Origin: Methyloversatilis discipulorum
GTDB lineage: Bacteria; Pseudomonadota; Gammaproteobacteria; Burkholderiales; Rhodocyclaceae
Reading direction: 5' to 3'
NCBI RefSeq assembly: GCF_000527135.1
Contig: NZ_AZUP01000001.1
Span: 682,001 to 746,000, forward strand
DNA: 64,000 nucleotides
Part shown: one piece after another, positions 1 to 64,000 of the stretch
Layout of the letters: every line of letters starts with the position of its first letter
Position numbering within the stretch: the stretch's first letter is position 1
Notes under the pieces: model-generated
Database searches by the model: none
Seen by the model: the letters and a program-made list of their open reading frames with translations, nothing else
What the model was told of the DNA's origin: nothing
Made by a program: the position numbers and the translations under genes

Positions 1-3000
1 AACGTGCGCGGCATCGCGGTCAATGCGACCTCGACCCACCAGACAACGACGGCTGTCGCCAACGTCGCCGGCGGCAGCTTCGCCGGCGTCGCGGCCACCG
101 TTAGCATGAACATCATCGGCGGCGAAACCACCGCCACGGTGACCGACTCGGTGCTCAATGGCGGCGACAACAGTGCCGCCAGCACTGCGCAGGCGGTCAG
201 CATCAAGGCGGCCGACCACGCCTACGGCAACACCTTCATCGGCTCGATCGCGGTCGGCCTCGCCGGTGTCGGCGCGTCGGCCGACGTGAACGTGTTCGAT
301 CGCGACACACGTGCCGGCGTCAGCGGCAGCACAAGTTCGGTCACCGCCAAGGGCGCGGCGACGGTGAAGGCGCGCTCCAGCCAGGGCGTGTCGTCCATCG
401 TCGTCGGCGCCGCTGGCGGTGCAGTGGCGGTGGTGGGCAGCGGCTCGGTCGCCAAGTTCACCAGCACCACCGAAGCCTATTCGGACGACGCCGTCTGGCG
501 CGTCGGCGCGCTCGACATCCGCGCCGACCACGACTCCGTCTTCCTGGTGGCCGGAGGCGGCCTGGCGGCCGGCGGCGTGGCCGGTTCGGGCACCTTCGCG
601 GTGGGCCTCGATACCAGCACGACCGAGGCCCGCGTCGATGGCGGCGGTATCGATGCCGACGGTCAGGTCAACGTGATGGCCGACAGTTCGACCGAAATGC
701 GCACCTGGGCCATCGGCGGTGCCGGTGGCGGTGCGGCCGGCATTGCCGGCGCGGTGGCGGTCGGCATCATCGATAGCACGACCACCGCCAAGGTGGTCGA
801 CAGCCGGGTCGGCAGCGCAGCGGACCGCAGCGGTGGACTGGCGGTGCAGGCGACCGACAGCGTGGTGACCGAAAGCCGCGCCGGCGTGGCGGCGGTCGGC
901 GGCATCGGCGGTGCAGGTGCCGGTGCCTCGGTGACCAAGGTGGACAACACGACGACGGCCACCATCCAGGACAGCAATGTCGACGTAGACAACGACATCG
1001 CGGTCACCGCGCGCGCCGAGCGCAATATGTCGAATGCGGCGGTCGCTGCGGCGGCCGGCGGCACCGTCGGTATCGGCGGTGCAGTGGCGGTCACGGTGAT
1101 GAATGCCGGCCTGAGCGGCGACGCGTCGGACGAGGCGGACAAGGACAACAATGGCACGCTGAGCAAGGCCAATGCCTTCTCCAGCGGTGACCAGCTCAAG
1201 ACCGGTGATGACGAAGGGAACATCAGCACCGGCAGCAACTTCTCGCAGTCGGACATCACGCGCATCAACGCCAGCGGCAAGGTGGCAGCCAAGGGCAGCG
1301 TCAGCGCCGCGCCGGACGGCTCGACGCGCGCGACCGTGGTCGATACCGCCAATACGGCGGCCAATACGCTGCGCGCCGGCGGCAACATCCGCATCACGGC
1401 GTCCGAGAAGGACAAGGTGGATGTGCTGGTCGGTGGCGGAGCGTTGGGCGGCATTGCCGGCGTTGGTGCAGCGGTCGGCGTGCTCGACGTGCGCCACGAT
1501 GTGCGGGCGACGACCGACGGCGCGATCACGTTGCGTGCCGATACGGGTGACATCGAACTCGACGCCAGCACCGGACGGCTGGAGGCCGGCACGGCGGCGG
1601 TGAACGTGAAGAGCTATCAGGCGGCCGGCGGTCTGGTCGGCGTCGGCGCTGCGGTGGCGACGGCCGATCTGGCCAATACCGTCGTCGCCAAGCTGGGTGA
1701 TGGCACCCAGGCGACGGTCGGCAGCGCGGCCGGCGACGTGCGCGTGCTCGCCGGTGACGCGATGGACGCCAGTGCGCACGCCGAAGGCTACGCAGTAGGC
1801 GTGGTGGCGGCCGGCATCGTCATCGCACGTGCCGACAAGGCGGGCAGCAGTACGGCGCAGATCGGCGAAGCCGATACCACCAGTCAGGCGGCTGCGACTT
1901 CGGTCACTCTGGGCGGCGGCGCGCTGGCGGTCGAGTCGACACGCAGCGACGCCGTCAGTGCAAGTTCGAAAGCCGGCTCCGGCGGCGTGGCAGCCGGTTC
2001 CGGATCGGAAGCGACGGCCAGCGCCACGGGTGCGGCACGGGCGGCCATTGCCGACCGGGTGACGGTCAGTGCGCCGGGTTCGGCGATTTCGGTCGCCGCA
2101 CGCAGCACGCCGAAGGTCAGTGCGGTTTCGCGTGGCTACAACGGCTCGCTGGCGGTATCGATCGGCGTGTCGCTGGCGGAAGCAACGGCGGCGACCCAGT
2201 CCTACGCGACGATGGGGCGCAACAACAGCATCACCGCCGGCAGCCTGTCGCTGAACGCTGCGACGCTGTTGCCGACGCTGGGCGAAACGGCCTACTCGTA
2301 CGCGAACGCCACCGGCGGCTCGCTGCTGGTCGGTGCCAATGGCAGCGATTCCTGGGCTGGCAGCACGGCGCTGGTTAACGCGACGGTGGGCGGCAACAAC
2401 AGCTTTGCCATCAGCGGCAGCACCAGTCTGAACGCGTCGAACCAGACGCGCCAGACAGCGGAAACCAGCGGCGTCACGATAGGCGGTCTGCTCGCCATCG
2501 GCGCCAACCTGGCATCGGCCACGGCCGGCTCGGTCACGCTGGCGTCGATCGACAACGGCAACACCGGCAGCGTCGGCTCGGCGCTGTCGGTGGTGGCCAC
2601 CGGACACGACCAGACCTATGCTGACGCCGAAGCCGGCTCCGGCGGTGTCATCGCCGGCGCCGTGGCGGTGGCGTCGACCCGCAATCTGTCGAACACGCAG
2701 GCGCTGCTCGGCGGCGGCACGACGGCAGCGGCGCTCAGCACGGCGACAGACGGACGCATGGAGGTGCGCGCCGACCACACCGCCACCTTCAATTCGCGCG
2801 TCGACTCGCTGTCGGCCGGTGTCGTCGGCGCCAGCGGTGCGCAGGCGCGCAACGATATCGATGCGCGCGTCGTGGCCGGCATCAAGGCCGGTGCCAACCT
2901 GCGCACCTGGGATCTGGACGTGCTTGCGCTGAACCAGACGCGCAAGCCCTGGCTCGCCGAATTCAACGTGTTCGCCGGGGCCGGCGGTCTCGCCGGCGGT

Positions 3001-6000
3001 GCGGCGGGTTCCAGCGAAACGACGGTGGACAACATCACGCTGGTCGAGGTGGGCGACGGTGCGCGTGTGCGCGTGCTCGGCGACGAGGACGACCCCGGCC
3101 GCACCAACTTCAACGCGGTGTCCGACGTGATGCTGCGCGACCGCGCCAAGCTCGAGGCCGGCGGCGCGATCAGTGCGGCCGACGCCGAGGCCAAGGCGTG
3201 GCTGAACGCTACTCCGCTGACGCCATCGGCGGACGACATCGGTCGGACCGAAGCGCGCGTCGGCAACAATGCGGTGATCGACACCGTGGGCGACTTCAAT
3301 ATGGCGGCGCGCGATGTGGCCGACGTCGAGGTGCGCGCCAATTCCAAGACCTGGGGTCTGGCCGCCTATGCCGACGGCTACTCGCTGTCCGACCTGCGTG
3401 TCCGTTCGCGGGCTTCTGTCGGCAGCGGCAGCGATATCCGCGCGGATGGCTTCATCAACATCGGCGCCGGGCGTGATGCCAATGGCGCGCGCAACACGTT
3501 CTCCACAGTCGCGACGGCCGACCTCTACAACAACGCGGCAGTACCGATCTCGAGTTCGGACTGGGGTGCCGACGCACTGCTGAACCAGGACAACCAGATC
3601 ACCATCGTCGGCACGCTGCGCAGCGTGAAGGACGTGAACCTGAGCGCCGACAAGGGTTTCGGCCATCGCGTCGACGGCCAGGGCGTGGCACGCGACCTCT
3701 ACAGCCAGGCGGCCAGTGCGATCGCCAGCGGGGTGAGCAATCTGTTCGGTGGCGGCGACGTATCGATCGAACAGAACAGCGGCCGCAGCATCGAGCAGTC
3801 GCGCGCCGGCGTGTCGGTCAGCGGGCTGGTCGACGCCGGCATCCACAACCAGCAACTGATGACGATCAACGAGACCGGCAGCGGTGCACCGACGCTGACG
3901 CTCAGCGTGCAGGTGCCGCGCGAGGGGCAGGGGGCCGAGTGCCGTACGCCGGGTACCGCTGGCTGCACCTATGACACGGTGACCAAGCAGTACTGGATCA
4001 CCCGCTCGGACGGCATGGAGCTGCCGACGCTGAGCGTCGAAAACCTGCAGGACAACCTGCGCACACGCATCAACGCGCTGAAGGAAATCCGCGGCAACTA
4101 CCAGGGCACGACCAGCACCGGTGCCGATGCCAGCAATCCGGAAACGGTGGCGGCCTTGACCGCGGAAATCAATTTCCTCGAACAGCAGATGGCCGATCTG
4201 TTCCCGGCCGGTGGCGCCAATGCGTCCATCGCCAATGCGGCCTTCATCGTGATGCCCGAGGTCGATGCGCGTGGTGGCAACATCAACGTGATCGGCGACA
4301 ACCTCGCCGGCAACGGTCGCCTCAATGCGCGCGGCGAAGCGAAGATCGAAATCATCAACAACAGTTCGGCCTTCCTGCGGACCGATGAACTGATCATTCC
4401 GGAGGACGCGACCGGCCGCCTCACGCTCAATGGCGTCGCCATCCTGAACACGCCGGGCGGCAATCCGACCACCGGACAGATCAATGCCGCGCTGAACGAT
4501 CGCAACCAGGGCGGCACCGCCGCCTTCTCCAGCGTCGGCATCGCGCCGAATTCGCCGGCGCCGTCCATCACCGTGCGCAACACCTATGTGCCGGCCGATG
4601 GCGACACGCGCGCGCCGGATATCGAAGTGGTGGGCAACATCAGCAACCTGCTCGGCTCGGTCACGCTGGAAAGCGAACGCGGCAGCGTGCTGGTGCAGCC
4701 GAAGGATCCGCTGAACCCGCTCACTGCGCCGAACATCCAGGCGGCGGACATCAACATCACCGCCGGTCGCGACTTCGTGTTCAGTTCGCCGTCGGCCTTC
4801 TATCACACGGCCGGCAACCCGCGTGACATGTGGGGCGGCACGCGCACGCCGAGCGGCAACAGCGGCGGCCTGGCCAACAACTACGAAGACGGCACCGCAG
4901 CGAGCGGCTCCAGTACCGAACAGCGCGACGGCACGGGCGGCCCGACCATCGCCGGCAACAACATCTTCATCAGTGCGCGCTATCTGAACATCAACGGCCT
5001 GCTGCAGAGCGGCCTGCCTGACCGCAGCATCGTCATCGGCGACGACGCGCGGGTGAACCTGAACATCGGCCCCTACAAGACCGCAACCACGCTGGCACAG
5101 GCGAAATCGAACTACGACGCGCTGGTGGCGGCGGGCATGAAGCCCTCCGATCCGCGCTTCCGCATCAGCAACACCGAAGGCAACATCGTGGCCTTCTTCA
5201 ATGCAGAGCTGAATCGCGTCGAGCTCGAGCCGGTGAAGGTCGAGGGGGGCAAGCTCGAACTGCTGGGCGAAATCCTGAACACCGGCGGCGGCCGCATTGC
5301 CGCGATGGACGGTTACGGGCGCTTCAACATCGACAACCGCAGCGGTTACGACATCGTGATCACCGGCCTCGATACCGGCAACGACATCGAAGGCAAGGTG
5401 CGCATCACAGACTACCTGCGTCGCTGGGATCCGCTGGCCAACGGCGGCCAGGGCGCCATCGTCACCAACTCGTCGCAATCCAGCACGCAGACGCTCGCCT
5501 ATTACAACAGCCTGACGCCGGTGACGCGCGAGGTCACCCGTCTGGGCAATGACGTCAAGACGCGCGATCTCATCACCACCACCGACGCCCAGAACAAGCT
5601 GAAGGAGGTCGAGGTCAAGCGCTACGACGACGTCGCCGGACGCGACACCGGTTACGCGCCGGTGAACGGACAGACCTATACCTGGGTGACCGGTCAGCGC
5701 AACACGACCAACACCTACTCGCGGTACGAGAAGGAAACCAAGTTCTGGTTCTTCCCCGGCAGCTGGTCGCTGGCGGACCGCACTGCCTACCGGAGCTGGG
5801 ACGATCCGACGCCGCTGTCCGAAGGCGAGTACACGAAGATCGACACCGGCATGGGCAACACGACCTACCGCTACCAGCGGCGCGACGTGACCACCGCCTT
5901 CCGTTCCTGGGACCGCGAGGATTCCGAGTGCTCGGCCTTCCTCTGCATCTGGAAGTGGCACACCTACGAGGTGTGGACCGAAACCGGCTCCAAGCGCTAC

Positions 6001-9000
6001 AACACGCACACGGTGAAGGCCGATCATTCGATCCCGATCAAGTTCATCGGCTACGACAGCGGCCAGGTCGACATCCGCAGTCGCGCGGACATCATCTTCG
6101 CTGGCAGCCTGACCAACCGCACCGGCACGACCACGGTGGACGCTACCGCCGGCAACGGCCTGCCGGGCGGCGCCATCACGGCGGAAAGCGTGCGCGGCGT
6201 GATTACCGCGCAGAACCTGACGCTGCGCGCCGCCGAGGGCATCGGCAACACGCTGACACCGTTGCAGATCGACATGCTGGGCAATGGCGCGGTGACCGCC
6301 ATCAGCGCGCACGGCGACGTCGGTTTGCGCGAAATGAGCGGTGACATGCGGGTGAGCGAGGTGCGCACCGACAACAACGGCCGCGTATTCCTGCAGGCCG
6401 ATCGCGACATCGTGTCGGCCGGCAGCGGCAATGCGGTGCGCGTGCAGGGCGGCGGCGTTGAGCTGCTGTCCAGCTCCGGCCAGATCGGCACCGACGCGCA
6501 GGCGCTGGTGGTGCAGACCCAGGCCACCGCGCAGGGCGGGCTGAAGGCCAGCGCAAGCGGTGACATCCACCTGATGCAGCCTGATGGCGACATGCAACTG
6601 GACAAGATCGAGTCGCAGTCCGGCGACGTGACGCTGACCGCGCTCGGCGGTCGCATCACCGACGGCAACCGCAACGAAACGCGCGACACGCGCGCCGAGG
6701 CCGAACTCGACGCGCTGTGGAACGACCTGCGCCTGCGCGAATCCGACGGCGCGGCCGACAGTCTGGCCGACGCGCTGAAGGGCCACCGCTCGCAGATCAG
6801 CCGCGAGTACCAGGAGTATTGGTCGCTGCGCAACGTCGAACTGATCGAGGACCCGCAGAACGCCGGCAGCTTCGTCTATCGCGCCGACAGCTACAACGCG
6901 GCTACCGCGTCGACGCGGCTGCGTACGCTGCACGACAAGCTGAGCGGACTTGGCATCTCGCTCGGCAGCACCGGTGCCAGCTACGACAGCAGCTTCAGCT
7001 ACGTCGGATCGGCGGCGACCGACAGCGTCATCGCCGGCATGTCCGACGGTACCCACGTGTGGACGGACAACCAGGTGCGCTACGGCGTCAGCGCGGCGAT
7101 CTACAACAAGTCGACGTCGGACACGGAAACGCGCGTCGAACAGCCCAACGTGGTCGGTCGCCACATCGTGCTGAACGCCAACAGCGCGAACGGCGGCGTC
7201 GGCCGCGACGAGGGCCAGTTCACGGTGAGCATCGCCAGCCTGACCGCGCTCACTCCGGAACAGCGCCGCGCGCTGTCGGCGGCGGAAGCGGACGACGTGG
7301 CGATTGATACGGTGGCCAAGACCGCCACCGTGCTCAAGCGCGACGACGTCGACATCGCCACCACGGCCGGCGGTTCGGTCACCGTCAATGCGCGCGGCCA
7401 TGTCTTCCTCGGCGCCGACGATTACGACCGCAACGGCACCGTGCTGCCGGGCGACATCAACCTCGTGTCGCTCGATGCGACCGGCGGCGGCGTCGATTTC
7501 AGCAAAACGATACGGCTCAAGGTGTCCGGCGGCATCGTCGACGCCAGCACGACGAATGCGCCCAATCTGCGCGGTGGCAGCACCATCATCGAAGCGGGCA
7601 ACGGCAGCATAGGCAGCGCGGCCAAGCCGATCACACTCGACCTGGGCGAAGCGGCGACACTGACGGCGCGCGCCTCGACCGGGATCTGGCTGAACGAAAC
7701 GAACGGCCCGATGCGGGTGGCCGAGATGTTCTCTGGCAGCGGCGGCATCCATCTGACGAGCGCCGGCAGCATCCTGAGCGCCAGTGGCCCGCAGCGCGCG
7801 GTCGCCATGCAGACGAGCGCCGGTGACATCGATCTGGTGGCGCTCGGCGGCAGCATCGGTGCCGACGGCGAGCCGTTGCTGATCGCACAGGGTGCGGGCG
7901 GGCTGGTCAATGCGCAGGCCAGCGGCGACGTGCATCTGTCCGGTACGCGGGCGGTCGAGCCGGGCCTGTCGCCGGCGCTGACCGTCGGTAACGTCAGTGC
8001 CGGTGGTTCGATGTCGCTCGCCGCACCCGTCGGCGATCTGCATCAGACCGGCGACGCCGAAGCAGCGGGCGATATCGCGGTGCAGGCCGGGCGCTACCTG
8101 ATGGACGACGGCAGCGTGCTGCGCGCCGACAGCGGCACCATCGCGATCGACGCCACCGGCGACGTCGTGGTCGGCCGCATCGAGGCGACGAACAACGCCA
8201 CGGCCGACGCCATCCGTATCACTACGGACAGTCGCATCCTCGACGGGGGCGACATCGGCACTTACGATCTGGTCGCCGCCACGCCGGGGGCCGGCGTCAC
8301 GCTCGACGCCGCCGGCGGCGTCGGCAATGCGAGCTGGAACAACGGCGCGCCGCGCGCGATCGCCGACGCGCTGGAAACCGATATCGCGAAGATCGACGCC
8401 ATCAGCACCGCGGGTGGCGTGCACATCGACGAGCGCGACGACGTCGAGATCGGCAGCGTCGAGGTGCGGCAGGACGCGTGGATACGTGCGGCGGGTGACA
8501 TCGACAACGGCACGGTGTACGCCTCGCACGGCAATATCGACCTGCTGTCCGGCGGCAAGGTGACGGTGCTCGACGCAACCGCCGATCTGGGCAGCACGAC
8601 CGTGATCGCCGAGGACGACATCCTGATGGACGCGGTCACCGCCGGCAACGGCGTGACGCTGGAGTCGAACAACGGCAGCGTCAGCGTGTCGCGCATCACC
8701 GGCGACATCCTGTCGCTGTCGGCGAAGAAGGATCTGAATCTCGGCACGCTGAGCGTCGGCCGCTCGCTGTTCTTCAATTCGGAGTCGGTCACCGCGCGCA
8801 TCCTGCACACCCGCAACGACGCGCCGCTGGCCATGCGCGCGGTCGGGCGTGGTGGCGTGCCGGCGCGTTGGGTCGATCTGACCATCAACAGCGAGGTCGG
8901 CGTGCGCTTCGACCGCTTCAGCGCGCTCGACGCCGAAGTGACGATGGAGCGCGGCTTCCTGCGCATCGACCAGGGCCGCATCGAGAACCGCGCACGCTTC

Positions 9001-9390
9001 ATCAACCCGGTCAGCAACATCTATATGGACAACCTGACCACGGTGGTCGAACCGGCCGACGTGCAACTGCATCATCCGGGCAAGACCTTCGGCAACATGC
9101 TGCTCGACGACTGGCTGCTGGTGACCGACCCCTATGTCGTGATGCGCGATCCGCTGCACGAGGTGGTGATGAACACGGTGCTCGACTACAGTGGCCGCGA
9201 GCAGTCGCGAGAGCTCATCGTCACCCGCGTCAATACGCCGGACAAGCAGTCGGCAGCCGGTCAGGTGCCGCAGATCGCGTCGGTATCGATCAACGTGCCG
9301 CTCGACATTCCGGCCGTCAATTCCGGTGAGGAAGAGAGCGAAGAAGAAGCCGAGGCCCGTCGCCGGGCCGAAGAGGAGGTTGTCGAGTGA
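1..9390 (+). CDS. Giant TpsA-type filamentous exoprotein, 3' part (5' end outside window)
   Basis: The reading frame is open from the window edge to TGA at 9388-9390, so at least 3129 residues are present and the N-terminal signal and TPS domain lie upstream. Most of the protein is Gly/Ala/Thr/Val-rich low-complexity repeat, alternating glycine-rich segments with polar beta-strand-like blocks, as in FhaB and LktA-like adhesins predicted to form a beta-helix. Cysteine is rare, with one pair near 3939-3968 and one near 5929-5946. The second pair sits in an aromatic Trp/Tyr/Arg-rich insert (about 5660-6010) unlike the rest. The C-terminus is a Glu/Arg-rich tail. The downstream TpsB transporter gene overlaps by GTGA, so the two are co-translated. 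Role inferred: secreted surface adhesin or large exoprotein. Its exact ligand cannot be told. Confidence 0.85.
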   Translation, partial: NVRGIAVNATSTHQTTTAVANVAGGSFAGVAATVSMNIIGGETTATVTDSVLNGGDNSAASTAQAVSIKAADHAYGNTFIGSIAVGLAGVGASADVNVFDRDTRAGVSGSTSSVTAKGAATVKARSSQGVSSIVVGAAGGAVAVVGSGSVAKFTSTTEAYSDDAVWRVGALDIRADHDSVFLVAGGGLAAGGVAGSGTFAVGLDTSTTEARVDGGGIDADGQVNVMADSSTEMRTWAIGGAGGGAAGIAGAVAVGIIDSTTTAKVVDSRVGSAADRSGGLAVQATDSVVTESRAGVAAVGGIGGAGAGASVTKVDNTTTATIQDSNVDVDNDIAVTARAERNMSNAAVAAAAGGTVGIGGAVAVTVMNAGLSGDASDEADKDNNGTLSKANAFSSGDQLKTGDDEGNISTGSNFSQSDITRINASGKVAAKGSVSAAPDGSTRATVVDTANTAANTLRAGGNIRITASEKDKVDVLVGGGALGGIAGVGAAVGVLDVRHDVRATTDGAITLRADTGDIELDASTGRLEAGTAAVNVKSYQAAGGLVGVGAAVATADLANTVVAKLGDGTQATVGSAAGDVRVLAGDAMDASAHAEGYAVGVVAAGIVIARADKAGSSTAQIGEADTTSQAAATSVTLGGGALAVESTRSDAVSASSKAGSGGVAAGSGSEATASATGAARAAIADRVTVSAPGSAISVAARSTPKVSAVSRGYNGSLAVSIGVSLAEATAATQSYATMGRNNSITAGSLSLNAATLLPTLGETAYSYANATGGSLLVGANGSDSWAGSTALVNATVGGNNSFAISGSTSLNASNQTRQTAETSGVTIGGLLAIGANLASATAGSVTLASIDNGNTGSVGSALSVVATGHDQTYADAEAGSGGVIAGAVAVASTRNLSNTQALLGGGTTAAALSTATDGRMEVRADHTATFNSRVDSLSAGVVGASGAQARNDIDARVVAGIKAGANLRTWDLDVLALNQTRKPWLAEFNVFAGAGGLAGGAAGSSETTVDNITLVEVGDGARVRVLGDEDDPGRTNFNAVSDVMLRDRAKLEAGGAISAADAEAKAWLNATPLTPSADDIGRTEARVGNNAVIDTVGDFNMAARDVADVEVRANSKTWGLAAYADGYSLSDLRVRSRASVGSGSDIRADGFINIGAGRDANGARNTFSTVATADLYNNAAVPISSSDWGADALLNQDNQITIVGTLRSVKDVNLSADKGFGHRVDGQGVARDLYSQAASAIASGVSNLFGGGDVSIEQNSGRSIEQSRAGVSVSGLVDAGIHNQQLMTINETGSGAPTLTLSVQVPREGQGAECRTPGTAGCTYDTVTKQYWITRSDGMELPTLSVENLQDNLRTRINALKEIRGNYQGTTSTGADASNPETVAALTAEINFLEQQMADLFPAGGANASIANAAFIVMPEVDARGGNINVIGDNLAGNGRLNARGEAKIEIINNSSAFLRTDELIIPEDATGRLTLNGVAILNTPGGNPTTGQINAALNDRNQGGTAAFSSVGIAPNSPAPSITVRNTYVPADGDTRAPDIEVVGNISNLLGSVTLESERGSVLVQPKDPLNPLTAPNIQAADINITAGRDFVFSSPSAFYHTAGNPRDMWGGTRTPSGNSGGLANNYEDGTAASGSSTEQRDGTGGPTIAGNNIFISARYLNINGLLQSGLPDRSIVIGDDARVNLNIGPYKTATTLAQAKSNYDALVAAGMKPSDPRFRISNTEGNIVAFFNAELNRVELEPVKVEGGKLELLGEILNTGGGRIAAMDGYGRFNIDNRSGYDIVITGLDTGNDIEGKVRITDYLRRWDPLANGGQGAIVTNSSQSSTQTLAYYNSLTPVTREVTRLGNDVKTRDLITTTDAQNKLKEVEVKRYDDVAGRDTGYAPVNGQTYTWVTGQRNTTNTYSRYEKETKFWFFPGSWSLADRTAYRSWDDPTPLSEGEYTKIDTGMGNTTYRYQRRDVTTAFRSWDREDSECSAFLCIWKWHTYEVWTETGSKRYNTHTVKADHSIPIKFIGYDSGQVDIRSRADIIFAGSLTNRTGTTTVDATAGNGLPGGAITAESVRGVITAQNLTLRAAEGIGNTLTPLQIDMLGNGAVTAISAHGDVGLREMSGDMRVSEVRTDNNGRVFLQADRDIVSAGSGNAVRVQGGGVELLSSSGQIGTDAQALVVQTQATAQGGLKASASGDIHLMQPDGDMQLDKIESQSGDVTLTALGGRITDGNRNETRDTRAEAELDALWNDLRLRESDGAADSLADALKGHRSQISREYQEYWSLRNVELIEDPQNAGSFVYRADSYNAATASTRLRTLHDKLSGLGISLGSTGASYDSSFSYVGSAATDSVIAGMSDGTHVWTDNQVRYGVSAAIYNKSTSDTETRVEQPNVVGRHIVLNANSANGGVGRDEGQFTVSIASLTALTPEQRRALSAAEADDVAIDTVAKTATVLKRDDVDIATTAGGSVTVNARGHVFLGADDYDRNGTVLPGDINLVSLDATGGGVDFSKTIRLKVSGGIVDASTTNAPNLRGGSTIIEAGNGSIGSAAKPITLDLGEAATLTARASTGIWLNETNGPMRVAEMFSGSGGIHLTSAGSILSASGPQRAVAMQTSAGDIDLVALGGSIGADGEPLLIAQGAGGLVNAQASGDVHLSGTRAVEPGLSPALTVGNVSAGGSMSLAAPVGDLHQTGDAEAAGDIAVQAGRYLMDDGSVLRADSGTIAIDATGDVVVGRIEATNNATADAIRITTDSRILDGGDIGTYDLVAATPGAGVTLDAAGGVGNASWNNGAPRAIADALETDIAKIDAISTAGGVHIDERDDVEIGSVEVRQDAWIRAAGDIDNGTVYASHGNIDLLSGGKVTVLDATADLGSTTVIAEDDILMDAVTAGNGVTLESNNGSVSVSRITGDILSLSAKKDLNLGTLSVGRSLFFNSESVTARILHTRNDAPLAMRAVGRGGVPARWVDLTINSEVGVRFDRFSALDAEVTMERGFLRIDQGRIENRARFINPVSNIYMDNLTTVVEPADVQLHHPGKTFGNMLLDDWLLVTDPYVVMRDPLHEVVMNTVLDYSGREQSRELIVTRVNTPDKQSAAGQVPQIASVSINVPLDIPAVNSGEEESEEEAEARRRAEEEVVE

Positions 9391-11084
9391 GTCGTGCTCA
9401 GCGTCGGACGAAGATGGGGCAGGGCGCTGCGTGCGCACTGGTTTCGGCGTGCTGCCTGCTGCTGTCGCAGCAGGCGGGCGCGCAGGCGGTGCCGCAGATT
9501 CCGGCAGCCGCCGATCCGGGCGTGATCCAGGAACGCTCGCGCGACATCGAACGACGACTGCGCGAGGAGCGCGAACGACGGCCAGACGACACGCCCACCA
9601 TCGACGACGACGCGCTGAAACCGGCGCCGGTCAAGCCGGGCGCCGGTGCGCGCTTCATGCTCCGGCGCATCGATTTCACGCGCTCTGAGCTGCTGGATGA
9701 GTCCATGCTGCGCGGGCTGGCGGCCGGACTCGAAGGGCGCGAGGTCACGCTGGGCGAGGTGCAGGAACTGGTCGACCGCATCAACGCGCTGTACCGCGAA
9801 CGGGGCGTGCCGACCGCGCAGGCGGTGCTGCCGGCGCAGGAGGTGGCCGATGGCGCGATCACCATCAAGCTGGTCGAGGGCCGCGTCGGCAAGGTGGTGA
9901 TGAGCGGCAACGACAGCACCTCGGAGGCCTTCATCCGCGAACGTCTCGGTCAGAAACCGGGCGAACTGGCGGACGTCGCAGCGCTCGAGCGCAGCATGGT
10001 GCGCTTCAACCGCACGCAGGACGTGCAACTGCGCGCCGAGCTGAAGCCGGGCGCCAAGTTCGGCGAAACCGATTTCGCACTGTCGGTGAAGGAACCGCCG
10101 AAGCACGAAATGCGGCTGTTCGCCGACAGCAGCGGCAGCCAGGCGACCGGCGTCTATCGGGTCGGCGCCTTCTATCAGAACCGCAGCCTGCTCGGTTTCC
10201 GTGATGCGCTGGGCGTCACGCTGGTCGGTGCCGACGGGCACGAGGGCAGGGCGATCTCGTACAGCTTTCCACTTGGTACGCTGGGCACGCGGCTCACACT
10301 GTCGTGGTTCAACGACCACACGCGCATCATCGACGGCCCCTTCCGGCCGTTGCGTATCCGCGGCGAATCGACGGCGTGGACTGCGCTGTTGCGGCATCCG
10401 GTGCTGATTGGCGGCAACTACCAGCTCGATCTGCTCGGCGGTGCGAAGAAGCGCAAGACCGAGAGCTGGATTTCCGGGCGGCTGTTCCAATCGACCGACA
10501 TCGACGATCTGTCGCTCGGCGTCGATGGCCAGTGGTGGGAGAAGGACCGCATCTGGACCGGTTCGCTGACCTACTCGAACGGCAAGGCCGACCCGATCGA
10601 CGACATCGTCAGCACATCGTTCTCGATCTGGCGTGGGTCACTGCGCCGCGTTCAGGACCTGTCGGACGGCTGGTCGGTACAGAGCAACCTTGCCTTCCAG
10701 TACACGCGCGACGAGAACCTCACGTCGAGCGAGCAGTTCCTGATCGGTGGCGACAACAGCGTACGCGGCTACCAGACCGGCCTGTTCAGCGGCGACAAGG
10801 GCCTCGCCGCGTCGATCGAACTGCATCACCCGCTGCCGCAGCCGCCGGTGGCGCCGGTGCGCACGGCCGGCTTCCTCTTCCTCGACTACGGCGCGACCCA
10901 GCCTTTCCGTCCGGTCGGTTCGACGCGCGGTACCGACACGCTGGCCAGCTACGGCTGGGGCGTGAACGCCAACATCAACGACCGCGTGTCGGCCCGCCTC
11001 ACGCTGGGCCTGCCCATTCGCGACCGCGTGCAGGATCCGCGCAACTACTACGTGCACTTCCAGATCGTCGCGCAGCTGTTCTGA
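9387..11084 (+). CDS. TpsB two-partner secretion outer-membrane transporter (ShlB/FhaC/HecB family)
   Basis: This 565-residue protein should export the adjacent TpsA exoprotein across the outer membrane. The chosen GTG start at 9387 overlaps the tpsA stop; an ATG ten codons in is possible. Residues about 10-34 form a signal peptide ending in a GAQA-like cleavage site. An Arg/Glu-rich helix follows (about 48-75), then POTRA-like domains (about 85-210) and a C-terminal beta-barrel. The VRGY motif typical of the Omp85/TpsB plug loop is at about residue 458, and the protein ends in a C-terminal Phe, as outer-membrane barrels do. Length matches the family. The strict overlap with the exoprotein gene supports a dedicated A-B pair. 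Confidence 0.92.
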   Translation: MSRAQRRTKMGQGAACALVSACCLLLSQQAGAQAVPQIPAAADPGVIQERSRDIERRLREERERRPDDTPTIDDDALKPAPVKPGAGARFMLRRIDFTRSELLDESMLRGLAAGLEGREVTLGEVQELVDRINALYRERGVPTAQAVLPAQEVADGAITIKLVEGRVGKVVMSGNDSTSEAFIRERLGQKPGELADVAALERSMVRFNRTQDVQLRAELKPGAKFGETDFALSVKEPPKHEMRLFADSSGSQATGVYRVGAFYQNRSLLGFRDALGVTLVGADGHEGRAISYSFPLGTLGTRLTLSWFNDHTRIIDGPFRPLRIRGESTAWTALLRHPVLIGGNYQLDLLGGAKKRKTESWISGRLFQSTDIDDLSLGVDGQWWEKDRIWTGSLTYSNGKADPIDDIVSTSFSIWRGSLRRVQDLSDGWSVQSNLAFQYTRDENLTSSEQFLIGGDNSVRGYQTGLFSGDKGLAASIELHHPLPQPPVAPVRTAGFLFLDYGATQPFRPVGSTRGTDTLASYGWGVNANINDRVSARLTLGLPIRDRVQDPRNYYVHFQIVAQLF

Positions 11085-11206
11085 ACGACGGCGACGCGGC
11101 GTCCGCTGACGGCGCTCCCGAGCGGCGACCCCGTCGCGGCCAGACGACGGCTCCCACAGCGTTGTGGGTAGTTCGACCGCTCCAGGACCTGCGCCGGGGC
11201 CGGGGG

Positions 11207-11290
11207 CTGTGGGAGGGGTCTTCCGACCCCGACAGCAGCGTGTATCGAAGCCCGCGAACTGCAGCGGCCGTGTGGTGGCCCAGGACGCTC
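11207..11290 (-). repeat. Dispersed hairpin element, reverse orientation, degenerate
   Basis: The stretch begins CTGTGGGAGGGGTC, the reverse complement of the right end of the 90-bp element seen whole at 57816-57905. It keeps the GGGGTC/GACCCC hairpin, the CAGCAGC core and the TATCGAAG block, then decays. A further fragment with CTCCCACAG lies at about 11151-11159. This fills most of the gap between tpsB and the cupin gene. Confidence 0.7.
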
Positions 11291-11331
11291 CGACAGCAGC
11301 CTCGCCGGAGCGGCGCCTCTGCCGGCACCGC

Positions 11332-11667
11332 TCAGACGGCGACGAAGTCCAGTGTCCTCGACAGCATGAACATGACGGTACAGCCGGTGTCCGTCTCGTG
11401 TGGCCCGTGCGCGGTGCCGGCCGGCGCGGCGAATACGGCGCCCGGACCGTAGCGGCGACCGTTCTCAATGAACTCGCCTTCGAGCACATAGGCGACCTCG
11501 TCGGCTTCGGTGTGCAGATGGTTCTGCACCGCCGATCCGGGGTCGAAGCGATAGACGACGACGGAGGGGCCTTCGGCAGGGTTGCCGTTGAGTACCTTGT
11601 AGTGCACGCCGTCGATGCCGCTGGCCTGCCAGCTCAGATCGTCGGCGTGAAACTGGGTGGTGTACAT
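11332..11667 (-). CDS. Small cupin-domain protein
   Basis: The 111-residue protein is a single cupin barrel. Motif 1 reads H-L-H-T-E-A-D-E-V-A-Y-V-L-E-G (about residues 50-65) with the His-x-His and Glu metal ligands. Motif 2 has the pattern P-A-G-T-A-H-G (about 82-88), giving the last His. Such proteins bind a divalent metal and can be sensors, isomerases or dioxygenases; the sequence does not decide. It is transcribed against tpsB and away from scoA, and stands alone. No signal peptide is seen, so it is probably cytoplasmic. Confidence 0.85.
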   Translation of the reverse strand: MYTTQFHADDLSWQASGIDGVHYKVLNGNPAEGPSVVVYRFDPGSAVQNHLHTEADEVAYVLEGEFIENGRRYGPGAVFAAPAGTAHGPHETDTGCTVMFMLSRTLDFVAV

Positions 11668-11833
11668 GCGGGACTCCGGAATGGCCGGTCAGGATTGACC
11701 CGACGCTTCCAGCGCACGGAGCGTGCCATGGCCAGCCGCCGGCCACGCGTCGCGCTGTCCCCCCGCCGCAGACGGCGCCGGCGCGTCGTCTGGCGGACTC
11801 CGTACCGCCTCGGCACGCAGGCATGACGCAGGC

Positions 11834-11879
11834 TGAAAGTCGAACTGCCGGCGGCGTCCGTCGGTCGATTTCCGGACTG
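11834..11879 (+). promoter_or_regulatory. Candidate upstream activator block A (scoA)
   Basis: Starts TGAAAGTCG and ends TTTCCGGACTG. It is closely similar to the block at 12031-12078, and its TTTCCGGACTG end recurs exactly upstream of acxA (16579-16589). Proposed as a binding site for the AcoR-type activator encoded at 32343-34388; inference only. Confidence 0.4.
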
Positions 11880-12030
11880 CGGCGTTCGGCGGCACGGCAC
11901 GCAGGCAATGCTCCGGCCACCGACATCCTCAGCACGCCTTGTCGGGAATGTCGCAGACCTTTCCATGCGCCGGGATGCGCGAGCGGCCGGCAGTGGCGCC
12001 GCGGGTGACATCGTCCATGCAGGCGTCGCC

Positions 12031-12078
12031 TGAAAGTCGGACCGCCGGTCGGCGCGGGGCGGCCGATTTTCGGACTTG
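12031..12078 (+). promoter_or_regulatory. Candidate upstream activator block B (scoA)
   Basis: Starts TGAAAGTCGGAC and ends TTTTCGGACTTG. It lies about 95 bp upstream of the -24/-12 promoter, a usual enhancer distance for sigma-54 systems. The TTTCGGAC core recurs in the thiolase upstream region, and its complement GTCCGAAA occurs upstream of acxA. Confidence 0.45.
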
Positions 12079-12173
12079 CGTCTTGGTGCAATGCAGCGTT
12101 TTCCTGTTCTCCCGTCTTCACTTCCAGCCTGAGCAAGCGATTCGTTTCATTGCGCATCGCACAAGCCATGGCC

Positions 12174-12189
12174 CGGCACAGGCTTTGCT
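12174..12189 (+). promoter_or_regulatory. Sigma-54 (-24/-12) promoter for scoAB
   Basis: CGGCACAGGCTTTGCT fits the TGGCAC-N5-TTGCW consensus except for the first base, and the GG and GC dinucleotides are correctly 10 nt apart. It lies about 63 nt before the scoA start. Confidence 0.6.
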
Positions 12190-12251
12190 GAATCTCCTCC
12201 GGACAACTCGCGGCGACGTCGCGAAACACCGATGCAACAAGGAGGAGGCAG

Positions 12252-12950
12252 ATGAAAAAGCTCTACCCGGACGCCAAGAGCGCGCTCAAGGGTTTGCTCA
12301 AGGACGGACAGACGCTGGCGGTCGGCGGCTTTGGGCTGTGCGGCATACCCGAGCAGCTGATCGACGCGGTGGCCGACAGCGGCACGCATGACCTCACGGT
12401 GATCAGCAACAACGCCGGCGTCGATGGCATCGGCCTCGGCAAGCTGCTGGCCAATCGTCAGGTGCGCCGGATGATCGCGTCCTACGTCGGCGAGAACGAG
12501 GAATTCGAACGACAGCTGCTGTCGGGCGAACTGGAGGTCGAACTGACGCCGCAGGGCACGCTGGCTGAAAAGCTGCGCGCTGGCGGCGCCGGCATTCCGG
12601 CCTTCTACACGCGTACCGGCGTCGGCACGCCGGTGGCCGACGGCAAGGAAACGCGCGATTTCGGCGGTCATCGCTATCTGCTCGAGCACGCACTGCTGGC
12701 TGACGTGGCACTGGTCAAGGCGTGGAAGGCCGACGGCGCAGGCAATCTGGTCTTTCGCAAGACCGCGCGCAACTTCAATCCGATGATCGCGACTGCCGGG
12801 CGCACGACGATCGCCGAGGTCGAGGAAATCGTGCCGACCGGCCAGCTCGACCCGGACCAGATCCATACGCCGGGCATTTTCGTGCAGCGCGTGATCGTCA
12901 ATCGCACCCCTTCGAAGCACATCGAAAAACGCACGACGAGGACTGCCTGA
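12252..12950 (+). CDS. scoA: 3-oxoacid CoA-transferase subunit A
   Basis: This 232-residue alpha subunit pairs with scoB to move CoA from succinyl-CoA (or a similar donor) to acetoacetate, giving acetoacetyl-CoA. Family features are the N-terminal glycine-rich G-G-F-G-L-C-G-I-P segment (about residues 25-33), the S-N-N-A-G block and the late N-F-N-P-M motif. Length matches SCOT/AtoD-type A subunits. The start follows a strong AGGAGG site (12241-12246). scoB begins 1 nt after the stop. A sigma-54 promoter and a motif shared with acxA place it in the acetone regulon, where the substrate would be the acetoacetate made by acetone carboxylase. Confidence 0.93.
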
Positions 12951-12951
12951 C

Positions 12952-13599
12952 ATGGCCTGGACACGAGATGACATGGCGCGCCGCGCGGCGCGCGAACTGC
13001 GCGACGGCTACTACGTGAACCTCGGCATCGGCATGCCGACGCTGGTGGCCAACCACATTCCCGACGGCATGGACGTGTGGCTGCAGTCGGAGAACGGCCT
13101 GCTCGGCATCGGCCCCTTTCCGACCGAGGACGAGGTCGACGCCGACCTGATCAATGCCGGCAAGCAGACAGTAAGCACGCTGCCCGGCAGCAGCTTCTTC
13201 AGCAGTGCCGATTCGTTCGCGATGATCCGCGGCGGTCACATCGACCTCGCCATCCTCGGCGCGATGCAGGTGAGCGAGCGCGGCGATCTGGCGAACTGGA
13301 TGATTCCGGGCAAGCTGGTCAAGGGCATGGGCGGCGCGATGGATCTGGTGGCCGGGGTGCGCCGTGTCATCGTCATGATGGAGCACTGCAGCCGCAGCGG
13401 CGAACACAAGATACTGAAGCAGTGCGACCTGCCGCTGACCGGGGTCGGCGTGGTGAGCCTCATCATCACCGACCTGTGCGTGCTGGCAGTGACGCCGGAC
13501 GGTCTCGAACTGCGCGAACTGGCGCCCGGCGTGAGCATCGACGAGGTGCTCGAAAAGACCGGTGCGCCGGTGCTCACTGCGCCGGTGGTGCTGTGCTGA
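12952..13599 (+). CDS. scoB: 3-oxoacid CoA-transferase subunit B
   Basis: The 215-residue beta subunit carries the catalytic glutamate (E47) in the family motif S-E-N-G-L-L-G, which forms the covalent glutamyl-CoA intermediate. The glycine-rich N-L-G-I-G-M-P-T segment (about residues 23-30) is also typical. It follows scoA by one nucleotide, and a MerR-like gene overlaps its end. With scoA it makes acetoacetyl-CoA for thiolase cleavage. An acetate/acetoacetate donor preference cannot be excluded from sequence alone. Confidence 0.93.
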
Positions 13600-14033
13600 C
13601 GCCGGGCGGTGCGGCGCCTGCCGCCGCCGCGCGTCGCAGCGCGCGCGCCAACGTGATCACGCTACAGCAACTGGTGCAGGGTTACGGCATCCCGCTGGCG
13701 CGGATTTCCGCCTTCGAGGAGCTCGGCATCATCGACGCTGCCGGCGCCGACCGCTACACCTGTGAGGACGACGACCGGCTCATCATCGCCGCGGCCGCCG
13801 TGCAGCTCGGCTTCACGCTGCGCGAACTGCGCGAGCTGATGGACCTGTACGACGAAGCGTCGCCGGCCCGTCGCGCACTGCCCAACTTCATGAAGCTGCT
13901 CGCCAGCTACCAGCGCCTGATGGCCTGGCGGCAACCCGAGGGCTACGACCCGCCGCCGGCCGGACGTCAGCGCAAGCCTTTCCGTGCCCGGCACTTCCGC
14001 CCGGAAATCGTCTCTTCAAAGGAATCGACATGA
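13593..14033 (+). CDS. MerR-like transcriptional regulator
   Basis: About 146 residues if the GTG at 13593, which overlaps the scoB stop, is used; GTG at 13653 would give a shorter start just before the DNA-binding domain. The region around residues 22-80 is MerR-like: a helix-turn-helix ([11 protein letters not shown]), an E-E-L-G-I-I turn where classical MerR proteins have Y-E-R-x-G-L, and an R-Y-x-x-x-D-D wing. No metal-binding cysteine cluster is seen. Its stop overlaps the peroxiredoxin start (ATGA), so it is translated in one operon with scoAB and the redox genes. Target unknown; autogenous control of the distal genes is possible. Confidence 0.7.
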
Positions 14034-14626
14034 GCATCCTGGTTGGCCAGACGGCGCCGGACTTCACCGAGAACGCGGTGTGGGGCGACAACGAATTCCG
14101 CCCCTACACGCTGTCGGACGGTCGCGGGCGCTACACCGTGCTGTTCTTCTATCCGCTGGATTTCACCTTCGTCTGTCCGTCGGAGCTGATCGCCTTCGAG
14201 CGGCGCATGCCCGAGTTCGCCCGTCGCAACGTCGATGTCGTCGGCTGTTCCATCGACTCGGCCTACACCCACCTGGCGTGGAAGAAGACCTCGTATGCCG
14301 AAGGCGGTGTTGGCCCGCTCAGCTATCCGCTGATTTCAGACATGACGCACGCCGTGTCGCGCGCTTACGGCGTCGAAGGGCCGATGGGCATTTCGCTGCG
14401 CGGCACCTTCCTGATCGATCGTTCTGGCGTGGTGCAGCACCAGATCGTGAACAACCTCGCGCTGGGCCGCGACATCGACGAACTGCTGCGCGTGATCGAC
14501 GCGCTTCAGCACACGGAACTGCACGGCGAGGTCTGCCCTGCCGGATGGCAGAAGGGCAAGGCTGGCATGACGCCGACCGACCGCGGCGTGGCGAGCTACC
14601 TCGCCGAACATTCGGACATGCTGTGA
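14030..14626 (+). CDS. Typical 2-Cys peroxiredoxin (AhpC/TSA family)
   Basis: This 198-residue enzyme reduces hydroperoxides in the cytoplasm. The peroxidatic cysteine is C49 in the motif F-T-F-V-C-P-S-E, and the resolving cysteine is C169 in the E-V-C-P-A-G-W motif, so it is a typical 2-Cys enzyme. It overlaps the MerR-like gene by ATGA and precedes two GST-like genes. No dedicated AhpF-type reductase is nearby, so the thioredoxin system is the likely reductant. Placement behind CoA-transferase genes suggests linkage of redox protection to ketone growth; inference. Confidence 0.93.
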   Translation: MSILVGQTAPDFTENAVWGDNEFRPYTLSDGRGRYTVLFFYPLDFTFVCPSELIAFERRMPEFARRNVDVVGCSIDSAYTHLAWKKTSYAEGGVGPLSYPLISDMTHAVSRAYGVEGPMGISLRGTFLIDRSGVVQHQIVNNLALGRDIDELLRVIDALQHTELHGEVCPAGWQKGKAGMTPTDRGVASYLAEHSDML

Positions 14627-14649
14627 TGGCACCCTGGGAGAACGGACAC

Positions 14650-15279
14650 ATGAAACTGTATGACTGGCACGCAGCCCCGAACCCGAAGCGGGTTCGCATG
14701 TTTCTGGTCGAGAAGGACCTGGACCTGAACATCGTCGAAGTGTCGGGCGAGAACCTGCGCCTGCGCGCCGACTACATCGAGAAGTTTCCGCAGGCCATGG
14801 TGCCCATGCTGGAACTGCCGGACGGTCGCCAGATCGGCGAGTCGATGGCGATCTGCCGTTACCTCGAAGAACTGCATCCGGCGCCGCCGCTGCTCGGCCG
14901 CAACGCCTACGAGCGCGCCATCGTCGACATGTGGGAAAGGCGTGCCTTCGACGAAGGCATGATGGCCGCCGGCGAAGTGTTCCGAAATACCGCCGACGCC
15001 TTCCGCGACCGCGGCCTGCCGGGCTTCGCGTCGCCGGTGGCGCAGATTCCGGCCCTGGTCGAACGCGGCCGCGAGCGGCTCGGTCACTTCTTCCGCAAGT
15101 TCGACCAGCAACTCGGCAAGCACCGCTACGTTGCCGGCGAGACCTTCTCGGTGGCCGACTGCACCACCTTCTGCAGCATCGAGTTCGCCGGCTGGTCGGA
15201 CATCGGCATTCCGGCCGACTGCAGCAATCTCCTGCGCTGGCACAAGGACGTGAGCGCGCGCCCGAGCGCGCGCGCCTGA
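14650..15279 (+). CDS. Glutathione S-transferase family protein
   Basis: The product is 209 residues. ATG 14650 is chosen because a GGGAG site lies 9 nt upstream; an in-frame ATG at 14626, overlapping the peroxiredoxin stop, would add eight residues. The N-terminal thioredoxin fold starts K-L-Y-D-W and contains the cis-Pro segment A-M-V-P-M-L-E-L and the glutathione-contacting E-S-M-A-I-C-R-Y-L. The C-terminal helical domain ends with an S-V-A-D-C-T-type N-capping box. Substrate unknown; it may conjugate or reduce electrophiles or peroxides alongside the adjacent peroxiredoxin. Confidence 0.9.
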   Translation: MKLYDWHAAPNPKRVRMFLVEKDLDLNIVEVSGENLRLRADYIEKFPQAMVPMLELPDGRQIGESMAICRYLEELHPAPPLLGRNAYERAIVDMWERRAFDEGMMAAGEVFRNTADAFRDRGLPGFASPVAQIPALVERGRERLGHFFRKFDQQLGKHRYVAGETFSVADCTTFCSIEFAGWSDIGIPADCSNLLRWHKDVSARPSARA

Positions 15280-15388
15280 GGATTGCCGACATGCGAAGCC
15301 CGGTGAGTGGCGACACGCTGCAGGGCAGCGTGGCGCGCGCATCCGGATCGCATCGAGGCGACAGAGCACTGCATCGGGGGATGCGCGA

Positions 15389-16015
15389 ATGATCGACCTT
15401 TACTCTGCACCGACACCTGATGGCTGGAAGGTTTCGATTGCGCTCGAAGAGCTGCGCATCCCCTATGCCGTGCACCCGATGGACGCCTGCAGCGGCGAAC
15501 GTCTGGCGCCCGACTTCCTGCGCGTCAGCGCCTGCGCCTGTTCGCCGACCATCGTCGATCACGACGCAGCGGGTTTTTCGGTCAGCGATGCCGGCCCGGT
15601 TCTGGTCTATCTCGCCGAACGCAGCGGCCAGCTGATGCCGAGCGACGCCATCGGTCGTTCGCGTGTGATGCAGTGGCTCATGCTGCCGGTCGATGCCGCC
15701 GACGCGGCGAAGACGGGTGACGCGAAGGCTGCACGGGCGGAGATGCTTCGTCTGTTCGCGCTGTTCGATCACCACCTGCAGGGTGCCGATTACCTTGCCG
15801 GCACGTTCAGCATTGCGGACATCGCACACTGGGCCTGGATGCGCATGCATGCCTGGTCCGACGTGGACATGCATCGCTTCAACGCGCTGGCGCGCTGGCT
15901 GCAGCGCATCGCCGCGCGCGACGCCACACTGCGTGGCTTGCGCGCGCTGCCGTCACCGTCGCTCGAACGGCCGGCCGAGCATGTGTGGAAGGTGAAGTCC
16001 ATCCTGCTGCGTTGA
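15389..16015 (+). CDS. Divergent glutathione S-transferase-like protein
   Basis: The 208-residue protein begins like YghU/YfcG-type GSTs (I-D-L-Y-S-A-P-T-P-D-G-W-K-V). The usual N-P-N-x-K-I-P-A-I-V-D region is eroded to R-V-S-A-C-A-C-S-P-T-I-V-D. The glutathione-contacting S-D-A-G-P-V-L-V-Y-L segment and the C-terminal F-S-I-A-D-I-A-H-W N-capping box are retained. It starts 109 bp after the first GST gene and probably ends the operon. Activity is uncertain because the central motif is altered. Confidence 0.82.
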   Translation: MIDLYSAPTPDGWKVSIALEELRIPYAVHPMDACSGERLAPDFLRVSACACSPTIVDHDAAGFSVSDAGPVLVYLAERSGQLMPSDAIGRSRVMQWLMLPVDAADAAKTGDAKAARAEMLRLFALFDHHLQGADYLAGTFSIADIAHWAWMRMHAWSDVDMHRFNALARWLQRIAARDATLRGLRALPSPSLERPAEHVWKVKSILLR

Positions 16016-16019
16016 GCGG

Positions 16020-16480
16020 GCGAGCGACCTTGGCCGCGACGCGGCTGTTGCTGGCCGCTGGCTTCGAGCAAGGACGCGATCGCGAGCAAGCTCGCTCCCA
16101 AAGGCTTCGCTCCAGTAAGCGCGCGAGGACGCTCCGCGGGAAGTGGTCGTGACGAACGCCTGGGCCTGAACCAAGCGCCGCGCACCGCCCACGGTCGCTG
16201 TCGGGGTCAGAAGACCCCTCCAACAAGAAGCCCCGCTTCGACCGCGCGTCGTACGCATTTCCTGTGGGAGCGGCCCTGGCTAACGCCGAGACCTGAACCG
16301 AGCGCCGCGCACTGCCCACGGTCGCTGTCGGGGTCAGAAGACCCCTCCCACAAGAAGCCCCGCGTCGACCCGCGTGTCGTGCGCATTTCCTGTGGGAGCG
16401 GCCCTGGCCGCGACACGGCTTTGGCCGGCCGCCGGCTTCGATCAAGGCGGCAATCTCGCGAGCAAGCGCGCTCCCCTAGT
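16020..16480 (+). repeat. Cluster of dispersed-element fragments with an internal tandem duplication
   Basis: The block after the GST operon is built from pieces of the 90-bp element: CTTGGCCGCGACGCGGCTG near 16029, GGGGTCAGAAGACCCC at two places, and TGTGGGAGCGGCCCTGGC at two places. Two direct copies, 16165-16280 and 16292-16408, are nearly identical over about 116 bp. No gene is seen. The rest of the gap to acxA holds regulatory sequence. Confidence 0.75.
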
Positions 16481-16551
16481 CGTCCTGCCACACCGCGCGA
16501 CCAGGCGCGTTGGTGCCGCCCGGAAGTTGCTGCGACGCAGCATGTCGAAAC

Positions 16552-16589
16552 CGTCCGAAACGACCGTCCGACGCGGGTTTCCGGACTGT
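16552..16589 (+). promoter_or_regulatory. Candidate upstream activator site (acxA)
   Basis: GTCCGAAAC (16554-16562) faces GTTTCCGGAC (16578-16587) as an imperfect inverted repeat. Further CGTCCGA or TGTCCGA words follow. The TTTCCGGACTG word is the one found upstream of scoA. It lies about 150 bp before the sigma-54 promoter. Confidence 0.5.
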
Positions 16590-16693
16590 CCGATCGCACT
16601 ACGGTCGCCTCATACGATGCCGTCCGAATTCCATCCGTCCGATGCCCGTCGGCATGTTGTCCCCCTCCGGGCGAAGAAATTTATCCGTTGAAA

Positions 16694-16706
16694 AATCAAC
16701 CGCTTG
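16694..16706 (+). promoter_or_regulatory. IHF binding site
   Basis: AATCAACCGCTTG is a full match to WATCAANNNNTTR. It sits between the candidate activator site and the -24/-12 promoter, where IHF bends DNA in many sigma-54 systems. It overlaps the small palindrome GTTGA-AAAA-TCAAC (16687-16700). Confidence 0.6.
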
Positions 16707-16734
16707 CGAGATTGCTGCGTGCCGGAATCCGCAC

Positions 16735-16750
16735 TGGCACCGTCCTTGCA
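16735..16750 (+). promoter_or_regulatory. Sigma-54 (-24/-12) promoter for the acx operon
   Basis: TGGCACCGTCCTTGCA is a perfect TGGCAC-N5-TTGCA consensus. It lies about 100 nt upstream of the acxA start. It matches the presence of a sigma-54 activator gene at 32343-34388. Confidence 0.88.
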
Positions 16751-16850
16751 CTTTGAGCTTCGTTCGATCGCGGCCAGATCGATCAGGAAACACCGGCCCA
16801 CGGGGGTCGGAGGCGAAGAGCAGTTGGACTATTCAAATGGAGACGTGGAG

Positions 16851-18998
16851 ATGACGATCGATAACTCGTCGGTTCAGGTGCTGGGGATTGATGCAGGCGG
16901 CACCATGACCGACACCTTCTTTGTCCGTGCGGACGGCCGCTTCGTGGTCGGCAAGGCACAGAGCAATCCCGGGGACGAGTCCCTGGCGATCTACAACTCG
17001 TCGGTCGATGCACTGGCGCACTGGGGCCGTGAGGTCGATGACGTGTACCCGGAGCTGGTGACCTGCGTGTACTCCGGTACCGCGATGCTGAACCGCGTTC
17101 TGATGCGCAAGGGCCTCGACGTCGGCCTCATCTGCAACCGCGGCTTCGAGCAGGTGCATTCGATGGGCCGCGCGCTGCAGAGCTACCTGGGTTACGCACT
17201 GGAAGACCGCATCCACCTGAACACGCATCGCTATGACGAGCCGCTGGTTCCGGTGTCGCGTACCCGTGGCGTGACCGAGCGTACCGATGTGCAGGGCAAG
17301 GTCGTCATCCCGCTGCGCGAAGCCGAAGTGCGCACCGCGGTGAAGGAGCTGGTCGATGCCGGCTCGCAAGCCATCGTCATCTGCTTCCTGCAGTCGCACA
17401 AGAACGGCACCAGCGAACAGCGCGCCCGCGACATCGTCAAGGAAGAGCTGAAGAAGCTGAACGTCAATATCCCGGTCTTTGCCTCGGTGGACTACTACCC
17501 GCAGCGCAAGGAAAGCCACCGCATGAACACCACCATTCTCGAAGCCTATGGCGCGGAACCGTCGCGCGAAACGCTGAAGAAGGTGAGCGACCGCTTCAAG
17601 AAGCACGGCGGCAAGTTCGATCTGCGCGTGATGGCCACACACGGCGGCACCATCAGCTGGAAGGCCAAGGAACTGGCCCGCACCATCGTGTCCGGCCCGA
17701 TCGGCGGCGTGATCGGCTCCAAGCTGCTGGGCGAAGCGCTGGGTGACGAGAACATCGCCTGCTCGGACATCGGCGGTACCTCGTTCGACGTGGCACTGAT
17801 CACCAAGGGCTCGTTCGCCATCAAGTCCGATCCGGACATGGCGCGCCTGGTGCTGTCGCTGCCGCTGGTGGCGATGGACTCCGTCGGCGCCGGCGCAGGT
17901 TCCTTCGTGCGCCTGGATCCGTACTCGAAGTCGCTGAAGCTGGGCCCGGACAGCGCCGGCTACCGTGTCGGCACCTGCTGGCCGGAATCCGGTCTGGATA
18001 CCGTGTCGGTGTCCGACTGCCACGTCGTGCTGGGTTACCTGAACCCGAACAACTTCCTCGGCGGTGCGATCAAGCTCGACGTGCAGCGTGCGCGTGACCA
18101 CATCAAGGCGCAGATCGCCGACCCGCTGGGCCTGTCGGTGGAAGACGCCGCCGCCGGCGTGATCGAGCTGCTCGACCTGACGCTGTCCGAGTACCTGCGC
18201 GCCAACATCAGCGCCAAGGGCTACAACCCGGCTGAATTCACCTGCTTCTCCTACGGCGGTGCGGGCCCGGTTCACACCTACGGCTACACCGAAGGCGTCG
18301 GCTTCAAGGACGTCGTCGTACCGGCCTGGGCGGCCGGCTTCTCGGCCTTCGGCTGCGCCTGCGCTGACTTCGAATATCGCTACGACAAGTCGGTCGACCT
18401 CGGTGTCGCCCAGCTGGCCAGCGACGCCGACAAGGCGGCCGCATGCCAGACCCTGCAGGCGGCCTGGACGGAGCTGGCGGGCAAGGTGATCGAGGAGTTC
18501 GTCATCAACGGCTTCAAGCCGGAAGACGTGATGCTCATCCCCGGCTACAAGATGCAGTACATGGGTCAGCTGAACGACCTGGAAATCATCTCGCCGGTGT
18601 CGACCGCTGCGACCGCGTCCGACTGGGACAAGATCGTCGAAGCCTTCGAGAACACCTACGGCCGCGTCTATGCGAGCTCCGCACGTTCGCCCGAACTGGG
18701 CTTCTCGGCCACCGGCGCAATCATGCGCGGCACCGTGGTGACGCAGAAGCCGGTGCTGCCGGAAGACCCGGACTGCGGCCCCACGCCGCCGCCGGAAGCG
18801 CGCATCGGTACCCGTCCGTTCTATCGCCACAAGAAGTGGGTCGATGCGGTGATCTGGAAGATGGAAGCGCTGAAGTCGGGCAACCACATCGTCGGCCCGG
18901 CCATCATCGAATCCGATGCCACCACCTTCGTCGTGCCGGACGGCTTCGAGACCTTCGTCGATAAGCACCGCCTGTTCCACCTGAAGGAAGTCAAGTAA
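16851..18998 (+). CDS. acxA: Acetone carboxylase beta subunit
   Basis: The 715-residue product belongs to the hydantoinase A/N-methylhydantoinase family and matches the length of AcxA (about 717). The N-terminal G-I-D-A-G-G-T-M-T-D-T motif (residues about 12-22) is the ASKHA-type phosphate-binding loop, and a second I-G-G-T-S-F-D-V motif occurs near residue 306. In the acetone carboxylase heterohexamer this subunit works in ATP-dependent activation of acetone and bicarbonate, which are joined to acetoacetate. ATG 16851 follows a GTGGAG site. acxB and acxC follow on the same strand. Transcription is likely from the sigma-54 promoter at 16735. Confidence 0.95.
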   Translation: MTIDNSSVQVLGIDAGGTMTDTFFVRADGRFVVGKAQSNPGDESLAIYNSSVDALAHWGREVDDVYPELVTCVYSGTAMLNRVLMRKGLDVGLICNRGFEQVHSMGRALQSYLGYALEDRIHLNTHRYDEPLVPVSRTRGVTERTDVQGKVVIPLREAEVRTAVKELVDAGSQAIVICFLQSHKNGTSEQRARDIVKEELKKLNVNIPVFASVDYYPQRKESHRMNTTILEAYGAEPSRETLKKVSDRFKKHGGKFDLRVMATHGGTISWKAKELARTIVSGPIGGVIGSKLLGEALGDENIACSDIGGTSFDVALITKGSFAIKSDPDMARLVLSLPLVAMDSVGAGAGSFVRLDPYSKSLKLGPDSAGYRVGTCWPESGLDTVSVSDCHVVLGYLNPNNFLGGAIKLDVQRARDHIKAQIADPLGLSVEDAAAGVIELLDLTLSEYLRANISAKGYNPAEFTCFSYGGAGPVHTYGYTEGVGFKDVVVPAWAAGFSAFGCACADFEYRYDKSVDLGVAQLASDADKAAACQTLQAAWTELAGKVIEEFVINGFKPEDVMLIPGYKMQYMGQLNDLEIISPVSTAATASDWDKIVEAFENTYGRVYASSARSPELGFSATGAIMRGTVVTQKPVLPEDPDCGPTPPPEARIGTRPFYRHKKWVDAVIWKMEALKSGNHIVGPAIIESDATTFVVPDGFETFVDKHRLFHLKEVK

Positions 18999-19081
18999 GC
19001 GCCGGTGTCCTGAAGGGCTGTCGGCACCCATCCGGGGTCGACAGCACAGCGATCCGGAAAAAACTCCAAAGGAGAGACTGA

Positions 19082-21406
19082 ATGAACATGTTGAGCAACA
19101 ACGAGACCGGCTTCGCCGATCTCCTGAAGAACGGCCAGACGCTGAAGCAGTTCCGCGACGGCATCATTGAACGGACCAAGGCGTCCGGCCACTACAACGG
19201 CCTGGAAAAGCTGGAACTGCGCGACGCCGATCCGATCGGCTACGAAAAGCTGTTCTCCAAGCTGCGCGGCGGCCTGGTGCATGCCCGCGAAACGGCGAAG
19301 AAGATCGCCGCCAGCCCGATCGTCGAGCAGGAAGGCGAACTGTGCTTCACGCTGTACAACGCGGTCGGCGACTGCGTGCTCACCTCGACCGGCATCATCA
19401 TCCACGTCGGCACGATGGGCGCTGCGATCAAGTACATGATCGAGAACAACTGGGAAGCCAACCCCGGCATCAATCCCGGTGACATGTTCACGAACAACGA
19501 CTGCTCGATCGGCAACGTGCACCCGTGCGACATCGCCACCATCGTCCCGATCTTCTGGGAAGGCCGTCTGATCGGCTGGGTGGGTGGTGTGACGCACGTG
19601 ATTGACACCGGCGCAGTGACCCCGGGTTCGATGTCGACCGGTCAGGTGCAGCGCTTCGGCGACGGCTACATGATCACCTGCCGCAAGACCGGTGTGAATG
19701 ACACGCCGCTGCGCGACTGGCTGCATGAATCGCAGCGTTCGGTGCGTACGCCGAAGTACTGGATTCTCGACGAGAAGACCCGTATCGCCGGTTGCCACAT
19801 GATCCGCGAACTGGTCGAGGAAGTGATTCGTGCCGACGGCATCGAGGCCTACGAGAAGTTCGCCTACGAAGTCATCGAAGAAGGCCGTCGTGGCCTGATG
19901 AGCCGCATCAAGGCGATGACGCTGCCGGGCAAGTACCGCAAGGTGTCCTTCGTCGATGTGCCGTACAAGCACGAGGACGTGCAGGTGTCGTCCGCCTTCG
20001 CCAAGCTCGACTCGATCATGCACTCGCCGTGCGAAATGACGATCAAGCCGGACGGCAAGTGGCGCCTCGACTTCGAAGGTGCGAGCCGCTGGGGCTGGCA
20101 CACCTTCAACGCCCACCAGGTGGCGTTCACCTCGGGCATCTGGGTGATGATGTGCCAGACGCTGGTGCCGACGCAGCGCATCAACGACGGCGCCTACTTC
20201 GCCACCGAGTTCCACCTGCCCAAGGGCACCTGGTGCAACCCGGACGACCGCCGCACCGGTCACGCCTACGCATGGCACTTCCTGGTGTCCGGTTGGGCAG
20301 CGCTGTGGCGCGGCCTGTCGCAGTCCTACTTCAGCCGCGGTTACCTCGAAGAGGTGAACGCCGGTAACGCCAACACCTCGAACTGGCTGCAGGGTGGCGG
20401 TATCAACCAGGACGGCGAGATCCACGCGGTGAACAGCTTCGAAGCCTCGTCGTGCGGTACCGGTGCCTGCGCCGTCAAGGACGGCCTGAACCACGCCGCC
20501 GCCATCTGGAATCCGGAAGGCGACATGGGCGACATCGAAATCTGGGAAATGGCCGAACCGCTGCTCTACATGGGCCGCAACGTGAAGGCCAACTCCGGCG
20601 GCTACGGCAAGTACCGTGGCGGCTGCGGTTTCGAGACGCTGCGCATGGTGTGGAACGCCCAGGACTGGACGATGTTCTTCATGGGCAACGGCTTCATGAA
20701 CAGCGACTGGGGCATGATGGGTGGTTACCCGGCTGCCACCGGCTATCGCTTCGAAGCCCACAAGACGGGCCTGGAGCGCCGCATCGCCAACGGCGAAAGC
20801 CTGCCGCTGGGTGGTGACATCGATCCGACCTCGCCGACCTACGAGCACAACATCGACGCCACGGCACGGATCAAGCGCGACAAGCAGTGCATGACCACCG
20901 AGGACTGCTACGACAACCACGATCTGTACCTGAACTACCTGCGTGGTGGCCCCGGCTTCGGTGACCCGATCGACCGCGAGCCGAAGGCGATCGAGAAGGA
21001 CCTGAACGAGAAGTTCCTGCTGCCCGAGTATGCCCAGAAGGTGTACGGCGCCGTCTTCACCCAGAACGCCAAGGGTGCGTATGTCATCGATGTGGCGAAG
21101 ACCCAGGCCCGTCGCGCCGAGATGCGCAAGGAACGTCTGGCCCGTGCGGTGCCGGTGCGCGAATGGATGAAGGAAGAGCGCGAACGCATCATCAACAAGC
21201 ACGCGTCGCAGGCCGTCCAGCACATGTTCGCCACCAGCTTCGCGCTGTCCGAGAAGTTCACCAAGCACTTCAAGGACTTCTGGAGCCTGCCGGCCGACTG
21301 GCAACTGCTGGAGACCGAACTGGGCGTTCCGTCCTACGGTTCCAAGCACCGCATGGACCTGTCGCTGATGCCTGACGTCACCACTGTCGTCCAGGTCGAA
21401 GAGTGA
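19082..21406 (+). CDS. acxB: Acetone carboxylase alpha subunit
   Basis: The 774-residue protein is of the hydantoinase B/oxoprolinase family, close in length to known AcxB (about 776). H147 and D150 (in N-V-H-P-C-D-I) and H172 (in V-T-H-V-I-D) have the same spacing as the Mn ligands I recall for the Xanthobacter enzyme (H150, D153, H175), a match offset by three residues. The subunit would hold the metal site where activated acetone and CO2 equivalents combine. A GGAGAG site precedes the start. The 83-nt gap after acxA shows no terminator. Confidence 0.95.
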   Translation: MNMLSNNETGFADLLKNGQTLKQFRDGIIERTKASGHYNGLEKLELRDADPIGYEKLFSKLRGGLVHARETAKKIAASPIVEQEGELCFTLYNAVGDCVLTSTGIIIHVGTMGAAIKYMIENNWEANPGINPGDMFTNNDCSIGNVHPCDIATIVPIFWEGRLIGWVGGVTHVIDTGAVTPGSMSTGQVQRFGDGYMITCRKTGVNDTPLRDWLHESQRSVRTPKYWILDEKTRIAGCHMIRELVEEVIRADGIEAYEKFAYEVIEEGRRGLMSRIKAMTLPGKYRKVSFVDVPYKHEDVQVSSAFAKLDSIMHSPCEMTIKPDGKWRLDFEGASRWGWHTFNAHQVAFTSGIWVMMCQTLVPTQRINDGAYFATEFHLPKGTWCNPDDRRTGHAYAWHFLVSGWAALWRGLSQSYFSRGYLEEVNAGNANTSNWLQGGGINQDGEIHAVNSFEASSCGTGACAVKDGLNHAAAIWNPEGDMGDIEIWEMAEPLLYMGRNVKANSGGYGKYRGGCGFETLRMVWNAQDWTMFFMGNGFMNSDWGMMGGYPAATGYRFEAHKTGLERRIANGESLPLGGDIDPTSPTYEHNIDATARIKRDKQCMTTEDCYDNHDLYLNYLRGGPGFGDPIDREPKAIEKDLNEKFLLPEYAQKVYGAVFTQNAKGAYVIDVAKTQARRAEMRKERLARAVPVREWMKEERERIINKHASQAVQHMFATSFALSEKFTKHFKDFWSLPADWQLLETELGVPSYGSKHRMDLSLMPDVTTVVQVEE

Positions 21407-21444
21407 CCTCCAACAGACCGATCACGCGAATCAAGGAGCAATAA

Positions 21445-21948
21445 ATGTCGACTTACACCAACGAGCAGGTCGCTCACCTGGCCGAGGGCACGCTGGACTG
21501 GGAAACCACTTTCCGCATGCTGTCCATGCCGAAGGACAACAGCCGCTTCAAGCAGTACGTCGAGGCGCTGCAGAAGAAAGTGACCTTCAAGGACAAGATC
21601 GTGCTGCCGCTGGCCCCGCACATGTACATCGTGCAGACCGCGAAGAAGCAGTGGGTCATCAAGTGCGATTGTGGTCACGAGTTCTGCGACTACACCGACA
21701 ACTGGAAGATGCACGCGCACATCTACGTGCGTGACACGGAAGAGGCGATGACCGAGGTTTATCCGAAGCTGATGGCGCCGGATACCAACTGGCAGGTGTA
21801 CCGCGAGTACTACTGCCCGACCTGCGGCACGCTGCACGACGTCGAGGCACCGACTCCGTGGTACCCGGTGATCCACGACTTCGAGCCGGACATCGAAGCC
21901 TTCTACAAGGAGTGGGTCGGCCTTCCGGTGCCCGAACGGGCGTCGTGA
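21445..21948 (+). CDS. acxC: Acetone carboxylase gamma subunit
   Basis: This 167-residue small subunit completes the alpha2-beta2-gamma2 enzyme. Two cysteine clusters are visible: C-D-C-G-H-E-F-C (about residues 75-82) and Y-Y-C-P-T-C-G (about 122-128). They fit the zinc site reported for the gamma subunit. Length matches known AcxC (about 168). AAGGAG lies 7 nt upstream of the start. Strong hairpins just after the stop probably mark the 3' boundary of the acxABC message. Confidence 0.95.
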   Translation: MSTYTNEQVAHLAEGTLDWETTFRMLSMPKDNSRFKQYVEALQKKVTFKDKIVLPLAPHMYIVQTAKKQWVIKCDCGHEFCDYTDNWKMHAHIYVRDTEEAMTEVYPKLMAPDTNWQVYREYYCPTCGTLHDVEAPTPWYPVIHDFEPDIEAFYKEWVGLPVPERAS

Positions 21949-21953
21949 TGCAG

Positions 21954-22039
21954 CACCGGGGCGCCCACAAGGCGCCCCGGTGAAACCGGCCGGGGGAGGC
22001 CGGTTGCAGCGCGAGCGGCCGGTCACCGCCGGCCGCTCG
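21954..22039 (+). terminator. Three tandem hairpins after acxC
   Basis: Stem 1 pairs 12 bp without mismatch (21954-21965 with 21971-21982). Stem 2 pairs 8 bp (21984-21991 with 21998-22005). Stem 3 pairs 11 bp (22012-22022 with 22029-22039). No T-run follows any of them, so this looks more like an mRNA-stabilising or processing structure than an intrinsic terminator. Confidence 0.55.
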
Positions 22040-22181
22040 GCGCGACACACCCTGAACACGGAAACGGCACTGCGTCATGCGGCCTGCGCGGCTGCAGGGG
22101 GCAGCTCACGCCCGCGTTCCTTTCAGGTCATGAAAAGCGTCACGCGCGACAAGCACGGAACGGCGCCAGAAGGAGACTGAG

Positions 22182-23192
22182 ATGCTTCATTCGCTCAAGC
22201 GGTTTGGCAGCGGCGCACGCGCCGTGGTCAATGTGATTACCTCGACGCTTCCCATCGCCATCATCGGCGGCCTGCTCTATGCGGGCTTCTTCGTGAAGGC
22301 GGAAGCCGTCATCAACAAGGTCGAGCCGAAGGCGGTCGAGCGGCGCGACAACTTCTTCAGCGTCACCGCACCGAGCGAGCAGATCGCCTGGGCTGCCGGT
22401 ACCGGCGGCAAGATCGTGCGCAGCGACGACGGCGGCAAGACCTGGCACCGCCAGGTGGCACCCACCTACGAAAATCTGCAGGGCATCGCCGCCTGGGATG
22501 CGCAGCACGCGGTGGTGGCGGGCAATCACGGCGTCATTCTCTACACCGCCGATGGCGGCAGTTCCTGGAAAGCCGGGCAGGTGCCGAAGTCGGACAACCC
22601 CAACAAGCTGTTCCGGGTGCACATCTTTGACGGCGTGGCCTGGGCGGTCGGCGAATTCGGTTCGCTGCTGCGTTCGGACGACAAGGGCGCGACCTGGACG
22701 CGGGCGATGGAAGAGAAGGACCGCGCCTGGAACGACATCTACTTCCGCGGCCAGAACGGCTGGCTGGTCGGCGAGTTCGGCACCGTCATGCGCACCACCG
22801 ACGGCGGCGCGACCTGGACCGAGAACGAACTCGAAAACAAGGTGAGCCTGATGGGCGTCGATTTCCGCGACGACCAGAACGGCGTTGCCGTGGGCCTGAC
22901 CGGGACCCTGCTGGTGACCAGCGATGGTGGCGCCAGCTGGCGCGAAGTGCCGCGCCTGACCCGCGAACACCTGCTTGACATCGCATGGGACGAGAACCGC
23001 TGGGTCGCCGTCGGCGACAAGGGCGTGATGGTCACATCGGACGCCGCAGCCTCCGAATGGAAGCTCGGTCGCATCTCAGAGGGTGACGTGTCCTGGCGCA
23101 CGCAGATCGCGCGTGCCGGCAATCGCTACTACGTATCGGGCGCCAATCTGGGCGTGCTCGAGGGCGGCAAGCTGACCATCGTCGGTCGATAA
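22182..23192 (+). CDS. YCF48/Hcf136-like beta-propeller protein, membrane-anchored
   Basis: The 336-residue protein has an uncleaved N-terminal membrane segment (about residues 13-36) followed by a periplasmic part made of about six repeats of the form G-x-x-G-x-(I/L)-x-x-(S/T)-x-D-G-G-x-x-W, the BNR/YCF48 propeller signature. The plant homolog assists photosystem II assembly, but no photosynthesis genes are present; such proteins recur beside RND transporters in proteobacteria. Its stop is 21 nt before the RND gene. I infer an accessory role in the transport module. GAAGGAG lies 6-7 nt upstream of the start. Confidence 0.85.
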   Translation: MLHSLKRFGSGARAVVNVITSTLPIAIIGGLLYAGFFVKAEAVINKVEPKAVERRDNFFSVTAPSEQIAWAAGTGGKIVRSDDGGKTWHRQVAPTYENLQGIAAWDAQHAVVAGNHGVILYTADGGSSWKAGQVPKSDNPNKLFRVHIFDGVAWAVGEFGSLLRSDDKGATWTRAMEEKDRAWNDIYFRGQNGWLVGEFGTVMRTTDGGATWTENELENKVSLMGVDFRDDQNGVAVGLTGTLLVTSDGGASWREVPRLTREHLLDIAWDENRWVAVGDKGVMVTSDAAASEWKLGRISEGDVSWRTQIARAGNRYYVSGANLGVLEGGKLTIVGR

Positions 23193-23213
23193 GAAGCGCA
23201 GGGGGAGAGTGCT

Positions 23214-25592
23214 GTGAAAAACGAAACTTTCAGCAAGGTCGAACACACGTTCGCGACGCTGATCCGCCATCGCACCTGGGTGGTGCTGGCAGTGGCGCTG
23301 CTGACCGCCGTCATGGGGTATCTCGCAAGCCACGTCGAAGTGAAGACGGTGTTCAGCGACCTGCTGCCGAAGAACCACCCGTACGTCGCGGTGAACCAGC
23401 AGTTCAAGTCCACGTTCGGTGGTTCGAACATGGTCAGCATCATGATCGAGGTGAAGGAAGGCGACATCTTCAAGCCCTCGGTGCTGGCCAAGGTGCAGAA
23501 GATCACCGTCGGTCTGCAGCAGGTCGACAGCGTCGACACCTACCAGATCATCTCGATCGCATCGAAGAAGATCAAGGAGGTGCGCGCCTCGACCGAGGGC
23601 GTCGAGTCGCGGCCGATCATGTGGCCGGAACTGCCCAAGGGGCCGGCCGAGATGGCGGTGCTGAAGGAGGCGGTGCTCAACAATCCGCTGATCTACGGCC
23701 CCTACGTGTCGATGGACCTGAAGGCCACGCTGATCACCGCCGACTTCCTCGACGGTGACATCAATTACAGCAAGGCCTTCGAGCAGATCATGGGTCTGGT
23801 CAAGGAGGCCGACGGCGACGGCGTGATGGTGCGCGTGGTCGGCGAGCCGGTGCTCTACGGCTGGGTCAATTACTACCTCGACGAAACGATACAGATCTTC
23901 TTTGCTGCCATCGCCTCGCTGGTCATCATCCTGATGCTGATCACGCGCACCTGGCACGGCACGGTGCTGCCGCTGCTGGCAGGTGTCATCAGTGCGATCT
24001 GGGCGCTGGGCGCAGCCAAACTGATGGGCTTCCACCTCGATCCACTGGTGATCGTGGTGGCCTTCCTCATTACGGCGCAGGCGATCTCCAACTCGGTGCA
24101 GCTGATTTCGCGCTACGACGACGAGATCGCGCACGGCGCGACGACGTCGGCCGCGGCCGCGGTGGCGAGCGCGAAGAATCTGTTCAAGCCTTCGATGCTG
24201 GCCATCGTCGCCGACGCGGGCTGCGTGCTGGTGGTGGCGCTGACCCCGATACCGATGCTGGAAAAGATTTCCTACATCGGCACGGTGTGGATCTTCTCGA
24301 TCTTCGTCAGTGCGCTGATCATGACCCCGGTCATGCTGTCCTTCTTCAAGCCGGGACAGGGGTTCGTGCATCCGCTGAACATTCGCCCGGTGCTCGAAAC
24401 CATCCTGCGTGCCTGTGCAGGTGTCGTCACCACGCGCCTGCGCTACGTCGTGCTGGCCATCACCGGCATCGTGTTCGTGGTGTCCGGCTGGTATGCCTTC
24501 AACCTGAAGGTGGGTGACGCCAACCCGGGTTCTCCCATCCTGTGGCCGGACTCGTCGTACAACCAGGATGCGTCCGACATCAACCGCCAGTTCCAAGGTT
24601 CCGACCGCATGTTCGTCGTGGTCGCCGGCAAGGAGAAGGGCGCGCTGCGCGAGCCGGAAGTGCTGCAGAGCATGGCCAACTTCCAGCGCTACATGGAAGC
24701 CCAGCCCGAGGTCGGCGGCAGCATTTCGCTGGCCGACATCCTGCCGCAGGTGCGCCGCGTGCTGCGCGAGGGCAATCCGATGTACGCCGAACTGGGCAAC
24801 GACGCCGGCGAAAACTCGGAGCTGACCTATATGTTCGTCTCGGGTTCCGATCCGGGCGACATGGACCGCTACGCCGACGCCGACGCGAAGAACGGCGCGG
24901 TCACGCTGTTCTTCCGCGACCACCAGGGCGAAACCATCCGTACCGCGGTGGCCCGCGTGCAGGACTACGTGGCGCAGAACCCGATCGAGAAGGCGGACTA
25001 CCTGCTGGCCGGCGGCCTGGTCGGCGTGCTGGCCGCGGTCAACGAGGTCATCCTCGCCGGCCAGATCGAGGCGATCGCGCTCGCGCTGCTGGTGCTGGTG
25101 GTCTGCTGCACGGTGACCTACCGCTCCACCGTGGCCGGGGTGTTCTTCATGATCCCGGTGATGCTGTCCAACACCATCACCTTCAGCTACATGGCATGGC
25201 AGGGCATCGGCATGAACATCAACACGCTGCCGGTGGTCGCCCTGGGTATCGGTCTGGGGGTTGATTACACCTTCTACATCGTCGATGGCATCCGCGAGGA
25301 ACTGCACCACAACCCCAACGTGGAACGCGCCATCGTCAAGGCGCTGTCCAGCGCCGGTCGCGGCGTACTGGTGACCGCACTGACGCTGATCACCAGCGTC
25401 GGTCTGTGGAGCTTCTCGTCTCTGCGCCTGCAGGCCGACATGGGTCTGCTGATCGCTCTGTGGCTCTTCATCTCGGCCTTCAGTGCGCTCTTCATCATGC
25501 CGGCCATCGTCTATGTGTTCCGCCCCGCGTTCATCGTGGGCAGCAAACAGCGCCCGATCGAGCGCGCCGAAGAACCTGCAGTCGTTGTGTGA
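23214..25592 (+). CDS. RND superfamily transporter, MMPL type
   Basis: The 792-residue protein starts at GTG 23214 behind a GGGGGAGAG site. Topology is RND-like: one N-terminal membrane helix (about 22-40), a large periplasmic loop, a bundle of helices (about 226-370), a second half starting with a helix (about 405-425), a second loop, and a final bundle (about 612-780). Unlike tripartite drug pumps (over 1000 residues) it has the size of MMPL/HpnN-type lipid exporters. G-V-D-Y-T-F-Y in the C-terminal bundle carries the acidic residue expected in a proton relay. No membrane-fusion partner is adjacent; YCF48, DUF1302 and DUF1329 proteins take that place. Cargo unknown, probably hydrophobic. 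Confidence 0.9.
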   Translation: MKNETFSKVEHTFATLIRHRTWVVLAVALLTAVMGYLASHVEVKTVFSDLLPKNHPYVAVNQQFKSTFGGSNMVSIMIEVKEGDIFKPSVLAKVQKITVGLQQVDSVDTYQIISIASKKIKEVRASTEGVESRPIMWPELPKGPAEMAVLKEAVLNNPLIYGPYVSMDLKATLITADFLDGDINYSKAFEQIMGLVKEADGDGVMVRVVGEPVLYGWVNYYLDETIQIFFAAIASLVIILMLITRTWHGTVLPLLAGVISAIWALGAAKLMGFHLDPLVIVVAFLITAQAISNSVQLISRYDDEIAHGATTSAAAAVASAKNLFKPSMLAIVADAGCVLVVALTPIPMLEKISYIGTVWIFSIFVSALIMTPVMLSFFKPGQGFVHPLNIRPVLETILRACAGVVTTRLRYVVLAITGIVFVVSGWYAFNLKVGDANPGSPILWPDSSYNQDASDINRQFQGSDRMFVVVAGKEKGALREPEVLQSMANFQRYMEAQPEVGGSISLADILPQVRRVLREGNPMYAELGNDAGENSELTYMFVSGSDPGDMDRYADADAKNGAVTLFFRDHQGETIRTAVARVQDYVAQNPIEKADYLLAGGLVGVLAAVNEVILAGQIEAIALALLVLVVCCTVTYRSTVAGVFFMIPVMLSNTITFSYMAWQGIGMNINTLPVVALGIGLGVDYTFYIVDGIREELHHNPNVERAIVKALSSAGRGVLVTALTLITSVGLWSFSSLRLQADMGLLIALWLFISAFSALFIMPAIVYVFRPAFIVGSKQRPIERAEEPAVVV

Positions 25593-25597
25593 GGGCA

Positions 25598-25636
25598 GCC
25601 CGTCGCGCCCGTCGGTGTCAGCCGACGGCGACGGGC
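25598..25636 (+). terminator. Long imperfect hairpin between the RND and DUF1302 genes
   Basis: The outer stem pairs 598-605 with 629-636 (8 bp) and the inner stem pairs 609-615 with 622-628 (7 bp), all offset from 25000, separated by a 3-nt bulge. There is no T-run. Likely a message-stability or partial-attenuation element inside the operon. Confidence 0.4.
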
Positions 25637-25683
25637 GTGTGCAGGCGGCTCATGGGTAGTCCCAAACAGGAGGGAGTGGAGAC

Positions 25684-27264
25684 ATGAGAAGAAGCAGAAC
25701 CTTCAGGCGGACCGGCACCGGTCTGGCGGTGGCGGCGGCACTGGCGATGATGGGCATGCCCGTCGCGCAGGGCGCCGAGGAGGCGGCGAAAGAGGGTGGC
25801 AACTGGGCGGGTACGGACGATTTCAGTTTCCAGCTGTCGGGTTACGCGCGTGCCTGGGCCTCGTTCAATCTCGAGGATCAACCGGAACTGAGCGCAGTCG
25901 GCAAGGACAGCGCCGGCAAGCTGTCGATGTTGCGTGGCTCCGTGCTGCTCGACGCCGACGCGAAGACCGGCCCGGTCAAGTGGAAGGTGATCGGTCGCCT
26001 CGACCGCGAGTACAAGACGAACTACCTCGAAGATCTCGAAGACCTGCGTGCCACCAACGGCACGGCCGGCGGCAAGAGCATCACCGAGAACTACAACAAC
26101 GGCGACATCCGCGAGTTCTGGGCGGAGATTCCGATTGGTGACCGCATCACGGTCAAGGCCGGCAAGCAGCAGCTGGTGTGGGGCGAGTCGGACTTCTTCC
26201 AGGCGATGGACCTGGTTCATGGCTACGACTACAGCTGGCGCCTGTTCTTCGAGGGCGAGAACGAGGAATGGCGCAAGCCGCTGATCATGGTGTCGACCAA
26301 GATCCGCATTCCCGAAGCCAAGGGCATGATCGCCGCCTTCGTGCGTCCGGGCTGGGACCGCTGCGAGGACATCGGCAACACCTACGATATCCGTGGCGGC
26401 CGCTGGTTCTTCCAGCCCTACCGCGGCTTCGACTTGACGCAGGTGACGGACAAGAACTGCGATCACAAGGACGGCGACATGGACGACGTGACCGGCGGTA
26501 TCCGCTGGTCCGGTGAAGCCTACGGTCTGAACTACTCGATCGCCTACCTGACGACCTTTGCCGCTGATCCGGTGGCCAGTTCCGTCTTCAGGCCGCACCA
26601 GGGGGTACCGGTCACCGGTGCCGTGTTCGACCTGATCCATCCGAAGATCGACGTGCTTGGCGCCACGGTCAGCGGCTACAGCGAAACGCTGGACGCCGTG
26701 ATCAGCGCGGAAGTCGCCTTCACCAAGGACCAGCCTTACAACGTCGGCAGCGGCGCCTTCAATCCGGGTAATGCCGCCAACCCCGGCATCGGTCTGAACG
26801 GCATCAAGAAGAAGGACACGCTGCGGACCATGATCCGCATCGACAAGGACCTGAGCCTCGAAGGCATCTTCGGCACCTCGCGTCCGTCCTTCTCGTCGGT
26901 CCAGCTGTTCAACACCCAGGTGCTGGACTACGACGGCCGTGAGGACCTCGTTCGCCTGTTCGCCTACGGCACCAAGCTGAACGAGCACAGCACCATCCTG
27001 ACCATGTTCACGACGCTCAACTACAAGAACGACACGATCAATCCCGGCCTGGCCGTGGGCTTCGATCTGTCGAACGGTGGTGGCTTCGCGATCCCGAGCG
27101 TGGCGATGACCTTCTCCGACAAGTGGCTGGCGAAGGTCGAAGCGGACATTTTCTGGGACGGCGGCAAGAGCAACAGGACCCAGTTCAGCAATGGTGAATC
27201 CCAGCTGTTCGGCTACTTCAGTCGCGCAAGCCAGCTGGTGTTTCGCTTGACCCGGCAGTTCTGA
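25684..27264 (+). CDS. DUF1302 family outer-membrane beta-barrel protein
   Basis: The 526-residue protein has a signal peptide (about residues 1-31, cleavage near A-Q-G-A) and then amphipathic beta-strand sequence rich in aromatic residues, ending in R-Q-F with a C-terminal Phe. This is the layout of outer-membrane barrels. DUF1302 proteins have no settled biochemical function and are usually found with DUF1329, as here. A GGAGGGAG site precedes the start, and the DUF1329 gene follows after 17 nt. Predicted role: outer-membrane channel or receptor of the module that includes the MMPL transporter. Confidence 0.88.
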   Translation: MRRSRTFRRTGTGLAVAAALAMMGMPVAQGAEEAAKEGGNWAGTDDFSFQLSGYARAWASFNLEDQPELSAVGKDSAGKLSMLRGSVLLDADAKTGPVKWKVIGRLDREYKTNYLEDLEDLRATNGTAGGKSITENYNNGDIREFWAEIPIGDRITVKAGKQQLVWGESDFFQAMDLVHGYDYSWRLFFEGENEEWRKPLIMVSTKIRIPEAKGMIAAFVRPGWDRCEDIGNTYDIRGGRWFFQPYRGFDLTQVTDKNCDHKDGDMDDVTGGIRWSGEAYGLNYSIAYLTTFAADPVASSVFRPHQGVPVTGAVFDLIHPKIDVLGATVSGYSETLDAVISAEVAFTKDQPYNVGSGAFNPGNAANPGIGLNGIKKKDTLRTMIRIDKDLSLEGIFGTSRPSFSSVQLFNTQVLDYDGREDLVRLFAYGTKLNEHSTILTMFTTLNYKNDTINPGLAVGFDLSNGGGFAIPSVAMTFSDKWLAKVEADIFWDGGKSNRTQFSNGESQLFGYFSRASQLVFRLTRQF

Positions 27265-27281
27265 TCAAAGGAGGAAGACAG

Positions 27282-28607
27282 ATGTACACGCTCAACACAC
27301 ATATCCCGGCCGGTCGCGCGCGACGCACGGGTGTCGCCGGTGCGCTCGCACTGGTGCTCGGTCTGGCCGCCGGTCAGATCAACGCCAAGGAGCTGGAAGC
27401 CGGCTTCATCATCGACAAGAGCAACTACGACAGCATCAAGAACGACACCTTCGAGAAGAAGACGATCGCCTCGATGGTGCCGGAGAAGCTGGAGTGGATG
27501 ATCAAGAACTACAACCTGACCATCAAGCTCGCCAACTCGAAGAAGATCGAGATGGATCCGAAGTACGTCGAGTGGTCGAAGAAGAACGTCGGCACCGTCA
27601 AGTTCAATCCGGCGGACCGCACCGTGTCGGGCTGGCAGGCCGGCATGATGTTCCCGCCGGAAACGATCAAGATGGACGATCCGCACGCCGGCGACAAGGT
27701 GATCTGGAACCTGCGTGCCGCCACCTATGGCGCGACGATGGACCTGCGCGACATCGCCTGGGCCTTCCTCGACGCGAAGAAGGGCTATGAGCGCGTGCAG
27801 GCCTTCCAGTCCCGCCGCTACTACATGGAAGGGCGACTGGATGGCGGTCCGATCACGGTCGGCGACGGCACCATCGCGCAGAAGACCTACTTCGTCGCCC
27901 ACTACCCGCAGGACATTCGTGGTCTGGGTACCTTCTCGGTCCGTTACAACCAGGCTGATTCCAAGAAGCCGGACGACTCCTACGCCTACCTGAAGTCGGT
28001 GCGCCGCGTACGCCGTCTGTCCGGTGGCGCGTGGATGGATCCGATCGGCGGTACCGACCAGCTGTACGACGACTGGGACATCTGGGACGCCGCGCCCACC
28101 AAGTACAAGTCGAACAAGCTGATCGAGAAGCGCTGGGTGCTGGCCATCGCGCACAGCCCGGAAATGAGCGTGGACGTGTCGCAGCCCTACACCGAGCCGC
28201 AGAAGCGCTTCCCGCGCATCAACATGAGCGAGGCGCCGCACTTCAACCCGGCCAAGGACATCGGCTGGGAGCCGCGCGAAGTGTACGTGGTCGAGGGCAT
28301 CCCGCCGGATGAGCATCCGTACAGCAAGAAGGTGGTGTACATGGAAGTGGACTTCCCGCGTCCCTACCTCGGCTATGCGGAAGACCGCAAGGGCGAGTTC
28401 TGGAAGATGTTCATCTTCCAGAACCGGCCTGACATCGGCGACGACGGCTACAAGGCGGTCATGCCCGTCATCGGTCACATCATCGACGTCAAGCGCGGCC
28501 ACGCCACCAACTGGTCGTCGAACATGAAGTCCAACCCGAAGGGCGTCAAGGAAACCGACGTATCGCTGAACGTGCTCGAAGAAGTGGCAACGGGTACGGG
28601 CAAGTAA
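27282..28607 (+). CDS. DUF1329 family periplasmic protein
   Basis: The 441-residue protein has a signal peptide (about residues 1-35, ending I-N-A-K). The mature part carries the DUF1329 pattern of alternating strands, with R-V-R-R-L-S-G-G-A-W-M-D near residue 241 and many Trp and Tyr. DUF1329 is thought to have a LolA/LolB-like fold able to hold lipophilic ligands in the periplasm; I recall this from family descriptions. AAAGGAGGAAG is the ribosome site. It ends the acx-linked block, closed by the strong terminator at 28650. A lipid or hydrophobic-compound shuttle between the RND protein and the DUF1302 barrel is the working idea. Confidence 0.88.
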   Translation: MYTLNTHIPAGRARRTGVAGALALVLGLAAGQINAKELEAGFIIDKSNYDSIKNDTFEKKTIASMVPEKLEWMIKNYNLTIKLANSKKIEMDPKYVEWSKKNVGTVKFNPADRTVSGWQAGMMFPPETIKMDDPHAGDKVIWNLRAATYGATMDLRDIAWAFLDAKKGYERVQAFQSRRYYMEGRLDGGPITVGDGTIAQKTYFVAHYPQDIRGLGTFSVRYNQADSKKPDDSYAYLKSVRRVRRLSGGAWMDPIGGTDQLYDDWDIWDAAPTKYKSNKLIEKRWVLAIAHSPEMSVDVSQPYTEPQKRFPRINMSEAPHFNPAKDIGWEPREVYVVEGIPPDEHPYSKKVVYMEVDFPRPYLGYAEDRKGEFWKMFIFQNRPDIGDDGYKAVMPVIGHIIDVKRGHATNWSSNMKSNPKGVKETDVSLNVLEEVATGTGK

Positions 28608-28649
28608 GCGCAGTTGAACGCATTGCTGGAACCTCCTCCCGGCATGTTC

Positions 28650-28684
28650 GCCCGACCCTGTGCAGCGCGGGGTCGGGCTTTTTT
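28650..28684 (+). terminator. Intrinsic terminator after the DUF1329 gene
   Basis: GCCCGACCC (28650-28658) pairs with GGGTCGGGC (28670-28678), followed directly by six T. It is the clearest rho-independent terminator in the acetone region and separates the acx/transport transcript from the acyl-CoA synthetase gene. Confidence 0.93.
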
Positions 28685-28738
28685 CGCCGCGGAAACCGGG
28701 CGCGGAGCGGGCCGGCATAAAGAGAACAGGATTCGATC

Positions 28739-30700
28739 ATGAAGGTATTCACGCCATCTGGATACGAGTGGAAGGGCACGCGGCTTGCCCGTTTCATTGA
28801 ACGTCATGGCTACGGTTCGCTCGACCAGCTGCAGGAGGACGCCGAGCGCGATGCGCCGGTCTTCTGGGACCGCGTCGTGGCCGAGGTGGGGCTCGAATGG
28901 AGTACGCCCTATACGCAGACACTGGACATGAGCGACGGCATCATGTGGCCGCGCTGGTTCGTCGGCGGCCGGCTCGATCTGGTCGACAACATCGTCGGCA
29001 AGCACGCGCGCCGTCACCCGGACAAGGTGGCGGTCCGTTGGGAAGGCGACGCCGGAGAAGAGCGACGCATCACCTACGCGGAGCTGGCTCGCGAAGTCGA
29101 CGGCGTGGCGGCGGGGCTGCGTGCGCTGGGCGCAGGCGAGGGCAGCCGCATCGCCATCTATCTACCCATGGTGCCGGAGGCCGCCGTCATCCTGCTCGCC
29201 GCAGCGAAGATCGGGGCCATTTCGGTGCCGATGTTCTCGGGCTACTCGGCCGACTCGGTCGTGCAGCGCGTGCAGGACGCCGCCGCCACCGTGCTGGTGT
29301 GCGCGAACGGCTACTTCCGCCGCGGCAAACCGGTACGCATGCTGGCCGACGCGCTGGCCGCGGCCGACGCCTGCGAATCGGTGCAACACGTGGTGGTGGT
29401 CGACCGCCTGGGCAACGGACCCTACGCTGGCAGCGAGCATGGCGGCCACTACGATCTGTGCGACTACGCAACGCTGGCGGCCACCCCGGCAGACCCGTCC
29501 GCGACTGAGTCATTCGGTGCCTCCGACCCGTTGATGCTGGTGTACACCTCGGGTACCACCGGCAAGCCCAAGGGCGTGGTGCACACGCACGGCGGCTTCC
29601 CGCTCAAGGCGGCGCAGGACATGGTGATGGCCTTCGATCTGCGCGAGGACGACACCCTGATGTGGGTGACCGACATGGGCTGGCTGATGGGGCCGTGGAT
29701 GGTGTTCGGCGCGCTGCTTCTGGGCGCCACCATCGTGCTGTGCGAAGGCACGCCCGACTACCCGGACGCCGGCCGGCTGTGGCGCATCGTGCACCGGCAC
29801 GGCGTCACCCACCTCGGCCTGTCGCCGACGCTGGTGCGCCTGCTGATGGGCAGCCGCGACGCCGTGCCGCAGTCCGGATCGCTCGACACCGTGCGCGTGT
29901 TCGGCTCGACCGGCGAGGCGTGGAACGAGACGCCGTGGCTGTGGCTGTTCGAAACGGTCGGCCAGAGCCGCCGGCCCATCGTCAATTACTCGGGGGGGAC
30001 CGAGATCGGCGGCGGCATCCTCGCCTGTTTCCCCGGTCTGCCGCAGACCGCCTGCGGCTTCAACGGACCGATCCCCGGCATGGCGGCGGACGTCGTCGAC
30101 GCCGAAGGCAAGCCGGTGCGCGGCAGCGTCGGCGAGCTGGTGCTGCGCCAGCCCTGGCCCGGCATGACCCAGGGCTTCTGGAACGACCCCGAGCGCTACG
30201 AGGACACCTACTGGTCGGCGCTGCCCGGACTGTGGGTACATGGCGACTGGGCCAGCATAGACAGCGACGGCTACTGGTTCGTGCACGGCCGCAGCGACGA
30301 CACCATCAAGGTGGCGGGCAAGCGGCTCGGTCCAACCGAGTTCGAGTCGGCGCTGGTGTCGCACCCGCTGGTGGCTGAGGCGGTGGCGGTCGGTGTTCCC
30401 GACCCGATCAAGGGCGAGGCGGTGGTGTGCTTCGTCACGCTGCACGACAAGCGCAGCGGGCAGGAGGGCTGGAGCGTGTGGGAGACCGAGTTGTCGGACC
30501 ACGTCGCCCGGCTGCTCGGCAAGCCGTTGCGCCCGGCCCGCATTCACGCGCTGACGCAGATCCCGAAGACGCGCAACGGCAAGATCCTGCGCCGCGTCGT
30601 GCGCAACGCCTACATCGGGCGACCGATGGGCGACCTGTCGTCGATGGAGAACCCGCGTTCGATCGACGAGGTGATCGGCCTGCGCGCCGCCCGCGTCTGA
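28739..30700 (+). CDS. AMP-forming acyl-CoA synthetase of the acetyl/acetoacetyl-CoA synthetase type
   Basis: The 653-residue enzyme has the ACS architecture: an N-terminal ACAS_N-like segment (about 20-85), the ATP loop Y-T-S-G-T-T-G-K-P-K-G (about 267-277), a Y-S-G-G-T-E-I-G-G adenylation motif (about 417-425), and the C-terminal P-K-T-R-N-G-K-I-L-R-R motif with the catalytic lysine (about 610-620). Length fits acetyl-CoA synthetase (about 650). Context between acetone carboxylase and a thiolase suggests acetoacetate as substrate, which would duplicate the scoAB route; acetate or another short acid is the alternative. Substrate is inferred, not read from residues. Confidence 0.88.
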   Translation: MKVFTPSGYEWKGTRLARFIERHGYGSLDQLQEDAERDAPVFWDRVVAEVGLEWSTPYTQTLDMSDGIMWPRWFVGGRLDLVDNIVGKHARRHPDKVAVRWEGDAGEERRITYAELAREVDGVAAGLRALGAGEGSRIAIYLPMVPEAAVILLAAAKIGAISVPMFSGYSADSVVQRVQDAAATVLVCANGYFRRGKPVRMLADALAAADACESVQHVVVVDRLGNGPYAGSEHGGHYDLCDYATLAATPADPSATESFGASDPLMLVYTSGTTGKPKGVVHTHGGFPLKAAQDMVMAFDLREDDTLMWVTDMGWLMGPWMVFGALLLGATIVLCEGTPDYPDAGRLWRIVHRHGVTHLGLSPTLVRLLMGSRDAVPQSGSLDTVRVFGSTGEAWNETPWLWLFETVGQSRRPIVNYSGGTEIGGGILACFPGLPQTACGFNGPIPGMAADVVDAEGKPVRGSVGELVLRQPWPGMTQGFWNDPERYEDTYWSALPGLWVHGDWASIDSDGYWFVHGRSDDTIKVAGKRLGPTEFESALVSHPLVAEAVAVGVPDPIKGEAVVCFVTLHDKRSGQEGWSVWETELSDHVARLLGKPLRPARIHALTQIPKTRNGKILRRVVRNAYIGRPMGDLSSMENPRSIDEVIGLRAARV

Positions 30701-30716
30701 AGGTCGGACGATCGGA

Positions 30717-30764
30717 CGTCCGAAAGCCGGACGGTCGCAGTACGCGCCGTACGGCTTTCGGACG
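30717..30764 (+). promoter_or_regulatory. Candidate activator site upstream of the thiolase gene (13-bp inverted repeat)
   Basis: CGTCCGAAAGCCG (30717-30729) is the exact reverse complement of CGGCTTTCGGACG (30752-30764). It contains the GTCCGAAA/TTTCGGAC core seen before acxA and scoA and lies about 72 bp upstream of the -24/-12 promoter. No T-run follows, so a terminator for the preceding gene is less likely, though possible. Confidence 0.55.
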
Positions 30765-30811
30765 CCCCATGTCGTCGACTCTCAAGAAATCGAGTCAGGT
30801 GATTGAAAAAA

Positions 30812-30835
30812 AGACGTTTTTCAATTCATCGAAAC
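30812..30835 (+). promoter_or_regulatory. A/T-tract palindrome just upstream of the -24 element
   Basis: ATTGAAAAA (30812-30820) and TTTTTCAAT (30827-30835) form a perfect 9-bp inverted repeat ending directly against the TCATCGAAAC that precedes the promoter. A smaller relative, GTTGA-AAAA-TCAAC, precedes the acxA promoter. Function unknown; bent DNA or protein binding are both possible. Confidence 0.4.
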
Positions 30836-30851
30836 TGGCCCGCTAATTGCA
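30836..30851 (+). promoter_or_regulatory. Sigma-54 (-24/-12) promoter for the thiolase gene
   Basis: Around these positions the sequence reads TGGCCCGCTAATTGCA, matching TGGCMC-N5-TTGCA with GG and GC 10 nt apart. It lies about 63 nt before the GTG start at 30914. Confidence 0.8.
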
Positions 30852-30913
30852 ATTACGTGACACGCGGACGCGCAGCGGCCCGACGGTTGCCGCCTTCCGC
30901 GAAGGAGCATCGA

Positions 30914-32116
30914 GTGAATCAAGTGTCAGATCCCGTAGTCGTCGTGTCGGTCAGCCGCACTCCGCTGGGCGGATTTCTCGGCAACCTTTCGGCGCTGACC
31001 GCGCCTCAGCTCGGCGCAACGGCAATCGCCGCCGCCGTGCAGCGTGCCGGCATCAGTGCCCACGACATCGATGAGGCCTATATGGGCTGCGTGCTGCCGG
31101 CCGGCATCGGTCAGGCGCCGGCCCGACAGGCAGCCCTCCGCGGCGGCCTGCCGGCATCCACCGCCTGTACCACCGTCAGCAAGGTGTGCGGCTCGGGCAT
31201 GAAGGCGGTCATGCTGGCGCACGACGCAGTGCGCGCAGGCTCGGCCGGCATCGTCGTCGCGGGCGGCATGGAATCGATGAGCAACGCCCCCTATCTGCTG
31301 GCCCGTGCCCGGGCCGGCTACCGACTCGGTCACGACCGCGTGATCGACCACATGTTTCTCGATGGGCTGGAAGACGCCTACGACGAGCGCGGCACGCTGA
31401 TGGGCGTTTTCGCCGAGCGCTGCGCCGAGGAATATGGTTTCAGCCGCGCCGACCAGGACGCCTGGGCGCTGCGCTCGCTGAACCGCTCGCTGGAAGCCGA
31501 TGCGAGTGGCGCCTTCGACTGGGAGATCGCGCCGGTCGAAGTGATCGGTCGCGGCGACTCACGCGCCAGCGTGGTGCGCGACGAGCAGCCGCAGACGGCG
31601 AAGCCGGAGAAGATTCCGTCCCTGAAGCCCGCCTTCCGCAAGGACGGCACGGTCACGGCCGCCAACTCGAGTTCGATTTCCGACGGTGCCGCGGCGCTGG
31701 TGCTGATGCGTACATCCACCGCCAGGTCGCGCGGCCTGACGCCGCTGGCCACGATAGTCGCCCACGCCGGTCACGCCGGCGCACCGGCGCGCTTTCCGAT
31801 GGCACCGGTCGATTCGATCCGCAAGGTGCTGGAACGCGCCGGTTGGTCGAAAGCCGATGTCGACCTGTATGAGATCAACGAAGCCTTCGCCGTCGTGACG
31901 CTGGCCGCGATCCGTGACCTCGGCCTCGATCCGGATACGGTGAATGTCCATGGCGGCGCCTGTGCGCTCGGTCACCCGATCGGCGCCACCGGCGCGCGGC
32001 TGCTGGTGACGCTGATCGGCGCGCTGCGACGCAGCGGCGGCCGGCGCGGCATCGCCAGCCTGTGCATCGGTGGCGGCGAAGCCACTGCGATCGCACTGGA
32101 GTTGTACGAGAATTGA
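30914..32116 (+). CDS. Acetyl-CoA C-acetyltransferase (thiolase)
   Basis: A 400-residue thiolase that would cleave acetoacetyl-CoA to two acetyl-CoA, the last step of acetone use. The GTG start at 30914 sits 6 nt after AAGGAG; the open frame extends upstream but without a better start. Catalytic residues are in place: C92 (V-C-G-S-G-M-K), H354 (G-H-P-I-G-A-T-G) and C384 (S-L-C-I-G-G-G). Length is normal for biosynthetic or degradative short-chain thiolases. Its own sigma-54 promoter puts it in the acetone regulon. The activator gene follows after a hairpin. Confidence 0.93.
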
Positions 32117-32133
32117 GCTAACCTGATTTGATT

Positions 32134-32152
32134 GGCCGGGTGGCGCCCGGCC
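32134..32152 (+). terminator. Hairpin after the thiolase gene
   Basis: GGCCGGG (32134-32140) pairs with CCCGGCC (32146-32152) around a 5-nt loop. No T-run follows, so termination here is uncertain. Confidence 0.35.
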
Positions 32153-32342
32153 TGCGCCTTGAAGATTCACCCGGCGGCTGACATTCCGCGGCTGCCGGTG
32201 CAACATGGTTTTCAAACAAGCCTGCGAGACGATGCGCCTCGAAGCGGATCGCTACGCCGGTATCGGAGGAGTCGGGTGCTGCATGCATCACGTCCGTGGT
32301 GCCTCGCAGCCTGTCTACCTCCACTACAAACAGGAGGTGGCC

Positions 32343-34388
32343 ATGGAATTGCGGGACGACGATCAAAGCCAGATGTTTTCGCGCCCGGAGCGAGACCGGG
32401 ACGTGATGAACCACTGGGAGCGGCTGCTCAACGGCGAGGAATGCAGTTCCGACGCCCTGCGCCGCCTGATTGACGACTCGTGGCGCCGCTGCCTCAACGC
32501 CCACGTCGATCCCGGCAAGTACCAGGCGCCGCCGCCACTGAGCGAGAACTCGCTCTATTCGCTGCAGCAGAAGCACGGAGACCTGCTCACCGCCAGCACG
32601 CCGGTGATGGCGATGGCGCGCGACTTCCTCGCCGAAACCGGAACCATCATGGTGCTGACCGACCACAGCGGCACCATACTCAGCCTCGAAGGCGACCCGG
32701 CCACGCGCGACGAAGGCGCGATGATGAACATGATGCCGGGGGCGAGCTGGAGCGAGACGGCCTGCGGCACCAACGCGATAGGCACCGCCATCGCGGTGCG
32801 CCACCCGGTGCAGATCCATTCCGCCGAACACTACTGTGCCGGCATCAAGCGCTGGACCTGTTCGTCCACCGTCATCCTTGACCCCTACGACAACAGCGTG
32901 CTCGGCGCGATAGACGTGTCGGGCCTGCAGCAGACGTACAACAAGCACAGCCTGGCGCTGGTGGTCGCCACCGCCAGCAAGATCGAAGGTCGTCTGGCCA
33001 AGCACGAGATGGGCATCCGCTTCCGCCTGCTCGAGCGCTGCATGCACCGGCTCACCCACTCGACCTCGGACGGCGTCATCGTGTTCGACCGCCGCGGCAA
33101 TCCGGTCAAGGCCAACGAGCGCGCCGAACAGGCGCTGAACCAGCTGTCCGAGGGCCGCATCGGTTCGCGCAAACTCGACATCGCATCGCTTACGCTGGGT
33201 CACGCCACCGACGACGGGCTGCCGGCCGGCCTGCAGGGCTGGATTGCGCCGGAATGGCTGGAACCGGTTCTGGACAACGGACAGCGCATCGGCACCCTGC
33301 TCACGATTCCGATCTTCAAGCCGCGTTCGGTGCAGGGCACGACGATGCCGGTCGGCGCCACCAGCGCAGCGCACGAGCCGAGCAAGCTCGACTGCGTGGT
33401 CGGCAAGGACCCGGTGCTGATGGAAGCGGTCGAACGCGCCCGTCACCTGTCGCGTTCCAACGTGCCGGTGCTGCTGCTCGGCGAGACCGGCGTCGGCAAG
33501 GAGGTGTTCGCCAAGGGCATCCATGACTGCGGCAGTGCGAAGGCGGCGCCCTTTGTCGCGGTGAATTGCGGCGGCCTGTCGCGCGAGCTGCTGGCGACCG
33601 AGCTGTTCGGCTACGCCGAGGGCTCATTCACCGGTGCGCGGCGCGGCGGCATGATGGGCAAGATCGAAGCGGCCAACGGCGGCACGCTATTCCTCGACGA
33701 ACTGGGCGAAATGCCGCTCGACATGCAACCGCACCTGCTGCGCGTGCTGGAGGAGGGCGAGATCTACCGCCTCGGCGAGAACACGCCGCGCAAGGTGAAA
33801 TTCCGGCTGATCGCGGCGACCAATCGCGATCTGCGCAAGGAAGTCACCGATGGCCGCTTCCGCATGGACCTCTACTACCGGGTCGCGGTGACCAGCGTGC
33901 GCATCCCGCCGCTCCGCGAGCGGCTGGGTGACATCCCGGTGCTGTCGCGCGCGCTGATGGAGAAGCTGGCGGCGCACCACGGCGTGCCGGTGCCGCAGCT
34001 CACCGAATCCGAAATCAGCGAGCTGTCTTCCTACTCGTGGCCGGGCAATGTGCGCGAACTGCGCAACATCCTCGAATCGATGCTGCTGACCGGCGAGCGT
34101 CCGCGTGCGCTGATGACACCCGAAGCGCCGCGTGGCATCCAGCTGTTCGACGCGCCGATGGCCACCGATCACGGCATGGTCTTCGGCGGCGAAACGCGCG
34201 AGAACCGGCGGCTCGAAGAAGCCGAGCGCGACGCCATCCTTGGTGCCATCGATGGCAGCCACGGCAATATGGCACTGGCCGCGCGTTCGCTCGGCATCGC
34301 CAAGAGCACGCTCTACCTCAAGCTGAAGAAGTTCGGCCTCGACGCCCTGGTCGAGCGCGCGCGCGAGGTTCACGCCAAGGGACACTGA
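32343..34388 (+). CDS. acxR: Sigma-54-dependent activator of acetone/acetoin type (AcoR/AcxR-like)
   Basis: The ATG at 32343 is preferred because AGGAGGT lies 4 nt upstream; the frame is open further up without a site. The 681-residue product has a GAF-like sensor (about 60-200, with the A-C-G-T-N-A-I-G-T-A motif), a PAS-like linker with V-F-D-R-R-G-N-P (about 245), an AAA+ domain (Walker A G-E-T-G-V-G-K-E near 380, sigma-54-contact loop G-S-F-T-G-A at 427-432, Walker B G-G-T-L-F-L-D-E-L near 446), and a Fis-type helix-turn-helix (about 641-662). It should activate the -24/-12 promoters before scoA, acxA and the thiolase. The contact loop has Ser where GAFTGA is usual. Confidence 0.9.
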   Translation: MELRDDDQSQMFSRPERDRDVMNHWERLLNGEECSSDALRRLIDDSWRRCLNAHVDPGKYQAPPPLSENSLYSLQQKHGDLLTASTPVMAMARDFLAETGTIMVLTDHSGTILSLEGDPATRDEGAMMNMMPGASWSETACGTNAIGTAIAVRHPVQIHSAEHYCAGIKRWTCSSTVILDPYDNSVLGAIDVSGLQQTYNKHSLALVVATASKIEGRLAKHEMGIRFRLLERCMHRLTHSTSDGVIVFDRRGNPVKANERAEQALNQLSEGRIGSRKLDIASLTLGHATDDGLPAGLQGWIAPEWLEPVLDNGQRIGTLLTIPIFKPRSVQGTTMPVGATSAAHEPSKLDCVVGKDPVLMEAVERARHLSRSNVPVLLLGETGVGKEVFAKGIHDCGSAKAAPFVAVNCGGLSRELLATELFGYAEGSFTGARRGGMMGKIEAANGGTLFLDELGEMPLDMQPHLLRVLEEGEIYRLGENTPRKVKFRLIAATNRDLRKEVTDGRFRMDLYYRVAVTSVRIPPLRERLGDIPVLSRALMEKLAAHHGVPVPQLTESEISELSSYSWPGNVRELRNILESMLLTGERPRALMTPEAPRGIQLFDAPMATDHGMVFGGETRENRRLEEAERDAILGAIDGSHGNMALAARSLGIAKSTLYLKLKKFGLDALVERAREVHAKGH

Positions 34389-34422
34389 CGGAAGCGAGCG
34401 CCGGCGACGATGGAGCGCCCCC

Positions 34423-34510
34423 CTGTGGGAGCGGCTTTGGCCGCGACAGGGCCGCTGCAGTCCGCCGGCTTCGATCCAAGCTGTCGTCGGGGTCAAGACC
34501 CCTCCCACAG
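34423..34510 (+). repeat. Dispersed hairpin element, complete copy
   Basis: It is bounded by CTGTGGGAG and CTCCCACAG, with a GCGGCTTTGGCCGC hairpin at left and a GGGGTC-AA-GACCCC hairpin at right. About 88 bp, forward orientation. With the next copy it fills most of the 34389-34771 gap. Confidence 0.85.
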
Positions 34511-34550
34511 AATCCTGACTCCAGCTCCGGCCGCAACTCCGACGTCCCCT

Positions 34551-34639
34551 CTGTGGGAGCGGACTTGGCCGCGACAGGGCCTGTGATGCCGAAAGCTTCG
34601 ACTCAGGCCGCTATCGGGGTCAGAGGACCCCTCCCACAG
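34551..34639 (+). repeat. Dispersed hairpin element, complete copy
   Basis: It has the same terminal inverted repeats and the GGGGTCAGAGGACCCC right hairpin; the left hairpin is altered to GCGGACTTGGCCGC and the centre is diverged. It lies in tandem with the copy at 34423, 40 bp apart. The remaining sequence up to 34771 shows no gene or clear signal. Confidence 0.85.
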
Positions 34640-34771
34640 AATCCCGGCCCAGCTCGGGCCACCGTCCTCGCCTCAGACTGATGCGGATGGCCTCGCCGGC
34701 GCAGGCGCTGCACCGTCGCGACCCGTCACATCAACCTGCAGACGTGCCAGCAGGTCGGTCACAAAGCAGGG

Positions 34772-35479
34772 TCACATCACCTTCACCGCGCGCCCGATGT
34801 ACAGGATAGGACCGGTCGGGCGACCGATCGGCGAGCCGTATTCGGGTTCGAGCGTGATTTCGAACAGCTGATTGGGCTCCAGCGGCGGCAGTTCCTTCAT
34901 CTGCACGTCGAGCGGGCGGCCCGGCTGCACCAGGCCCAGCGAGACCGGCCCCTTCCATTTGTCGCCCTTGGTCCAGAACTGCAGCGCCTTGGCCTGCGGC
35001 ACCTCGGTCACGCCAAGCGGGATGAGCTTGAGCGACTGTTCGGTGCTGGCCTGCACCACCCAGCCCGGCGCCTTGTCGTCCGGCGCCACCAGAACCACCA
35101 TGAACTTGGGTTCGCCGGCCTGCTGCGTGCCGGGCAGACCCACGACGGCGAGCAGCATGGCGGCGGCGAAGCCGGTGGCGGCCAGCGAGCGCCAGAACGC
35201 GAGGCTGTCCCACAGCCGGCTGAAAAGAGAGGAGGGCGCCGATGCCGCGCTCGCGCGCGGCGCCGGCCACAGGCTGCGTTCGATGCGCGACCACAGCCCG
35301 GGTGGCAGCGGTTCCGGTTCGACCATGCGTGTCAGCGGCAGAAGCCGCTCCTCCCAATCGGCGACGCGTGCCTGCAGCGTGGTGTCGTTCTCCATGTCGC
35401 GCTCGACCTCATTGCGGCGGGCCGCGTCGAGCAGGCCCAGCACATAGAGGCCGGCGATGTCTTCGGGGGTCTGGATCAT
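34772..35479 (-). CDS. Anti-sigma factor, RskA-like
   Basis: The 235-residue protein starts M-I-Q-T-P-E-D at 35479; this ATG overlaps the sigma-factor stop (ATGA) and has GGAG 8 nt upstream. A GTG at 35488 is less likely. The N-terminal cytoplasmic part (about 1-80) carries the zinc-lacking anti-sigma helices (A-G-L-Y-V-L-G-L-L). A single membrane helix follows (about 97-115), then a periplasmic RskA_C-like domain with the W-V-V-Q-A and L-I-P-L-G segments. It should hold the adjacent ECF sigma factor at the membrane until an envelope or redox signal arrives. Confidence 0.88.
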   Translation of the reverse strand: MIQTPEDIAGLYVLGLLDAARRNEVERDMENDTTLQARVADWEERLLPLTRMVEPEPLPPGLWSRIERSLWPAPRASAASAPSSLFSRLWDSLAFWRSLAATGFAAAMLLAVVGLPGTQQAGEPKFMVVLVAPDDKAPGWVVQASTEQSLKLIPLGVTEVPQAKALQFWTKGDKWKGPVSLGLVQPGRPLDVQMKELPPLEPNQLFEITLEPEYGSPIGRPTGPILYIGRAVKVM

Positions 35480-36039
35480 GCGAGGCACTCCTTCAGTGCC
35501 TGCAGGCCGCGGCGTATCCAGGCTTTGATCGTGCCGAGCGGCGTGGCCAGCCGGTCGGCGATTTCGGTATGGGTGCAGCCTTCGAGGTAGGCGAGCAGGA
35601 TGCTGGAGCGCTTCGCGGCGTCGAGCCGTCCAAGGCAGTCGTAGAGCATGCCGGCCTCCGAGGACAGCAGTACCTGCTGGTAAGGGTCCGGCACGCTGGA
35701 GGAGGTTTCGTGCTCGAAGTTGTCGGTCAGCGATTCGTCGGCCGGCACCTCGCGCGCGTGGTCGCGAATGTGGTTCAGCGCGCCGTGGCGCACGATGCTG
35801 TAGATCCAGCCGCGCGCGCTGCCGCGGCTGGCGTCGAAACTGGACGCCTTTTCCCAGATGCGCACGAAGGCATCGTGCACGACGTCCTCGGCGACGTCGC
35901 GACGGCGCACGATGCGCAGGGCCACGCCCATCAGGCGGCCGCCCTCACGCTCGTATATGCGGCGCAGGGCGCTGCGCTCGCCGGCGGCACAGGCGCCGAG
36001 CGCCGCCTCGAAATCGAAATCGTCCGTGGTGCTTGTCAT
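35476..36039 (-). CDS. ECF RNA polymerase sigma factor (SigK-like)
   Basis: This 187-residue product starts at ATG 36039 (M-T-S-T-T-D-D); the open frame extends 22 codons further but without a sigma-like sequence. Region 2 spans about 20-85 with D-V-V-H-D-A-F-V-R-I-W, and region 4 spans about 130-185 with G-C-T-H-T-E-I-A-D-R-L and G-T-I-K-A-W-I-R-R-G. It overlaps the RskA-like gene, the usual co-translated pair. Target genes are not known from this window. Confidence 0.92.
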   Translation of the reverse strand: MTSTTDDFDFEAALGACAAGERSALRRIYEREGGRLMGVALRIVRRRDVAEDVVHDAFVRIWEKASSFDASRGSARGWIYSIVRHGALNHIRDHAREVPADESLTDNFEHETSSSVPDPYQQVLLSSEAGMLYDCLGRLDAAKRSSILLAYLEGCTHTEIADRLATPLGTIKAWIRRGLQALKECLA

Positions 36040-36455
36040 GGTTCTGCCTTGAACGGGTGAAGGATCGCCGAGCACCGCTGCCGTGAGCCGGCGCCAGCTT
36101 CTCACGGCTTACCCCCGAGTCGCCCACACGGATGCAGTCGGACGCGATTTTTTTCGATGCCGGGTTGGAGGTCGATTGTTGCAATGCGAAAAAGAGCTTG
36201 CAAACATACATGCCCGTCTGTAAAGTTCGCGCCTTCGTGCTTTCCCCGCGTCTGCTCCTGGCGACGCATTCCCGGTTTGGTCCGGCGCTGGCACGAGAAA
36301 GTTATCGTCCCTGGCCTGTCTTTTTCTCCCGCCTGTTTGGTCAAGCGTGGTTGATCGGTTAGTGCCGATAGAACGTCGGGATTTCGCCCGACCAACCCGC
36401 TCCTTCCGCACTGCTCGTCGCAGCGCGGCGGGTAGCCATTGTGTGGAAAAAATAC
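36040..36455. other. Intergenic region between the ECF sigma gene and the helicase gene
   Basis: The divergent genes leave about 415 bp. It contains A/T-richer stretches (for example 36141-36200) that probably hold the promoters of both genes, but I cannot assign -35/-10 boxes with confidence. No small gene or RNA structure is evident. Confidence 0.4.
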
Positions 36456-37769
36456 ATGGAATTCTCAGAACTCGGTCTTAACGAATCCCTTCTTGGCGCA
36501 ATCGTCGAGGCCGGTTACCCCAATCCCACCGCCGTGCAGGAAAAGGCCGTCCCCGCCGCTCTGGCCGGTCGTGACCTGATGGTGTCCTCGCAGACCGGTT
36601 CGGGCAAGACCGCGGCCTTCATGTGGCCGGCGCTGAACCGCCTGACGCAGGACTCGGCCGTCAAGGCCCGCGGCCCGCGCATCCTGGTGCTGACGCCGAC
36701 GCGCGAACTGGCCATCCAGGTCACCGACGCCTGCCGCAAGTATGGCCGTGGCCTGCGCTACGCCAAGGCGGTCAGCGTGGTCGGTGGTACCTCCTACGTG
36801 ATGCAGAACAAGCTGCTGGCCCAGCCCTATGAAGTGCTGGTCGCCACGCCGGGTCGTCTGATCGACCAGATGGACAGCGGCCGCATCGATTTCGGCCGTC
36901 TGGAAATGCTGGTGCTCGACGAAGCCGACCGCATGCTGGACATGGGTTTCATCGAGGACATCGAAGCCATCGTCGACCGCCTGCCGCAGAGCCGTCAGAC
37001 CCTGCTGTTCTCGGCCACCTTCGAGCCGCGCGTCTGCCGTCTGGCCGAGCGCCTGACCAAGGACGCACAGCGCATCGAAATCCAGGCAACCGCCGCCCAG
37101 CACGAGAACATCGAACAGCGCCTGCTGTTCGCCGACGGCATGGGCCACAAGCAGCGCCTGCTCGACCACCTGCTGCGTGACGAGGGCGTCGAACAAGCCA
37201 TCGTGTTCACCGCCACCAAGCGCGACGCCGATCAGATCGCCGAGCAGCTCGGCGAGAACGGCTTCCTGGCTGCGGCACTGCACGGTGACATGCACCAGGG
37301 CGAACGCAATCGCACGCTGGGCCACCTGCGCCGCGGCGCGCTGCGCGTGCTGGTCGCCACCGACGTTGCCGCCCGCGGCATCGACGTGGCCGGCATCAGC
37401 CACGTGATCAACTTCGATCTGCCGAAGTCGGCGGAAGACTATGTGCACCGCATCGGCCGTACCGGTCGTGCCGGCCGCAGCGGCATCGCGGTCAGCCTGG
37501 CGTCCGGCGACGACGTGCGTCGCGTCAAGACGATCGAACGCTTCATCCGTCACACCATCCCGGTGCATACCATTCCGGGTCTGGAGCCGCGCGTGCAGCC
37601 GCGCACGTCCGCTCCGCGCGGCCCGCGCACCGGCACCGGTCGTCCGGGCAGCTGGGGCAACAAGCCGGGCAACGGCCCGCGTCGTCCGGGTGGCGGTGCG
37701 CCGCGCAGCGAAGGCGGCTGGCGTGGCAACAGTTCCGGCCGCAGCGACCGCGCGCGTCGAGCGGACTGA
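36456..37769 (+). CDS. rhlE: DEAD-box RNA helicase, RhlE-like
   Basis: 437 residues from ATG 36456 (M-E-F-S-E-L-G-L); an in-frame GTG at 36441 is possible. All helicase motifs are present: Q motif (about 25-29), S-S-Q-T-G-S-G-K-T (44-52), P-T-R-E-L, T-P-G-R, D-E-A-D (155-158), S-A-T and H-R-I-G-R-T-G-R-A-G. The tail from about residue 375 is Arg/Gly/Pro-rich, typical of RNA-binding extensions in RhlE/SrmB types. It should remodel RNA during ribosome assembly or decay, often in the cold. The long 5' leader would suit cold-responsive control; inference. Confidence 0.92.
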   Translation: MEFSELGLNESLLGAIVEAGYPNPTAVQEKAVPAALAGRDLMVSSQTGSGKTAAFMWPALNRLTQDSAVKARGPRILVLTPTRELAIQVTDACRKYGRGLRYAKAVSVVGGTSYVMQNKLLAQPYEVLVATPGRLIDQMDSGRIDFGRLEMLVLDEADRMLDMGFIEDIEAIVDRLPQSRQTLLFSATFEPRVCRLAERLTKDAQRIEIQATAAQHENIEQRLLFADGMGHKQRLLDHLLRDEGVEQAIVFTATKRDADQIAEQLGENGFLAAALHGDMHQGERNRTLGHLRRGALRVLVATDVAARGIDVAGISHVINFDLPKSAEDYVHRIGRTGRAGRSGIAVSLASGDDVRRVKTIERFIRHTIPVHTIPGLEPRVQPRTSAPRGPRTGTGRPGSWGNKPGNGPRRPGGGAPRSEGGWRGNSSGRSDRARRAD

Positions 37770-37793
37770 TCCACGCGCTGACGCATTCAATTG

Positions 37794-37824
37794 AAAAAGG
37801 CGCCGGTTCTCCGGCGCCTTTTTT
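37794..37824. terminator. Bidirectional intrinsic terminator after the helicase gene
   Basis: GGCGCCGG (37799-37806) pairs with CCGGCGCC (37811-37818) around TTCT, followed by six T on the plus strand and preceded by an A-run giving a T-run on the minus strand. It can end both the helicase transcript and the opposing three-gene operon. Confidence 0.93.
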
Positions 37825-37860
37825 CATTTCCTCCTGCATACCTGCCCGGTTCGGGGGCGG

Positions 37861-38088
37861 TCAGTCTGCCGTGATGCGTGCAACCAGCCTGCGCGTGAGC
37901 GGCGCCATGATCAGCACCACCGGGAACGCCACCAGCCAAGACGACAGCCAGGCACCGACCCAGACGCTCGGAAGCGCCTGAACGACACCGACCGAGCGCA
38001 CAGTGGCGATGCCCGATACGAGCAAGGACATCAGCCCGGAGAGGATGAGCCCGAAAAGGGGCGGCGCCAGGTGACGAGGCAGTTTCAT
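37861..38088 (-). CDS. DUF2798 small membrane protein
   Basis: The 75-residue protein has two membrane helices (about 9-31 and 45-65) and basic ends, fitting DUF2798. Function unknown. Its ATG overlaps the flavodoxin gene stop (ATGA), so it is the last gene of the MerR-controlled operon. Confidence 0.8.
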   Translation of the reverse strand: MKLPRHLAPPLFGLILSGLMSLLVSGIATVRSVGVVQALPSVWVGAWLSSWLVAFPVVLIMAPLTRRLVARITAD

Positions 38089-38696
38089 TCCGACACCTCC
38101 GCGCTGTCCGCTACGGCCGTGAGGCTGCGTCTCTCCGCAGACAACCGCAGCAGGGCGTGCGCGAAATTTTGGCCGAACAGCCGGGCGGTTTTCGCGTCAC
38201 CCGGCGCAAACGCATCTGCAGGTGAGGCATGGTCGGCCTGCGCCATCAGTCCGGACCACGAGCCCAGGCGATTGGCGGCCTCATCGTAAGGCACGCCGAG
38301 GTGCTGTTCCGGCAGTATCGGATTGCCGATCCAGAGCATGCCGTGCTGCATCGAGAACACGAACAGCGATAGCAGCGTGGACTGCTTGTCGCCAGCCGGT
38401 AGTGAGGACACCGTGAAACCTGCGGCCAGCTTTCCCTTGAGCGACTGCCGACGCCACATGCCGCCCGTGGCGTCCATGAAGCACTTGAATGGTCCCGACA
38501 CGCCACCGAGGTAGGTCGGGGATCCGAGCACGATCCCGTCGAAGTCGCTCAGTGGGGCGGGGTTGGCTGCGAGTTCTTCCGCGCGCAGCAGCGTTGCGAC
38601 GACGCCGTTTACTTCGTCGCAGCCTGCGCGGATCTGTCGGGCGATGTGTTCAGTGTGACCATGGGCGCTATGGTGGACGATAGCGACTCTCTTCAT
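38085..38696 (-). CDS. Flavodoxin-fold NAD(P)H-dependent oxidoreductase (WrbA-like)
   Basis: The 203-residue protein begins V-A-I-V-H-H-S-A-H-G-H-T, the FMN phosphate-binding loop of flavodoxin/WrbA proteins, and has the G-S-P-T-Y-L-G-G-V-S-G-P FMN contact (about 58-69). It probably reduces quinones or similar electrophiles. It sits between DUF2938 and DUF2798 genes with 4-nt overlaps on both sides and is controlled by the divergent MerR protein. Confidence 0.88.
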   Translation of the reverse strand: MKRVAIVHHSAHGHTEHIARQIRAGCDEVNGVVATLLRAEELAANPAPLSDFDGIVLGSPTYLGGVSGPFKCFMDATGGMWRRQSLKGKLAAGFTVSSLPAGDKQSTLLSLFVFSMQHGMLWIGNPILPEQHLGVPYDEAANRLGSWSGLMAQADHASPADAFAPGDAKTARLFGQNFAHALLRLSAERRSLTAVADSAEVSE

Positions 38697-39187
38697 GATG
38701 CAGTCCTTTCCAGAATGAGCGCGCTGACATGGAGGCCTGCGCCGAAAACGATGTGGTTGGTGATGCTGCGCAGACGGTTGATGTTAGGTGTCGACGTCTT
38801 CGAGGCCGCGAGTCCTGCACCCATAGCGGGCTGCATCACGAAGAACGGTGCGGCAACGGTGAGCAGGCCGAACATCAGTGCAGGCAGCAGCGTCGGCTGA
38901 TGCAGCCATTCCCGGCCAAGCACCAGCACCAGAAGCACGGCGTAACCGACGCCGACCGCGTAGTGGGTGCACCAGCCCAGTGCCGATTCGCCAGGTACGC
39001 TTTCGGCCCGGGCAATGGACGCGTGCATGAAGCGGCCGTGCCGCATATGGCCCACCCAGCGGCCGATCAGGCCGAATCCGGCGAATGGCTGGCCCAGGTA
39101 TTTCTGCGAGAGCAGCCAGATGTCCATGATGATGGTTGCGCCGAGTCCGATGAGCAGGACCCGTGCCGGGACTTCGGGATGGAACAT
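38693..39187 (-). CDS. DUF2938 membrane protein
   Basis: The 164-residue protein has four predicted membrane helices (about 8-24, 73-92, 100-121 and 140-157) and the G-x-x-x-x-x-M-D-I-W start typical of DUF2938. Its function is unknown. It is the first gene of the operon transcribed from the 19-bp-spacer promoter at 39229-39259. Confidence 0.8.
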   Translation of the reverse strand: MFHPEVPARVLLIGLGATIIMDIWLLSQKYLGQPFAGFGLIGRWVGHMRHGRFMHASIARAESVPGESALGWCTHYAVGVGYAVLLVLVLGREWLHQPTLLPALMFGLLTVAAPFFVMQPAMGAGLAASKTSTPNINRLRSITNHIVFGAGLHVSALILERTAS

Positions 39188-39228
39188 TTCGAAACCTCCA
39201 GGATTGACGGCGAAAGAGCCTGGATGGC

Positions 39229-39259
39229 ACGATAAAAGTTGAAGTCAACTTCAAGTCAA
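39229..39259 (-). promoter_or_regulatory. MerR-type promoter/operator with 19-bp spacer
   Basis: On the minus strand TTGACT (39254-39259) and TATCGT (39229-39234) are 19 bp apart, the over-long spacing that MerR activators correct by DNA distortion. The spacer holds the inverted repeat TTGAAG-TCAA-CTTCAA (39239-39254). It drives the DUF2938/flavodoxin/DUF2798 operon and lies directly before the merR-like gene. Confidence 0.8.
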
Positions 39260-39267
39260 GCCCCGTC

Positions 39268-39741
39268 ATGGACATCGCTGAAGTAGCAAAACGTTCGGGT
39301 GTGCCTGCTTCAGCTCTGCGCTACTACGAGCGGCGCGGACTGATCCGCTCGCTGACGGACACGGGTATGCGTCGACGTTTCGCGCCGGCCGTACTGGATC
39401 AGCTGGCGTTGATTGCACTGGGTCAGGCGGCCGGCTTTTCGCTTGACGAGATCCGTCTCATGTTCACGCCGGACGGCAAGGCCGACATCGACCGTGACCT
39501 GCTCGTCGCAAAGGCGGACGAACTTGAAAAGCTGGTTCGACGACTGAAATCCATGATCGAAGGGCTGCGTCACGCGGCCGTCTGTCCGGCGCCGAGCCAC
39601 AGCGAGTGCCTCTCGTTCCAGAAGCTGCTCCGGGCGGCAGTTTCCGGTGCGCTGGACCGACGCGAGCGACAGCCAGCGAAACGACCTGAGGCCTTGCGTC
39701 CCGCCGGAGGGTCGGTCTCCGCCCAGCGAAAGGCACGCTGA
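39268..39741 (+). CDS. MerR family transcriptional regulator
   Basis: The 157-residue regulator has a classical N-terminal domain: D-I-A-E-V-A-K-R-S-G-V-P helix-turn-helix, L-R-Y-Y-E-R-R-G-L-I wing (about 18-27), then a dimerisation helix (about 72-95). Two cysteines (C-P-A-P-S-H-S-E-C, about 106-114) near the C-terminus could bind an effector or sense redox state. The extreme C-terminus is disordered and basic. It is divergent from the operon it probably activates, with a leader of only a few bases downstream of the operator. Confidence 0.9.
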   Translation: MDIAEVAKRSGVPASALRYYERRGLIRSLTDTGMRRRFAPAVLDQLALIALGQAAGFSLDEIRLMFTPDGKADIDRDLLVAKADELEKLVRRLKSMIEGLRHAAVCPAPSHSECLSFQKLLRAAVSGALDRRERQPAKRPEALRPAGGSVSAQRKAR

Positions 39742-39948
39742 CGCGCCCGCAGCGTAGCCAGGGGCTTCAGGGCAGGGCGTCGGCAGCGTGGCTGCACCAA
39801 CGGGTGTGACGATGCCGATGAGCCATTTCCTCCTGCCTCACGCCGGGCTTTTACGCGCCAATTTATCCGTATCGGTCAAATCACTTGCGCACGGGTGTAG
39901 AATCCGCGCCTTTTTCCGGGCCGACGAGGCCGGCGGAGGATGAAGCCG

Positions 39949-40455
39949 ATGAGTGCTGAAGACCACGCCCGCACGCCGCTGGTTGGCGTCGTGATGGGAT
40001 CGAACTCGGACTGGGACACCATGCGCGCCGCCTGCGCCATGCTGGAACAGTTCGGCGTGCCGTTCGAGGCGCGCGTCGTGTCGGCGCACCGCACGCCCGA
40101 CCTGCTGTTCTCGTACGCAGAAGAGGCGCGCAACCGCGGTCTGCGCGCCATCATCGCCGGTGCCGGTGGCGCTGCCCATCTGCCGGGCATGCTGGCGGCC
40201 AAGACCACGGTGCCGGTGCTCGGCGTGCCGGTGCAGTCGCGGGCGCTCAATGGCATGGATTCGCTGCTGTCCATCGTGCAGATGCCCAAGGGCATTCCGG
40301 TCGCCACCTTCGCCATCGGCGAGGCCGGTGCAGCCAACGCCGGACTGTTTGCGGTGGCCTTGCTGGCGGGCGAAGATGCATCGCTTGCGCAGGCGCTCGA
40401 AGACTTCCGCGCCCGGCAGGCGCAGACCGTGCTGGACATGAAGCTCGAAGGCTGA
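39949..40455 (+). CDS. purE: N5-carboxyaminoimidazole ribonucleotide mutase
   Basis: A 168-residue class I PurE, converting N5-CAIR to CAIR in purine synthesis. ATG 39949 is used because GGAGG ends 9 nt upstream; the ATG at 39940 abuts that site. The motifs G-S-N-S-D-W-D-T-M (about 16-24), S-A-H-R-T-P (about 44-49) and [12 protein letters not shown] define the nucleotide and CO2 sites, with the catalytic His in S-A-H-R. purK follows after 123 nt, as expected for the pair. Confidence 0.96.
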
Positions 40456-40578
40456 CCGCCGTCGCTGCGTCTGCCGTCCGCTGCATCCATTTTCAGGTTT
40501 TAATCCGCGTTCATCCGCCACATCCGCATCCGTCCGCGGTCACGAGAAGTTGAGCCGGATCTTTCGGAGCCTTTGCTG

Positions 40579-41724
40579 ATGATTCTCCCTCCCGCAACCC
40601 TCGGCATGCTCGGTGGCGGCCAACTCGGCCGCTTCTTCGTGCTCGCCGCGCATGAAATGGGCTATCGCGTCGTCGTGCTCGACCCGGACCGCAACAGCCC
40701 GGCCGGCAAGGCGGCCGACGAGCATCTGTGCGCCGCCTACGACGACATGCAGGCGCTGGAGCGACTGGCGCAGACCTGCGCTGCGGTGACCACCGAGTTC
40801 GAGAACGTGCCGGCGGATACGCTGGATCACCTGTCCAAATTCATCCCGACCCGACCCAACGCGGCCTGCGTGTCGATCGCGCAGAACCGCATTGCGGAAA
40901 AGACCTTCCTGTCCGACCGCGGTTTCTCGGTCGGCCCCTTCGCGGCGATCCGCAGCGCGGCCGACATCGAGGCGGCCGATCCGTCGCTGTTCCCCGCGGT
41001 GCTCAAGGTGGCGCGCTTCGGTTACGACGGCAAGGGGCAGGCGAGGGTGAGCAATGTGGCGGAGGCGAAGGCGGCCTTCGAAAGCTTCAAGCGCGAAGCC
41101 TGCGTGCTGGAGCAGATGCTGGCGCTCGAGCTCGAGGTGTCGGTGGTGCTGGCCCGCGACGCTGCCGGCCGTGTCGCGCCGTTTCCGGTGGCCGAGAACA
41201 GTCACAGCAACGGCATTCTCGACGTGACCATTGCGCCTGCGCGGATCAGCGGTGCCCTGGCGGCCGAGGCGACCGAAATGGCGGCCGGCATTGCGGCCGA
41301 ACTGGGCTACGTCGGCGTGCTCGGCGTCGAGTTCTTCATCGCCGGTGGCCGTTTGATGGTCAATGAAATGGCGCCGCGGCCGCACAACAGCGGCCATTAC
41401 ACGATCGATGCTTGTGTCACCAATCAATTCGAACAACAGGTGCGCATCCTGTGCGGCCTGCCGCTGGGCGACGCGCGTCAGCATTCGCGCGCGGTCATGG
41501 TGAATCTGCTCGGTGACCTGTGGTATCAGCAGGACGCCCACCACGCGCACGAACCCGACTGGTCGCGCCTGCTGCGCCATCCGGGGCTCAAGCTGCACCT
41601 CTATCAGAAGCATCACGCACGCCCCGGCCGCAAGATGGGCCACTTCACGGTGTTGGGCGAGAGCGGCGATCCGGTCATCGACACCGCGATGAACGCGCGC
41701 GGCGCCATCGGCATCGCCGGCTGA
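40579..41724 (+). CDS. purK: N5-carboxyaminoimidazole ribonucleotide synthase
   Basis: This 381-residue ATP-grasp enzyme makes N5-CAIR from AIR, bicarbonate and ATP, supplying PurE. ATG 40579 has GGAG 9 nt upstream; a TTG two codons earlier is unlikely. The N-terminal G-M-L-G-G-G-Q-L-G-R motif, K-x-x-R-F-G-Y-D-G-K-G-Q ATP loop and N-E-M-A-P-R-P-H-N-S-G-H signature are complete. tsaC starts 4 nt after its stop. Confidence 0.96.
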   Translation: MILPPATLGMLGGGQLGRFFVLAAHEMGYRVVVLDPDRNSPAGKAADEHLCAAYDDMQALERLAQTCAAVTTEFENVPADTLDHLSKFIPTRPNAACVSIAQNRIAEKTFLSDRGFSVGPFAAIRSAADIEAADPSLFPAVLKVARFGYDGKGQARVSNVAEAKAAFESFKREACVLEQMLALELEVSVVLARDAAGRVAPFPVAENSHSNGILDVTIAPARISGALAAEATEMAAGIAAELGYVGVLGVEFFIAGGRLMVNEMAPRPHNSGHYTIDACVTNQFEQQVRILCGLPLGDARQHSRAVMVNLLGDLWYQQDAHHAHEPDWSRLLRHPGLKLHLYQKHHARPGRKMGHFTVLGESGDPVIDTAMNARGAIGIAG

Positions 41725-41728
41725 CCCG

Positions 41729-42709
41729 ATGAGCGCGTCGGACGCCGATATCGCTGACGCTGCGCGCCGGCTGCGCGCCGGCGAACTGGTCGCGCTGCCG
41801 ACGGAAACCGTCTACGGGCTGGGTGCCGACGCGATGAACCCGGCGGCGGTTCGCCGCATCTTCGAAGCCAAGGGGCGGCCGGCCGACCATCCGCTCATCG
41901 TGCATCTGCCCGACGCCGAACAGATGACCGTCTGGGCGCGCGACATTCCGCGCGAGGCGATCGCGCTGGCGAAAGCCTTCTGGCCCGGACCGCTGACCCT
42001 CATCCTGAAGCGCGAAGACGACGTGCCGCTCGAGGTGACCGGCGGTCAGGACACGGTCGGGCTGCGCGTGCCGGGGCATCCGGTCGCGCTCAAGCTGCTG
42101 CGCGCCTTCGGCGGCGGCGTGGCGGCGCCGTCGGCCAACCGCTTCGGTCGCATCAGCCCGACCACGGCGCAGCATGTGCGCGACGAGTTCGGTGACTCGG
42201 TCACGGTGCTCGACGGCGGGCCGTGCGAGGTCGGCATCGAATCGACCATACTCGACCTGTCCGGAGACACGCCGCGCATCCTCAGGCCGGGTGCCATCAG
42301 TGCCGGGCAGATCGCGGACGTGATCGGTCGCATGCCCGCGGGCAAGGGCGATGAGAACTCACCGCGGGTGTCGGGTGCGCTCGCCGCGCATTACGCGCCG
42401 CGCAGCGCGATGCGCAAGATCGCGCCGGCACGGCTTCGCGACTTCCTGAACGCCTTCCGTCACAGCGGGCGACATTGCGCGGTGATCGCACACAGTCAGC
42501 CGCCGCTGTCCGATTGCCCGCATCGCTGGTTCATGCTGCCGGCCGAACCGGCCGGTTACGCGCGGGGTCTCTACGCCGCGATGCGCGAGGCGGATGCGGT
42601 CGGAGGTTCGATGATCGTGATTGAAGCCATTCCGGAAACGCCAGAGTGGGCCGCAGTCAACGACCGCCTCGGACGCGCGCTCGCCGGCGCTGGCATTACG
42701 CCACAGTAA
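41729..42709 (+). CDS. tsaC: L-threonylcarbamoyladenylate synthase (Sua5 type)
   Basis: The 326-residue protein has the YrdC domain (about 1-205: P-T-E-T-V-Y-G-L-G, K-G-R-P-x-x-H-P-L, S-A-N-R-F-G-x-I-S-P-T, E-S-T-I-L-D) plus a C-terminal Sua5 domain (about 225-320), so it is the longer Sua5 form rather than short TsaC. It makes threonylcarbamoyl-AMP for tRNA t6A37. It follows purK by 4 nt and its 3' end overlaps the opposing gene by 14 bp. Confidence 0.93.
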   Translation: MSASDADIADAARRLRAGELVALPTETVYGLGADAMNPAAVRRIFEAKGRPADHPLIVHLPDAEQMTVWARDIPREAIALAKAFWPGPLTLILKREDDVPLEVTGGQDTVGLRVPGHPVALKLLRAFGGGVAAPSANRFGRISPTTAQHVRDEFGDSVTVLDGGPCEVGIESTILDLSGDTPRILRPGAISAGQIADVIGRMPAGKGDENSPRVSGALAAHYAPRSAMRKIAPARLRDFLNAFRHSGRHCAVIAHSQPPLSDCPHRWFMLPAEPAGYARGLYAAMREADAVGGSMIVIEAIPETPEWAAVNDRLGRALAGAGITPQ

Positions 42710-43433
42710 AGCGGGTCAGCTCCCACACGATCCAGTCCTCACGCAGCAGCGGATGCCGGCTGCGCAGCTTGGGCATGTACTGGCCGCGCCACTCGCGCTT
42801 CACCCAGCGTTTCACCTCCGGCACGAACCACAGGTGTTCGACGCGTTCCGACTGCGTGCGGAAGAAATCCGGATGTTCGAACTTGATCAGCCGACGCACG
42901 CGCAAGGCTTCGAATTCACCCGCCGGTACGGTCACGCGCTCGTAGCCGAGCGTGTCGATCTGCACGTGCCAGCGGCGCGGCCGCTCTTTCGGATCGGTGG
43001 TCACCATCGACTGCCACGACTCGCGCACGCTGGGTTCGAGCAGCGCCGGCAGCACCGGCAGCGGCGCCTCGTAGCGGTTGTCGCGGTCATACACGGTGTC
43101 GCGGCTGACCACCCAGGGCGCCGCATATTCTTCGAACTGACCGCTGCGCAGGCTGCTCAGCGGCTTGCCATCGACCTCCACGCGCAGCCGTGGCGGGTCC
43201 GCCTGCTCGACGACGTAGCGTATCCCGGCCTGACGTTCGCGGTTGTAGCCATTCAGTTCTTCGTACTCCCACTCGTCGCCGGTCGCGAGCTGCGCCGCCA
43301 TGTGCTCGGCCTGCTCGTACTGCCGCGCTGTCGCGCAGCCAGACAGCCACAGCGGTGACGCCACCAGCAGTGCCCCGGCGGCGCTGCCACCGATGAAGCG
43401 CCTGCGATCCATTCCGTCGATTTCCTTTTTCAT
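42696..43433 (-). CDS. Putative Tat-exported lipoprotein of unknown function
   Basis: The 245-residue protein starts D-R-R-R-F-I-G-G at residues 9-16, a twin-arginine motif, followed by a hydrophobic segment and a lipobox ending L-S-G-C (cysteine near 32). The mature part is rich in Trp, Tyr, Arg and Glu (for example D-E-W-E-Y-E-E-L-N-G-Y) and has a predicted mixed-strand fold. I do not recognise a family. It lies between tsaC (convergent) and the tRNA-Ala promoter. Probably anchored on the periplasmic side. Confidence 0.75.
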   Translation of the reverse strand: MKKEIDGMDRRRFIGGSAAGALLVASPLWLSGCATARQYEQAEHMAAQLATGDEWEYEELNGYNRERQAGIRYVVEQADPPRLRVEVDGKPLSSLRSGQFEEYAAPWVVSRDTVYDRDNRYEAPLPVLPALLEPSVRESWQSMVTTDPKERPRRWHVQIDTLGYERVTVPAGEFEALRVRRLIKFEHPDFFRTQSERVEHLWFVPEVKRWVKREWRGQYMPKLRSRHPLLREDWIVWELTRFTVA

Positions 43434-43492
43434 CGTGTCTGGAGTCCGTTCCGATCGTGATGCTGCGACCGCGCGATTCTGATCGATGTTCC

Positions 43493-43521
43493 TTCACAAG
43501 CGGCATCCGAGGCCCTATAAT
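43493..43521 (+). promoter_or_regulatory. Sigma-70 promoter of tRNA-Ala
   Basis: TTCACA (43493-43498) and a perfect TATAAT (43516-43521) are 17 bp apart. The -10 box ends 11 nt before the first tRNA base. Confidence 0.85.
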
Positions 43522-43532
43522 CCGCAGCCGTT

Positions 43533-43608
<76 letters not shown>

Positions 43609-43621
43609 CCGACACATCCGG

Positions 43622-43657
43622 AAAAGCCGATTGCCCTGCAATCGGCTTTTTCTTTTT
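43622..43657 (+). terminator. Intrinsic terminator after tRNA-Ala
   Basis: GCCGATTG (43626-43633) pairs with CAATCGGC (43639-43646), extended by A/T pairs, and is followed by TTTTTCTTTTT. It lies 14 nt after the tRNA. Confidence 0.93.
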
Positions 43658-43786
43658 CTGCCTCCGCATTGACGCGCGGCGGTCGGCCTCGCACACTCGA
43701 ACCTCATCGATATTGCATGATGCGCACGTGAATCCGTCATTGCGGTCTGTCGGTCACGGCCTCCGGCAGACAGGGGGCCGGCCCGG

Positions 43787-44392
43787 ATGAAGCACACCGT
43801 TCTCGTCGTCGACGACCATGAAATGACCCGCGTCGGGTTGCGTGCCTGTGCGCAGGCGACAGGACTGGGCGAGGTCGACTGGCTCGATGCCGGCACGCTG
43901 AGCGGCGCGCTGGCCGCTTTTGCGGCTCATCGTCCCGATCTGGTCCTGCTCGATCTGAAGCTGCCCGACAGCCTGGGCCTGCAGGGGCTGAGACGCTTTC
44001 TGGCCGAGGCGCCCGAGGCACGTGTGGCCGTCTTCTCGGCGACCGAGGACCCGGTCGTCATCGAGCAGGCGCGGGCCTTGGGCGCGCTTGGTTATGTGCC
44101 GAAAAGCGCCCGCTCGGCGGACATCCTCGACATGGTGCTCACGCTGCTGCGAGGCGGCGCTTTGCCGCACGTGTGCCGTCAGCCGAATGCGGACTATGAC
44201 GTGACACCGGGCACCGAGTCCCTCAATCCGACGCAGTTGCGCGTGCTTGAACTGGTACTCGCCGGCAACAGCAACCAGCAGATCGCCGATGCCCTCGGGC
44301 TGGCGCTCGGGACGGTCAAGAATTCAGTGTCGTCCGTCATGCTCAAGCTCGACGCCCACTCCCGTCTGCATCTGATCAGCCTGTTCCGCTGA
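43787..44392 (+). CDS. NarL/FixJ-type response regulator
   Basis: The 201-residue protein has a receiver domain (D9, D10, phosphoacceptor D56 in L-L-D-L-K-L-P-D, K106 in V-P-K-S-A) and a C-terminal LuxR-type HTH (about 140-200, with N-Q-Q-I-A-D-A-L-G-L-A and G-T-V-K-N-S-V-S). It overlaps the hybrid kinase gene by TGATG, so the two are a cognate pair. The signal and targets are unknown. Confidence 0.93.
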   Translation: MKHTVLVVDDHEMTRVGLRACAQATGLGEVDWLDAGTLSGALAAFAAHRPDLVLLDLKLPDSLGLQGLRRFLAEAPEARVAVFSATEDPVVIEQARALGALGYVPKSARSADILDMVLTLLRGGALPHVCRQPNADYDVTPGTESLNPTQLRVLELVLAGNSNQQIADALGLALGTVKNSVSSVMLKLDAHSRLHLISLFR

Positions 44393-46227
44393 TGCCGCAG
44401 CAGGCGACCGCATTGATGGACGCGGGCGCACTGTCCTCACCCGAGGTCGAGGCGCGCATCCTGCGCGAACAGGTCGATTCGATGATGCGCACCAGCCGCA
44501 GCGCGGCGATCGGTGCCTTCTTCATCGGGCTTGGTTTCTGGATGTTCGCCTGGTATCAGACCGGGCATCGCGGTGCGCTGCTATGGGCGGTTCTGCTGCA
44601 CGGGTGTCAGCTGTGGCGTTACCTCGGTTACCAGCGCTACCTGCGCGCGCCCGACGCGGCGCGTGACCCACGGCAGGCTGGCATCGACTACAGCAATGCG
44701 CTGGTCGTCAATGCGACGATCTGGGGACTGGCGCCGTGGATGTTCCTGCCCGAGAACGATCCTCTGGTGAGCGCGCTGATGATGCTGGTCATCCTCGGCA
44801 TGAGCACCGGCTCGATCGCTTCGTTGGCGCCGCACCGGCGGGCGCTGCTGAGTTTCCCGATTCCCGCCATCGTTGGCCTGTCGAGCCGCATGCTGTGGCA
44901 GGGCGATGCGGTGCACCTGTTCATGGGCGCGGCAGCGCTGATCTATCTGTACGTGAACCTCGCCTTCGGGCTGCAGCAGCACCGCCTGCTGACCGAGGCG
45001 CTGCGCAGCCGCTACGAGAAGGAGGCGCTGGCGCGACGGCTGCGCGAGCAGATCGATATTGCCGAGCGTGCGAGTGCCGAGCGCACGCGTTTCTTTGCTG
45101 CCGCCAGCCACGACCTGCGGCAGCCGCTGCATTCGCTCGGGCTGTTCGGCAGCGCGCTGGCGGCGCGGCTGCGAGGCGGGCCGGAGGAGGCGCTGGCCCG
45201 CAACCTGATGTCCTGCGTGACTGCGCTCGAATCGTCGTTCAACGAAATGCTCGACGTGTCGCGACTGGATGCCGGTGTGGTGCAGGCACGCATGCGCCCG
45301 GTGGCGCTGGCCGACGTGTTCCGCGCGCTCGACCGCAGTTTTGCCGCTGAAGCCGAGGGGCGCGGCCTCGCCCTGCGACTGCGCGCACGACGGCACTGGG
45401 TGCGTACCGATCCGCAACTGCTCGAACGGCTGCTCGGCAATCTGGTGCACAACGCGCTGAAGTTCACCGCCCGGGGTGGTGTCGTGATCGGCGCGCGGCG
45501 GCGCGGCGGACAGGTGTCGATCGAGGTGTGGGACAGCGGTCGCGGCATCGAGGCGGCCGAGTTGCCGCGCGTATTCGAGGAGTTCTACCAGGTCGGCAAC
45601 CGCGAGCGCGATCGTGCGCAAGGGCTGGGCATGGGGCTTGCCATCGTGCGCCGGTTGGCGGCGCTGCTGCAGCTGCAGGTCGAGGTCGATTCCCGACCGG
45701 GCCGGGGCACCGTTTTCCGCGTCCTGGCGCCCGCAGCTCTGCCGGTGGCGGAACCCGCACCCCCGCAACAGGCGCCAGCGCGTGCATGGCCGGTGCTGCA
45801 GTCGGCCCGCGTGCTGGTGATCGATGACGAAGAGGCGGTCCGTGCCTCGACCGCGGCCGTGCTGCGCACCGCGGGCGTCGAGGTTCATCTGGCAGACGGT
45901 GCGGCCACGGCGACCGACATCGCTTGCCGGCTGGAAGCGGAGGAGGGCGCGCGCATCGACGTCGTCGTGTGCGATTTCCGTCTGCGCAACGACGAGGACG
46001 GCGTTTCGGTCGTCGCCAGCCTGCGAGCCGCACTCCAGCGTGCGGTGCCCGCAGTACTGATCACCGGTGACACCGCACCCGATCGCGTGCAGCAGGCGCG
46101 GTACAGCGGACTGCCCGTGCTCTACAAGCCGGTGCCGGCTGAACTGCTGCTGCACACGCTGGGCGATCTGCTCGGCACCGCCCGCTCGGTGCGCGAGGTT
46201 ATGCATCCGGACGCGAGCGGCCTATGA
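44392..46227 (+). CDS. Hybrid sensor histidine kinase/response regulator
   Basis: The 611-residue membrane protein has an N-terminal block of about five membrane helices (about 38-195), a short coiled coil, and a HisKA domain with phosphorylated H240 in S-H-D-L-R-Q-P-L-H. The HATPase domain follows (about 345-460; N box near H-N-A-L-K-F-T, G boxes D-S-G-R-G-I and G-L-G-M-G-L), then a C-terminal receiver (about 480-600, D528 in C-D-F-R-L). No Hpt domain is present, so a separate phosphotransfer protein or direct transfer to the adjacent regulator would be needed. The S-H-D-L-R-Q-P-L-H type is common in proteobacterial hybrid kinases with a NarL partner. Confidence 0.93.
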   Translation: MPQQATALMDAGALSSPEVEARILREQVDSMMRTSRSAAIGAFFIGLGFWMFAWYQTGHRGALLWAVLLHGCQLWRYLGYQRYLRAPDAARDPRQAGIDYSNALVVNATIWGLAPWMFLPENDPLVSALMMLVILGMSTGSIASLAPHRRALLSFPIPAIVGLSSRMLWQGDAVHLFMGAAALIYLYVNLAFGLQQHRLLTEALRSRYEKEALARRLREQIDIAERASAERTRFFAAASHDLRQPLHSLGLFGSALAARLRGGPEEALARNLMSCVTALESSFNEMLDVSRLDAGVVQARMRPVALADVFRALDRSFAAEAEGRGLALRLRARRHWVRTDPQLLERLLGNLVHNALKFTARGGVVIGARRRGGQVSIEVWDSGRGIEAAELPRVFEEFYQVGNRERDRAQGLGMGLAIVRRLAALLQLQVEVDSRPGRGTVFRVLAPAALPVAEPAPPQQAPARAWPVLQSARVLVIDDEEAVRASTAAVLRTAGVEVHLADGAATATDIACRLEAEEGARIDVVVCDFRLRNDEDGVSVVASLRAALQRAVPAVLITGDTAPDRVQQARYSGLPVLYKPVPAELLLHTLGDLLGTARSVREVMHPDASGL

Positions 46228-46298
46228 TGTGCGCAGTGGGTGCTGCCGGGGGAAGTCCCGCTTCATGGCAGCACGGCAGATCGAGTCAGGGGGTTACA

Positions 46299-46742
46299 GT
46301 GAAGATTGCGTACGACGCTCAGGAGACCGTGACTGCAGACGTGCCGCAGCGTCTGGTCAACATCCTTGCCGACGGCGGTGAACGCCTGCTCAAGCTGCAG
46401 GCCGAGTCGGTCAGTTCTGCGTTGACCACCCAGATGCGGGCCATCGAGCAGCCGCAGACGGTCGCCGAGGCAATGTCCGCGCTGTGGCAGTTGCCGCAGC
46501 TTTACGGCGCCTTGCTCGAAGAGATGGCGGAGCACGCGCGGCAGTCGTACCACATCCTGTCGCAGGTGCAGAACGAGCTGGTCGATCTGGCTTGCGATTC
46601 GGTGGTGCAGCAGGCGCCGGCGCTGACCGAGGCATTGAGCAGCGGCAACGTGCTGTTTGCCGACCGGCGTCACCGGTCGGTCGTGATCAATTTTCCCGAC
46701 CGCCGCGGCATGATTGCGCGCAGCCGTTCGCAGAGCGCCTGA
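46299..46742 (+). CDS. Phasin-like protein
   Basis: The 147-residue protein probably starts at GTG 46299, five nt after an AGGGGG site; the frame is open upstream without a better start. It is almost wholly helical and amphipathic from about 20 to 110, with the spacing seen in phasins that coat polyhydroxyalkanoate granules, but no diagnostic motif is certain. If a phasin, it would link to acetyl-CoA and acetoacetyl-CoA made from acetone. It lies alone between the kinase gene and cysD. Confidence 0.5.
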   Translation: MKIAYDAQETVTADVPQRLVNILADGGERLLKLQAESVSSALTTQMRAIEQPQTVAEAMSALWQLPQLYGALLEEMAEHARQSYHILSQVQNELVDLACDSVVQQAPALTEALSSGNVLFADRRHRSVVINFPDRRGMIARSRSQSA

Positions 46743-46913
46743 ACGCCGCGCCGCGCAGCGCAATCCGGATCATTACGGCGCTTGCCGGCGGCGGCGCTGC
46801 ACGGCATTCGCCGGGAACCCCCGCGGCGCGGTAAAATCCCGTCCCTTTCGCACGGGCGGCCTGTCCGACGCCGTGCGGCCCGCTATTTCCGCACCTTCCG
46901 GTTCCCCAACACG

Positions 46914-47816
46914 ATGAGTACATTGACGCACCTGCAACGGCTGGAAGCCGAGAGCATCCACATCATGCGCGAAGTGGTGGCCGAGGCCGAAAACCCGGTC
47001 ATGCTCTATTCGGTCGGCAAGGACAGCGCCGTCATGCTGCACCTCGCCGCCAAGGCCTTCTATCCGTCGGTCCCGCCCTTTCCGCTGCTGCACGTCGACA
47101 CCACCTGGAAGTTCAAGGCGATGTACGAGTTCCGCGACGCGATGGCGCGCAAGCTCGGCATGGACCTGCTGGTGCACATCAATCCGGACGCCAAGGCACG
47201 CAACATCAATCCGTTCGACCACGGTTCGGCGCTGCACACCGACATGTGGAAGACCGAAGGCCTGAAGCAGGCGCTGGACAAGTACAAGTTCGACGCCGCT
47301 TTCGGTGGCGCCCGCCGCGACGAGGAAAAGTCGCGCGCCAAGGAGCGCATCTTCTCCTTCCGCACCGCGCAGCACCGGTGGGACCCGAAGAGCCAGCGGC
47401 CGGAACTGTGGAAGCTGTACAACGCGCGCAAGCATCCGGGCGAATCGATCCGCGTGTTCCCGATCTCGAACTGGACCGAGCTCGACATCTGGCAATACAT
47501 CCACCTGGAGAACATCCCCATCGTGCCGCTGTACTTCGCGGCACCGCGACCGGTGGTCGAGCGCGACGGCACGCTCATCATGGTGGACGACGAGCGCATG
47601 CCGCTGCGCCCGGGCGAAACGCCGCAGATGAAGAGCGTTCGCTTCCGCACGCTGGGCTGCTACCCGCTGACCGGCGCGGTCGAATCGACCGCCGCCACGC
47701 TGACCGACATCATTCAGGAAATGCTGCTGACCACGACGTCGGAGCGCCAGGGCCGCGTGATCGACCACGATTCCGCCGGTTCGATGGAAAAGAAGAAGCA
47801 GGAAGGGTATTTCTGA
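46914..47816 (+). CDS. cysD: Sulfate adenylyltransferase subunit 2
   Basis: 300 residues from ATG 46914 (M-S-T-L-T-H-L). The PP-loop ATPase motif is [10 protein letters not shown] (about 28-37), and the [11 protein letters not shown] motif near residue 130 is also typical. With CysN it forms APS from sulfate and ATP for assimilation. Its stop overlaps the cysN start (TGATG). A TAAAAT -10-like box lies at 46832-46837 but the -35 is unclear. Confidence 0.95.
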
Positions 47817-49546
47817 TGGCACACGTTTCCGACCTCATCGCGCAGGACATCGAGGCCTATCTGCGCCAGCACGAGCACAAGAGCCTGCTGCGCTTCATCA
47901 CCTGCGGCAGCGTCGACGACGGCAAGAGCACGCTGATCGGCCGCCTGCTGTACGAATCGAAAATGCTGTTCGAGGACCAGCTGGCCGCGCTCGAAGCCGA
48001 CTCTAAGAAGGTGGGCACCCAGGGCGGCGACCTCGACTTCGCGCTGCTGGTCGACGGCCTGGCCGCAGAGCGCGAGCAGGGCATCACGATCGACGTCGCC
48101 TACCGCTTCTTCTCGACCGACCGGCGCAAGTTCATCGTCGCCGACACGCCGGGCCACGAGCAGTACACACGCAACATGGTCACCGGCGCCTCGACCGCTG
48201 ACCTCGCCATCATCCTGGTCGACGCGCGCCACGGCGTGCAGACGCAGACCCGCCGCCACAGCTTCCTGGTGTCGCTGATCGGCATCAAGCGCGTCGTCGT
48301 CGCCATCAACAAGATGGATCTGGTCGGCTACTCGAAGGACGTTTACGAGCGCATCGAGAAGGACTACCGCGAGTTCGCAGCGCAGATCGGTCTCTCCGAC
48401 ATCCTGTGCATCCCGATGTCGGCGCTGAAGGGCGACAACATCATCGAGAAGAGCGCTGCCACGCCGTGGTATGCCGGTCCGGCGCTGATGGACCACCTGG
48501 AAACCGTGCAGATCGAGGATGACCTGCAGGCGCGGCCGTTCCGCCTGCCGGTGCAGTGGGTGAACCGCCCCAATCTCGACTTCCGCGGCTTCTCCGGCCA
48601 GATCGCCTCCGGCACCGTGCGCCCGGGCGACCGCGTGCGCGTGCAGCCGTCCGGCCGCGACACCACGGTCGAGCGCATCGTGCTGTCGACGCAGGACATG
48701 AAAGAAGCGGTGGCTGGCCAGTCGGTCACCGTCACCTTCGCCGACGAGATCGACTGTTCGCGCGGCGACGTGATCGTCGCCGCCGACACGCCGGCGCTGA
48801 TCGGTGACAGCTTCGACGCGACGCTGGTCTGGATGAGCGACGAGGCGATGGCCACCGGCCGCAGCTATCTGATGAAGTGCGCGACGCGCACGGTCGGGGC
48901 AACGGTCAATGCGGTCGAGCACCGGGTGAACGTCAACACGCTGGAGCGCTCGCCGGCGACGGCGCTCGGTCTGAACGAGATCGGCCGCGTGTCGCTGCTG
49001 ACCGACCGTCTGCTCGCTTTCGACGCCTACGAATCGGTGCGCGACACCGGCAGCTTCATCCTGATCGACCGGCTCACCAACAACACGGTCGGCGCCGGTC
49101 TGCTGCACGCCGCCCGCAGCCGTCCGCGCGACCTGAGCTGGACCCGTCTGGAAGCCGGCCGAGCCGCGCGCGCCGCACTGAAGCAGCAGTCACCGCTGCT
49201 GCTGTGGGCCGGCGAGGGCATCGCCGCCGACAAGCTGGAACAGAAGCTGATGTCGCTCGGCCGCCACACCATCACGCTGCCAGCTGCCACTGCAGATCTG
49301 CCGCGCATCGCCGGCATCCTGCTCGACGCCGGTCTGGTGGTGGTGATCGACGCTGACTCGGCGCAGCCGGACAGCCTGGTCGCCGCACTGCCGGCTGGCG
49401 AGCACGTCGAACTGAAGATCGACGCCGCTGCCGCGCAGGCCGCGCTGGACGCCAGCGGCACCCGCTTGGCACTGGCGGCGGGGGCGGCCGAAGAGATGGT
49501 CGAGCAGATCGTCGAAACCCTGCGCCGCGCCGGACGTCTGAGCTGA
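47816..49546 (+). CDS. cysN: Sulfate adenylyltransferase subunit 1 with a degenerate APS-kinase-like tail
   Basis: 576 residues from ATG 47816. The GTPase domain has G1 G-S-V-D-D-G-K-S-T (31-39), D-T-P-G-H-E (from about 109) and N-K-M-D (from about 165), followed by EF-Tu-like beta-barrel domains. Plain CysN ends near 430-475. Here a further 115 residues (about 460-576) resemble CysC: L-E-Q-K-L-x-x-L-G-R-H-T and L-L-D-A-G-L-V-V-V align with the kinase, but the P-loop GxxGxGKS is replaced by W-A-G-E-G-I-A-A. So it is a CysNC fusion with a dead kinase domain, or a lineage-specific extension. No separate cysC is in the window. Confidence 0.92.
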   Translation: MAHVSDLIAQDIEAYLRQHEHKSLLRFITCGSVDDGKSTLIGRLLYESKMLFEDQLAALEADSKKVGTQGGDLDFALLVDGLAAEREQGITIDVAYRFFSTDRRKFIVADTPGHEQYTRNMVTGASTADLAIILVDARHGVQTQTRRHSFLVSLIGIKRVVVAINKMDLVGYSKDVYERIEKDYREFAAQIGLSDILCIPMSALKGDNIIEKSAATPWYAGPALMDHLETVQIEDDLQARPFRLPVQWVNRPNLDFRGFSGQIASGTVRPGDRVRVQPSGRDTTVERIVLSTQDMKEAVAGQSVTVTFADEIDCSRGDVIVAADTPALIGDSFDATLVWMSDEAMATGRSYLMKCATRTVGATVNAVEHRVNVNTLERSPATALGLNEIGRVSLLTDRLLAFDAYESVRDTGSFILIDRLTNNTVGAGLLHAARSRPRDLSWTRLEAGRAARAALKQQSPLLLWAGEGIAADKLEQKLMSLGRHTITLPAATADLPRIAGILLDAGLVVVIDADSAQPDSLVAALPAGEHVELKIDAAAAQAALDASGTRLALAAGAAEEMVEQIVETLRRAGRLS

Positions 49547-49552
49547 GCGACA

Positions 49553-49579
49553 GGCCGGGCGCGCTCGACACGCCCGGCC
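49553..49579 (+). terminator. Hairpin after cysN
   Basis: GGCCGGGCG (49553-49561) pairs with CGCCCGGCC (49571-49579), 9 bp without mismatch, followed by CCTCCTCC rather than T. Possibly a rho-assisted or stabilising 3' structure. Confidence 0.4.
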
Positions 49580-49606
49580 CCTCCTCCCACCGACGCCGGA
49601 GCCGCG

Positions 49607-50257
49607 ATGAGCGCCCAGCCTTCTGCAGACGACGATGACGCGGTCCGCGCCGCGTCGATCGAGAAGTACCGCAAGCGCGCCGCCGGCTACGACGCCACCT
49701 GCGGGCCGACCTGGCCGATCCGCGAACGCGCGGTCGCGATGCTCGGTCTGCAGCCCGGTCAGTCGGTACTCGACGTCGGCTGCGGCACCGGCCTCAGCCT
49801 GCCGCTGCTGCGAGCAGCGGTCGGTGACGCCGGGCGGGTCTATGGCTTCGACCAGAGCCCCGAAATGCTGGCGCAGGCGCGCCAGCGCGTGAGCGAAGCC
49901 GGCTGGGACAACGTCGATCTGTTCGAAACCGCAGCCCAGGGCCTGCGCCTGCCGCATCCGGTGGACGCGCTGCTGTTCCACTACACCCACGACATCCTGC
50001 GTTCGCGCAGCGCGGTCGACAGCCTGCTGGCCTGCGCACGACCGGGTGCCGTGGTGGCGATCGCCGGCATCAAGTATTTCCCGGGCTGGCTGGCGCCGCT
50101 CAATCTCTGGGTCTATCTGAAGAACCACGGCTACAACGGCGCGCCGGGCGACCTGCGCACGCCGTGGGACCGCATCGCGCCGCATCTGGTCGACTGGTCG
50201 ATCACGCCCACCCAGTACGGCATGGGCTATCTGGCCCGCGGCCGCCTGCCGGAATGA
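49607..50257 (+). CDS. Class I SAM-dependent methyltransferase
   Basis: The 216-residue protein has a Methyltransf_11/25-type fold with the motif V-L-D-V-G-C-G-T-G-L-S (about 46-56) and an acidic motif 2 (Y-G-F-D-Q-S-P). The substrate is not evident. Its C-terminal third contains a Trp/Tyr-rich segment that may bind a lipid or quinone-like compound. It overlaps the next gene by ATGA, so it acts with a membrane alkaline-phosphatase-superfamily protein. Confidence 0.85.
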   Translation: MSAQPSADDDDAVRAASIEKYRKRAAGYDATCGPTWPIRERAVAMLGLQPGQSVLDVGCGTGLSLPLLRAAVGDAGRVYGFDQSPEMLAQARQRVSEAGWDNVDLFETAAQGLRLPHPVDALLFHYTHDILRSRSAVDSLLACARPGAVVAIAGIKYFPGWLAPLNLWVYLKNHGYNGAPGDLRTPWDRIAPHLVDWSITPTQYGMGYLARGRLPE

Positions 50258-51987
50258 CCGACCGACCCGCGTCGGGCCCGAAGCAGGCCATCGCCGCGCT
50301 GGCTGCGCTGCTGCTCGGCAACGCGCTGCTCAGCGCCAACAATCTGTGGCCCACGCCCTTCATCGTGCCGGATCATCGGCTGTCGCCCGAATTCGTCGGG
50401 CTGTGGCTGGCGCTGATGGTGGTGGTTGCCCGCTATGGCCGCCTGCCGGCCCGCGCACTCACGGTCTTTACCGCGCTGTTCCTGCTGTTCGCGATCGGCC
50501 GCTACGCCGACGTGACCGTGCCCGGTCTGTTCGGCCGGCCGGTCAATCTGTTCTGGGACGGCCAGCAGGTGCCGCGCTTCCTCTGGGTGACCGCGCAGGG
50601 CCTGCCCTGGTGGGTGAGCGTCGGTGCGCTGGTTGGGACAGCGCTGCTCGGCTGGGCGCTGTGGCGTGGCGCGCGCGCGCTGGTCGGGCAGATCGCGCAC
50701 CGCGCCGTTCCGTACGCGCTGCGTCACCGCTGGTCGCGCGTCGCGACCGTACTGGCGACGCTGCTGGTGGCGGCCAATCTGGCCGGCGTCGAGGCAACCT
50801 GGCCGGTCGTGTCGCGGCCGATCACGCCGACCTACTGGCGGCAGGCCACTTTGCTTTCCACGCTGATGTCGCCGGAGGCGGTGGCGCGCGCGCTGCCGCA
50901 GATGCCGGCGCTGGACGACGCGCTGGCGTTGCCGCCCGGCCGCGCGCTGAGCGCGCTGCGCGGCCGCGACGTCTATCTGATGCCGCTCGAATCCTACGGC
51001 GCGGTGGTCTATGACAATGCCGAGGCGGCGCGTCAGCTGCAGCCAGCGCGCGACCGTCTGGCGCAGGACCTCGCCGCCGGTGGCTGGCAGGTGGTGTCGG
51101 CCTTCATGCGCTCGCCCACCTTCGGCGGCGCGTCCGACCTCGCCCAGCTGGGCATGCTGTCCGGTCTCGATCTGAGCGACCCGCGTCGGCACGACCTGCT
51201 GGTCACTACCGAGCGACCGACGCTGATCACGCTGTTCCGCCGCAACGGCTACCGCACTTACGGCTTCTATCCGGCGCTGTTCTGGGAGTGGCCGGAGCGT
51301 GTGTTCTACGGCTACGACGTGTTCATCGACGGCCGCGACCTGCGCTACCCGGGACCCGACATGGGCTACTGGAAGATTCCTGATCAGTATTCGGCCGAAC
51401 GCTTCGAACAGCTGCATCCGCGCACGCCTGGCGAGCCCCCGCGCTTCGTGTTCTTCCCGACCATCACCAGCCATCTGCCGTTCTCGCCGGTGCCGCCTTT
51501 CCAGCCCGACATCGACCGCCTGCTCGGCGACACGCCCTTCGATCCGGCCGATGCGGCGCGCGCGCTGGCGACGAGGCCGGACTGGCTGAACATGTTCCCG
51601 GACTACATCGGCACCATCGAATACACCTTGCGCTGGCTGGGCGACCACCTGCGACGGGCGCCGGCGCGCGACACGCTGTACGTGCTGGCCGGCGACCACC
51701 AGCCGGTGGCCGGTGTCAGCGGCGAAGGCGCGTCATGGGACGTGCCGGTGCACATCGTGTCGCGCGACCCGGAACTGCTGGCGCGCTTCGTCGCTCAGGG
51801 CTTCCAGCCGGGGCTGGCGCCGCCGCGCACGCCCGTCGGAGGACTGCACGACCTGACCGCCGTGATGCTGCGCGCCTTTGGCGATCTGCCGACCGCGCAA
51901 CTCGGCGCTGCAACGACGCACGGAAGGGTGACGGCTCAGGCGACGTCGAGCGCGGCGGGCACGACTGGCGCGGCCTTGTCGCGGTAG
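50254..51987 (+). CDS. Membrane-anchored alkaline-phosphatase-superfamily (sulfatase/LtaS-like) protein
   Basis: 577 residues from ATG 50254, which overlaps the methyltransferase stop. About four to five membrane helices occupy residues 10-190. The soluble part starts near 240 with Y-L-M-P-L-E-S-Y-G-A, comparable to the metal-binding start of LtaS/sulfatase-type hydrolases, and has G-G-A-S-D-L-A-Q-L-G in the nucleophile region and A-G-D-H-Q-P-V, a DH metal-ligand pair, near 485. It may transfer or hydrolyse phosphate or phosphoglycerol groups at the envelope. The nucleophile is not certain. Its end overlaps the opposing ATP-grasp gene by 52 bp. Confidence 0.78.
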   Translation: MTDRPASGPKQAIAALAALLLGNALLSANNLWPTPFIVPDHRLSPEFVGLWLALMVVVARYGRLPARALTVFTALFLLFAIGRYADVTVPGLFGRPVNLFWDGQQVPRFLWVTAQGLPWWVSVGALVGTALLGWALWRGARALVGQIAHRAVPYALRHRWSRVATVLATLLVAANLAGVEATWPVVSRPITPTYWRQATLLSTLMSPEAVARALPQMPALDDALALPPGRALSALRGRDVYLMPLESYGAVVYDNAEAARQLQPARDRLAQDLAAGGWQVVSAFMRSPTFGGASDLAQLGMLSGLDLSDPRRHDLLVTTERPTLITLFRRNGYRTYGFYPALFWEWPERVFYGYDVFIDGRDLRYPGPDMGYWKIPDQYSAERFEQLHPRTPGEPPRFVFFPTITSHLPFSPVPPFQPDIDRLLGDTPFDPADAARALATRPDWLNMFPDYIGTIEYTLRWLGDHLRRAPARDTLYVLAGDHQPVAGVSGEGASWDVPVHIVSRDPELLARFVAQGFQPGLAPPRTPVGGLHDLTAVMLRAFGDLPTAQLGAATTHGRVTAQATSSAAGTTGAALSR

Positions 51988-53276
51988 GGGGCGCGCCAGC
52001 CAAGCAGGTCGCTGGCCGTCTCTGCGCGAGCACGCAGCCCGGCGGCATCGGCCGCATCCAGATGAACGATGCCGTAGCGGTGACTGCCGGTCCATTTCAG
52101 ATCGCGCCGCAAGGCCCGGCCGCGCCGGCCGAAAGCGAACAGCAGCGCATCCGGAAAGGCCTCGGCGAAGCGCGCGCACAGCGCCGCGTCCGGCATCGCC
52201 GGCACCTCGTCCTCATCGAAGGCGCGATAGACCAGGCTGGCCGCGACGCGGGCTCGTGGTGCCTCGCGACGCAGCAGACGCGGGTCCTCGCCGTGCGCCA
52301 GCGCCAGCGACCAGGCGTGCGCATCGATGCCGTGCACGCGCAGGTAGAGGTCGGAAAACTGCGACGCCAGACGCGGATTGCACTCGATCACGGTGAGCCG
52401 GTCACGCGCGTCGTCGTAGAAGAATTCGAGATTGAAGAAGCCGTGGTCGTAGCCGATGGCGCCGAGGAAGCGGCGCGCCACGTCGAGCGCGCGCGCCTGT
52501 ACCGACGCCGGCAGCCGGCTGGGCAGTTCCCAGCGCATGAAGGCCTGGGTACCCGGATGCATGATGGCGTCGACCACGCCCAGTGCATGAACCTGCCCGT
52601 CGAACACCCAGCCGTCGAGATTGAACTGCGGCGTCGCCGGATCGACCGGCTCCTCCAGCAGCATGCGATGCGCACTGCCGGCCTCGGGCAGCCGTGCGCG
52701 ACAGACGCGGTCGAACGGTTCGATCAGGCGGCGGATGATCCGGCGCTCGGCAAGATCAAAACGGGTGTGCGCCTGCAGCGCATCGCGGCTGTCGACCTCG
52801 CGCGCCAGCACCGAAAAGGCCGCCTTGATCGGCTTTGCGTAGACCGGGTAGGCAAAGCCGGCCGGCAGCCGTGCCGGCACGTCGTCGCCGCACACCATGT
52901 CCAACGCGGCGAAGCGCAGGCAGGCCTCTGGCGCGACCGCCTCCAGCACGCGCCGCGCGTGCAGCTTGTGCTGTGCGGCCAGAATGGCTTCGGGCGGCGC
53001 ACAGGGCAGCCCGAGCCGCTCGGCCACCAGCGCCGCCGCCAGCGCGCCGAAAGCTTCGTGATGCGAGATCACCGCCGACCAGTCGCGCCGCCGGCCGCGC
53101 GCCGCGGTGCGCTCGGCGAAGCGTTCGAGATCGAAGCCGATCAGCCGCAGATTGGATGGAAACGAAAACAGATCGAAGCCGGCGTGGTCGAAGGCGTGGT
53201 CCGCGCCCGAACGGGCGAAGCCGATGCGATCCCAGTCGTAGGCGAACAGCAGGCCGGTACGCGGTCTGGCGGGCAC
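51936..53276 (-). CDS. ATP-grasp domain protein of unknown substrate
   Basis: The 446-residue protein shows ATP-grasp signs: V-Y-A-K-P-I-K-A-A-F in the lid (about 144-153), and the Mg/ATP end motif F-F-N-L-E-F-F with V-I-E-C-N-P-R-L-A-S-Q-F (about 293-318), as in carboxylate-amine or peptide ligases. I do not recognise a specific family. It is divergent from egtD across a 94-bp gap, which suggests shared control and a possible role in hercynine/selenoneine metabolism, such as ligating an amino acid. That is inference. Confidence 0.75.
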   Translation of the reverse strand: MPARPRTGLLFAYDWDRIGFARSGADHAFDHAGFDLFSFPSNLRLIGFDLERFAERTAARGRRRDWSAVISHHEAFGALAAALVAERLGLPCAPPEAILAAQHKLHARRVLEAVAPEACLRFAALDMVCGDDVPARLPAGFAYPVYAKPIKAAFSVLAREVDSRDALQAHTRFDLAERRIIRRLIEPFDRVCRARLPEAGSAHRMLLEEPVDPATPQFNLDGWVFDGQVHALGVVDAIMHPGTQAFMRWELPSRLPASVQARALDVARRFLGAIGYDHGFFNLEFFYDDARDRLTVIECNPRLASQFSDLYLRVHGIDAHAWSLALAHGEDPRLLRREAPRARVAASLVYRAFDEDEVPAMPDAALCARFAEAFPDALLFAFGRRGRALRRDLKWTGSHRYGIVHLDAADAAGLRARAETASDLLGWRAPYRDKAAPVVPAALDVA

Positions 53277-53370
53277 GTATCATCCTTGGCAGGTGGCCGG
53301 TCGCGCCGGCGGGATCCACTGCGGGCAATCGGCCGCCCGCGCAGTACACAGAATACGAGGGGAATGGACC

Positions 53371-54336
53371 ATGGTGCGCACGCCGCGTTTCATCCAGCTG
53401 CAAGCGGTCGACGACGCGCGGCAGATGCCGGCGCTGTGGGCCGGTCTGCAGGCGCCGGTGGCGCGGGTGTCGCCAAAGTATTTCTACGACGCGCTGGGTT
53501 CGCGGCTGTTCGAAGCGATCACCGAACTGGACGAGTACTACCCGACGCGCACCGAGGCCGCCATTTTTGACGCCCACGCCGCCGACATGGCGGCGCGCTT
53601 GTGCGCGTACGTGGGGCCCGCCCATGACCTGATCGACCTCGGCGCAGGCAACTGCGCCAAGGCGGCGAAGCTGTTTCCGCAATTCGCGCCACGTCGCTAC
53701 GTCGCGGTCGACATATCGGTCGACTTCCTCAAGCACTCGATCGAATGCCTGCAGCGCGCCCATCCCGACATGGACATGGTGGGTGTCGGCCTCGACTTTT
53801 CCGCCGCCCTCGCGCTGCCGGCGACGCTGTACGAAGGTCCGGCGCTGGTCTTCTTTCCTGGCTCAAGCATCGGCAACTTCGCGCCGGACGAAGCGCTGCG
53901 TCTGCTGCGCGAGACGCGTGCGGCTGCCCGCGGCGGCGCGCTGCTGATCGGCGTCGATCTGGTCAAGGACAAGGCGGTGCTGGACGCCGCTTACGACGAC
54001 GCGCTGGGCGTCACCGCCGCCTTCAACCTCAATCTGCTGCGTCACCTGAACCGCATCGCCGGCACCGATTTCAGCATCGCCGACTGGCGTCACGTCGCCT
54101 TCTTCGACCCTGCAAATTCGCGCATTGAAATGCACCTGGAGGCGCGCCAGTCGCTCACCGTGCGCTGGCCGGGCGGCGAGCGCCGCTTTGCCGTTGGCGA
54201 GCGCATCCTGACCGAGCACTCATGGAAATGGACGCGCGAGCGCTTCGACGCCTTGCTGCGCGAAGCCGGTTTCGATGACATCACCTGCTGGACCGACACG
54301 CGCGACGGCTTCGCCGTCTTCCTCGCGTGCGCCTGA
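53371..54336 (+). CDS. egtD: L-histidine N-alpha-methyltransferase (EgtD)
   Basis: 321 residues, the normal EgtD length, from ATG 53371 with GAGGGG 8 nt upstream. EgtD trimethylates histidine to hercynine with SAM. Visible features are S-P-K-Y-F-Y-D-A-L-G-S-R-L-F-E (about 34-48), L-I-D-L-G-A-G-N-C-A-K (SAM motif near 88) and F-F-P-G-S-S-I-G-N-F (about 166). Hercynine is the acceptor for selenosugar coupling by SenA, encoded next on the opposite strand, so the pathway core is present. Confidence 0.94.
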   Translation: MVRTPRFIQLQAVDDARQMPALWAGLQAPVARVSPKYFYDALGSRLFEAITELDEYYPTRTEAAIFDAHAADMAARLCAYVGPAHDLIDLGAGNCAKAAKLFPQFAPRRYVAVDISVDFLKHSIECLQRAHPDMDMVGVGLDFSAALALPATLYEGPALVFFPGSSIGNFAPDEALRLLRETRAAARGGALLIGVDLVKDKAVLDAAYDDALGVTAAFNLNLLRHLNRIAGTDFSIADWRHVAFFDPANSRIEMHLEARQSLTVRWPGGERRFAVGERILTEHSWKWTRERFDALLREAGFDDITCWTDTRDGFAVFLACA

Positions 54337-54347
54337 TGAGAGGCCGT

Positions 54348-55559
54348 TCAGTCGATCGCGCAGCTACGGAAGCCGGCCGGCACGTCGTTGCGCTCGGGCT
54401 GGAAGAAATTGCGGTAGCGCAGGTGGCGCATGCGCGGCTGCGTCATGAAGGAGGCGCCGCGCAGCACGCGGCGGTCGCCGAACCACGGCGCCGAGTAGTC
54501 GCGGTAGGGGTGGGGCGTGAAGCCGGGGTAGGGCAGGAAGTCGCTGGCCGTCCATTCCCATACGGCGCCCCAGCAGAAGCGGTCCGCCGCGCTCAGTGCC
54601 GCACGCTCCCACTCTGCTTCGGTCGGCAGCCGGCGACCGGCCCAGCGGCACCAGGCTTCAGCTTCGTAGGCGCTCAGATGGCAGGCCGCGGTGTCCGCGT
54701 CCAGCGTCTGCCAGTGGCCATACACCCGGCGTTCCCAGCCGCTGCCGGCGCGTCTCAGATAGCGCGGCTGCGTGCGCCCCCGCGCCGTGCGCCAGCGCCA
54801 GCCTTCGCTGCTCCACCAGCGCGGGTCGTCGTAGCCGCCGGCGTCCACGAACGGAAGATAGTCGCGCCAGTTCACCACCGCACTGTCGATGTCCAGCGCC
54901 GGCACGCTCACGTCGTGCGCGCCCAGTTCGTTGTCGAAGGCGAAGCCGTCTCCGCTGCTGCCCAGCAGATGGCGGGCCGCCGGCAGCGACAGCGTGTCGC
55001 GTGCGCCGATGGCTGCCGGCTGCCAGCGTGCGTCATCGACCGCGATGTCGAGCTGCTGCGCCATGTAGAGCGCGGCTTCGTGGTGCATGTCCTCGTGCAG
55101 CAGCGACAGGCGGAAGAAATAGAGCGCGTCGTCGCTGTCGTCCGGTACGCCGGCCAGCAGCAAAAGCGTGCCCTCCAGTTGTCGCGCGAGGTCGTCCAGC
55201 GTCGCGTCGGCGTCCGGCAGCGGCAGGGTGGGGCGGCTGGCGTGGGGCACGTGGCTGGAGTCGTACAGCGCGTCGGCGTTCGCCCGCAGCGGCGGCGTGC
55301 GCGCGACATCGGGGTCGGCACGCACGCCCTTCAGATAAAGCGGATTGCGCAGCGTCCACCATTCCTGGAACCATCCGATATGGCCCAGCTCCCACAGCGG
55401 CGGATTCAGCGTTTCGTGGAACGGAATGCGCAGTGTCGGGCAGGCGCGCCGATAGTCGGCGAAACGGGCCAGCGTGTCGTCGCGGCTCGCGCGCAGCGCT
55501 GCCGCGAGAGCCCCGCGGTCGCCGCGGCGGGCGCCCGCCGATTGATCTGAGGCCTCCAT
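54348..55559 (-). CDS. senA: Selenoneine synthase SenA (EgtB-like non-heme iron enzyme)
   Basis: About 403 residues if ATG 55559 is used; further in-frame ATGs upstream (55574 and beyond) would run into senB. The N-terminal DinB-like domain has iron ligands H60 (E-L-G-H-I-G-W), H155 and H159 (L-L-H-E-D-M-H-H-E), with the HxxxH spacing of EgtB. The C-terminal FGE-sulfatase domain ends R-N-D-V-P-A-G-F-R-S-C-A. SenA joins a selenosugar to hercynine to give selenoneine. Assignment as SenA rather than EgtB rests on the adjacent senB and selD. It converges on egtD (11 bp apart) and diverges from senB. Confidence 0.88.
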   Translation of the reverse strand: MEASDQSAGARRGDRGALAAALRASRDDTLARFADYRRACPTLRIPFHETLNPPLWELGHIGWFQEWWTLRNPLYLKGVRADPDVARTPPLRANADALYDSSHVPHASRPTLPLPDADATLDDLARQLEGTLLLLAGVPDDSDDALYFFRLSLLHEDMHHEAALYMAQQLDIAVDDARWQPAAIGARDTLSLPAARHLLGSSGDGFAFDNELGAHDVSVPALDIDSAVVNWRDYLPFVDAGGYDDPRWWSSEGWRWRTARGRTQPRYLRRAGSGWERRVYGHWQTLDADTAACHLSAYEAEAWCRWAGRRLPTEAEWERAALSAADRFCWGAVWEWTASDFLPYPGFTPHPYRDYSAPWFGDRRVLRGASFMTQPRMRHLRYRNFFQPERNDVPAGFRSCAID

Positions 55560-55572
55560 CGAACACACGTCC

Positions 55573-56562
55573 ATGTCCCGTCCATCCATCGTCATCGTTA
55601 CGCCAGCGCTGGCCGACGCCAACAACGGCAACTGGCGCACCGCCCGTCGCTGGGCCGCCATGCTGCGCCCGCGCTACGAGGTGCGGCTGACGTCCGGCTG
55701 GCAGGACGGCGACGAGGCGCTGATGATCGCGCTGCACGCCCGTCGTTCGGCCGCCGCCGTGGCCGCCTGGCGGCAGGCCCATCCGTCGCGTCCGCTGCTG
55801 CTCGCGCTGACCGGTACCGACCTCTACCGTGACATCGACTTCGACGCGTCGGCACGGCACTCGCTGATGATGGCCGATCAGCTGATCACGCTGAACGCGC
55901 TGGGTGCTCGTGCGCTGCCACCGACGCTGCGCGCACGCTGCAGCATGGTCCTGCAATCAACGCCCGCACGCCGTCGCGGCGTGCCGCCGACGCGTCACCT
56001 GCGCGTGCTGATGATAGGTCACCTGCGCACCGAGAAGGCGCCTGATACCCTGTTCGACGCGGTGCGCAAGTTGCGCGCGCGCGCCGACATCCGCGTCGAC
56101 CACATCGGCGGTGCGCTGGATCCCGTGCTCGGCGAACAGGCGCGCGCGCTGATGCAGGAGTGCCCGCATTACCGCTGGCTGGGCGGCCTGGCGCACGGCG
56201 AGACGCTGCGCCGGCTGGCACGCGCCAGCGTGCTGGTGCATCCGAGTCGCATGGAAGGCGGCGCGCACACGGTGATCGAGGCGGTGCGCTGCGGCGTGCC
56301 GGTGATCGCGTCGCGCATCGATGGCAACGTCGGCCTGCTCGGCGAGGGCTACGACGGCTATTTCGAGGTGGACGCCGCTGCGGCGCTGGCCGCCTGCATC
56401 GCCCGCGCACGTGACGACGCCGGCTGGCTGGCCCGGCTCGACCGCCAGTGCGCCGCGCGTGCGCCACTGTTCGCGCCGGAACGAGAAAGTGCGGCGCTGG
56501 CTGCGCTGGTCGATGGATGTCTGGCATCCTTCGGCCCGCGCCGCGACGCCGCGACCGCATGA
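55573..56562 (+). CDS. senB: Selenosugar synthase SenB (glycosyltransferase)
   Basis: The 329-residue GT-B type glycosyltransferase starts I-V-I-V-T-P-A-L-A-D-A-N-N-G-N-W-R-T-A, a segment I associate with SenB proteins, and has the retaining-type donor motif M-E-G-G-A-H-T-V-I-E-A (about 229-239). SenB uses UDP-GlcNAc-type donor and selenophosphate to make the 1-seleno-sugar. Its stop overlaps the selD start by ATGA, coupling selenophosphate supply to its use. ATG 55573 lies within 14 nt of the oppositely transcribed senA start. Confidence 0.9.
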   Translation: MSRPSIVIVTPALADANNGNWRTARRWAAMLRPRYEVRLTSGWQDGDEALMIALHARRSAAAVAAWRQAHPSRPLLLALTGTDLYRDIDFDASARHSLMMADQLITLNALGARALPPTLRARCSMVLQSTPARRRGVPPTRHLRVLMIGHLRTEKAPDTLFDAVRKLRARADIRVDHIGGALDPVLGEQARALMQECPHYRWLGGLAHGETLRRLARASVLVHPSRMEGGAHTVIEAVRCGVPVIASRIDGNVGLLGEGYDGYFEVDAAAALAACIARARDDAGWLARLDRQCAARAPLFAPERESAALAALVDGCLASFGPRRDAATA

Positions 56563-57656
56563 CAACCCCGCAAGAACTGGATCGACAGATGAACGAAGCG
56601 CAGGCAGCGAACAGCGAACCCCGACTGACTTCCCTCTCGCACGGCGGCGGCTGTGGCTGCAAGATTGCGCCCGGCGTGCTGTCGGACATCCTGAAGCACA
56701 CGGCGGCGATGCCGGTGCCGCCGGAACTGATGGTGGGCATCGAAACGTCGGACGACGCGGCGGTCTATCGCCTCAACGACGAACAGGCGCTGATCGCGAC
56801 CACCGATTTCTTCATGCCCATCGTCGACGATCCGTTCGACTTCGGCCGCATCGCCGCGACCAATGCGATCAGCGACGTCTATGCGATGGGCGGCCGGCCC
56901 ATCCTCGCGCTGGCGCTGGTCGGCATGCCGATCAACGTGCTGTCGACGACCACCATAGGCCGCATCCTGGAAGGTGGTGCCTCGGTCTGCCGCGATGCCG
57001 GCATCGTCGTCGCGGGCGGCCACACCATCGATTCGGTAGAGGCGATCTACGGACTGGTGGCACTCGGCATCGCCCACCCGGAGCGCATCCGCCGCAATGC
57101 CGACGCACAGCCGGGCGATGTGCTGGTGCTGGGCAAGCCGCTCGGCGTCGGCGTCATGTCGGCCGCGCTGAAGAAGGGCGCGCTCGACGACGCCGGCTAT
57201 GCACGGATGATTGCCAGCACGACCAAGCTCAATACGCCGGGGCCGGATCTGGCGGCGCTGCCCGGCGTGCACGCGCTGACCGACGTGACCGGCTTTGGCC
57301 TCGCCGGCCACGCGCTCGAACTGTCGCGCGGCTCGGGCTGCGACGTGATCATCGACTGGTCGGCAGTGCCGCTGCATGCCGGCACGCGCGAACTCGCCGC
57401 GCAGGGCTTCGTCACCGGTGCGTCGAGCCGCAACTGGGCAGGCTACGGCGAACGCGTCGTGCTGGCCGACGGCTTCGCGCCGGAAGACCGCGCGCTGCTT
57501 ACCGACCCGCAGACCAGCGGCGGCCTGCTCGTGTCCTGCATGCCGGATGCGCTCGACGCAGTGCTCGCCACCTTCCGTCGTCACGGCTTCGATGCCGCCG
57601 CCGTGGTCGGTCGCGTCGGTGATCGCAGTGCAGCGCCGGTCGTGCGCGCCGGCTGA
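56559..57656 (+). CDS. senC: Selenophosphate synthetase (SelD/SenC)
   Basis: 365 residues from ATG 56559. The catalytic loop is G-G-G-C-G-C-K (C32, C34, K35), equivalent to C17/C19/K20 of E. coli SelD, so it should be active and uses Cys rather than Sec. The T-S-D-D-A-A-V-Y and G-G-H-T-I-D segments complete the ATP-binding core. Translational overlap with senB shows it serves selenoneine synthesis (the role called SenC); it could also serve selenoprotein or tRNA pathways, but no selA or selB is seen here. Confidence 0.94.
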   Translation: MTTPQELDRQMNEAQAANSEPRLTSLSHGGGCGCKIAPGVLSDILKHTAAMPVPPELMVGIETSDDAAVYRLNDEQALIATTDFFMPIVDDPFDFGRIAATNAISDVYAMGGRPILALALVGMPINVLSTTTIGRILEGGASVCRDAGIVVAGGHTIDSVEAIYGLVALGIAHPERIRRNADAQPGDVLVLGKPLGVGVMSAALKKGALDDAGYARMIASTTKLNTPGPDLAALPGVHALTDVTGFGLAGHALELSRGSGCDVIIDWSAVPLHAGTRELAAQGFVTGASSRNWAGYGERVVLADGFAPEDRALLTDPQTSGGLLVSCMPDALDAVLATFRRHGFDAAAVVGRVGDRSAAPVVRAG

Positions 57657-57680
57657 TTTTCGTCACATCGGTGGCATACT
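57653..57680 (+). promoter_or_regulatory. Weak candidate promoter of tRNA-Leu
   Basis: CTGATT (57653-57658) and CATACT (57675-57680) are 16 bp apart and end 16 nt before the tRNA. Fit is modest. Confidence 0.35.
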
Positions 57681-57696
57681 CGCCGCCGTTCCGTCC

Positions 57697-57781
57697 GCCC
57701 GGATGGTGAAACTGGTAGACACAAGGGACTTAAAATCCCTCGACGCAAGTCGTGCGGGTTCGATCCCCGCTCCGGGCACCA
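57697..57781 (+). tRNA. tRNA-Leu (anticodon UAA)
   Basis: The 85-nt class II tRNA has acceptor GCCCGGA (57697-57703) paired with TCCGGGC (57771-57777) and an anticodon loop CTTAAAA with anticodon TAA. It also has the long variable arm typical of Leu tRNAs, a T loop TTCGATC, and CCA encoded at 57779-57781. It follows senC by 40 bp. Confidence 0.95.
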
Positions 57782-57815
57782 ATGCAGGAGCAACCGGCTC
57801 CGGTCGTGGATCTCC

Positions 57816-57905
57816 CTGTGGGAGCGGCCTTGGCCGCGATGCGGCCGTTGCGCTCCGCCGGCTTCGATACAGGCTGCTGTCGGGGTCAGAAGACCCCTCC
57901 CACAG
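57816..57905 (+). repeat. Dispersed hairpin element, best complete copy
   Basis: Exactly 90 bp, bounded by the 9-bp inverted repeat CTGTGGGAG (57816-57824) and CTCCCACAG (57897-57905). Inside are hairpin 1, GCGGCC-TT-GGCCGC (57824-57837), and hairpin 2, GGGGTC-AGAA-GACCCC (57882-57897). The middle carries GCTTCGATACAGGCTG. The left core resembles REP sequences of Pseudomonas (TGTGGGAGCGG). No coding capacity. Confidence 0.9.
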
Positions 57906-57947
57906 AAACCGGGCCTTCCTCAGGTCGCTGATCGAGCGCGCTCCCAT

Positions 57948-57998
57948 TGTGGGAGCGGTCTTCTGACCGCGACACGGCCGTTGCGCTCCGCCGGCTTG
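57948..57998 (+). repeat. Dispersed hairpin element, left half
   Basis: TTGTGGGAGCGGTC-TTCT-GACCGC, then the CGTTGCGCTCCGCCGGCTT centre shared with the 57816 copy; the right half is missing. It belongs to the repeat cluster downstream of tRNA-Leu. The rest, to 58157, holds no clear feature beyond the ribosome site of the next gene. Confidence 0.75.
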
Positions 57999-58157
57999 AC
58001 CTCCGCCGCGCACACCGCCCGCCAGCCGTCGGATTCCACCGACAACGCGCTTCGCTGCCGGCCTACCGCGGGATGGAGCGCCTCTCCCTAGACTTCAGAT
58101 CAAGCCGCGAGCGACCAATGCCGCGCGCTGACCGATCAATGACTGCGGAGACACGCG

Positions 58158-58385
58158 ATGAAAACGCCTATCCACACCCTGAAGACCGTATCCATCGTGG
58201 CCGTGCTGGCTGCACTGACGACTGGCTGTGCCGGTATGAGCCGCAGCGAGAGCAACGCGATGATCGGCGCCGCTGCCGGCGGTGTAGCCGGCTCGGTACT
58301 GACCGGTGGCAGCACGGTCGGTACGGTGGGTGGTGCCATCGTCGGCGGCGCCATCGGTAACGAAATGGGCAAGAAAAAGCGCTGA
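58158..58385 (+). CDS. Glycine-zipper lipoprotein (OsmB/SlyB-like, small)
   Basis: The 75-residue protein has a lipoprotein signal with lipobox L-T-T-G-C (Cys near 24), then a glycine-zipper segment (G-A-A-A-G-G-V-A-G and G-G-A-I-V-G-G-A-I-G-N, about 37-69) able to insert in membranes, and a Lys/Arg tail. Probably an outer-membrane lipoprotein of envelope-stress type. GGAG lies 8 nt upstream of ATG 58158. Confidence 0.88.
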   Translation: MKTPIHTLKTVSIVAVLAALTTGCAGMSRSESNAMIGAAAGGVAGSVLTGGSTVGTVGGAIVGGAIGNEMGKKKR

Positions 58386-58407
58386 GTGCGTCGATGACGC
58401 GACGCCG

Positions 58408-58441
58408 GGGCCGGTGGTGCAATCGTGCGCCACCGGCCCTT
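58408..58441 (+). terminator. Hairpin terminator candidate after the glycine-zipper gene
   Basis: GGGCCGGTGG (58408-58417) pairs with CCACCGGCCC (58430-58439), followed by only two T before C. Strong stem, weak tail. Confidence 0.5.
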
Positions 58442-58502
58442 CGTCGTTCTGTGCGGCCCCGAAGCGGCGCTATGCTGTGCGCTTCCGACCCCGGAAACGA
58501 TC

Positions 58503-59291
58503 ATGCTCGTCGACACCCACTGTCATCTCGATGCCTTCGAATTCGACGCCGACCGCGTCGACATGATCGCGCGCGCACGCAGTGCCGGCGTCGGCTGCAT
58601 GGTGCTGCCGGCGGTCGATCGTGACAGTTTCGGGCGGGTGAGGGCGCTGTGCGAGGGGCAGACGGACATGCGCTTCGCGCTCGGCATCCACCCGCTCTTC
58701 GTGCCGGCGGCGCAGCCTGACGACCTGGACCGGCTGGCCATGGAACTGGATGCGCACGACGTCCTTGCTGTCGGCGAAATCGGCCTCGATTTCTTCGTCA
58801 CCGACATCGATCCCGAACTGCAGGAGTGGTACTTCGTCGCCCAGCTCAAGCTTGCGCGCGAGCGCGGCCTGCCGGTGCTGCTGCACGTCAGGCGCAGTCA
58901 GGACCGGATACTCAAGCACTTGCGTGCCGTATTCGGCCGCAACGGGCCGGGCGGCATCGCCCATGCCTTCAACGGCAGCCGTCAGCAGGCCGACGAATTC
59001 ATCAAGCTCGGATTCGCGCTCGGCTTTGGTGGCGCGGTCACCTGGCAGCGCGCACTGAACCTTCGTCGCCTCGTGACCGAACTGCCGCTTGAATCCATCG
59101 TGCTCGAAACCGACGCACCGGATATCCCGCCGGAATTCGCCGCCGGTGAACGCAACGAACCGGCCAATCTCCCGCGCATCGCACAGGTGATCGCCGGCGT
59201 CCGGGGCATCGCGACCGAAGAACTGGTCGCCGCGACCGGGGCGAACGCGCTGCGCGTGCTGCCCCGGCTGGCGGCGACTTACATCGAGTAG
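58503..59291 (+). CDS. TatD family metal-dependent hydrolase/DNase
   Basis: 262 residues from ATG 58503. TatD signature motifs are present: D-T-H-C-H-L-D (about 4-10) with the His-x-His pair, G-E-I-G-L-D-F (about 95-101), L-H-V-R, H-A-F-N-G-S and the late E-T-D-A-P-D-I. These form the two-metal site of this amidohydrolase-fold nuclease family. TatD proteins act in DNA repair or oxidative stress; the physiological substrate is unsettled. The 3' end overlaps the opposing TonB-receptor gene by 13 bp. Confidence 0.93.
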   Translation: MLVDTHCHLDAFEFDADRVDMIARARSAGVGCMVLPAVDRDSFGRVRALCEGQTDMRFALGIHPLFVPAAQPDDLDRLAMELDAHDVLAVGEIGLDFFVTDIDPELQEWYFVAQLKLARERGLPVLLHVRRSQDRILKHLRAVFGRNGPGGIAHAFNGSRQQADEFIKLGFALGFGGAVTWQRALNLRRLVTELPLESIVLETDAPDIPPEFAAGERNEPANLPRIAQVIAGVRGIATEELVAATGANALRVLPRLAATYIE

Positions 59292-61486
59292 GACGCGGAC
59301 AGGCCGATCAACCAGGTGCGTTCGGCGGCGGGGGCGTAGTAGCGGCCATTCGCGTCGTTGACGTAGATCGAACCGACATATTCCTTGTCGAACAGATTGT
59401 CGATGCGTGCGAACTGGTTGAAGGTCCAGTTGCTGCTTTTCTGCGTGAAGCCGCCGCGAAGGCTGGCAATGCCATAACCGCCGGCGCGCGCTTCGTTCGT
59501 GTCATCGGCGAACATGCGTCCGGTGGCGCGATATTCGACGGCGCCGAGGAAGCCGCTCGCTGCATGGCGATAGGTCACTTCGCCATACAGGCTTTTGTTC
59601 GCCACACTGGCGAGCTTGTTGCCTTCCGCCACCAGTATGTTCGGCGTGGTGCAGGGCGGGGCACCGCAGGTACGGAAACTGTCCTCGAACTTGGCATCCA
59701 GCAGGGTCAGTGACGCATACGCGCCGATCGACTGCGTGATGCGCGAATCAATCGCCAGCTCGATGCCCTTGCGGCTGGTGTCTCCTGCGTTCTGATACGA
59801 CACGCGGCCGCCGCTATTGGTACCTACGACGACTTCGTCCTCCGTGTCGATGTAGAACACGGCAGCATCAAGGCGAGTTCTGTCGTTCAGGAAGGTCTTC
59901 ACGCCGATCTCGTACTGCATGCTGGTGGACGGCTTGAGACCGAGATTCAGGCCACTGCCGCCATCGGGGCGATAGGCGAGCTCGATCAGCGTTGGCGCTT
60001 CGAAGCTGCGACCGAGGTTGGCGTACAGATTGGTTGCCGGACTCACCTTCCACAACGCGCCAAAAGCGGTCGTCCAGGCGCCGTGATGTGTCGAACCGCT
60101 GTCGTCGCCGTTGGCGCGCGCGAGCTGCGCTCCACCTGCTGCGCCTGAACAGTTACTGGCGCAGATGAAATTGTCATCGGTGCTGAAATCCACACGCGTG
60201 TAGCGAATGCCGCCGGAGAGCGAGAAGTCCGGCTGTACGGCCCATTCGCCCTGGAAGAACGCGGCGGTCTGTTCGGCGACGTTGCGCTCATCACGCTTTA
60301 GTGCGCCCCGGAAGCCATAGTTGCTACTTGTAGAGGCGTTGTCATTAGCAATCGTGCTGCCATTGCGGTACCCGCGGCGATCCTCGTTGGCGCGCTCGTA
60401 CTCCGCACCGGTCGTAAGCGTCACAGTGTCGAGTCGGCGTGTCCAGCGAATATTGGTTCCCCAATAGTTGCGATCAAACGTTGACAGGCCGCCAGCCGCA
60501 GTGGCGTTGCTCTGCGTGACGGCATTCAGCGCGAGGTACTGCGCGTTGTTCCGATTGCCGAGGAAGAACATCGCTCGCAGGCTGTCCCGCTGACTGAGGG
60601 CCGTTTCGAAAACGAAGCCGCCCTGCGTGTTTTCGAGCGTACGGCGCGCGCCAAAGAACTCAGCGGTGCGCAGACCATTCGCCCCCGACAGCGCGGCCTG
60701 GCCCTGCTGGCGGCGATCGGAGTTCAATTGGTCCAATGTCAGTCCGAGCGGATCCTGGCCTTCCTGGCGCATATAGTTGCCGACCATGGTGAGCGAGCTT
60801 TGATCGTTCAGTTGAACGCGCCCCTTGAAGTTGGCCTGTTCCTTCTGCGAGCGGCTGTAGTCGCGATAGCCGTCTGTGTCGAATCGCGAAACGCTGGCCG
60901 TGTAGTTAAAGTTGCCGACGGTGTCGCCGAACTTCAGGCCATAGCGAGTCGTACCATAGCTGCCCGCCTGAAAGCTCGGTGTGATCGTGAACCGGTCAGG
61001 ACCATCTTCCGTGAACACCTGTACCACACCACCCGAGTGGTTGCCGTACAGCGCAGAGAACGGGCCGCGCAGCACTTCGATGCGGCTGGCCGATGCCAGA
61101 TCGAACAGACCGGTACCGCCCTGGCCGTCCGGCGTGCTGGCCGGGATGCCGTCGGCAAACAGCTTGACGCCGCGCACGCCGAACTGGGAACGCGCGCCGA
61201 AGCCGCGGATTGTCAGCGACTGTTCCTGCGTGTAGTTCTCCTTGCCCGCAGCGGCCACGCCCGGCACGCGGTTGATCACCTCGGACAGGTTCACCGTCGC
61301 GCGCTGTTCCTGGATGGTTGCGGCGTCGATCGAATCGATGGCCATCGGCAGGTCGAACGAATTCTGCTCGACGCGAGTACCGGTGATGACCACGGTCGGA
61401 GCGAGGATGGGCGGAGCGGCCAGTGCGGCCTGGCCCATCAGCGCAAGCGCGAGGGCGATCGGGGTGTGACGGAGCACGGTTGTCAT
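59279..61486 (-). CDS. TonB-dependent outer-membrane receptor
   Basis: The 735-residue protein has a signal peptide (about 1-23, ending A-L-A-A), a plug domain (about 35-160 with L-S-E-V-I-N-R-V-P-G-V and I-R-G-F-G-A-R) and a 22-strand barrel with an aromatic C-terminus. The TonB box is not distinct. It resembles FecA/iron-siderophore-like receptors. There is no sigma/anti-sigma extension and no adjacent ABC importer, so the ligand cannot be assigned. A TATACT -10-like box lies on the minus strand at 61585-61590, with no clear -35. Confidence 0.9.
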   Translation of the reverse strand: MTTVLRHTPIALALALMGQAALAAPPILAPTVVITGTRVEQNSFDLPMAIDSIDAATIQEQRATVNLSEVINRVPGVAAAGKENYTQEQSLTIRGFGARSQFGVRGVKLFADGIPASTPDGQGGTGLFDLASASRIEVLRGPFSALYGNHSGGVVQVFTEDGPDRFTITPSFQAGSYGTTRYGLKFGDTVGNFNYTASVSRFDTDGYRDYSRSQKEQANFKGRVQLNDQSSLTMVGNYMRQEGQDPLGLTLDQLNSDRRQQGQAALSGANGLRTAEFFGARRTLENTQGGFVFETALSQRDSLRAMFFLGNRNNAQYLALNAVTQSNATAAGGLSTFDRNYWGTNIRWTRRLDTVTLTTGAEYERANEDRRGYRNGSTIANDNASTSSNYGFRGALKRDERNVAEQTAAFFQGEWAVQPDFSLSGGIRYTRVDFSTDDNFICASNCSGAAGGAQLARANGDDSGSTHHGAWTTAFGALWKVSPATNLYANLGRSFEAPTLIELAYRPDGGSGLNLGLKPSTSMQYEIGVKTFLNDRTRLDAAVFYIDTEDEVVVGTNSGGRVSYQNAGDTSRKGIELAIDSRITQSIGAYASLTLLDAKFEDSFRTCGAPPCTTPNILVAEGNKLASVANKSLYGEVTYRHAASGFLGAVEYRATGRMFADDTNEARAGGYGIASLRGGFTQKSSNWTFNQFARIDNLFDKEYVGSIYVNDANGRYYAPAAERTWLIGLSASYSM

Positions 61487-61654
61487 TGGAGGTCTCTCTC
61501 TGGGTGTCTACGGCCGGGCGCAACTGCGCGAGCCTGCTGTCTCGGATGCGCGGCGCGTCTGTGCGCGCCTGATCGAACGGGCGCGAGTATAGGCAGCCGC
61601 TCCTTACAAAGCCTCACGAAAAACTTGAACCGGCGCGTCCGGCGCCCATGAGGG

Positions 61655-62098
61655 TCAGGGCGCCAGCAGGTCGGCGAGTGCAGGAGGAGCCACCACCTTC
61701 AATGTCGTCGGGCACAGACGGTGTCGCCCAAGGCGCAGCACGGCGCGGTCGCGCGACACCAGCAGGTCGGCGCCACAGCGCACCGCGAGGTCAAAGAACT
61801 TCTGGTCTTCGCGATCGCGGCAGCGCGGCAGCGAAGCATCGGGCTGATCGGGCAGTGGATGCAGTTCGACGAGGGCGAGATAGTCGGCGTACAGTCGGGC
61901 AGTACCTTCCTCGTCGAGACCGAACTTGTCGTAGCGCAGCACGGTGCGCAATTCGCGCAGGCAGGCCTCGTCGCACGACAGACGCGCACGGCCGTCGGCC
62001 AGCGCCTGCGCAACGCAGTCCAGTTCGGCGTTGTGCCACAGCAGCAGGTCCAGTACCGCGTTGGTGTCGAGAACGATGTGCTTCACGGTGTGCTTCAT
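61655..62098 (-). CDS. PIN-domain protein (putative toxin-like RNase)
   Basis: The 147-residue protein starts H-I-V-L-D-T-N-A-V-L-D, the PIN domain first acidic motif, with E43 (S-C-D-E-A) and D97/D104-type acidic residues (R-E-D-Q-K-F-F-D-L) completing the metal site. It is of the COG1569 putative toxin type. No antitoxin gene is adjacent on either side. It may be an orphan housekeeping RNase or the remnant of a toxin-antitoxin pair. Confidence 0.82.
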   Translation of the reverse strand: MKHTVKHIVLDTNAVLDLLLWHNAELDCVAQALADGRARLSCDEACLRELRTVLRYDKFGLDEEGTARLYADYLALVELHPLPDQPDASLPRCRDREDQKFFDLAVRCGADLLVSRDRAVLRLGRHRLCPTTLKVVAPPALADLLAP

Positions 62099-62190
62099 GA
62101 TGGGCGCGCAGTGTAGGGCTTTGCTGTCGCGGCGGCGAACGTTTCCGCCCGGCGTGCGGTCTGTTGCGCATCGGCCGGAGGAGGTGCGTC

Positions 62191-62670
62191 ATGGTGTCGC
62201 AGGAGTTGCTGGCATTTCTGCTCGACCTCGCGGCCAAGCTGTCCGGCTATCCGCCCATTCCGGTGGACGCGCTGCCGCCGGTTCAGGTGCTGTCGGAGGC
62301 CGAGCTGGCGAAGGCAGTCTGCCCCGACGCCGCGGCGGGCTGCACCAATATCGCGGCCACTTTCGAGACGGAGCACTACGTCATCTACCTGCGCGATACG
62401 CTGGACCTCGAAAACGCCGCTGACAACTCCTTCCTGCTGCATGAGCTGGTGCATGTGCTGCAGCACAAGGCCCGCGGCGACGCCATCTTCGCCGACTGCC
62501 CGACCACGCTGAAGACCGAAACCGAGGCCTATCAGGCGCAGAACGCCTACCTGAAGCGCGAGGGCCAGTTCCTGCGCTTCGGCGAGGCGCTCGGCTTCAT
62601 GAGTTGCGCCGGCGAGCAGAACACCTTCTTCACGCGCGACATCATGATCGATCCGTTGATCGTGAAGTAG
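62191..62670 (+). CDS. Small protein with an HExxH metalloprotease-like motif
   Basis: 159 residues from ATG 62191 behind GGAGGAGG. The motif L-L-H-E-L-V-H-V-L-Q-H (about 90-100) is the zincin H-E-x-x-H pattern, with a following E-T-E-A-Y-Q-A-Q-N-A-Y helix that could give the third ligand (Glu). No signal peptide is clear, although the first 25 residues are hydrophobic. I do not recognise a named family. It could be a small metallopeptidase or a protein of the DUF class that keeps this motif. Confidence 0.75.
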   Translation: MVSQELLAFLLDLAAKLSGYPPIPVDALPPVQVLSEAELAKAVCPDAAAGCTNIAATFETEHYVIYLRDTLDLENAADNSFLLHELVHVLQHKARGDAIFADCPTTLKTETEAYQAQNAYLKREGQFLRFGEALGFMSCAGEQNTFFTRDIMIDPLIVK

Positions 62671-62726
62671 CGCCGACGGTGCGGGCCGCCGGCGTCGATC
62701 TCACGCCGCGCGCGCTTCACCGCCGA

Positions 62727-62753
62727 TGTCGGGGTCGGAAGACCCCTCCCACA
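62727..62753 (+). repeat. Dispersed hairpin element, right end fragment
   Basis: It contains GTCGGGGTCGGAAGACCCC followed by the terminal CTCCCACAG. Confidence 0.75.
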
Positions 62754-62788
62754 GAACCTCGGCTCCTGCTGCGATCCGGGGGCGCTTC

Positions 62789-62821
62789 TTGTGGGAGCGG
62801 CCTTGGCCGCGACAGGGCTGT
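62789..62821 (+). repeat. Dispersed hairpin element, left end fragment
   Basis: It reads TTGTGGGAGCGG-CCTTGGCCGC-GACAGGGCTGT, the left hairpin of the element, just before the RND gene end. The arrangement right half then left half is the reverse of a normal unit. Confidence 0.75.
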
Positions 62822-62837
62822 GATTCAAGGAGACGGC

Positions 62838-64000
62838 TTACCGGGACGTTGCCTCGCGGCGATCTTCGTCCTTCGCTTCGAAGCGCCCGTAGTGCAGCAG
62901 CAGCGTCGGCAGCACCAGCAGGTTCAGGATGGTCGAGGTGGCCAGGCCGCCGACGATGATGGCGGCCATCGGGCCCTCGATCTCGCGGCCGGGTTCGCCT
63001 GAGCCGATCACCAGCGGCATCAGGCCGAGGCCGGTCACCAGCGCCGTCATCAGGATGGAGGGCAGGCGTTCGGTGGCGCCGAGGATGGCGGTGTCTACGT
63101 TCCAGCGGTGGCCTTCCTGCTCGACCAGATGCTGGTAGTGCGACGCCAGCATGATGGAGTTGCGCAGCGTGATGCCGAACAGCGTGACGAAACCGACCAC
63201 CGAGCCGAGCGACAGCCAGCCGCCGCCGGCCAGCGCGGCGAGGATGCCGCCGATCAGCGCGAACGGCAGGTTCACGAAAGTGATCATCAGGTTGCGCAGG
63301 CTGGTGAAGGCTAGCATCAGCAGCACGGCGATGGCGGCGGCGGCGAGCAGCGAATGGGTGACCAGTTCGCGCCGCGCCTGGGCCTGGGCCTCAGCCGCAC
63401 CGGTCACCTTGTAATAGCTGCCCGGGTTCAGCTTCACGTCCTCGCGCAGCGTGCGCTGCACGTCGTCGCTGAAGCGACCCAGATCGTGGCCCGCCGCGAG
63501 GTTGGCGGTAATGGTCTGCACGCGCTTGCCGCCGGAGTGCAGGATCTTGTAGCGGCCGTTCTCGATCGCGATGTCGGCCACGTCGCGCAGTTCGATCAGG
63601 CGACCGTCCGGCGTGCGCAAGGGCAGGCGGCCGATTTCGGTCGGCGAACGACGGTGGTCCGGGTCCAGCGTGACCACCAGCGGCGTCGCCAGCGTGCCGC
63701 GATAGACCTCGCTCACGCGGCGGCCGGCGAAGGCGGTCTGCGCCGCGGCCAGCACCTCGTCCGGCGACAGGCGCCAGACCGCGAGCTTGTCCAGACGCGG
63801 CCGCACGACGATCTCCGGCGTGCCCGGCGGCGCCAGCACCTGCACGTCGGTCGCGCCCTTGACCCGCGCCAGCGCGGCGGCGACCGCGCTGGCGTCCGCG
63901 TCCAGCCGGTCGAGATTGGTGCCGAACACCTGCACCACCAGCGTCGCCGGGAAGCCTGATTCGGTTTCGCCGATGCGCTCGGTGAGGAAGGTGTTCACCG
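62838..64000 (-). CDS. Heavy-metal-type RND efflux pump (CusA/CzcA-like), C-terminal part
   Basis: The coding strand enters from beyond 64000, so only about the last 386 residues are present and the true start is outside. The fragment shows a periplasmic docking segment, the G-G-K-R-V-Q-T-I-T and R-E-D-V-K-L-N-P-G-S-Y-Y blocks, then the last membrane bundle (from about residue 215 of the fragment) with F-G-I-T-L-R-N-S-I-M-L and L-P-S-I-L-M-T-A-L-V-T-G-L-G, typical of CzcA/CusA and related HME-type pumps. Metal specificity cannot be judged, as the methionine or acidic relay residues are upstream. Confidence 0.9.
   Translation of the reverse strand, partial: VNTFLTERIGETESGFPATLVVQVFGTNLDRLDADASAVAAALARVKGATDVQVLAPPGTPEIVVRPRLDKLAVWRLSPDEVLAAAQTAFAGRRVSEVYRGTLATPLVVTLDPDHRRSPTEIGRLPLRTPDGRLIELRDVADIAIENGRYKILHSGGKRVQTITANLAAGHDLGRFSDDVQRTLREDVKLNPGSYYKVTGAAEAQAQARRELVTHSLLAAAAIAVLLMLAFTSLRNLMITFVNLPFALIGGILAALAGGGWLSLGSVVGFVTLFGITLRNSIMLASHYQHLVEQEGHRWNVDTAILGATERLPSILMTALVTGLGLMPLVIGSGEPGREIEGPMAAIIVGGLATSTILNLLVLPTLLLHYGRFEAKDEDRREATSR

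Follow-up and report, generated by a model that had tools for sequence, protein, structure and literature searches.

A probable selenoneine locus of Methyloversatilis and the ATP-grasp gene family that accompanies SenB in its order

What is a bacterium equipped to make when the gene for a histidine methyltransferase stands beside those for an EgtB-like iron enzyme, a glycosyltransferase and a selenophosphate synthase? And does the uncharacterised gene that adjoins this group take part? Both questions are raised by the window, that is, the whole stretch of 64,000 nucleotides of Methyloversatilis discipulorum DNA that was analysed. The first has a rather firm answer: judged by its gene families, the window very probably carries the chromosomal selenoneine (sen) locus of Methyloversatilis. 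As the initial annotation had stated, egtD, senA, senB and selD lie together at 53371-57656, and all four exceed the curated NCBIfam cut-offs of their families, with scores far above chance. The predicted products are an L-histidine N-alpha-trimethyltransferase that yields hercynine (egtD, 53371..54336, plus strand; TIGR03438, 358 bits against a cut-off of 290.9, and PF10017), a selenoneine synthase of the EgtB-like non-haem iron type (senA, 54348..55559, minus strand), a Se-glycosyltransferase or selenosugar synthase (senB, 55573..56562, plus strand) and a selenide water dikinase, or selenophosphate synthase (selD/senC, 56559..57656, plus strand). The profile search proposed with the initial annotation gives 521 bits for SenA (NF041186, cut-off 420), 428 for SenB (TIGR04348, cut-off 300) and 422 for SelD (TIGR00476, cut-off 125).

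The genes are tightly packed. The stops of the convergent egtD and senA are 11 bases apart; the likely ATG of senA is at 55559, within an open frame that extends to 55661, and 13 bases separate it from the ATG of the divergent senB. As described earlier, selD starts within the end of senB, the two genes sharing ATGA at 56559-56562, and selD is probably cotranscribed with senB. A tRNA-Leu gene (anticodon taa) follows selD at 57697; an Rfam scan found two tRNAs and nothing else, and a promoter and terminator scan gave no signal beyond chance. On the other side, separated from egtD by 94 bases and transcribed away from it, is the gene of an uncharacterised ATP-grasp ligase (51936..53276, minus strand). 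Its 3′ end overlaps that of a gene for a sulfatase-fold, LTA-synthase-like protein (50254..51987, plus strand; PF00884, 30.1 bits against a cut-off of 25), and before this lies a class I SAM methyltransferase gene (49607..50257, plus strand; PF13649 among its Pfam matches). Upstream of the methyltransferase gene, at 47246-49543, is a gene for CysN, the large subunit of sulfate adenylyltransferase, with about 190 extra N-terminal residues.

How would these parts work together? The steps of EgtD, SelD, SenB and SenA are established for the SenABC system of Variovorax paradoxus, and in the Methyloversatilis host they are inferred from family membership and conserved residues. EgtD would convert histidine to hercynine by trimethylation, SelD would supply selenophosphate, and SenB would pass the selenium to a UDP-sugar. 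SenA would then join the selenosugar to hercynine with the help of O2 and iron, and the resulting selenoxide would break down to selenoneine. The source of hercynine is present, residues 22-319 of the 321 in EgtD being alignable with solved EgtD. SelD, adjoining senB, keeps the GCGCK stretch when aligned with solved SelD 3u0o. SenB falls in the selenosugar synthase family and is 87% identical to the SenB of a M. discipulorum metagenome-assembled genome. Aligned with the solved Se-glycosyltransferase 8k5u, it keeps the catalytic lysine K158, and the EGGAHV motif reads EGGAHT; the roles of this lysine and motif are described in the relevant part of PMC10891094. The histidine-to-selenoneine route proposed earlier is thus well supported as a prediction by families, conserved residues and the SenA tree.

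The initial annotation had also called senA rearranged, or inverted, and had singled out egtD as lying inside the locus. Gene order was compared for the best 80 of 279 SenB matches, all at named loci, in stretches that reach at most 10 kb to either side. Among these best 80, senA is directly divergent from senB in 62, Variovorax soli being one of them; in 2 both genes have the same strand, and in 16 the examined stretch shows no senA. An egtD gene adjoins senA and converges with it in 30 of the same 80 loci, and is found anywhere in the examined stretch in 45. All four genes are adjacent in the window's order in 23 of the 80, which is the commonest single category, so that a rearrangement of senA is ruled out. 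The core locus is an ordinary member of a known pathway. Four loci (L074, L080, L110 and L116) have, more than 1 kb after senB, a SelD relative of 34-36% identity in place of the usual SelD, which may be a fusion or another kind of selenophosphate synthase.

The second question, that of the adjoining gene, leads onto less familiar ground. The protein has 446 residues and matches the ATP-grasp fold across its whole length; Pfam gives no match for it at E 0.001, and it stays below the cut-offs of the NCBIfam models. It was aligned with 38 of 49 distinct homologues, 11 having been removed by hand (near-copies, partial sequences, and L153 and L161 with an internal stop). It is the one neighbour gene tested, picked because it adjoins the locus.

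In this order the ATP-grasp family goes with SenB, and the association is strong. In a sample of 300 genomes from the order, 34 carry a member of the family at E 1e-10 or better, and 96 have SenB at E 1e-40 or better, 87 of these over the cut-off. SenB is present in 33 of the 34 carriers versus 63 of the 266 non-carriers (Fisher p 1.5e-17, in a test that ignores the kinship of these related genomes), and at the level of genera, a count that corrects for kinship only partly, each of the 19 genera with the ATP-grasp gene belongs to the 51, out of 135, that have SenB (p 7e-10). SenA over cut-off follows the same pattern, with 25 of 34 carriers versus 40 of 266 others (p 4e-12); the counts for SenA, SenB, EgtB and the ATP-grasp family come from the same 300 genomes and represent one sample, not four. 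A single carrier, G059, is without SenB; it has SenA, near a contig end, and SenB or SenA is found in 34 of 34 carriers. None of the 56 genomes that have EgtB without SenB contains the ATP-grasp gene. Since the gene is missing from 63 of the 96 SenB genomes, selenoneine synthesis does not require it.

Is this a link of function? Or is the ATP-grasp gene a chance neighbour whose task is unrelated, tied to SenB by the shared ancestry of the genomes? The gene occupies the same place in the window and in four named Methyloversatilis loci (L038-L041), and the sulfatase-fold gene is likewise in place in four other loci of the genus. Beyond the window's genome, 34 stretches around the gene, some on short contigs, were obtained from the order's remaining 33 carriers. 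In 7 of the 34, from seven genomes, a sen or egtD gene is found at a distance of 6 to 3521 bases: the ATP-grasp gene adjoins senA-egtD in G102 and G179 and senB in G271, is divergent from egtD in G264 and G210, stands near senA in G175 and lies beyond a transporter in G003. With the window's genome included, the distance to a sen or egtD gene is at most about 4 kb in 8 of 34 carriers, and the ATP-grasp gene is within the examined stretch of 18 of the best 80 of 279 SenB loci.

The other 27 of the 34 stretches, some of them on short contigs, show no sen or egt gene, as would be expected of a gene with other business. The same reading is favoured by a methyltransferase relative in 11 of the 34 stretches and a YHS-domain protein in 5, and by the homologues from outside the order. 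The latter occur in 19 of 369 genomes of the class, mostly at 26-34% identity (4 at 39% or more), and 0 of 9 stretches around them contain a sen gene, including two at 51-52% identity on short contigs; the absence of sen genes near distant homologues indicates that the wider family has other roles. On plasmids, six records hold homologues below 60% identity, and the surroundings of two, with incomplete gene tables, show no sen gene. What weighs against an unrelated neighbour is that SenB is present in 25 of the 26 carriers that show no sen or egt gene around the ATP-grasp gene, which makes physical linkage or hitch-hiking unlikely as the cause, and that the pairing with SenB or SenA holds in every carrier and across 19 genera. 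Moreover, EgtB serves as an internal control: it is comparably frequent, with 86 of 300 genomes over cut-off, and is unlinked, being present in 13 of 34 carriers versus 73 of 266 others (p 0.13). Taken together, the unrelated neighbour looks doubtful, while it appears reasonably likely that the ATP-grasp gene serves selenium metabolism.

Two further observations concern the surroundings of this gene. At several loci (L105:987-1607; L055, L152, L154 and others) the YHS-domain gene follows it, and the L105 protein matches NF041384, "YHS domain-containing (seleno)protein". At L055, L056 and L062 an EgtB gene is adjacent, which prompted the idea of a role in ergothioneine synthesis; this was rejected, as the association with EgtB is absent.

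What could a further enzyme do at a selenium locus? We infer that the ATP-grasp protein would activate a carboxylate with ATP and couple it to an amine, its partner most likely being selenoneine, hercynine or a selenosugar-derived amine. As a tentative proposal, it may be an undescribed further selenium enzyme that joins selenoneine, via its carboxylate, or a selenosugar-derived amine to an amino acid. If this is true, many SenB bacteria would make a selenium pseudo-peptide, a natural product not yet known. Of the new findings, the most useful is the company that the family keeps with SenB in this order; the function is offered as a hypothesis, and the gene becomes a specific candidate for a further enzyme of a small selenium metabolome.

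Another question is whether selenoneine is the right product to assign. By model scores, by the tree and by its best solved match, the SenA of the window belongs to the selenoneine-synthase family rather than to EgtB. Its best solved relatives are the selenoneine synthases 8ryz and 8k5i (437 bits), versus 163 bits for solved OvsA, a selenoxide synthase, and 149 for solved EgtB 4x8b; the EgtB model TIGR03440 gives 248-255 bits, under its cut-off of 360. Two histidine stretches align with those of solved SenA, and we take them to be the iron holders of the SenA/EgtB enzyme class. The tree, built by a quick method with SH-aLRT support only, contains 107 proteins (97 SenA-like, 9 EgtB and 1 OvoA, labelled by best tblastn query and not by family models); the selection excluded matches that aligned over no more than about 250 residues, were shorter than 300 amino acids or had internal stops. 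The nine EgtB rows form one group on a long branch, with support 100 and without the window protein. The latter stands with other Methyloversatilis in a set of 41 rows, all SenA-like and Variovorax soli included, with support 99; the rooting is for display purposes, and the tree does not establish all 97 SenA-like rows as a single clade. The initial annotation had held that clustering with ergothioneine EgtB would speak against it, and the protein groups with SenA, apart from EgtB.

The ovoselenol pathway uses SenB-type selenosugars, and the locus might be asked to make ovoselenol, or another selenohistidine, in place of selenoneine. A 2026 review names, in the passage concerned, two novel selenium metabolites in all, selenoneine and ovoselenol, the latter being the known second selenometabolite (PMC13188914). 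Such a product is very improbable here: SenA is far nearer to the selenoneine synthases than to OvsA, and the adjacent egtD makes hercynine. Even less credible is that the EgtB-like enzyme makes ergothioneine among incidental neighbours, for although SenA and EgtB are homologous and the window protein reaches 255 bits with the EgtB model, the EgtB cut-off is unreached while the SenA model is well exceeded, the EgtB group excludes the protein, and senB and selD adjoin its gene.

With selenoneine retained as the predicted product, the rest of the genome (4.31 Mb, a single contig) gives the locus its context. EgtD has one match in the whole genome, the egtD of the window. No EgtB over the cut-off of 360 occurs in the genome, the best two scores being 248 bits (SenA) and 165 bits (OvoA), and the genome therefore leaves selenoneine as the sole recognised end product of hercynine. 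SelD has one copy over cut-off; SelU/MnmH is present (345 bits against a cut-off of 220), so that this SelD must also feed SelU for 2-selenouridine and tRNA selenation. SelA has no match in the genome. The initial annotation, whose identification of the locus stands and whose claims of novelty do not, had overlooked three things: that EgtB is absent, that SelD also serves SelU, and that an ATP-grasp gene adjoins the locus. SenB without EgtB over cut-off is common, being found in 66 of the 96 SenB genomes among the 300 of the order. The window's own family seldom has the pathway: of eight other genomes sampled from it, one has SenA over cut-off and two have SenB. A host that appears to keep selenoneine without EgtB would be a clean organism in which to probe selenoneine function. 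At about 1.124 Mb of the same genome lies a full OvoA gene followed by that of a PatB-family C-S lyase (L187:5979-9355), and the host probably also makes ovothiol; the OvoA of Methyloversatilis thermotolerans is described as a studied enzyme in the part of PMC10903977 that bears on it.

The surroundings of sen loci elsewhere hold points of their own. ABC transporter genes lie near 46 of the best 80 of 279 SenB loci, upstream of egtD or senA and mostly on the minus strand; at L105:4185-7615 they encode a protein that passes the TIGR04553 model for putative selenate-binding proteins (401 bits, cut-off 250), two PhnE-like permeases and a PhnC-like ATPase. Since a passage of the 2026 review gives a specific high-affinity selenium transporter in prokaryotes as not known (PMC13188914), this sen-locus ABC transporter is a candidate. 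For the window locus a selenate-type uptake system was rejected, TIGR04553 giving only 49 bits against the cut-off of 250 across the whole genome. As for plasmids, senB was found in three records, and the surroundings of two were examined. The 25-kb pMPOP01 of Methylorubrum populi (L191) has an annotated divergent senA/senB pair with an IS6-like transposase adjoining senA, from which the sen genes may be mobile. On pBPS33-1 of Hydrogenophaga sp. BPS33 (L190), an EgtB-family gene is divergent from senB and is surrounded by genes for resistance to arsenic, copper, chromate and mercury; the annotation of the region displayed has no selD.

How does the locus compare with known systems? The literature searched contains no paper pairing selenoneine with an ATP-grasp enzyme; the discovery papers of selenoneine and ovoselenol lay outside its scope and may mention the gene. 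The known ATP-grasp L-amino acid ligases BL00235 and BacD/YwfE share only 11-16% identity with the window protein. Ergothioneine (egt) loci of Burkholderiales likewise combine EgtD with an EgtB-like iron enzyme; unlike them, the window's genome is without EgtB over cut-off anywhere. The sen cluster of V. paradoxus is presented as three genes or proteins in the relevant parts of later accounts, and as selD with at least two more genes in PMC9814287. The window shares with the senABC of strain DSM 30034 the SenA, SenB and SelD/SenC families, all over their cut-offs, and differs from it in having egtD inside, in a comparison drawn from those later accounts and not from the original gene-order figure. 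Finally, the ATP-grasp gene of the window sits where many relatives have the putative selenate-type ABC transporter.
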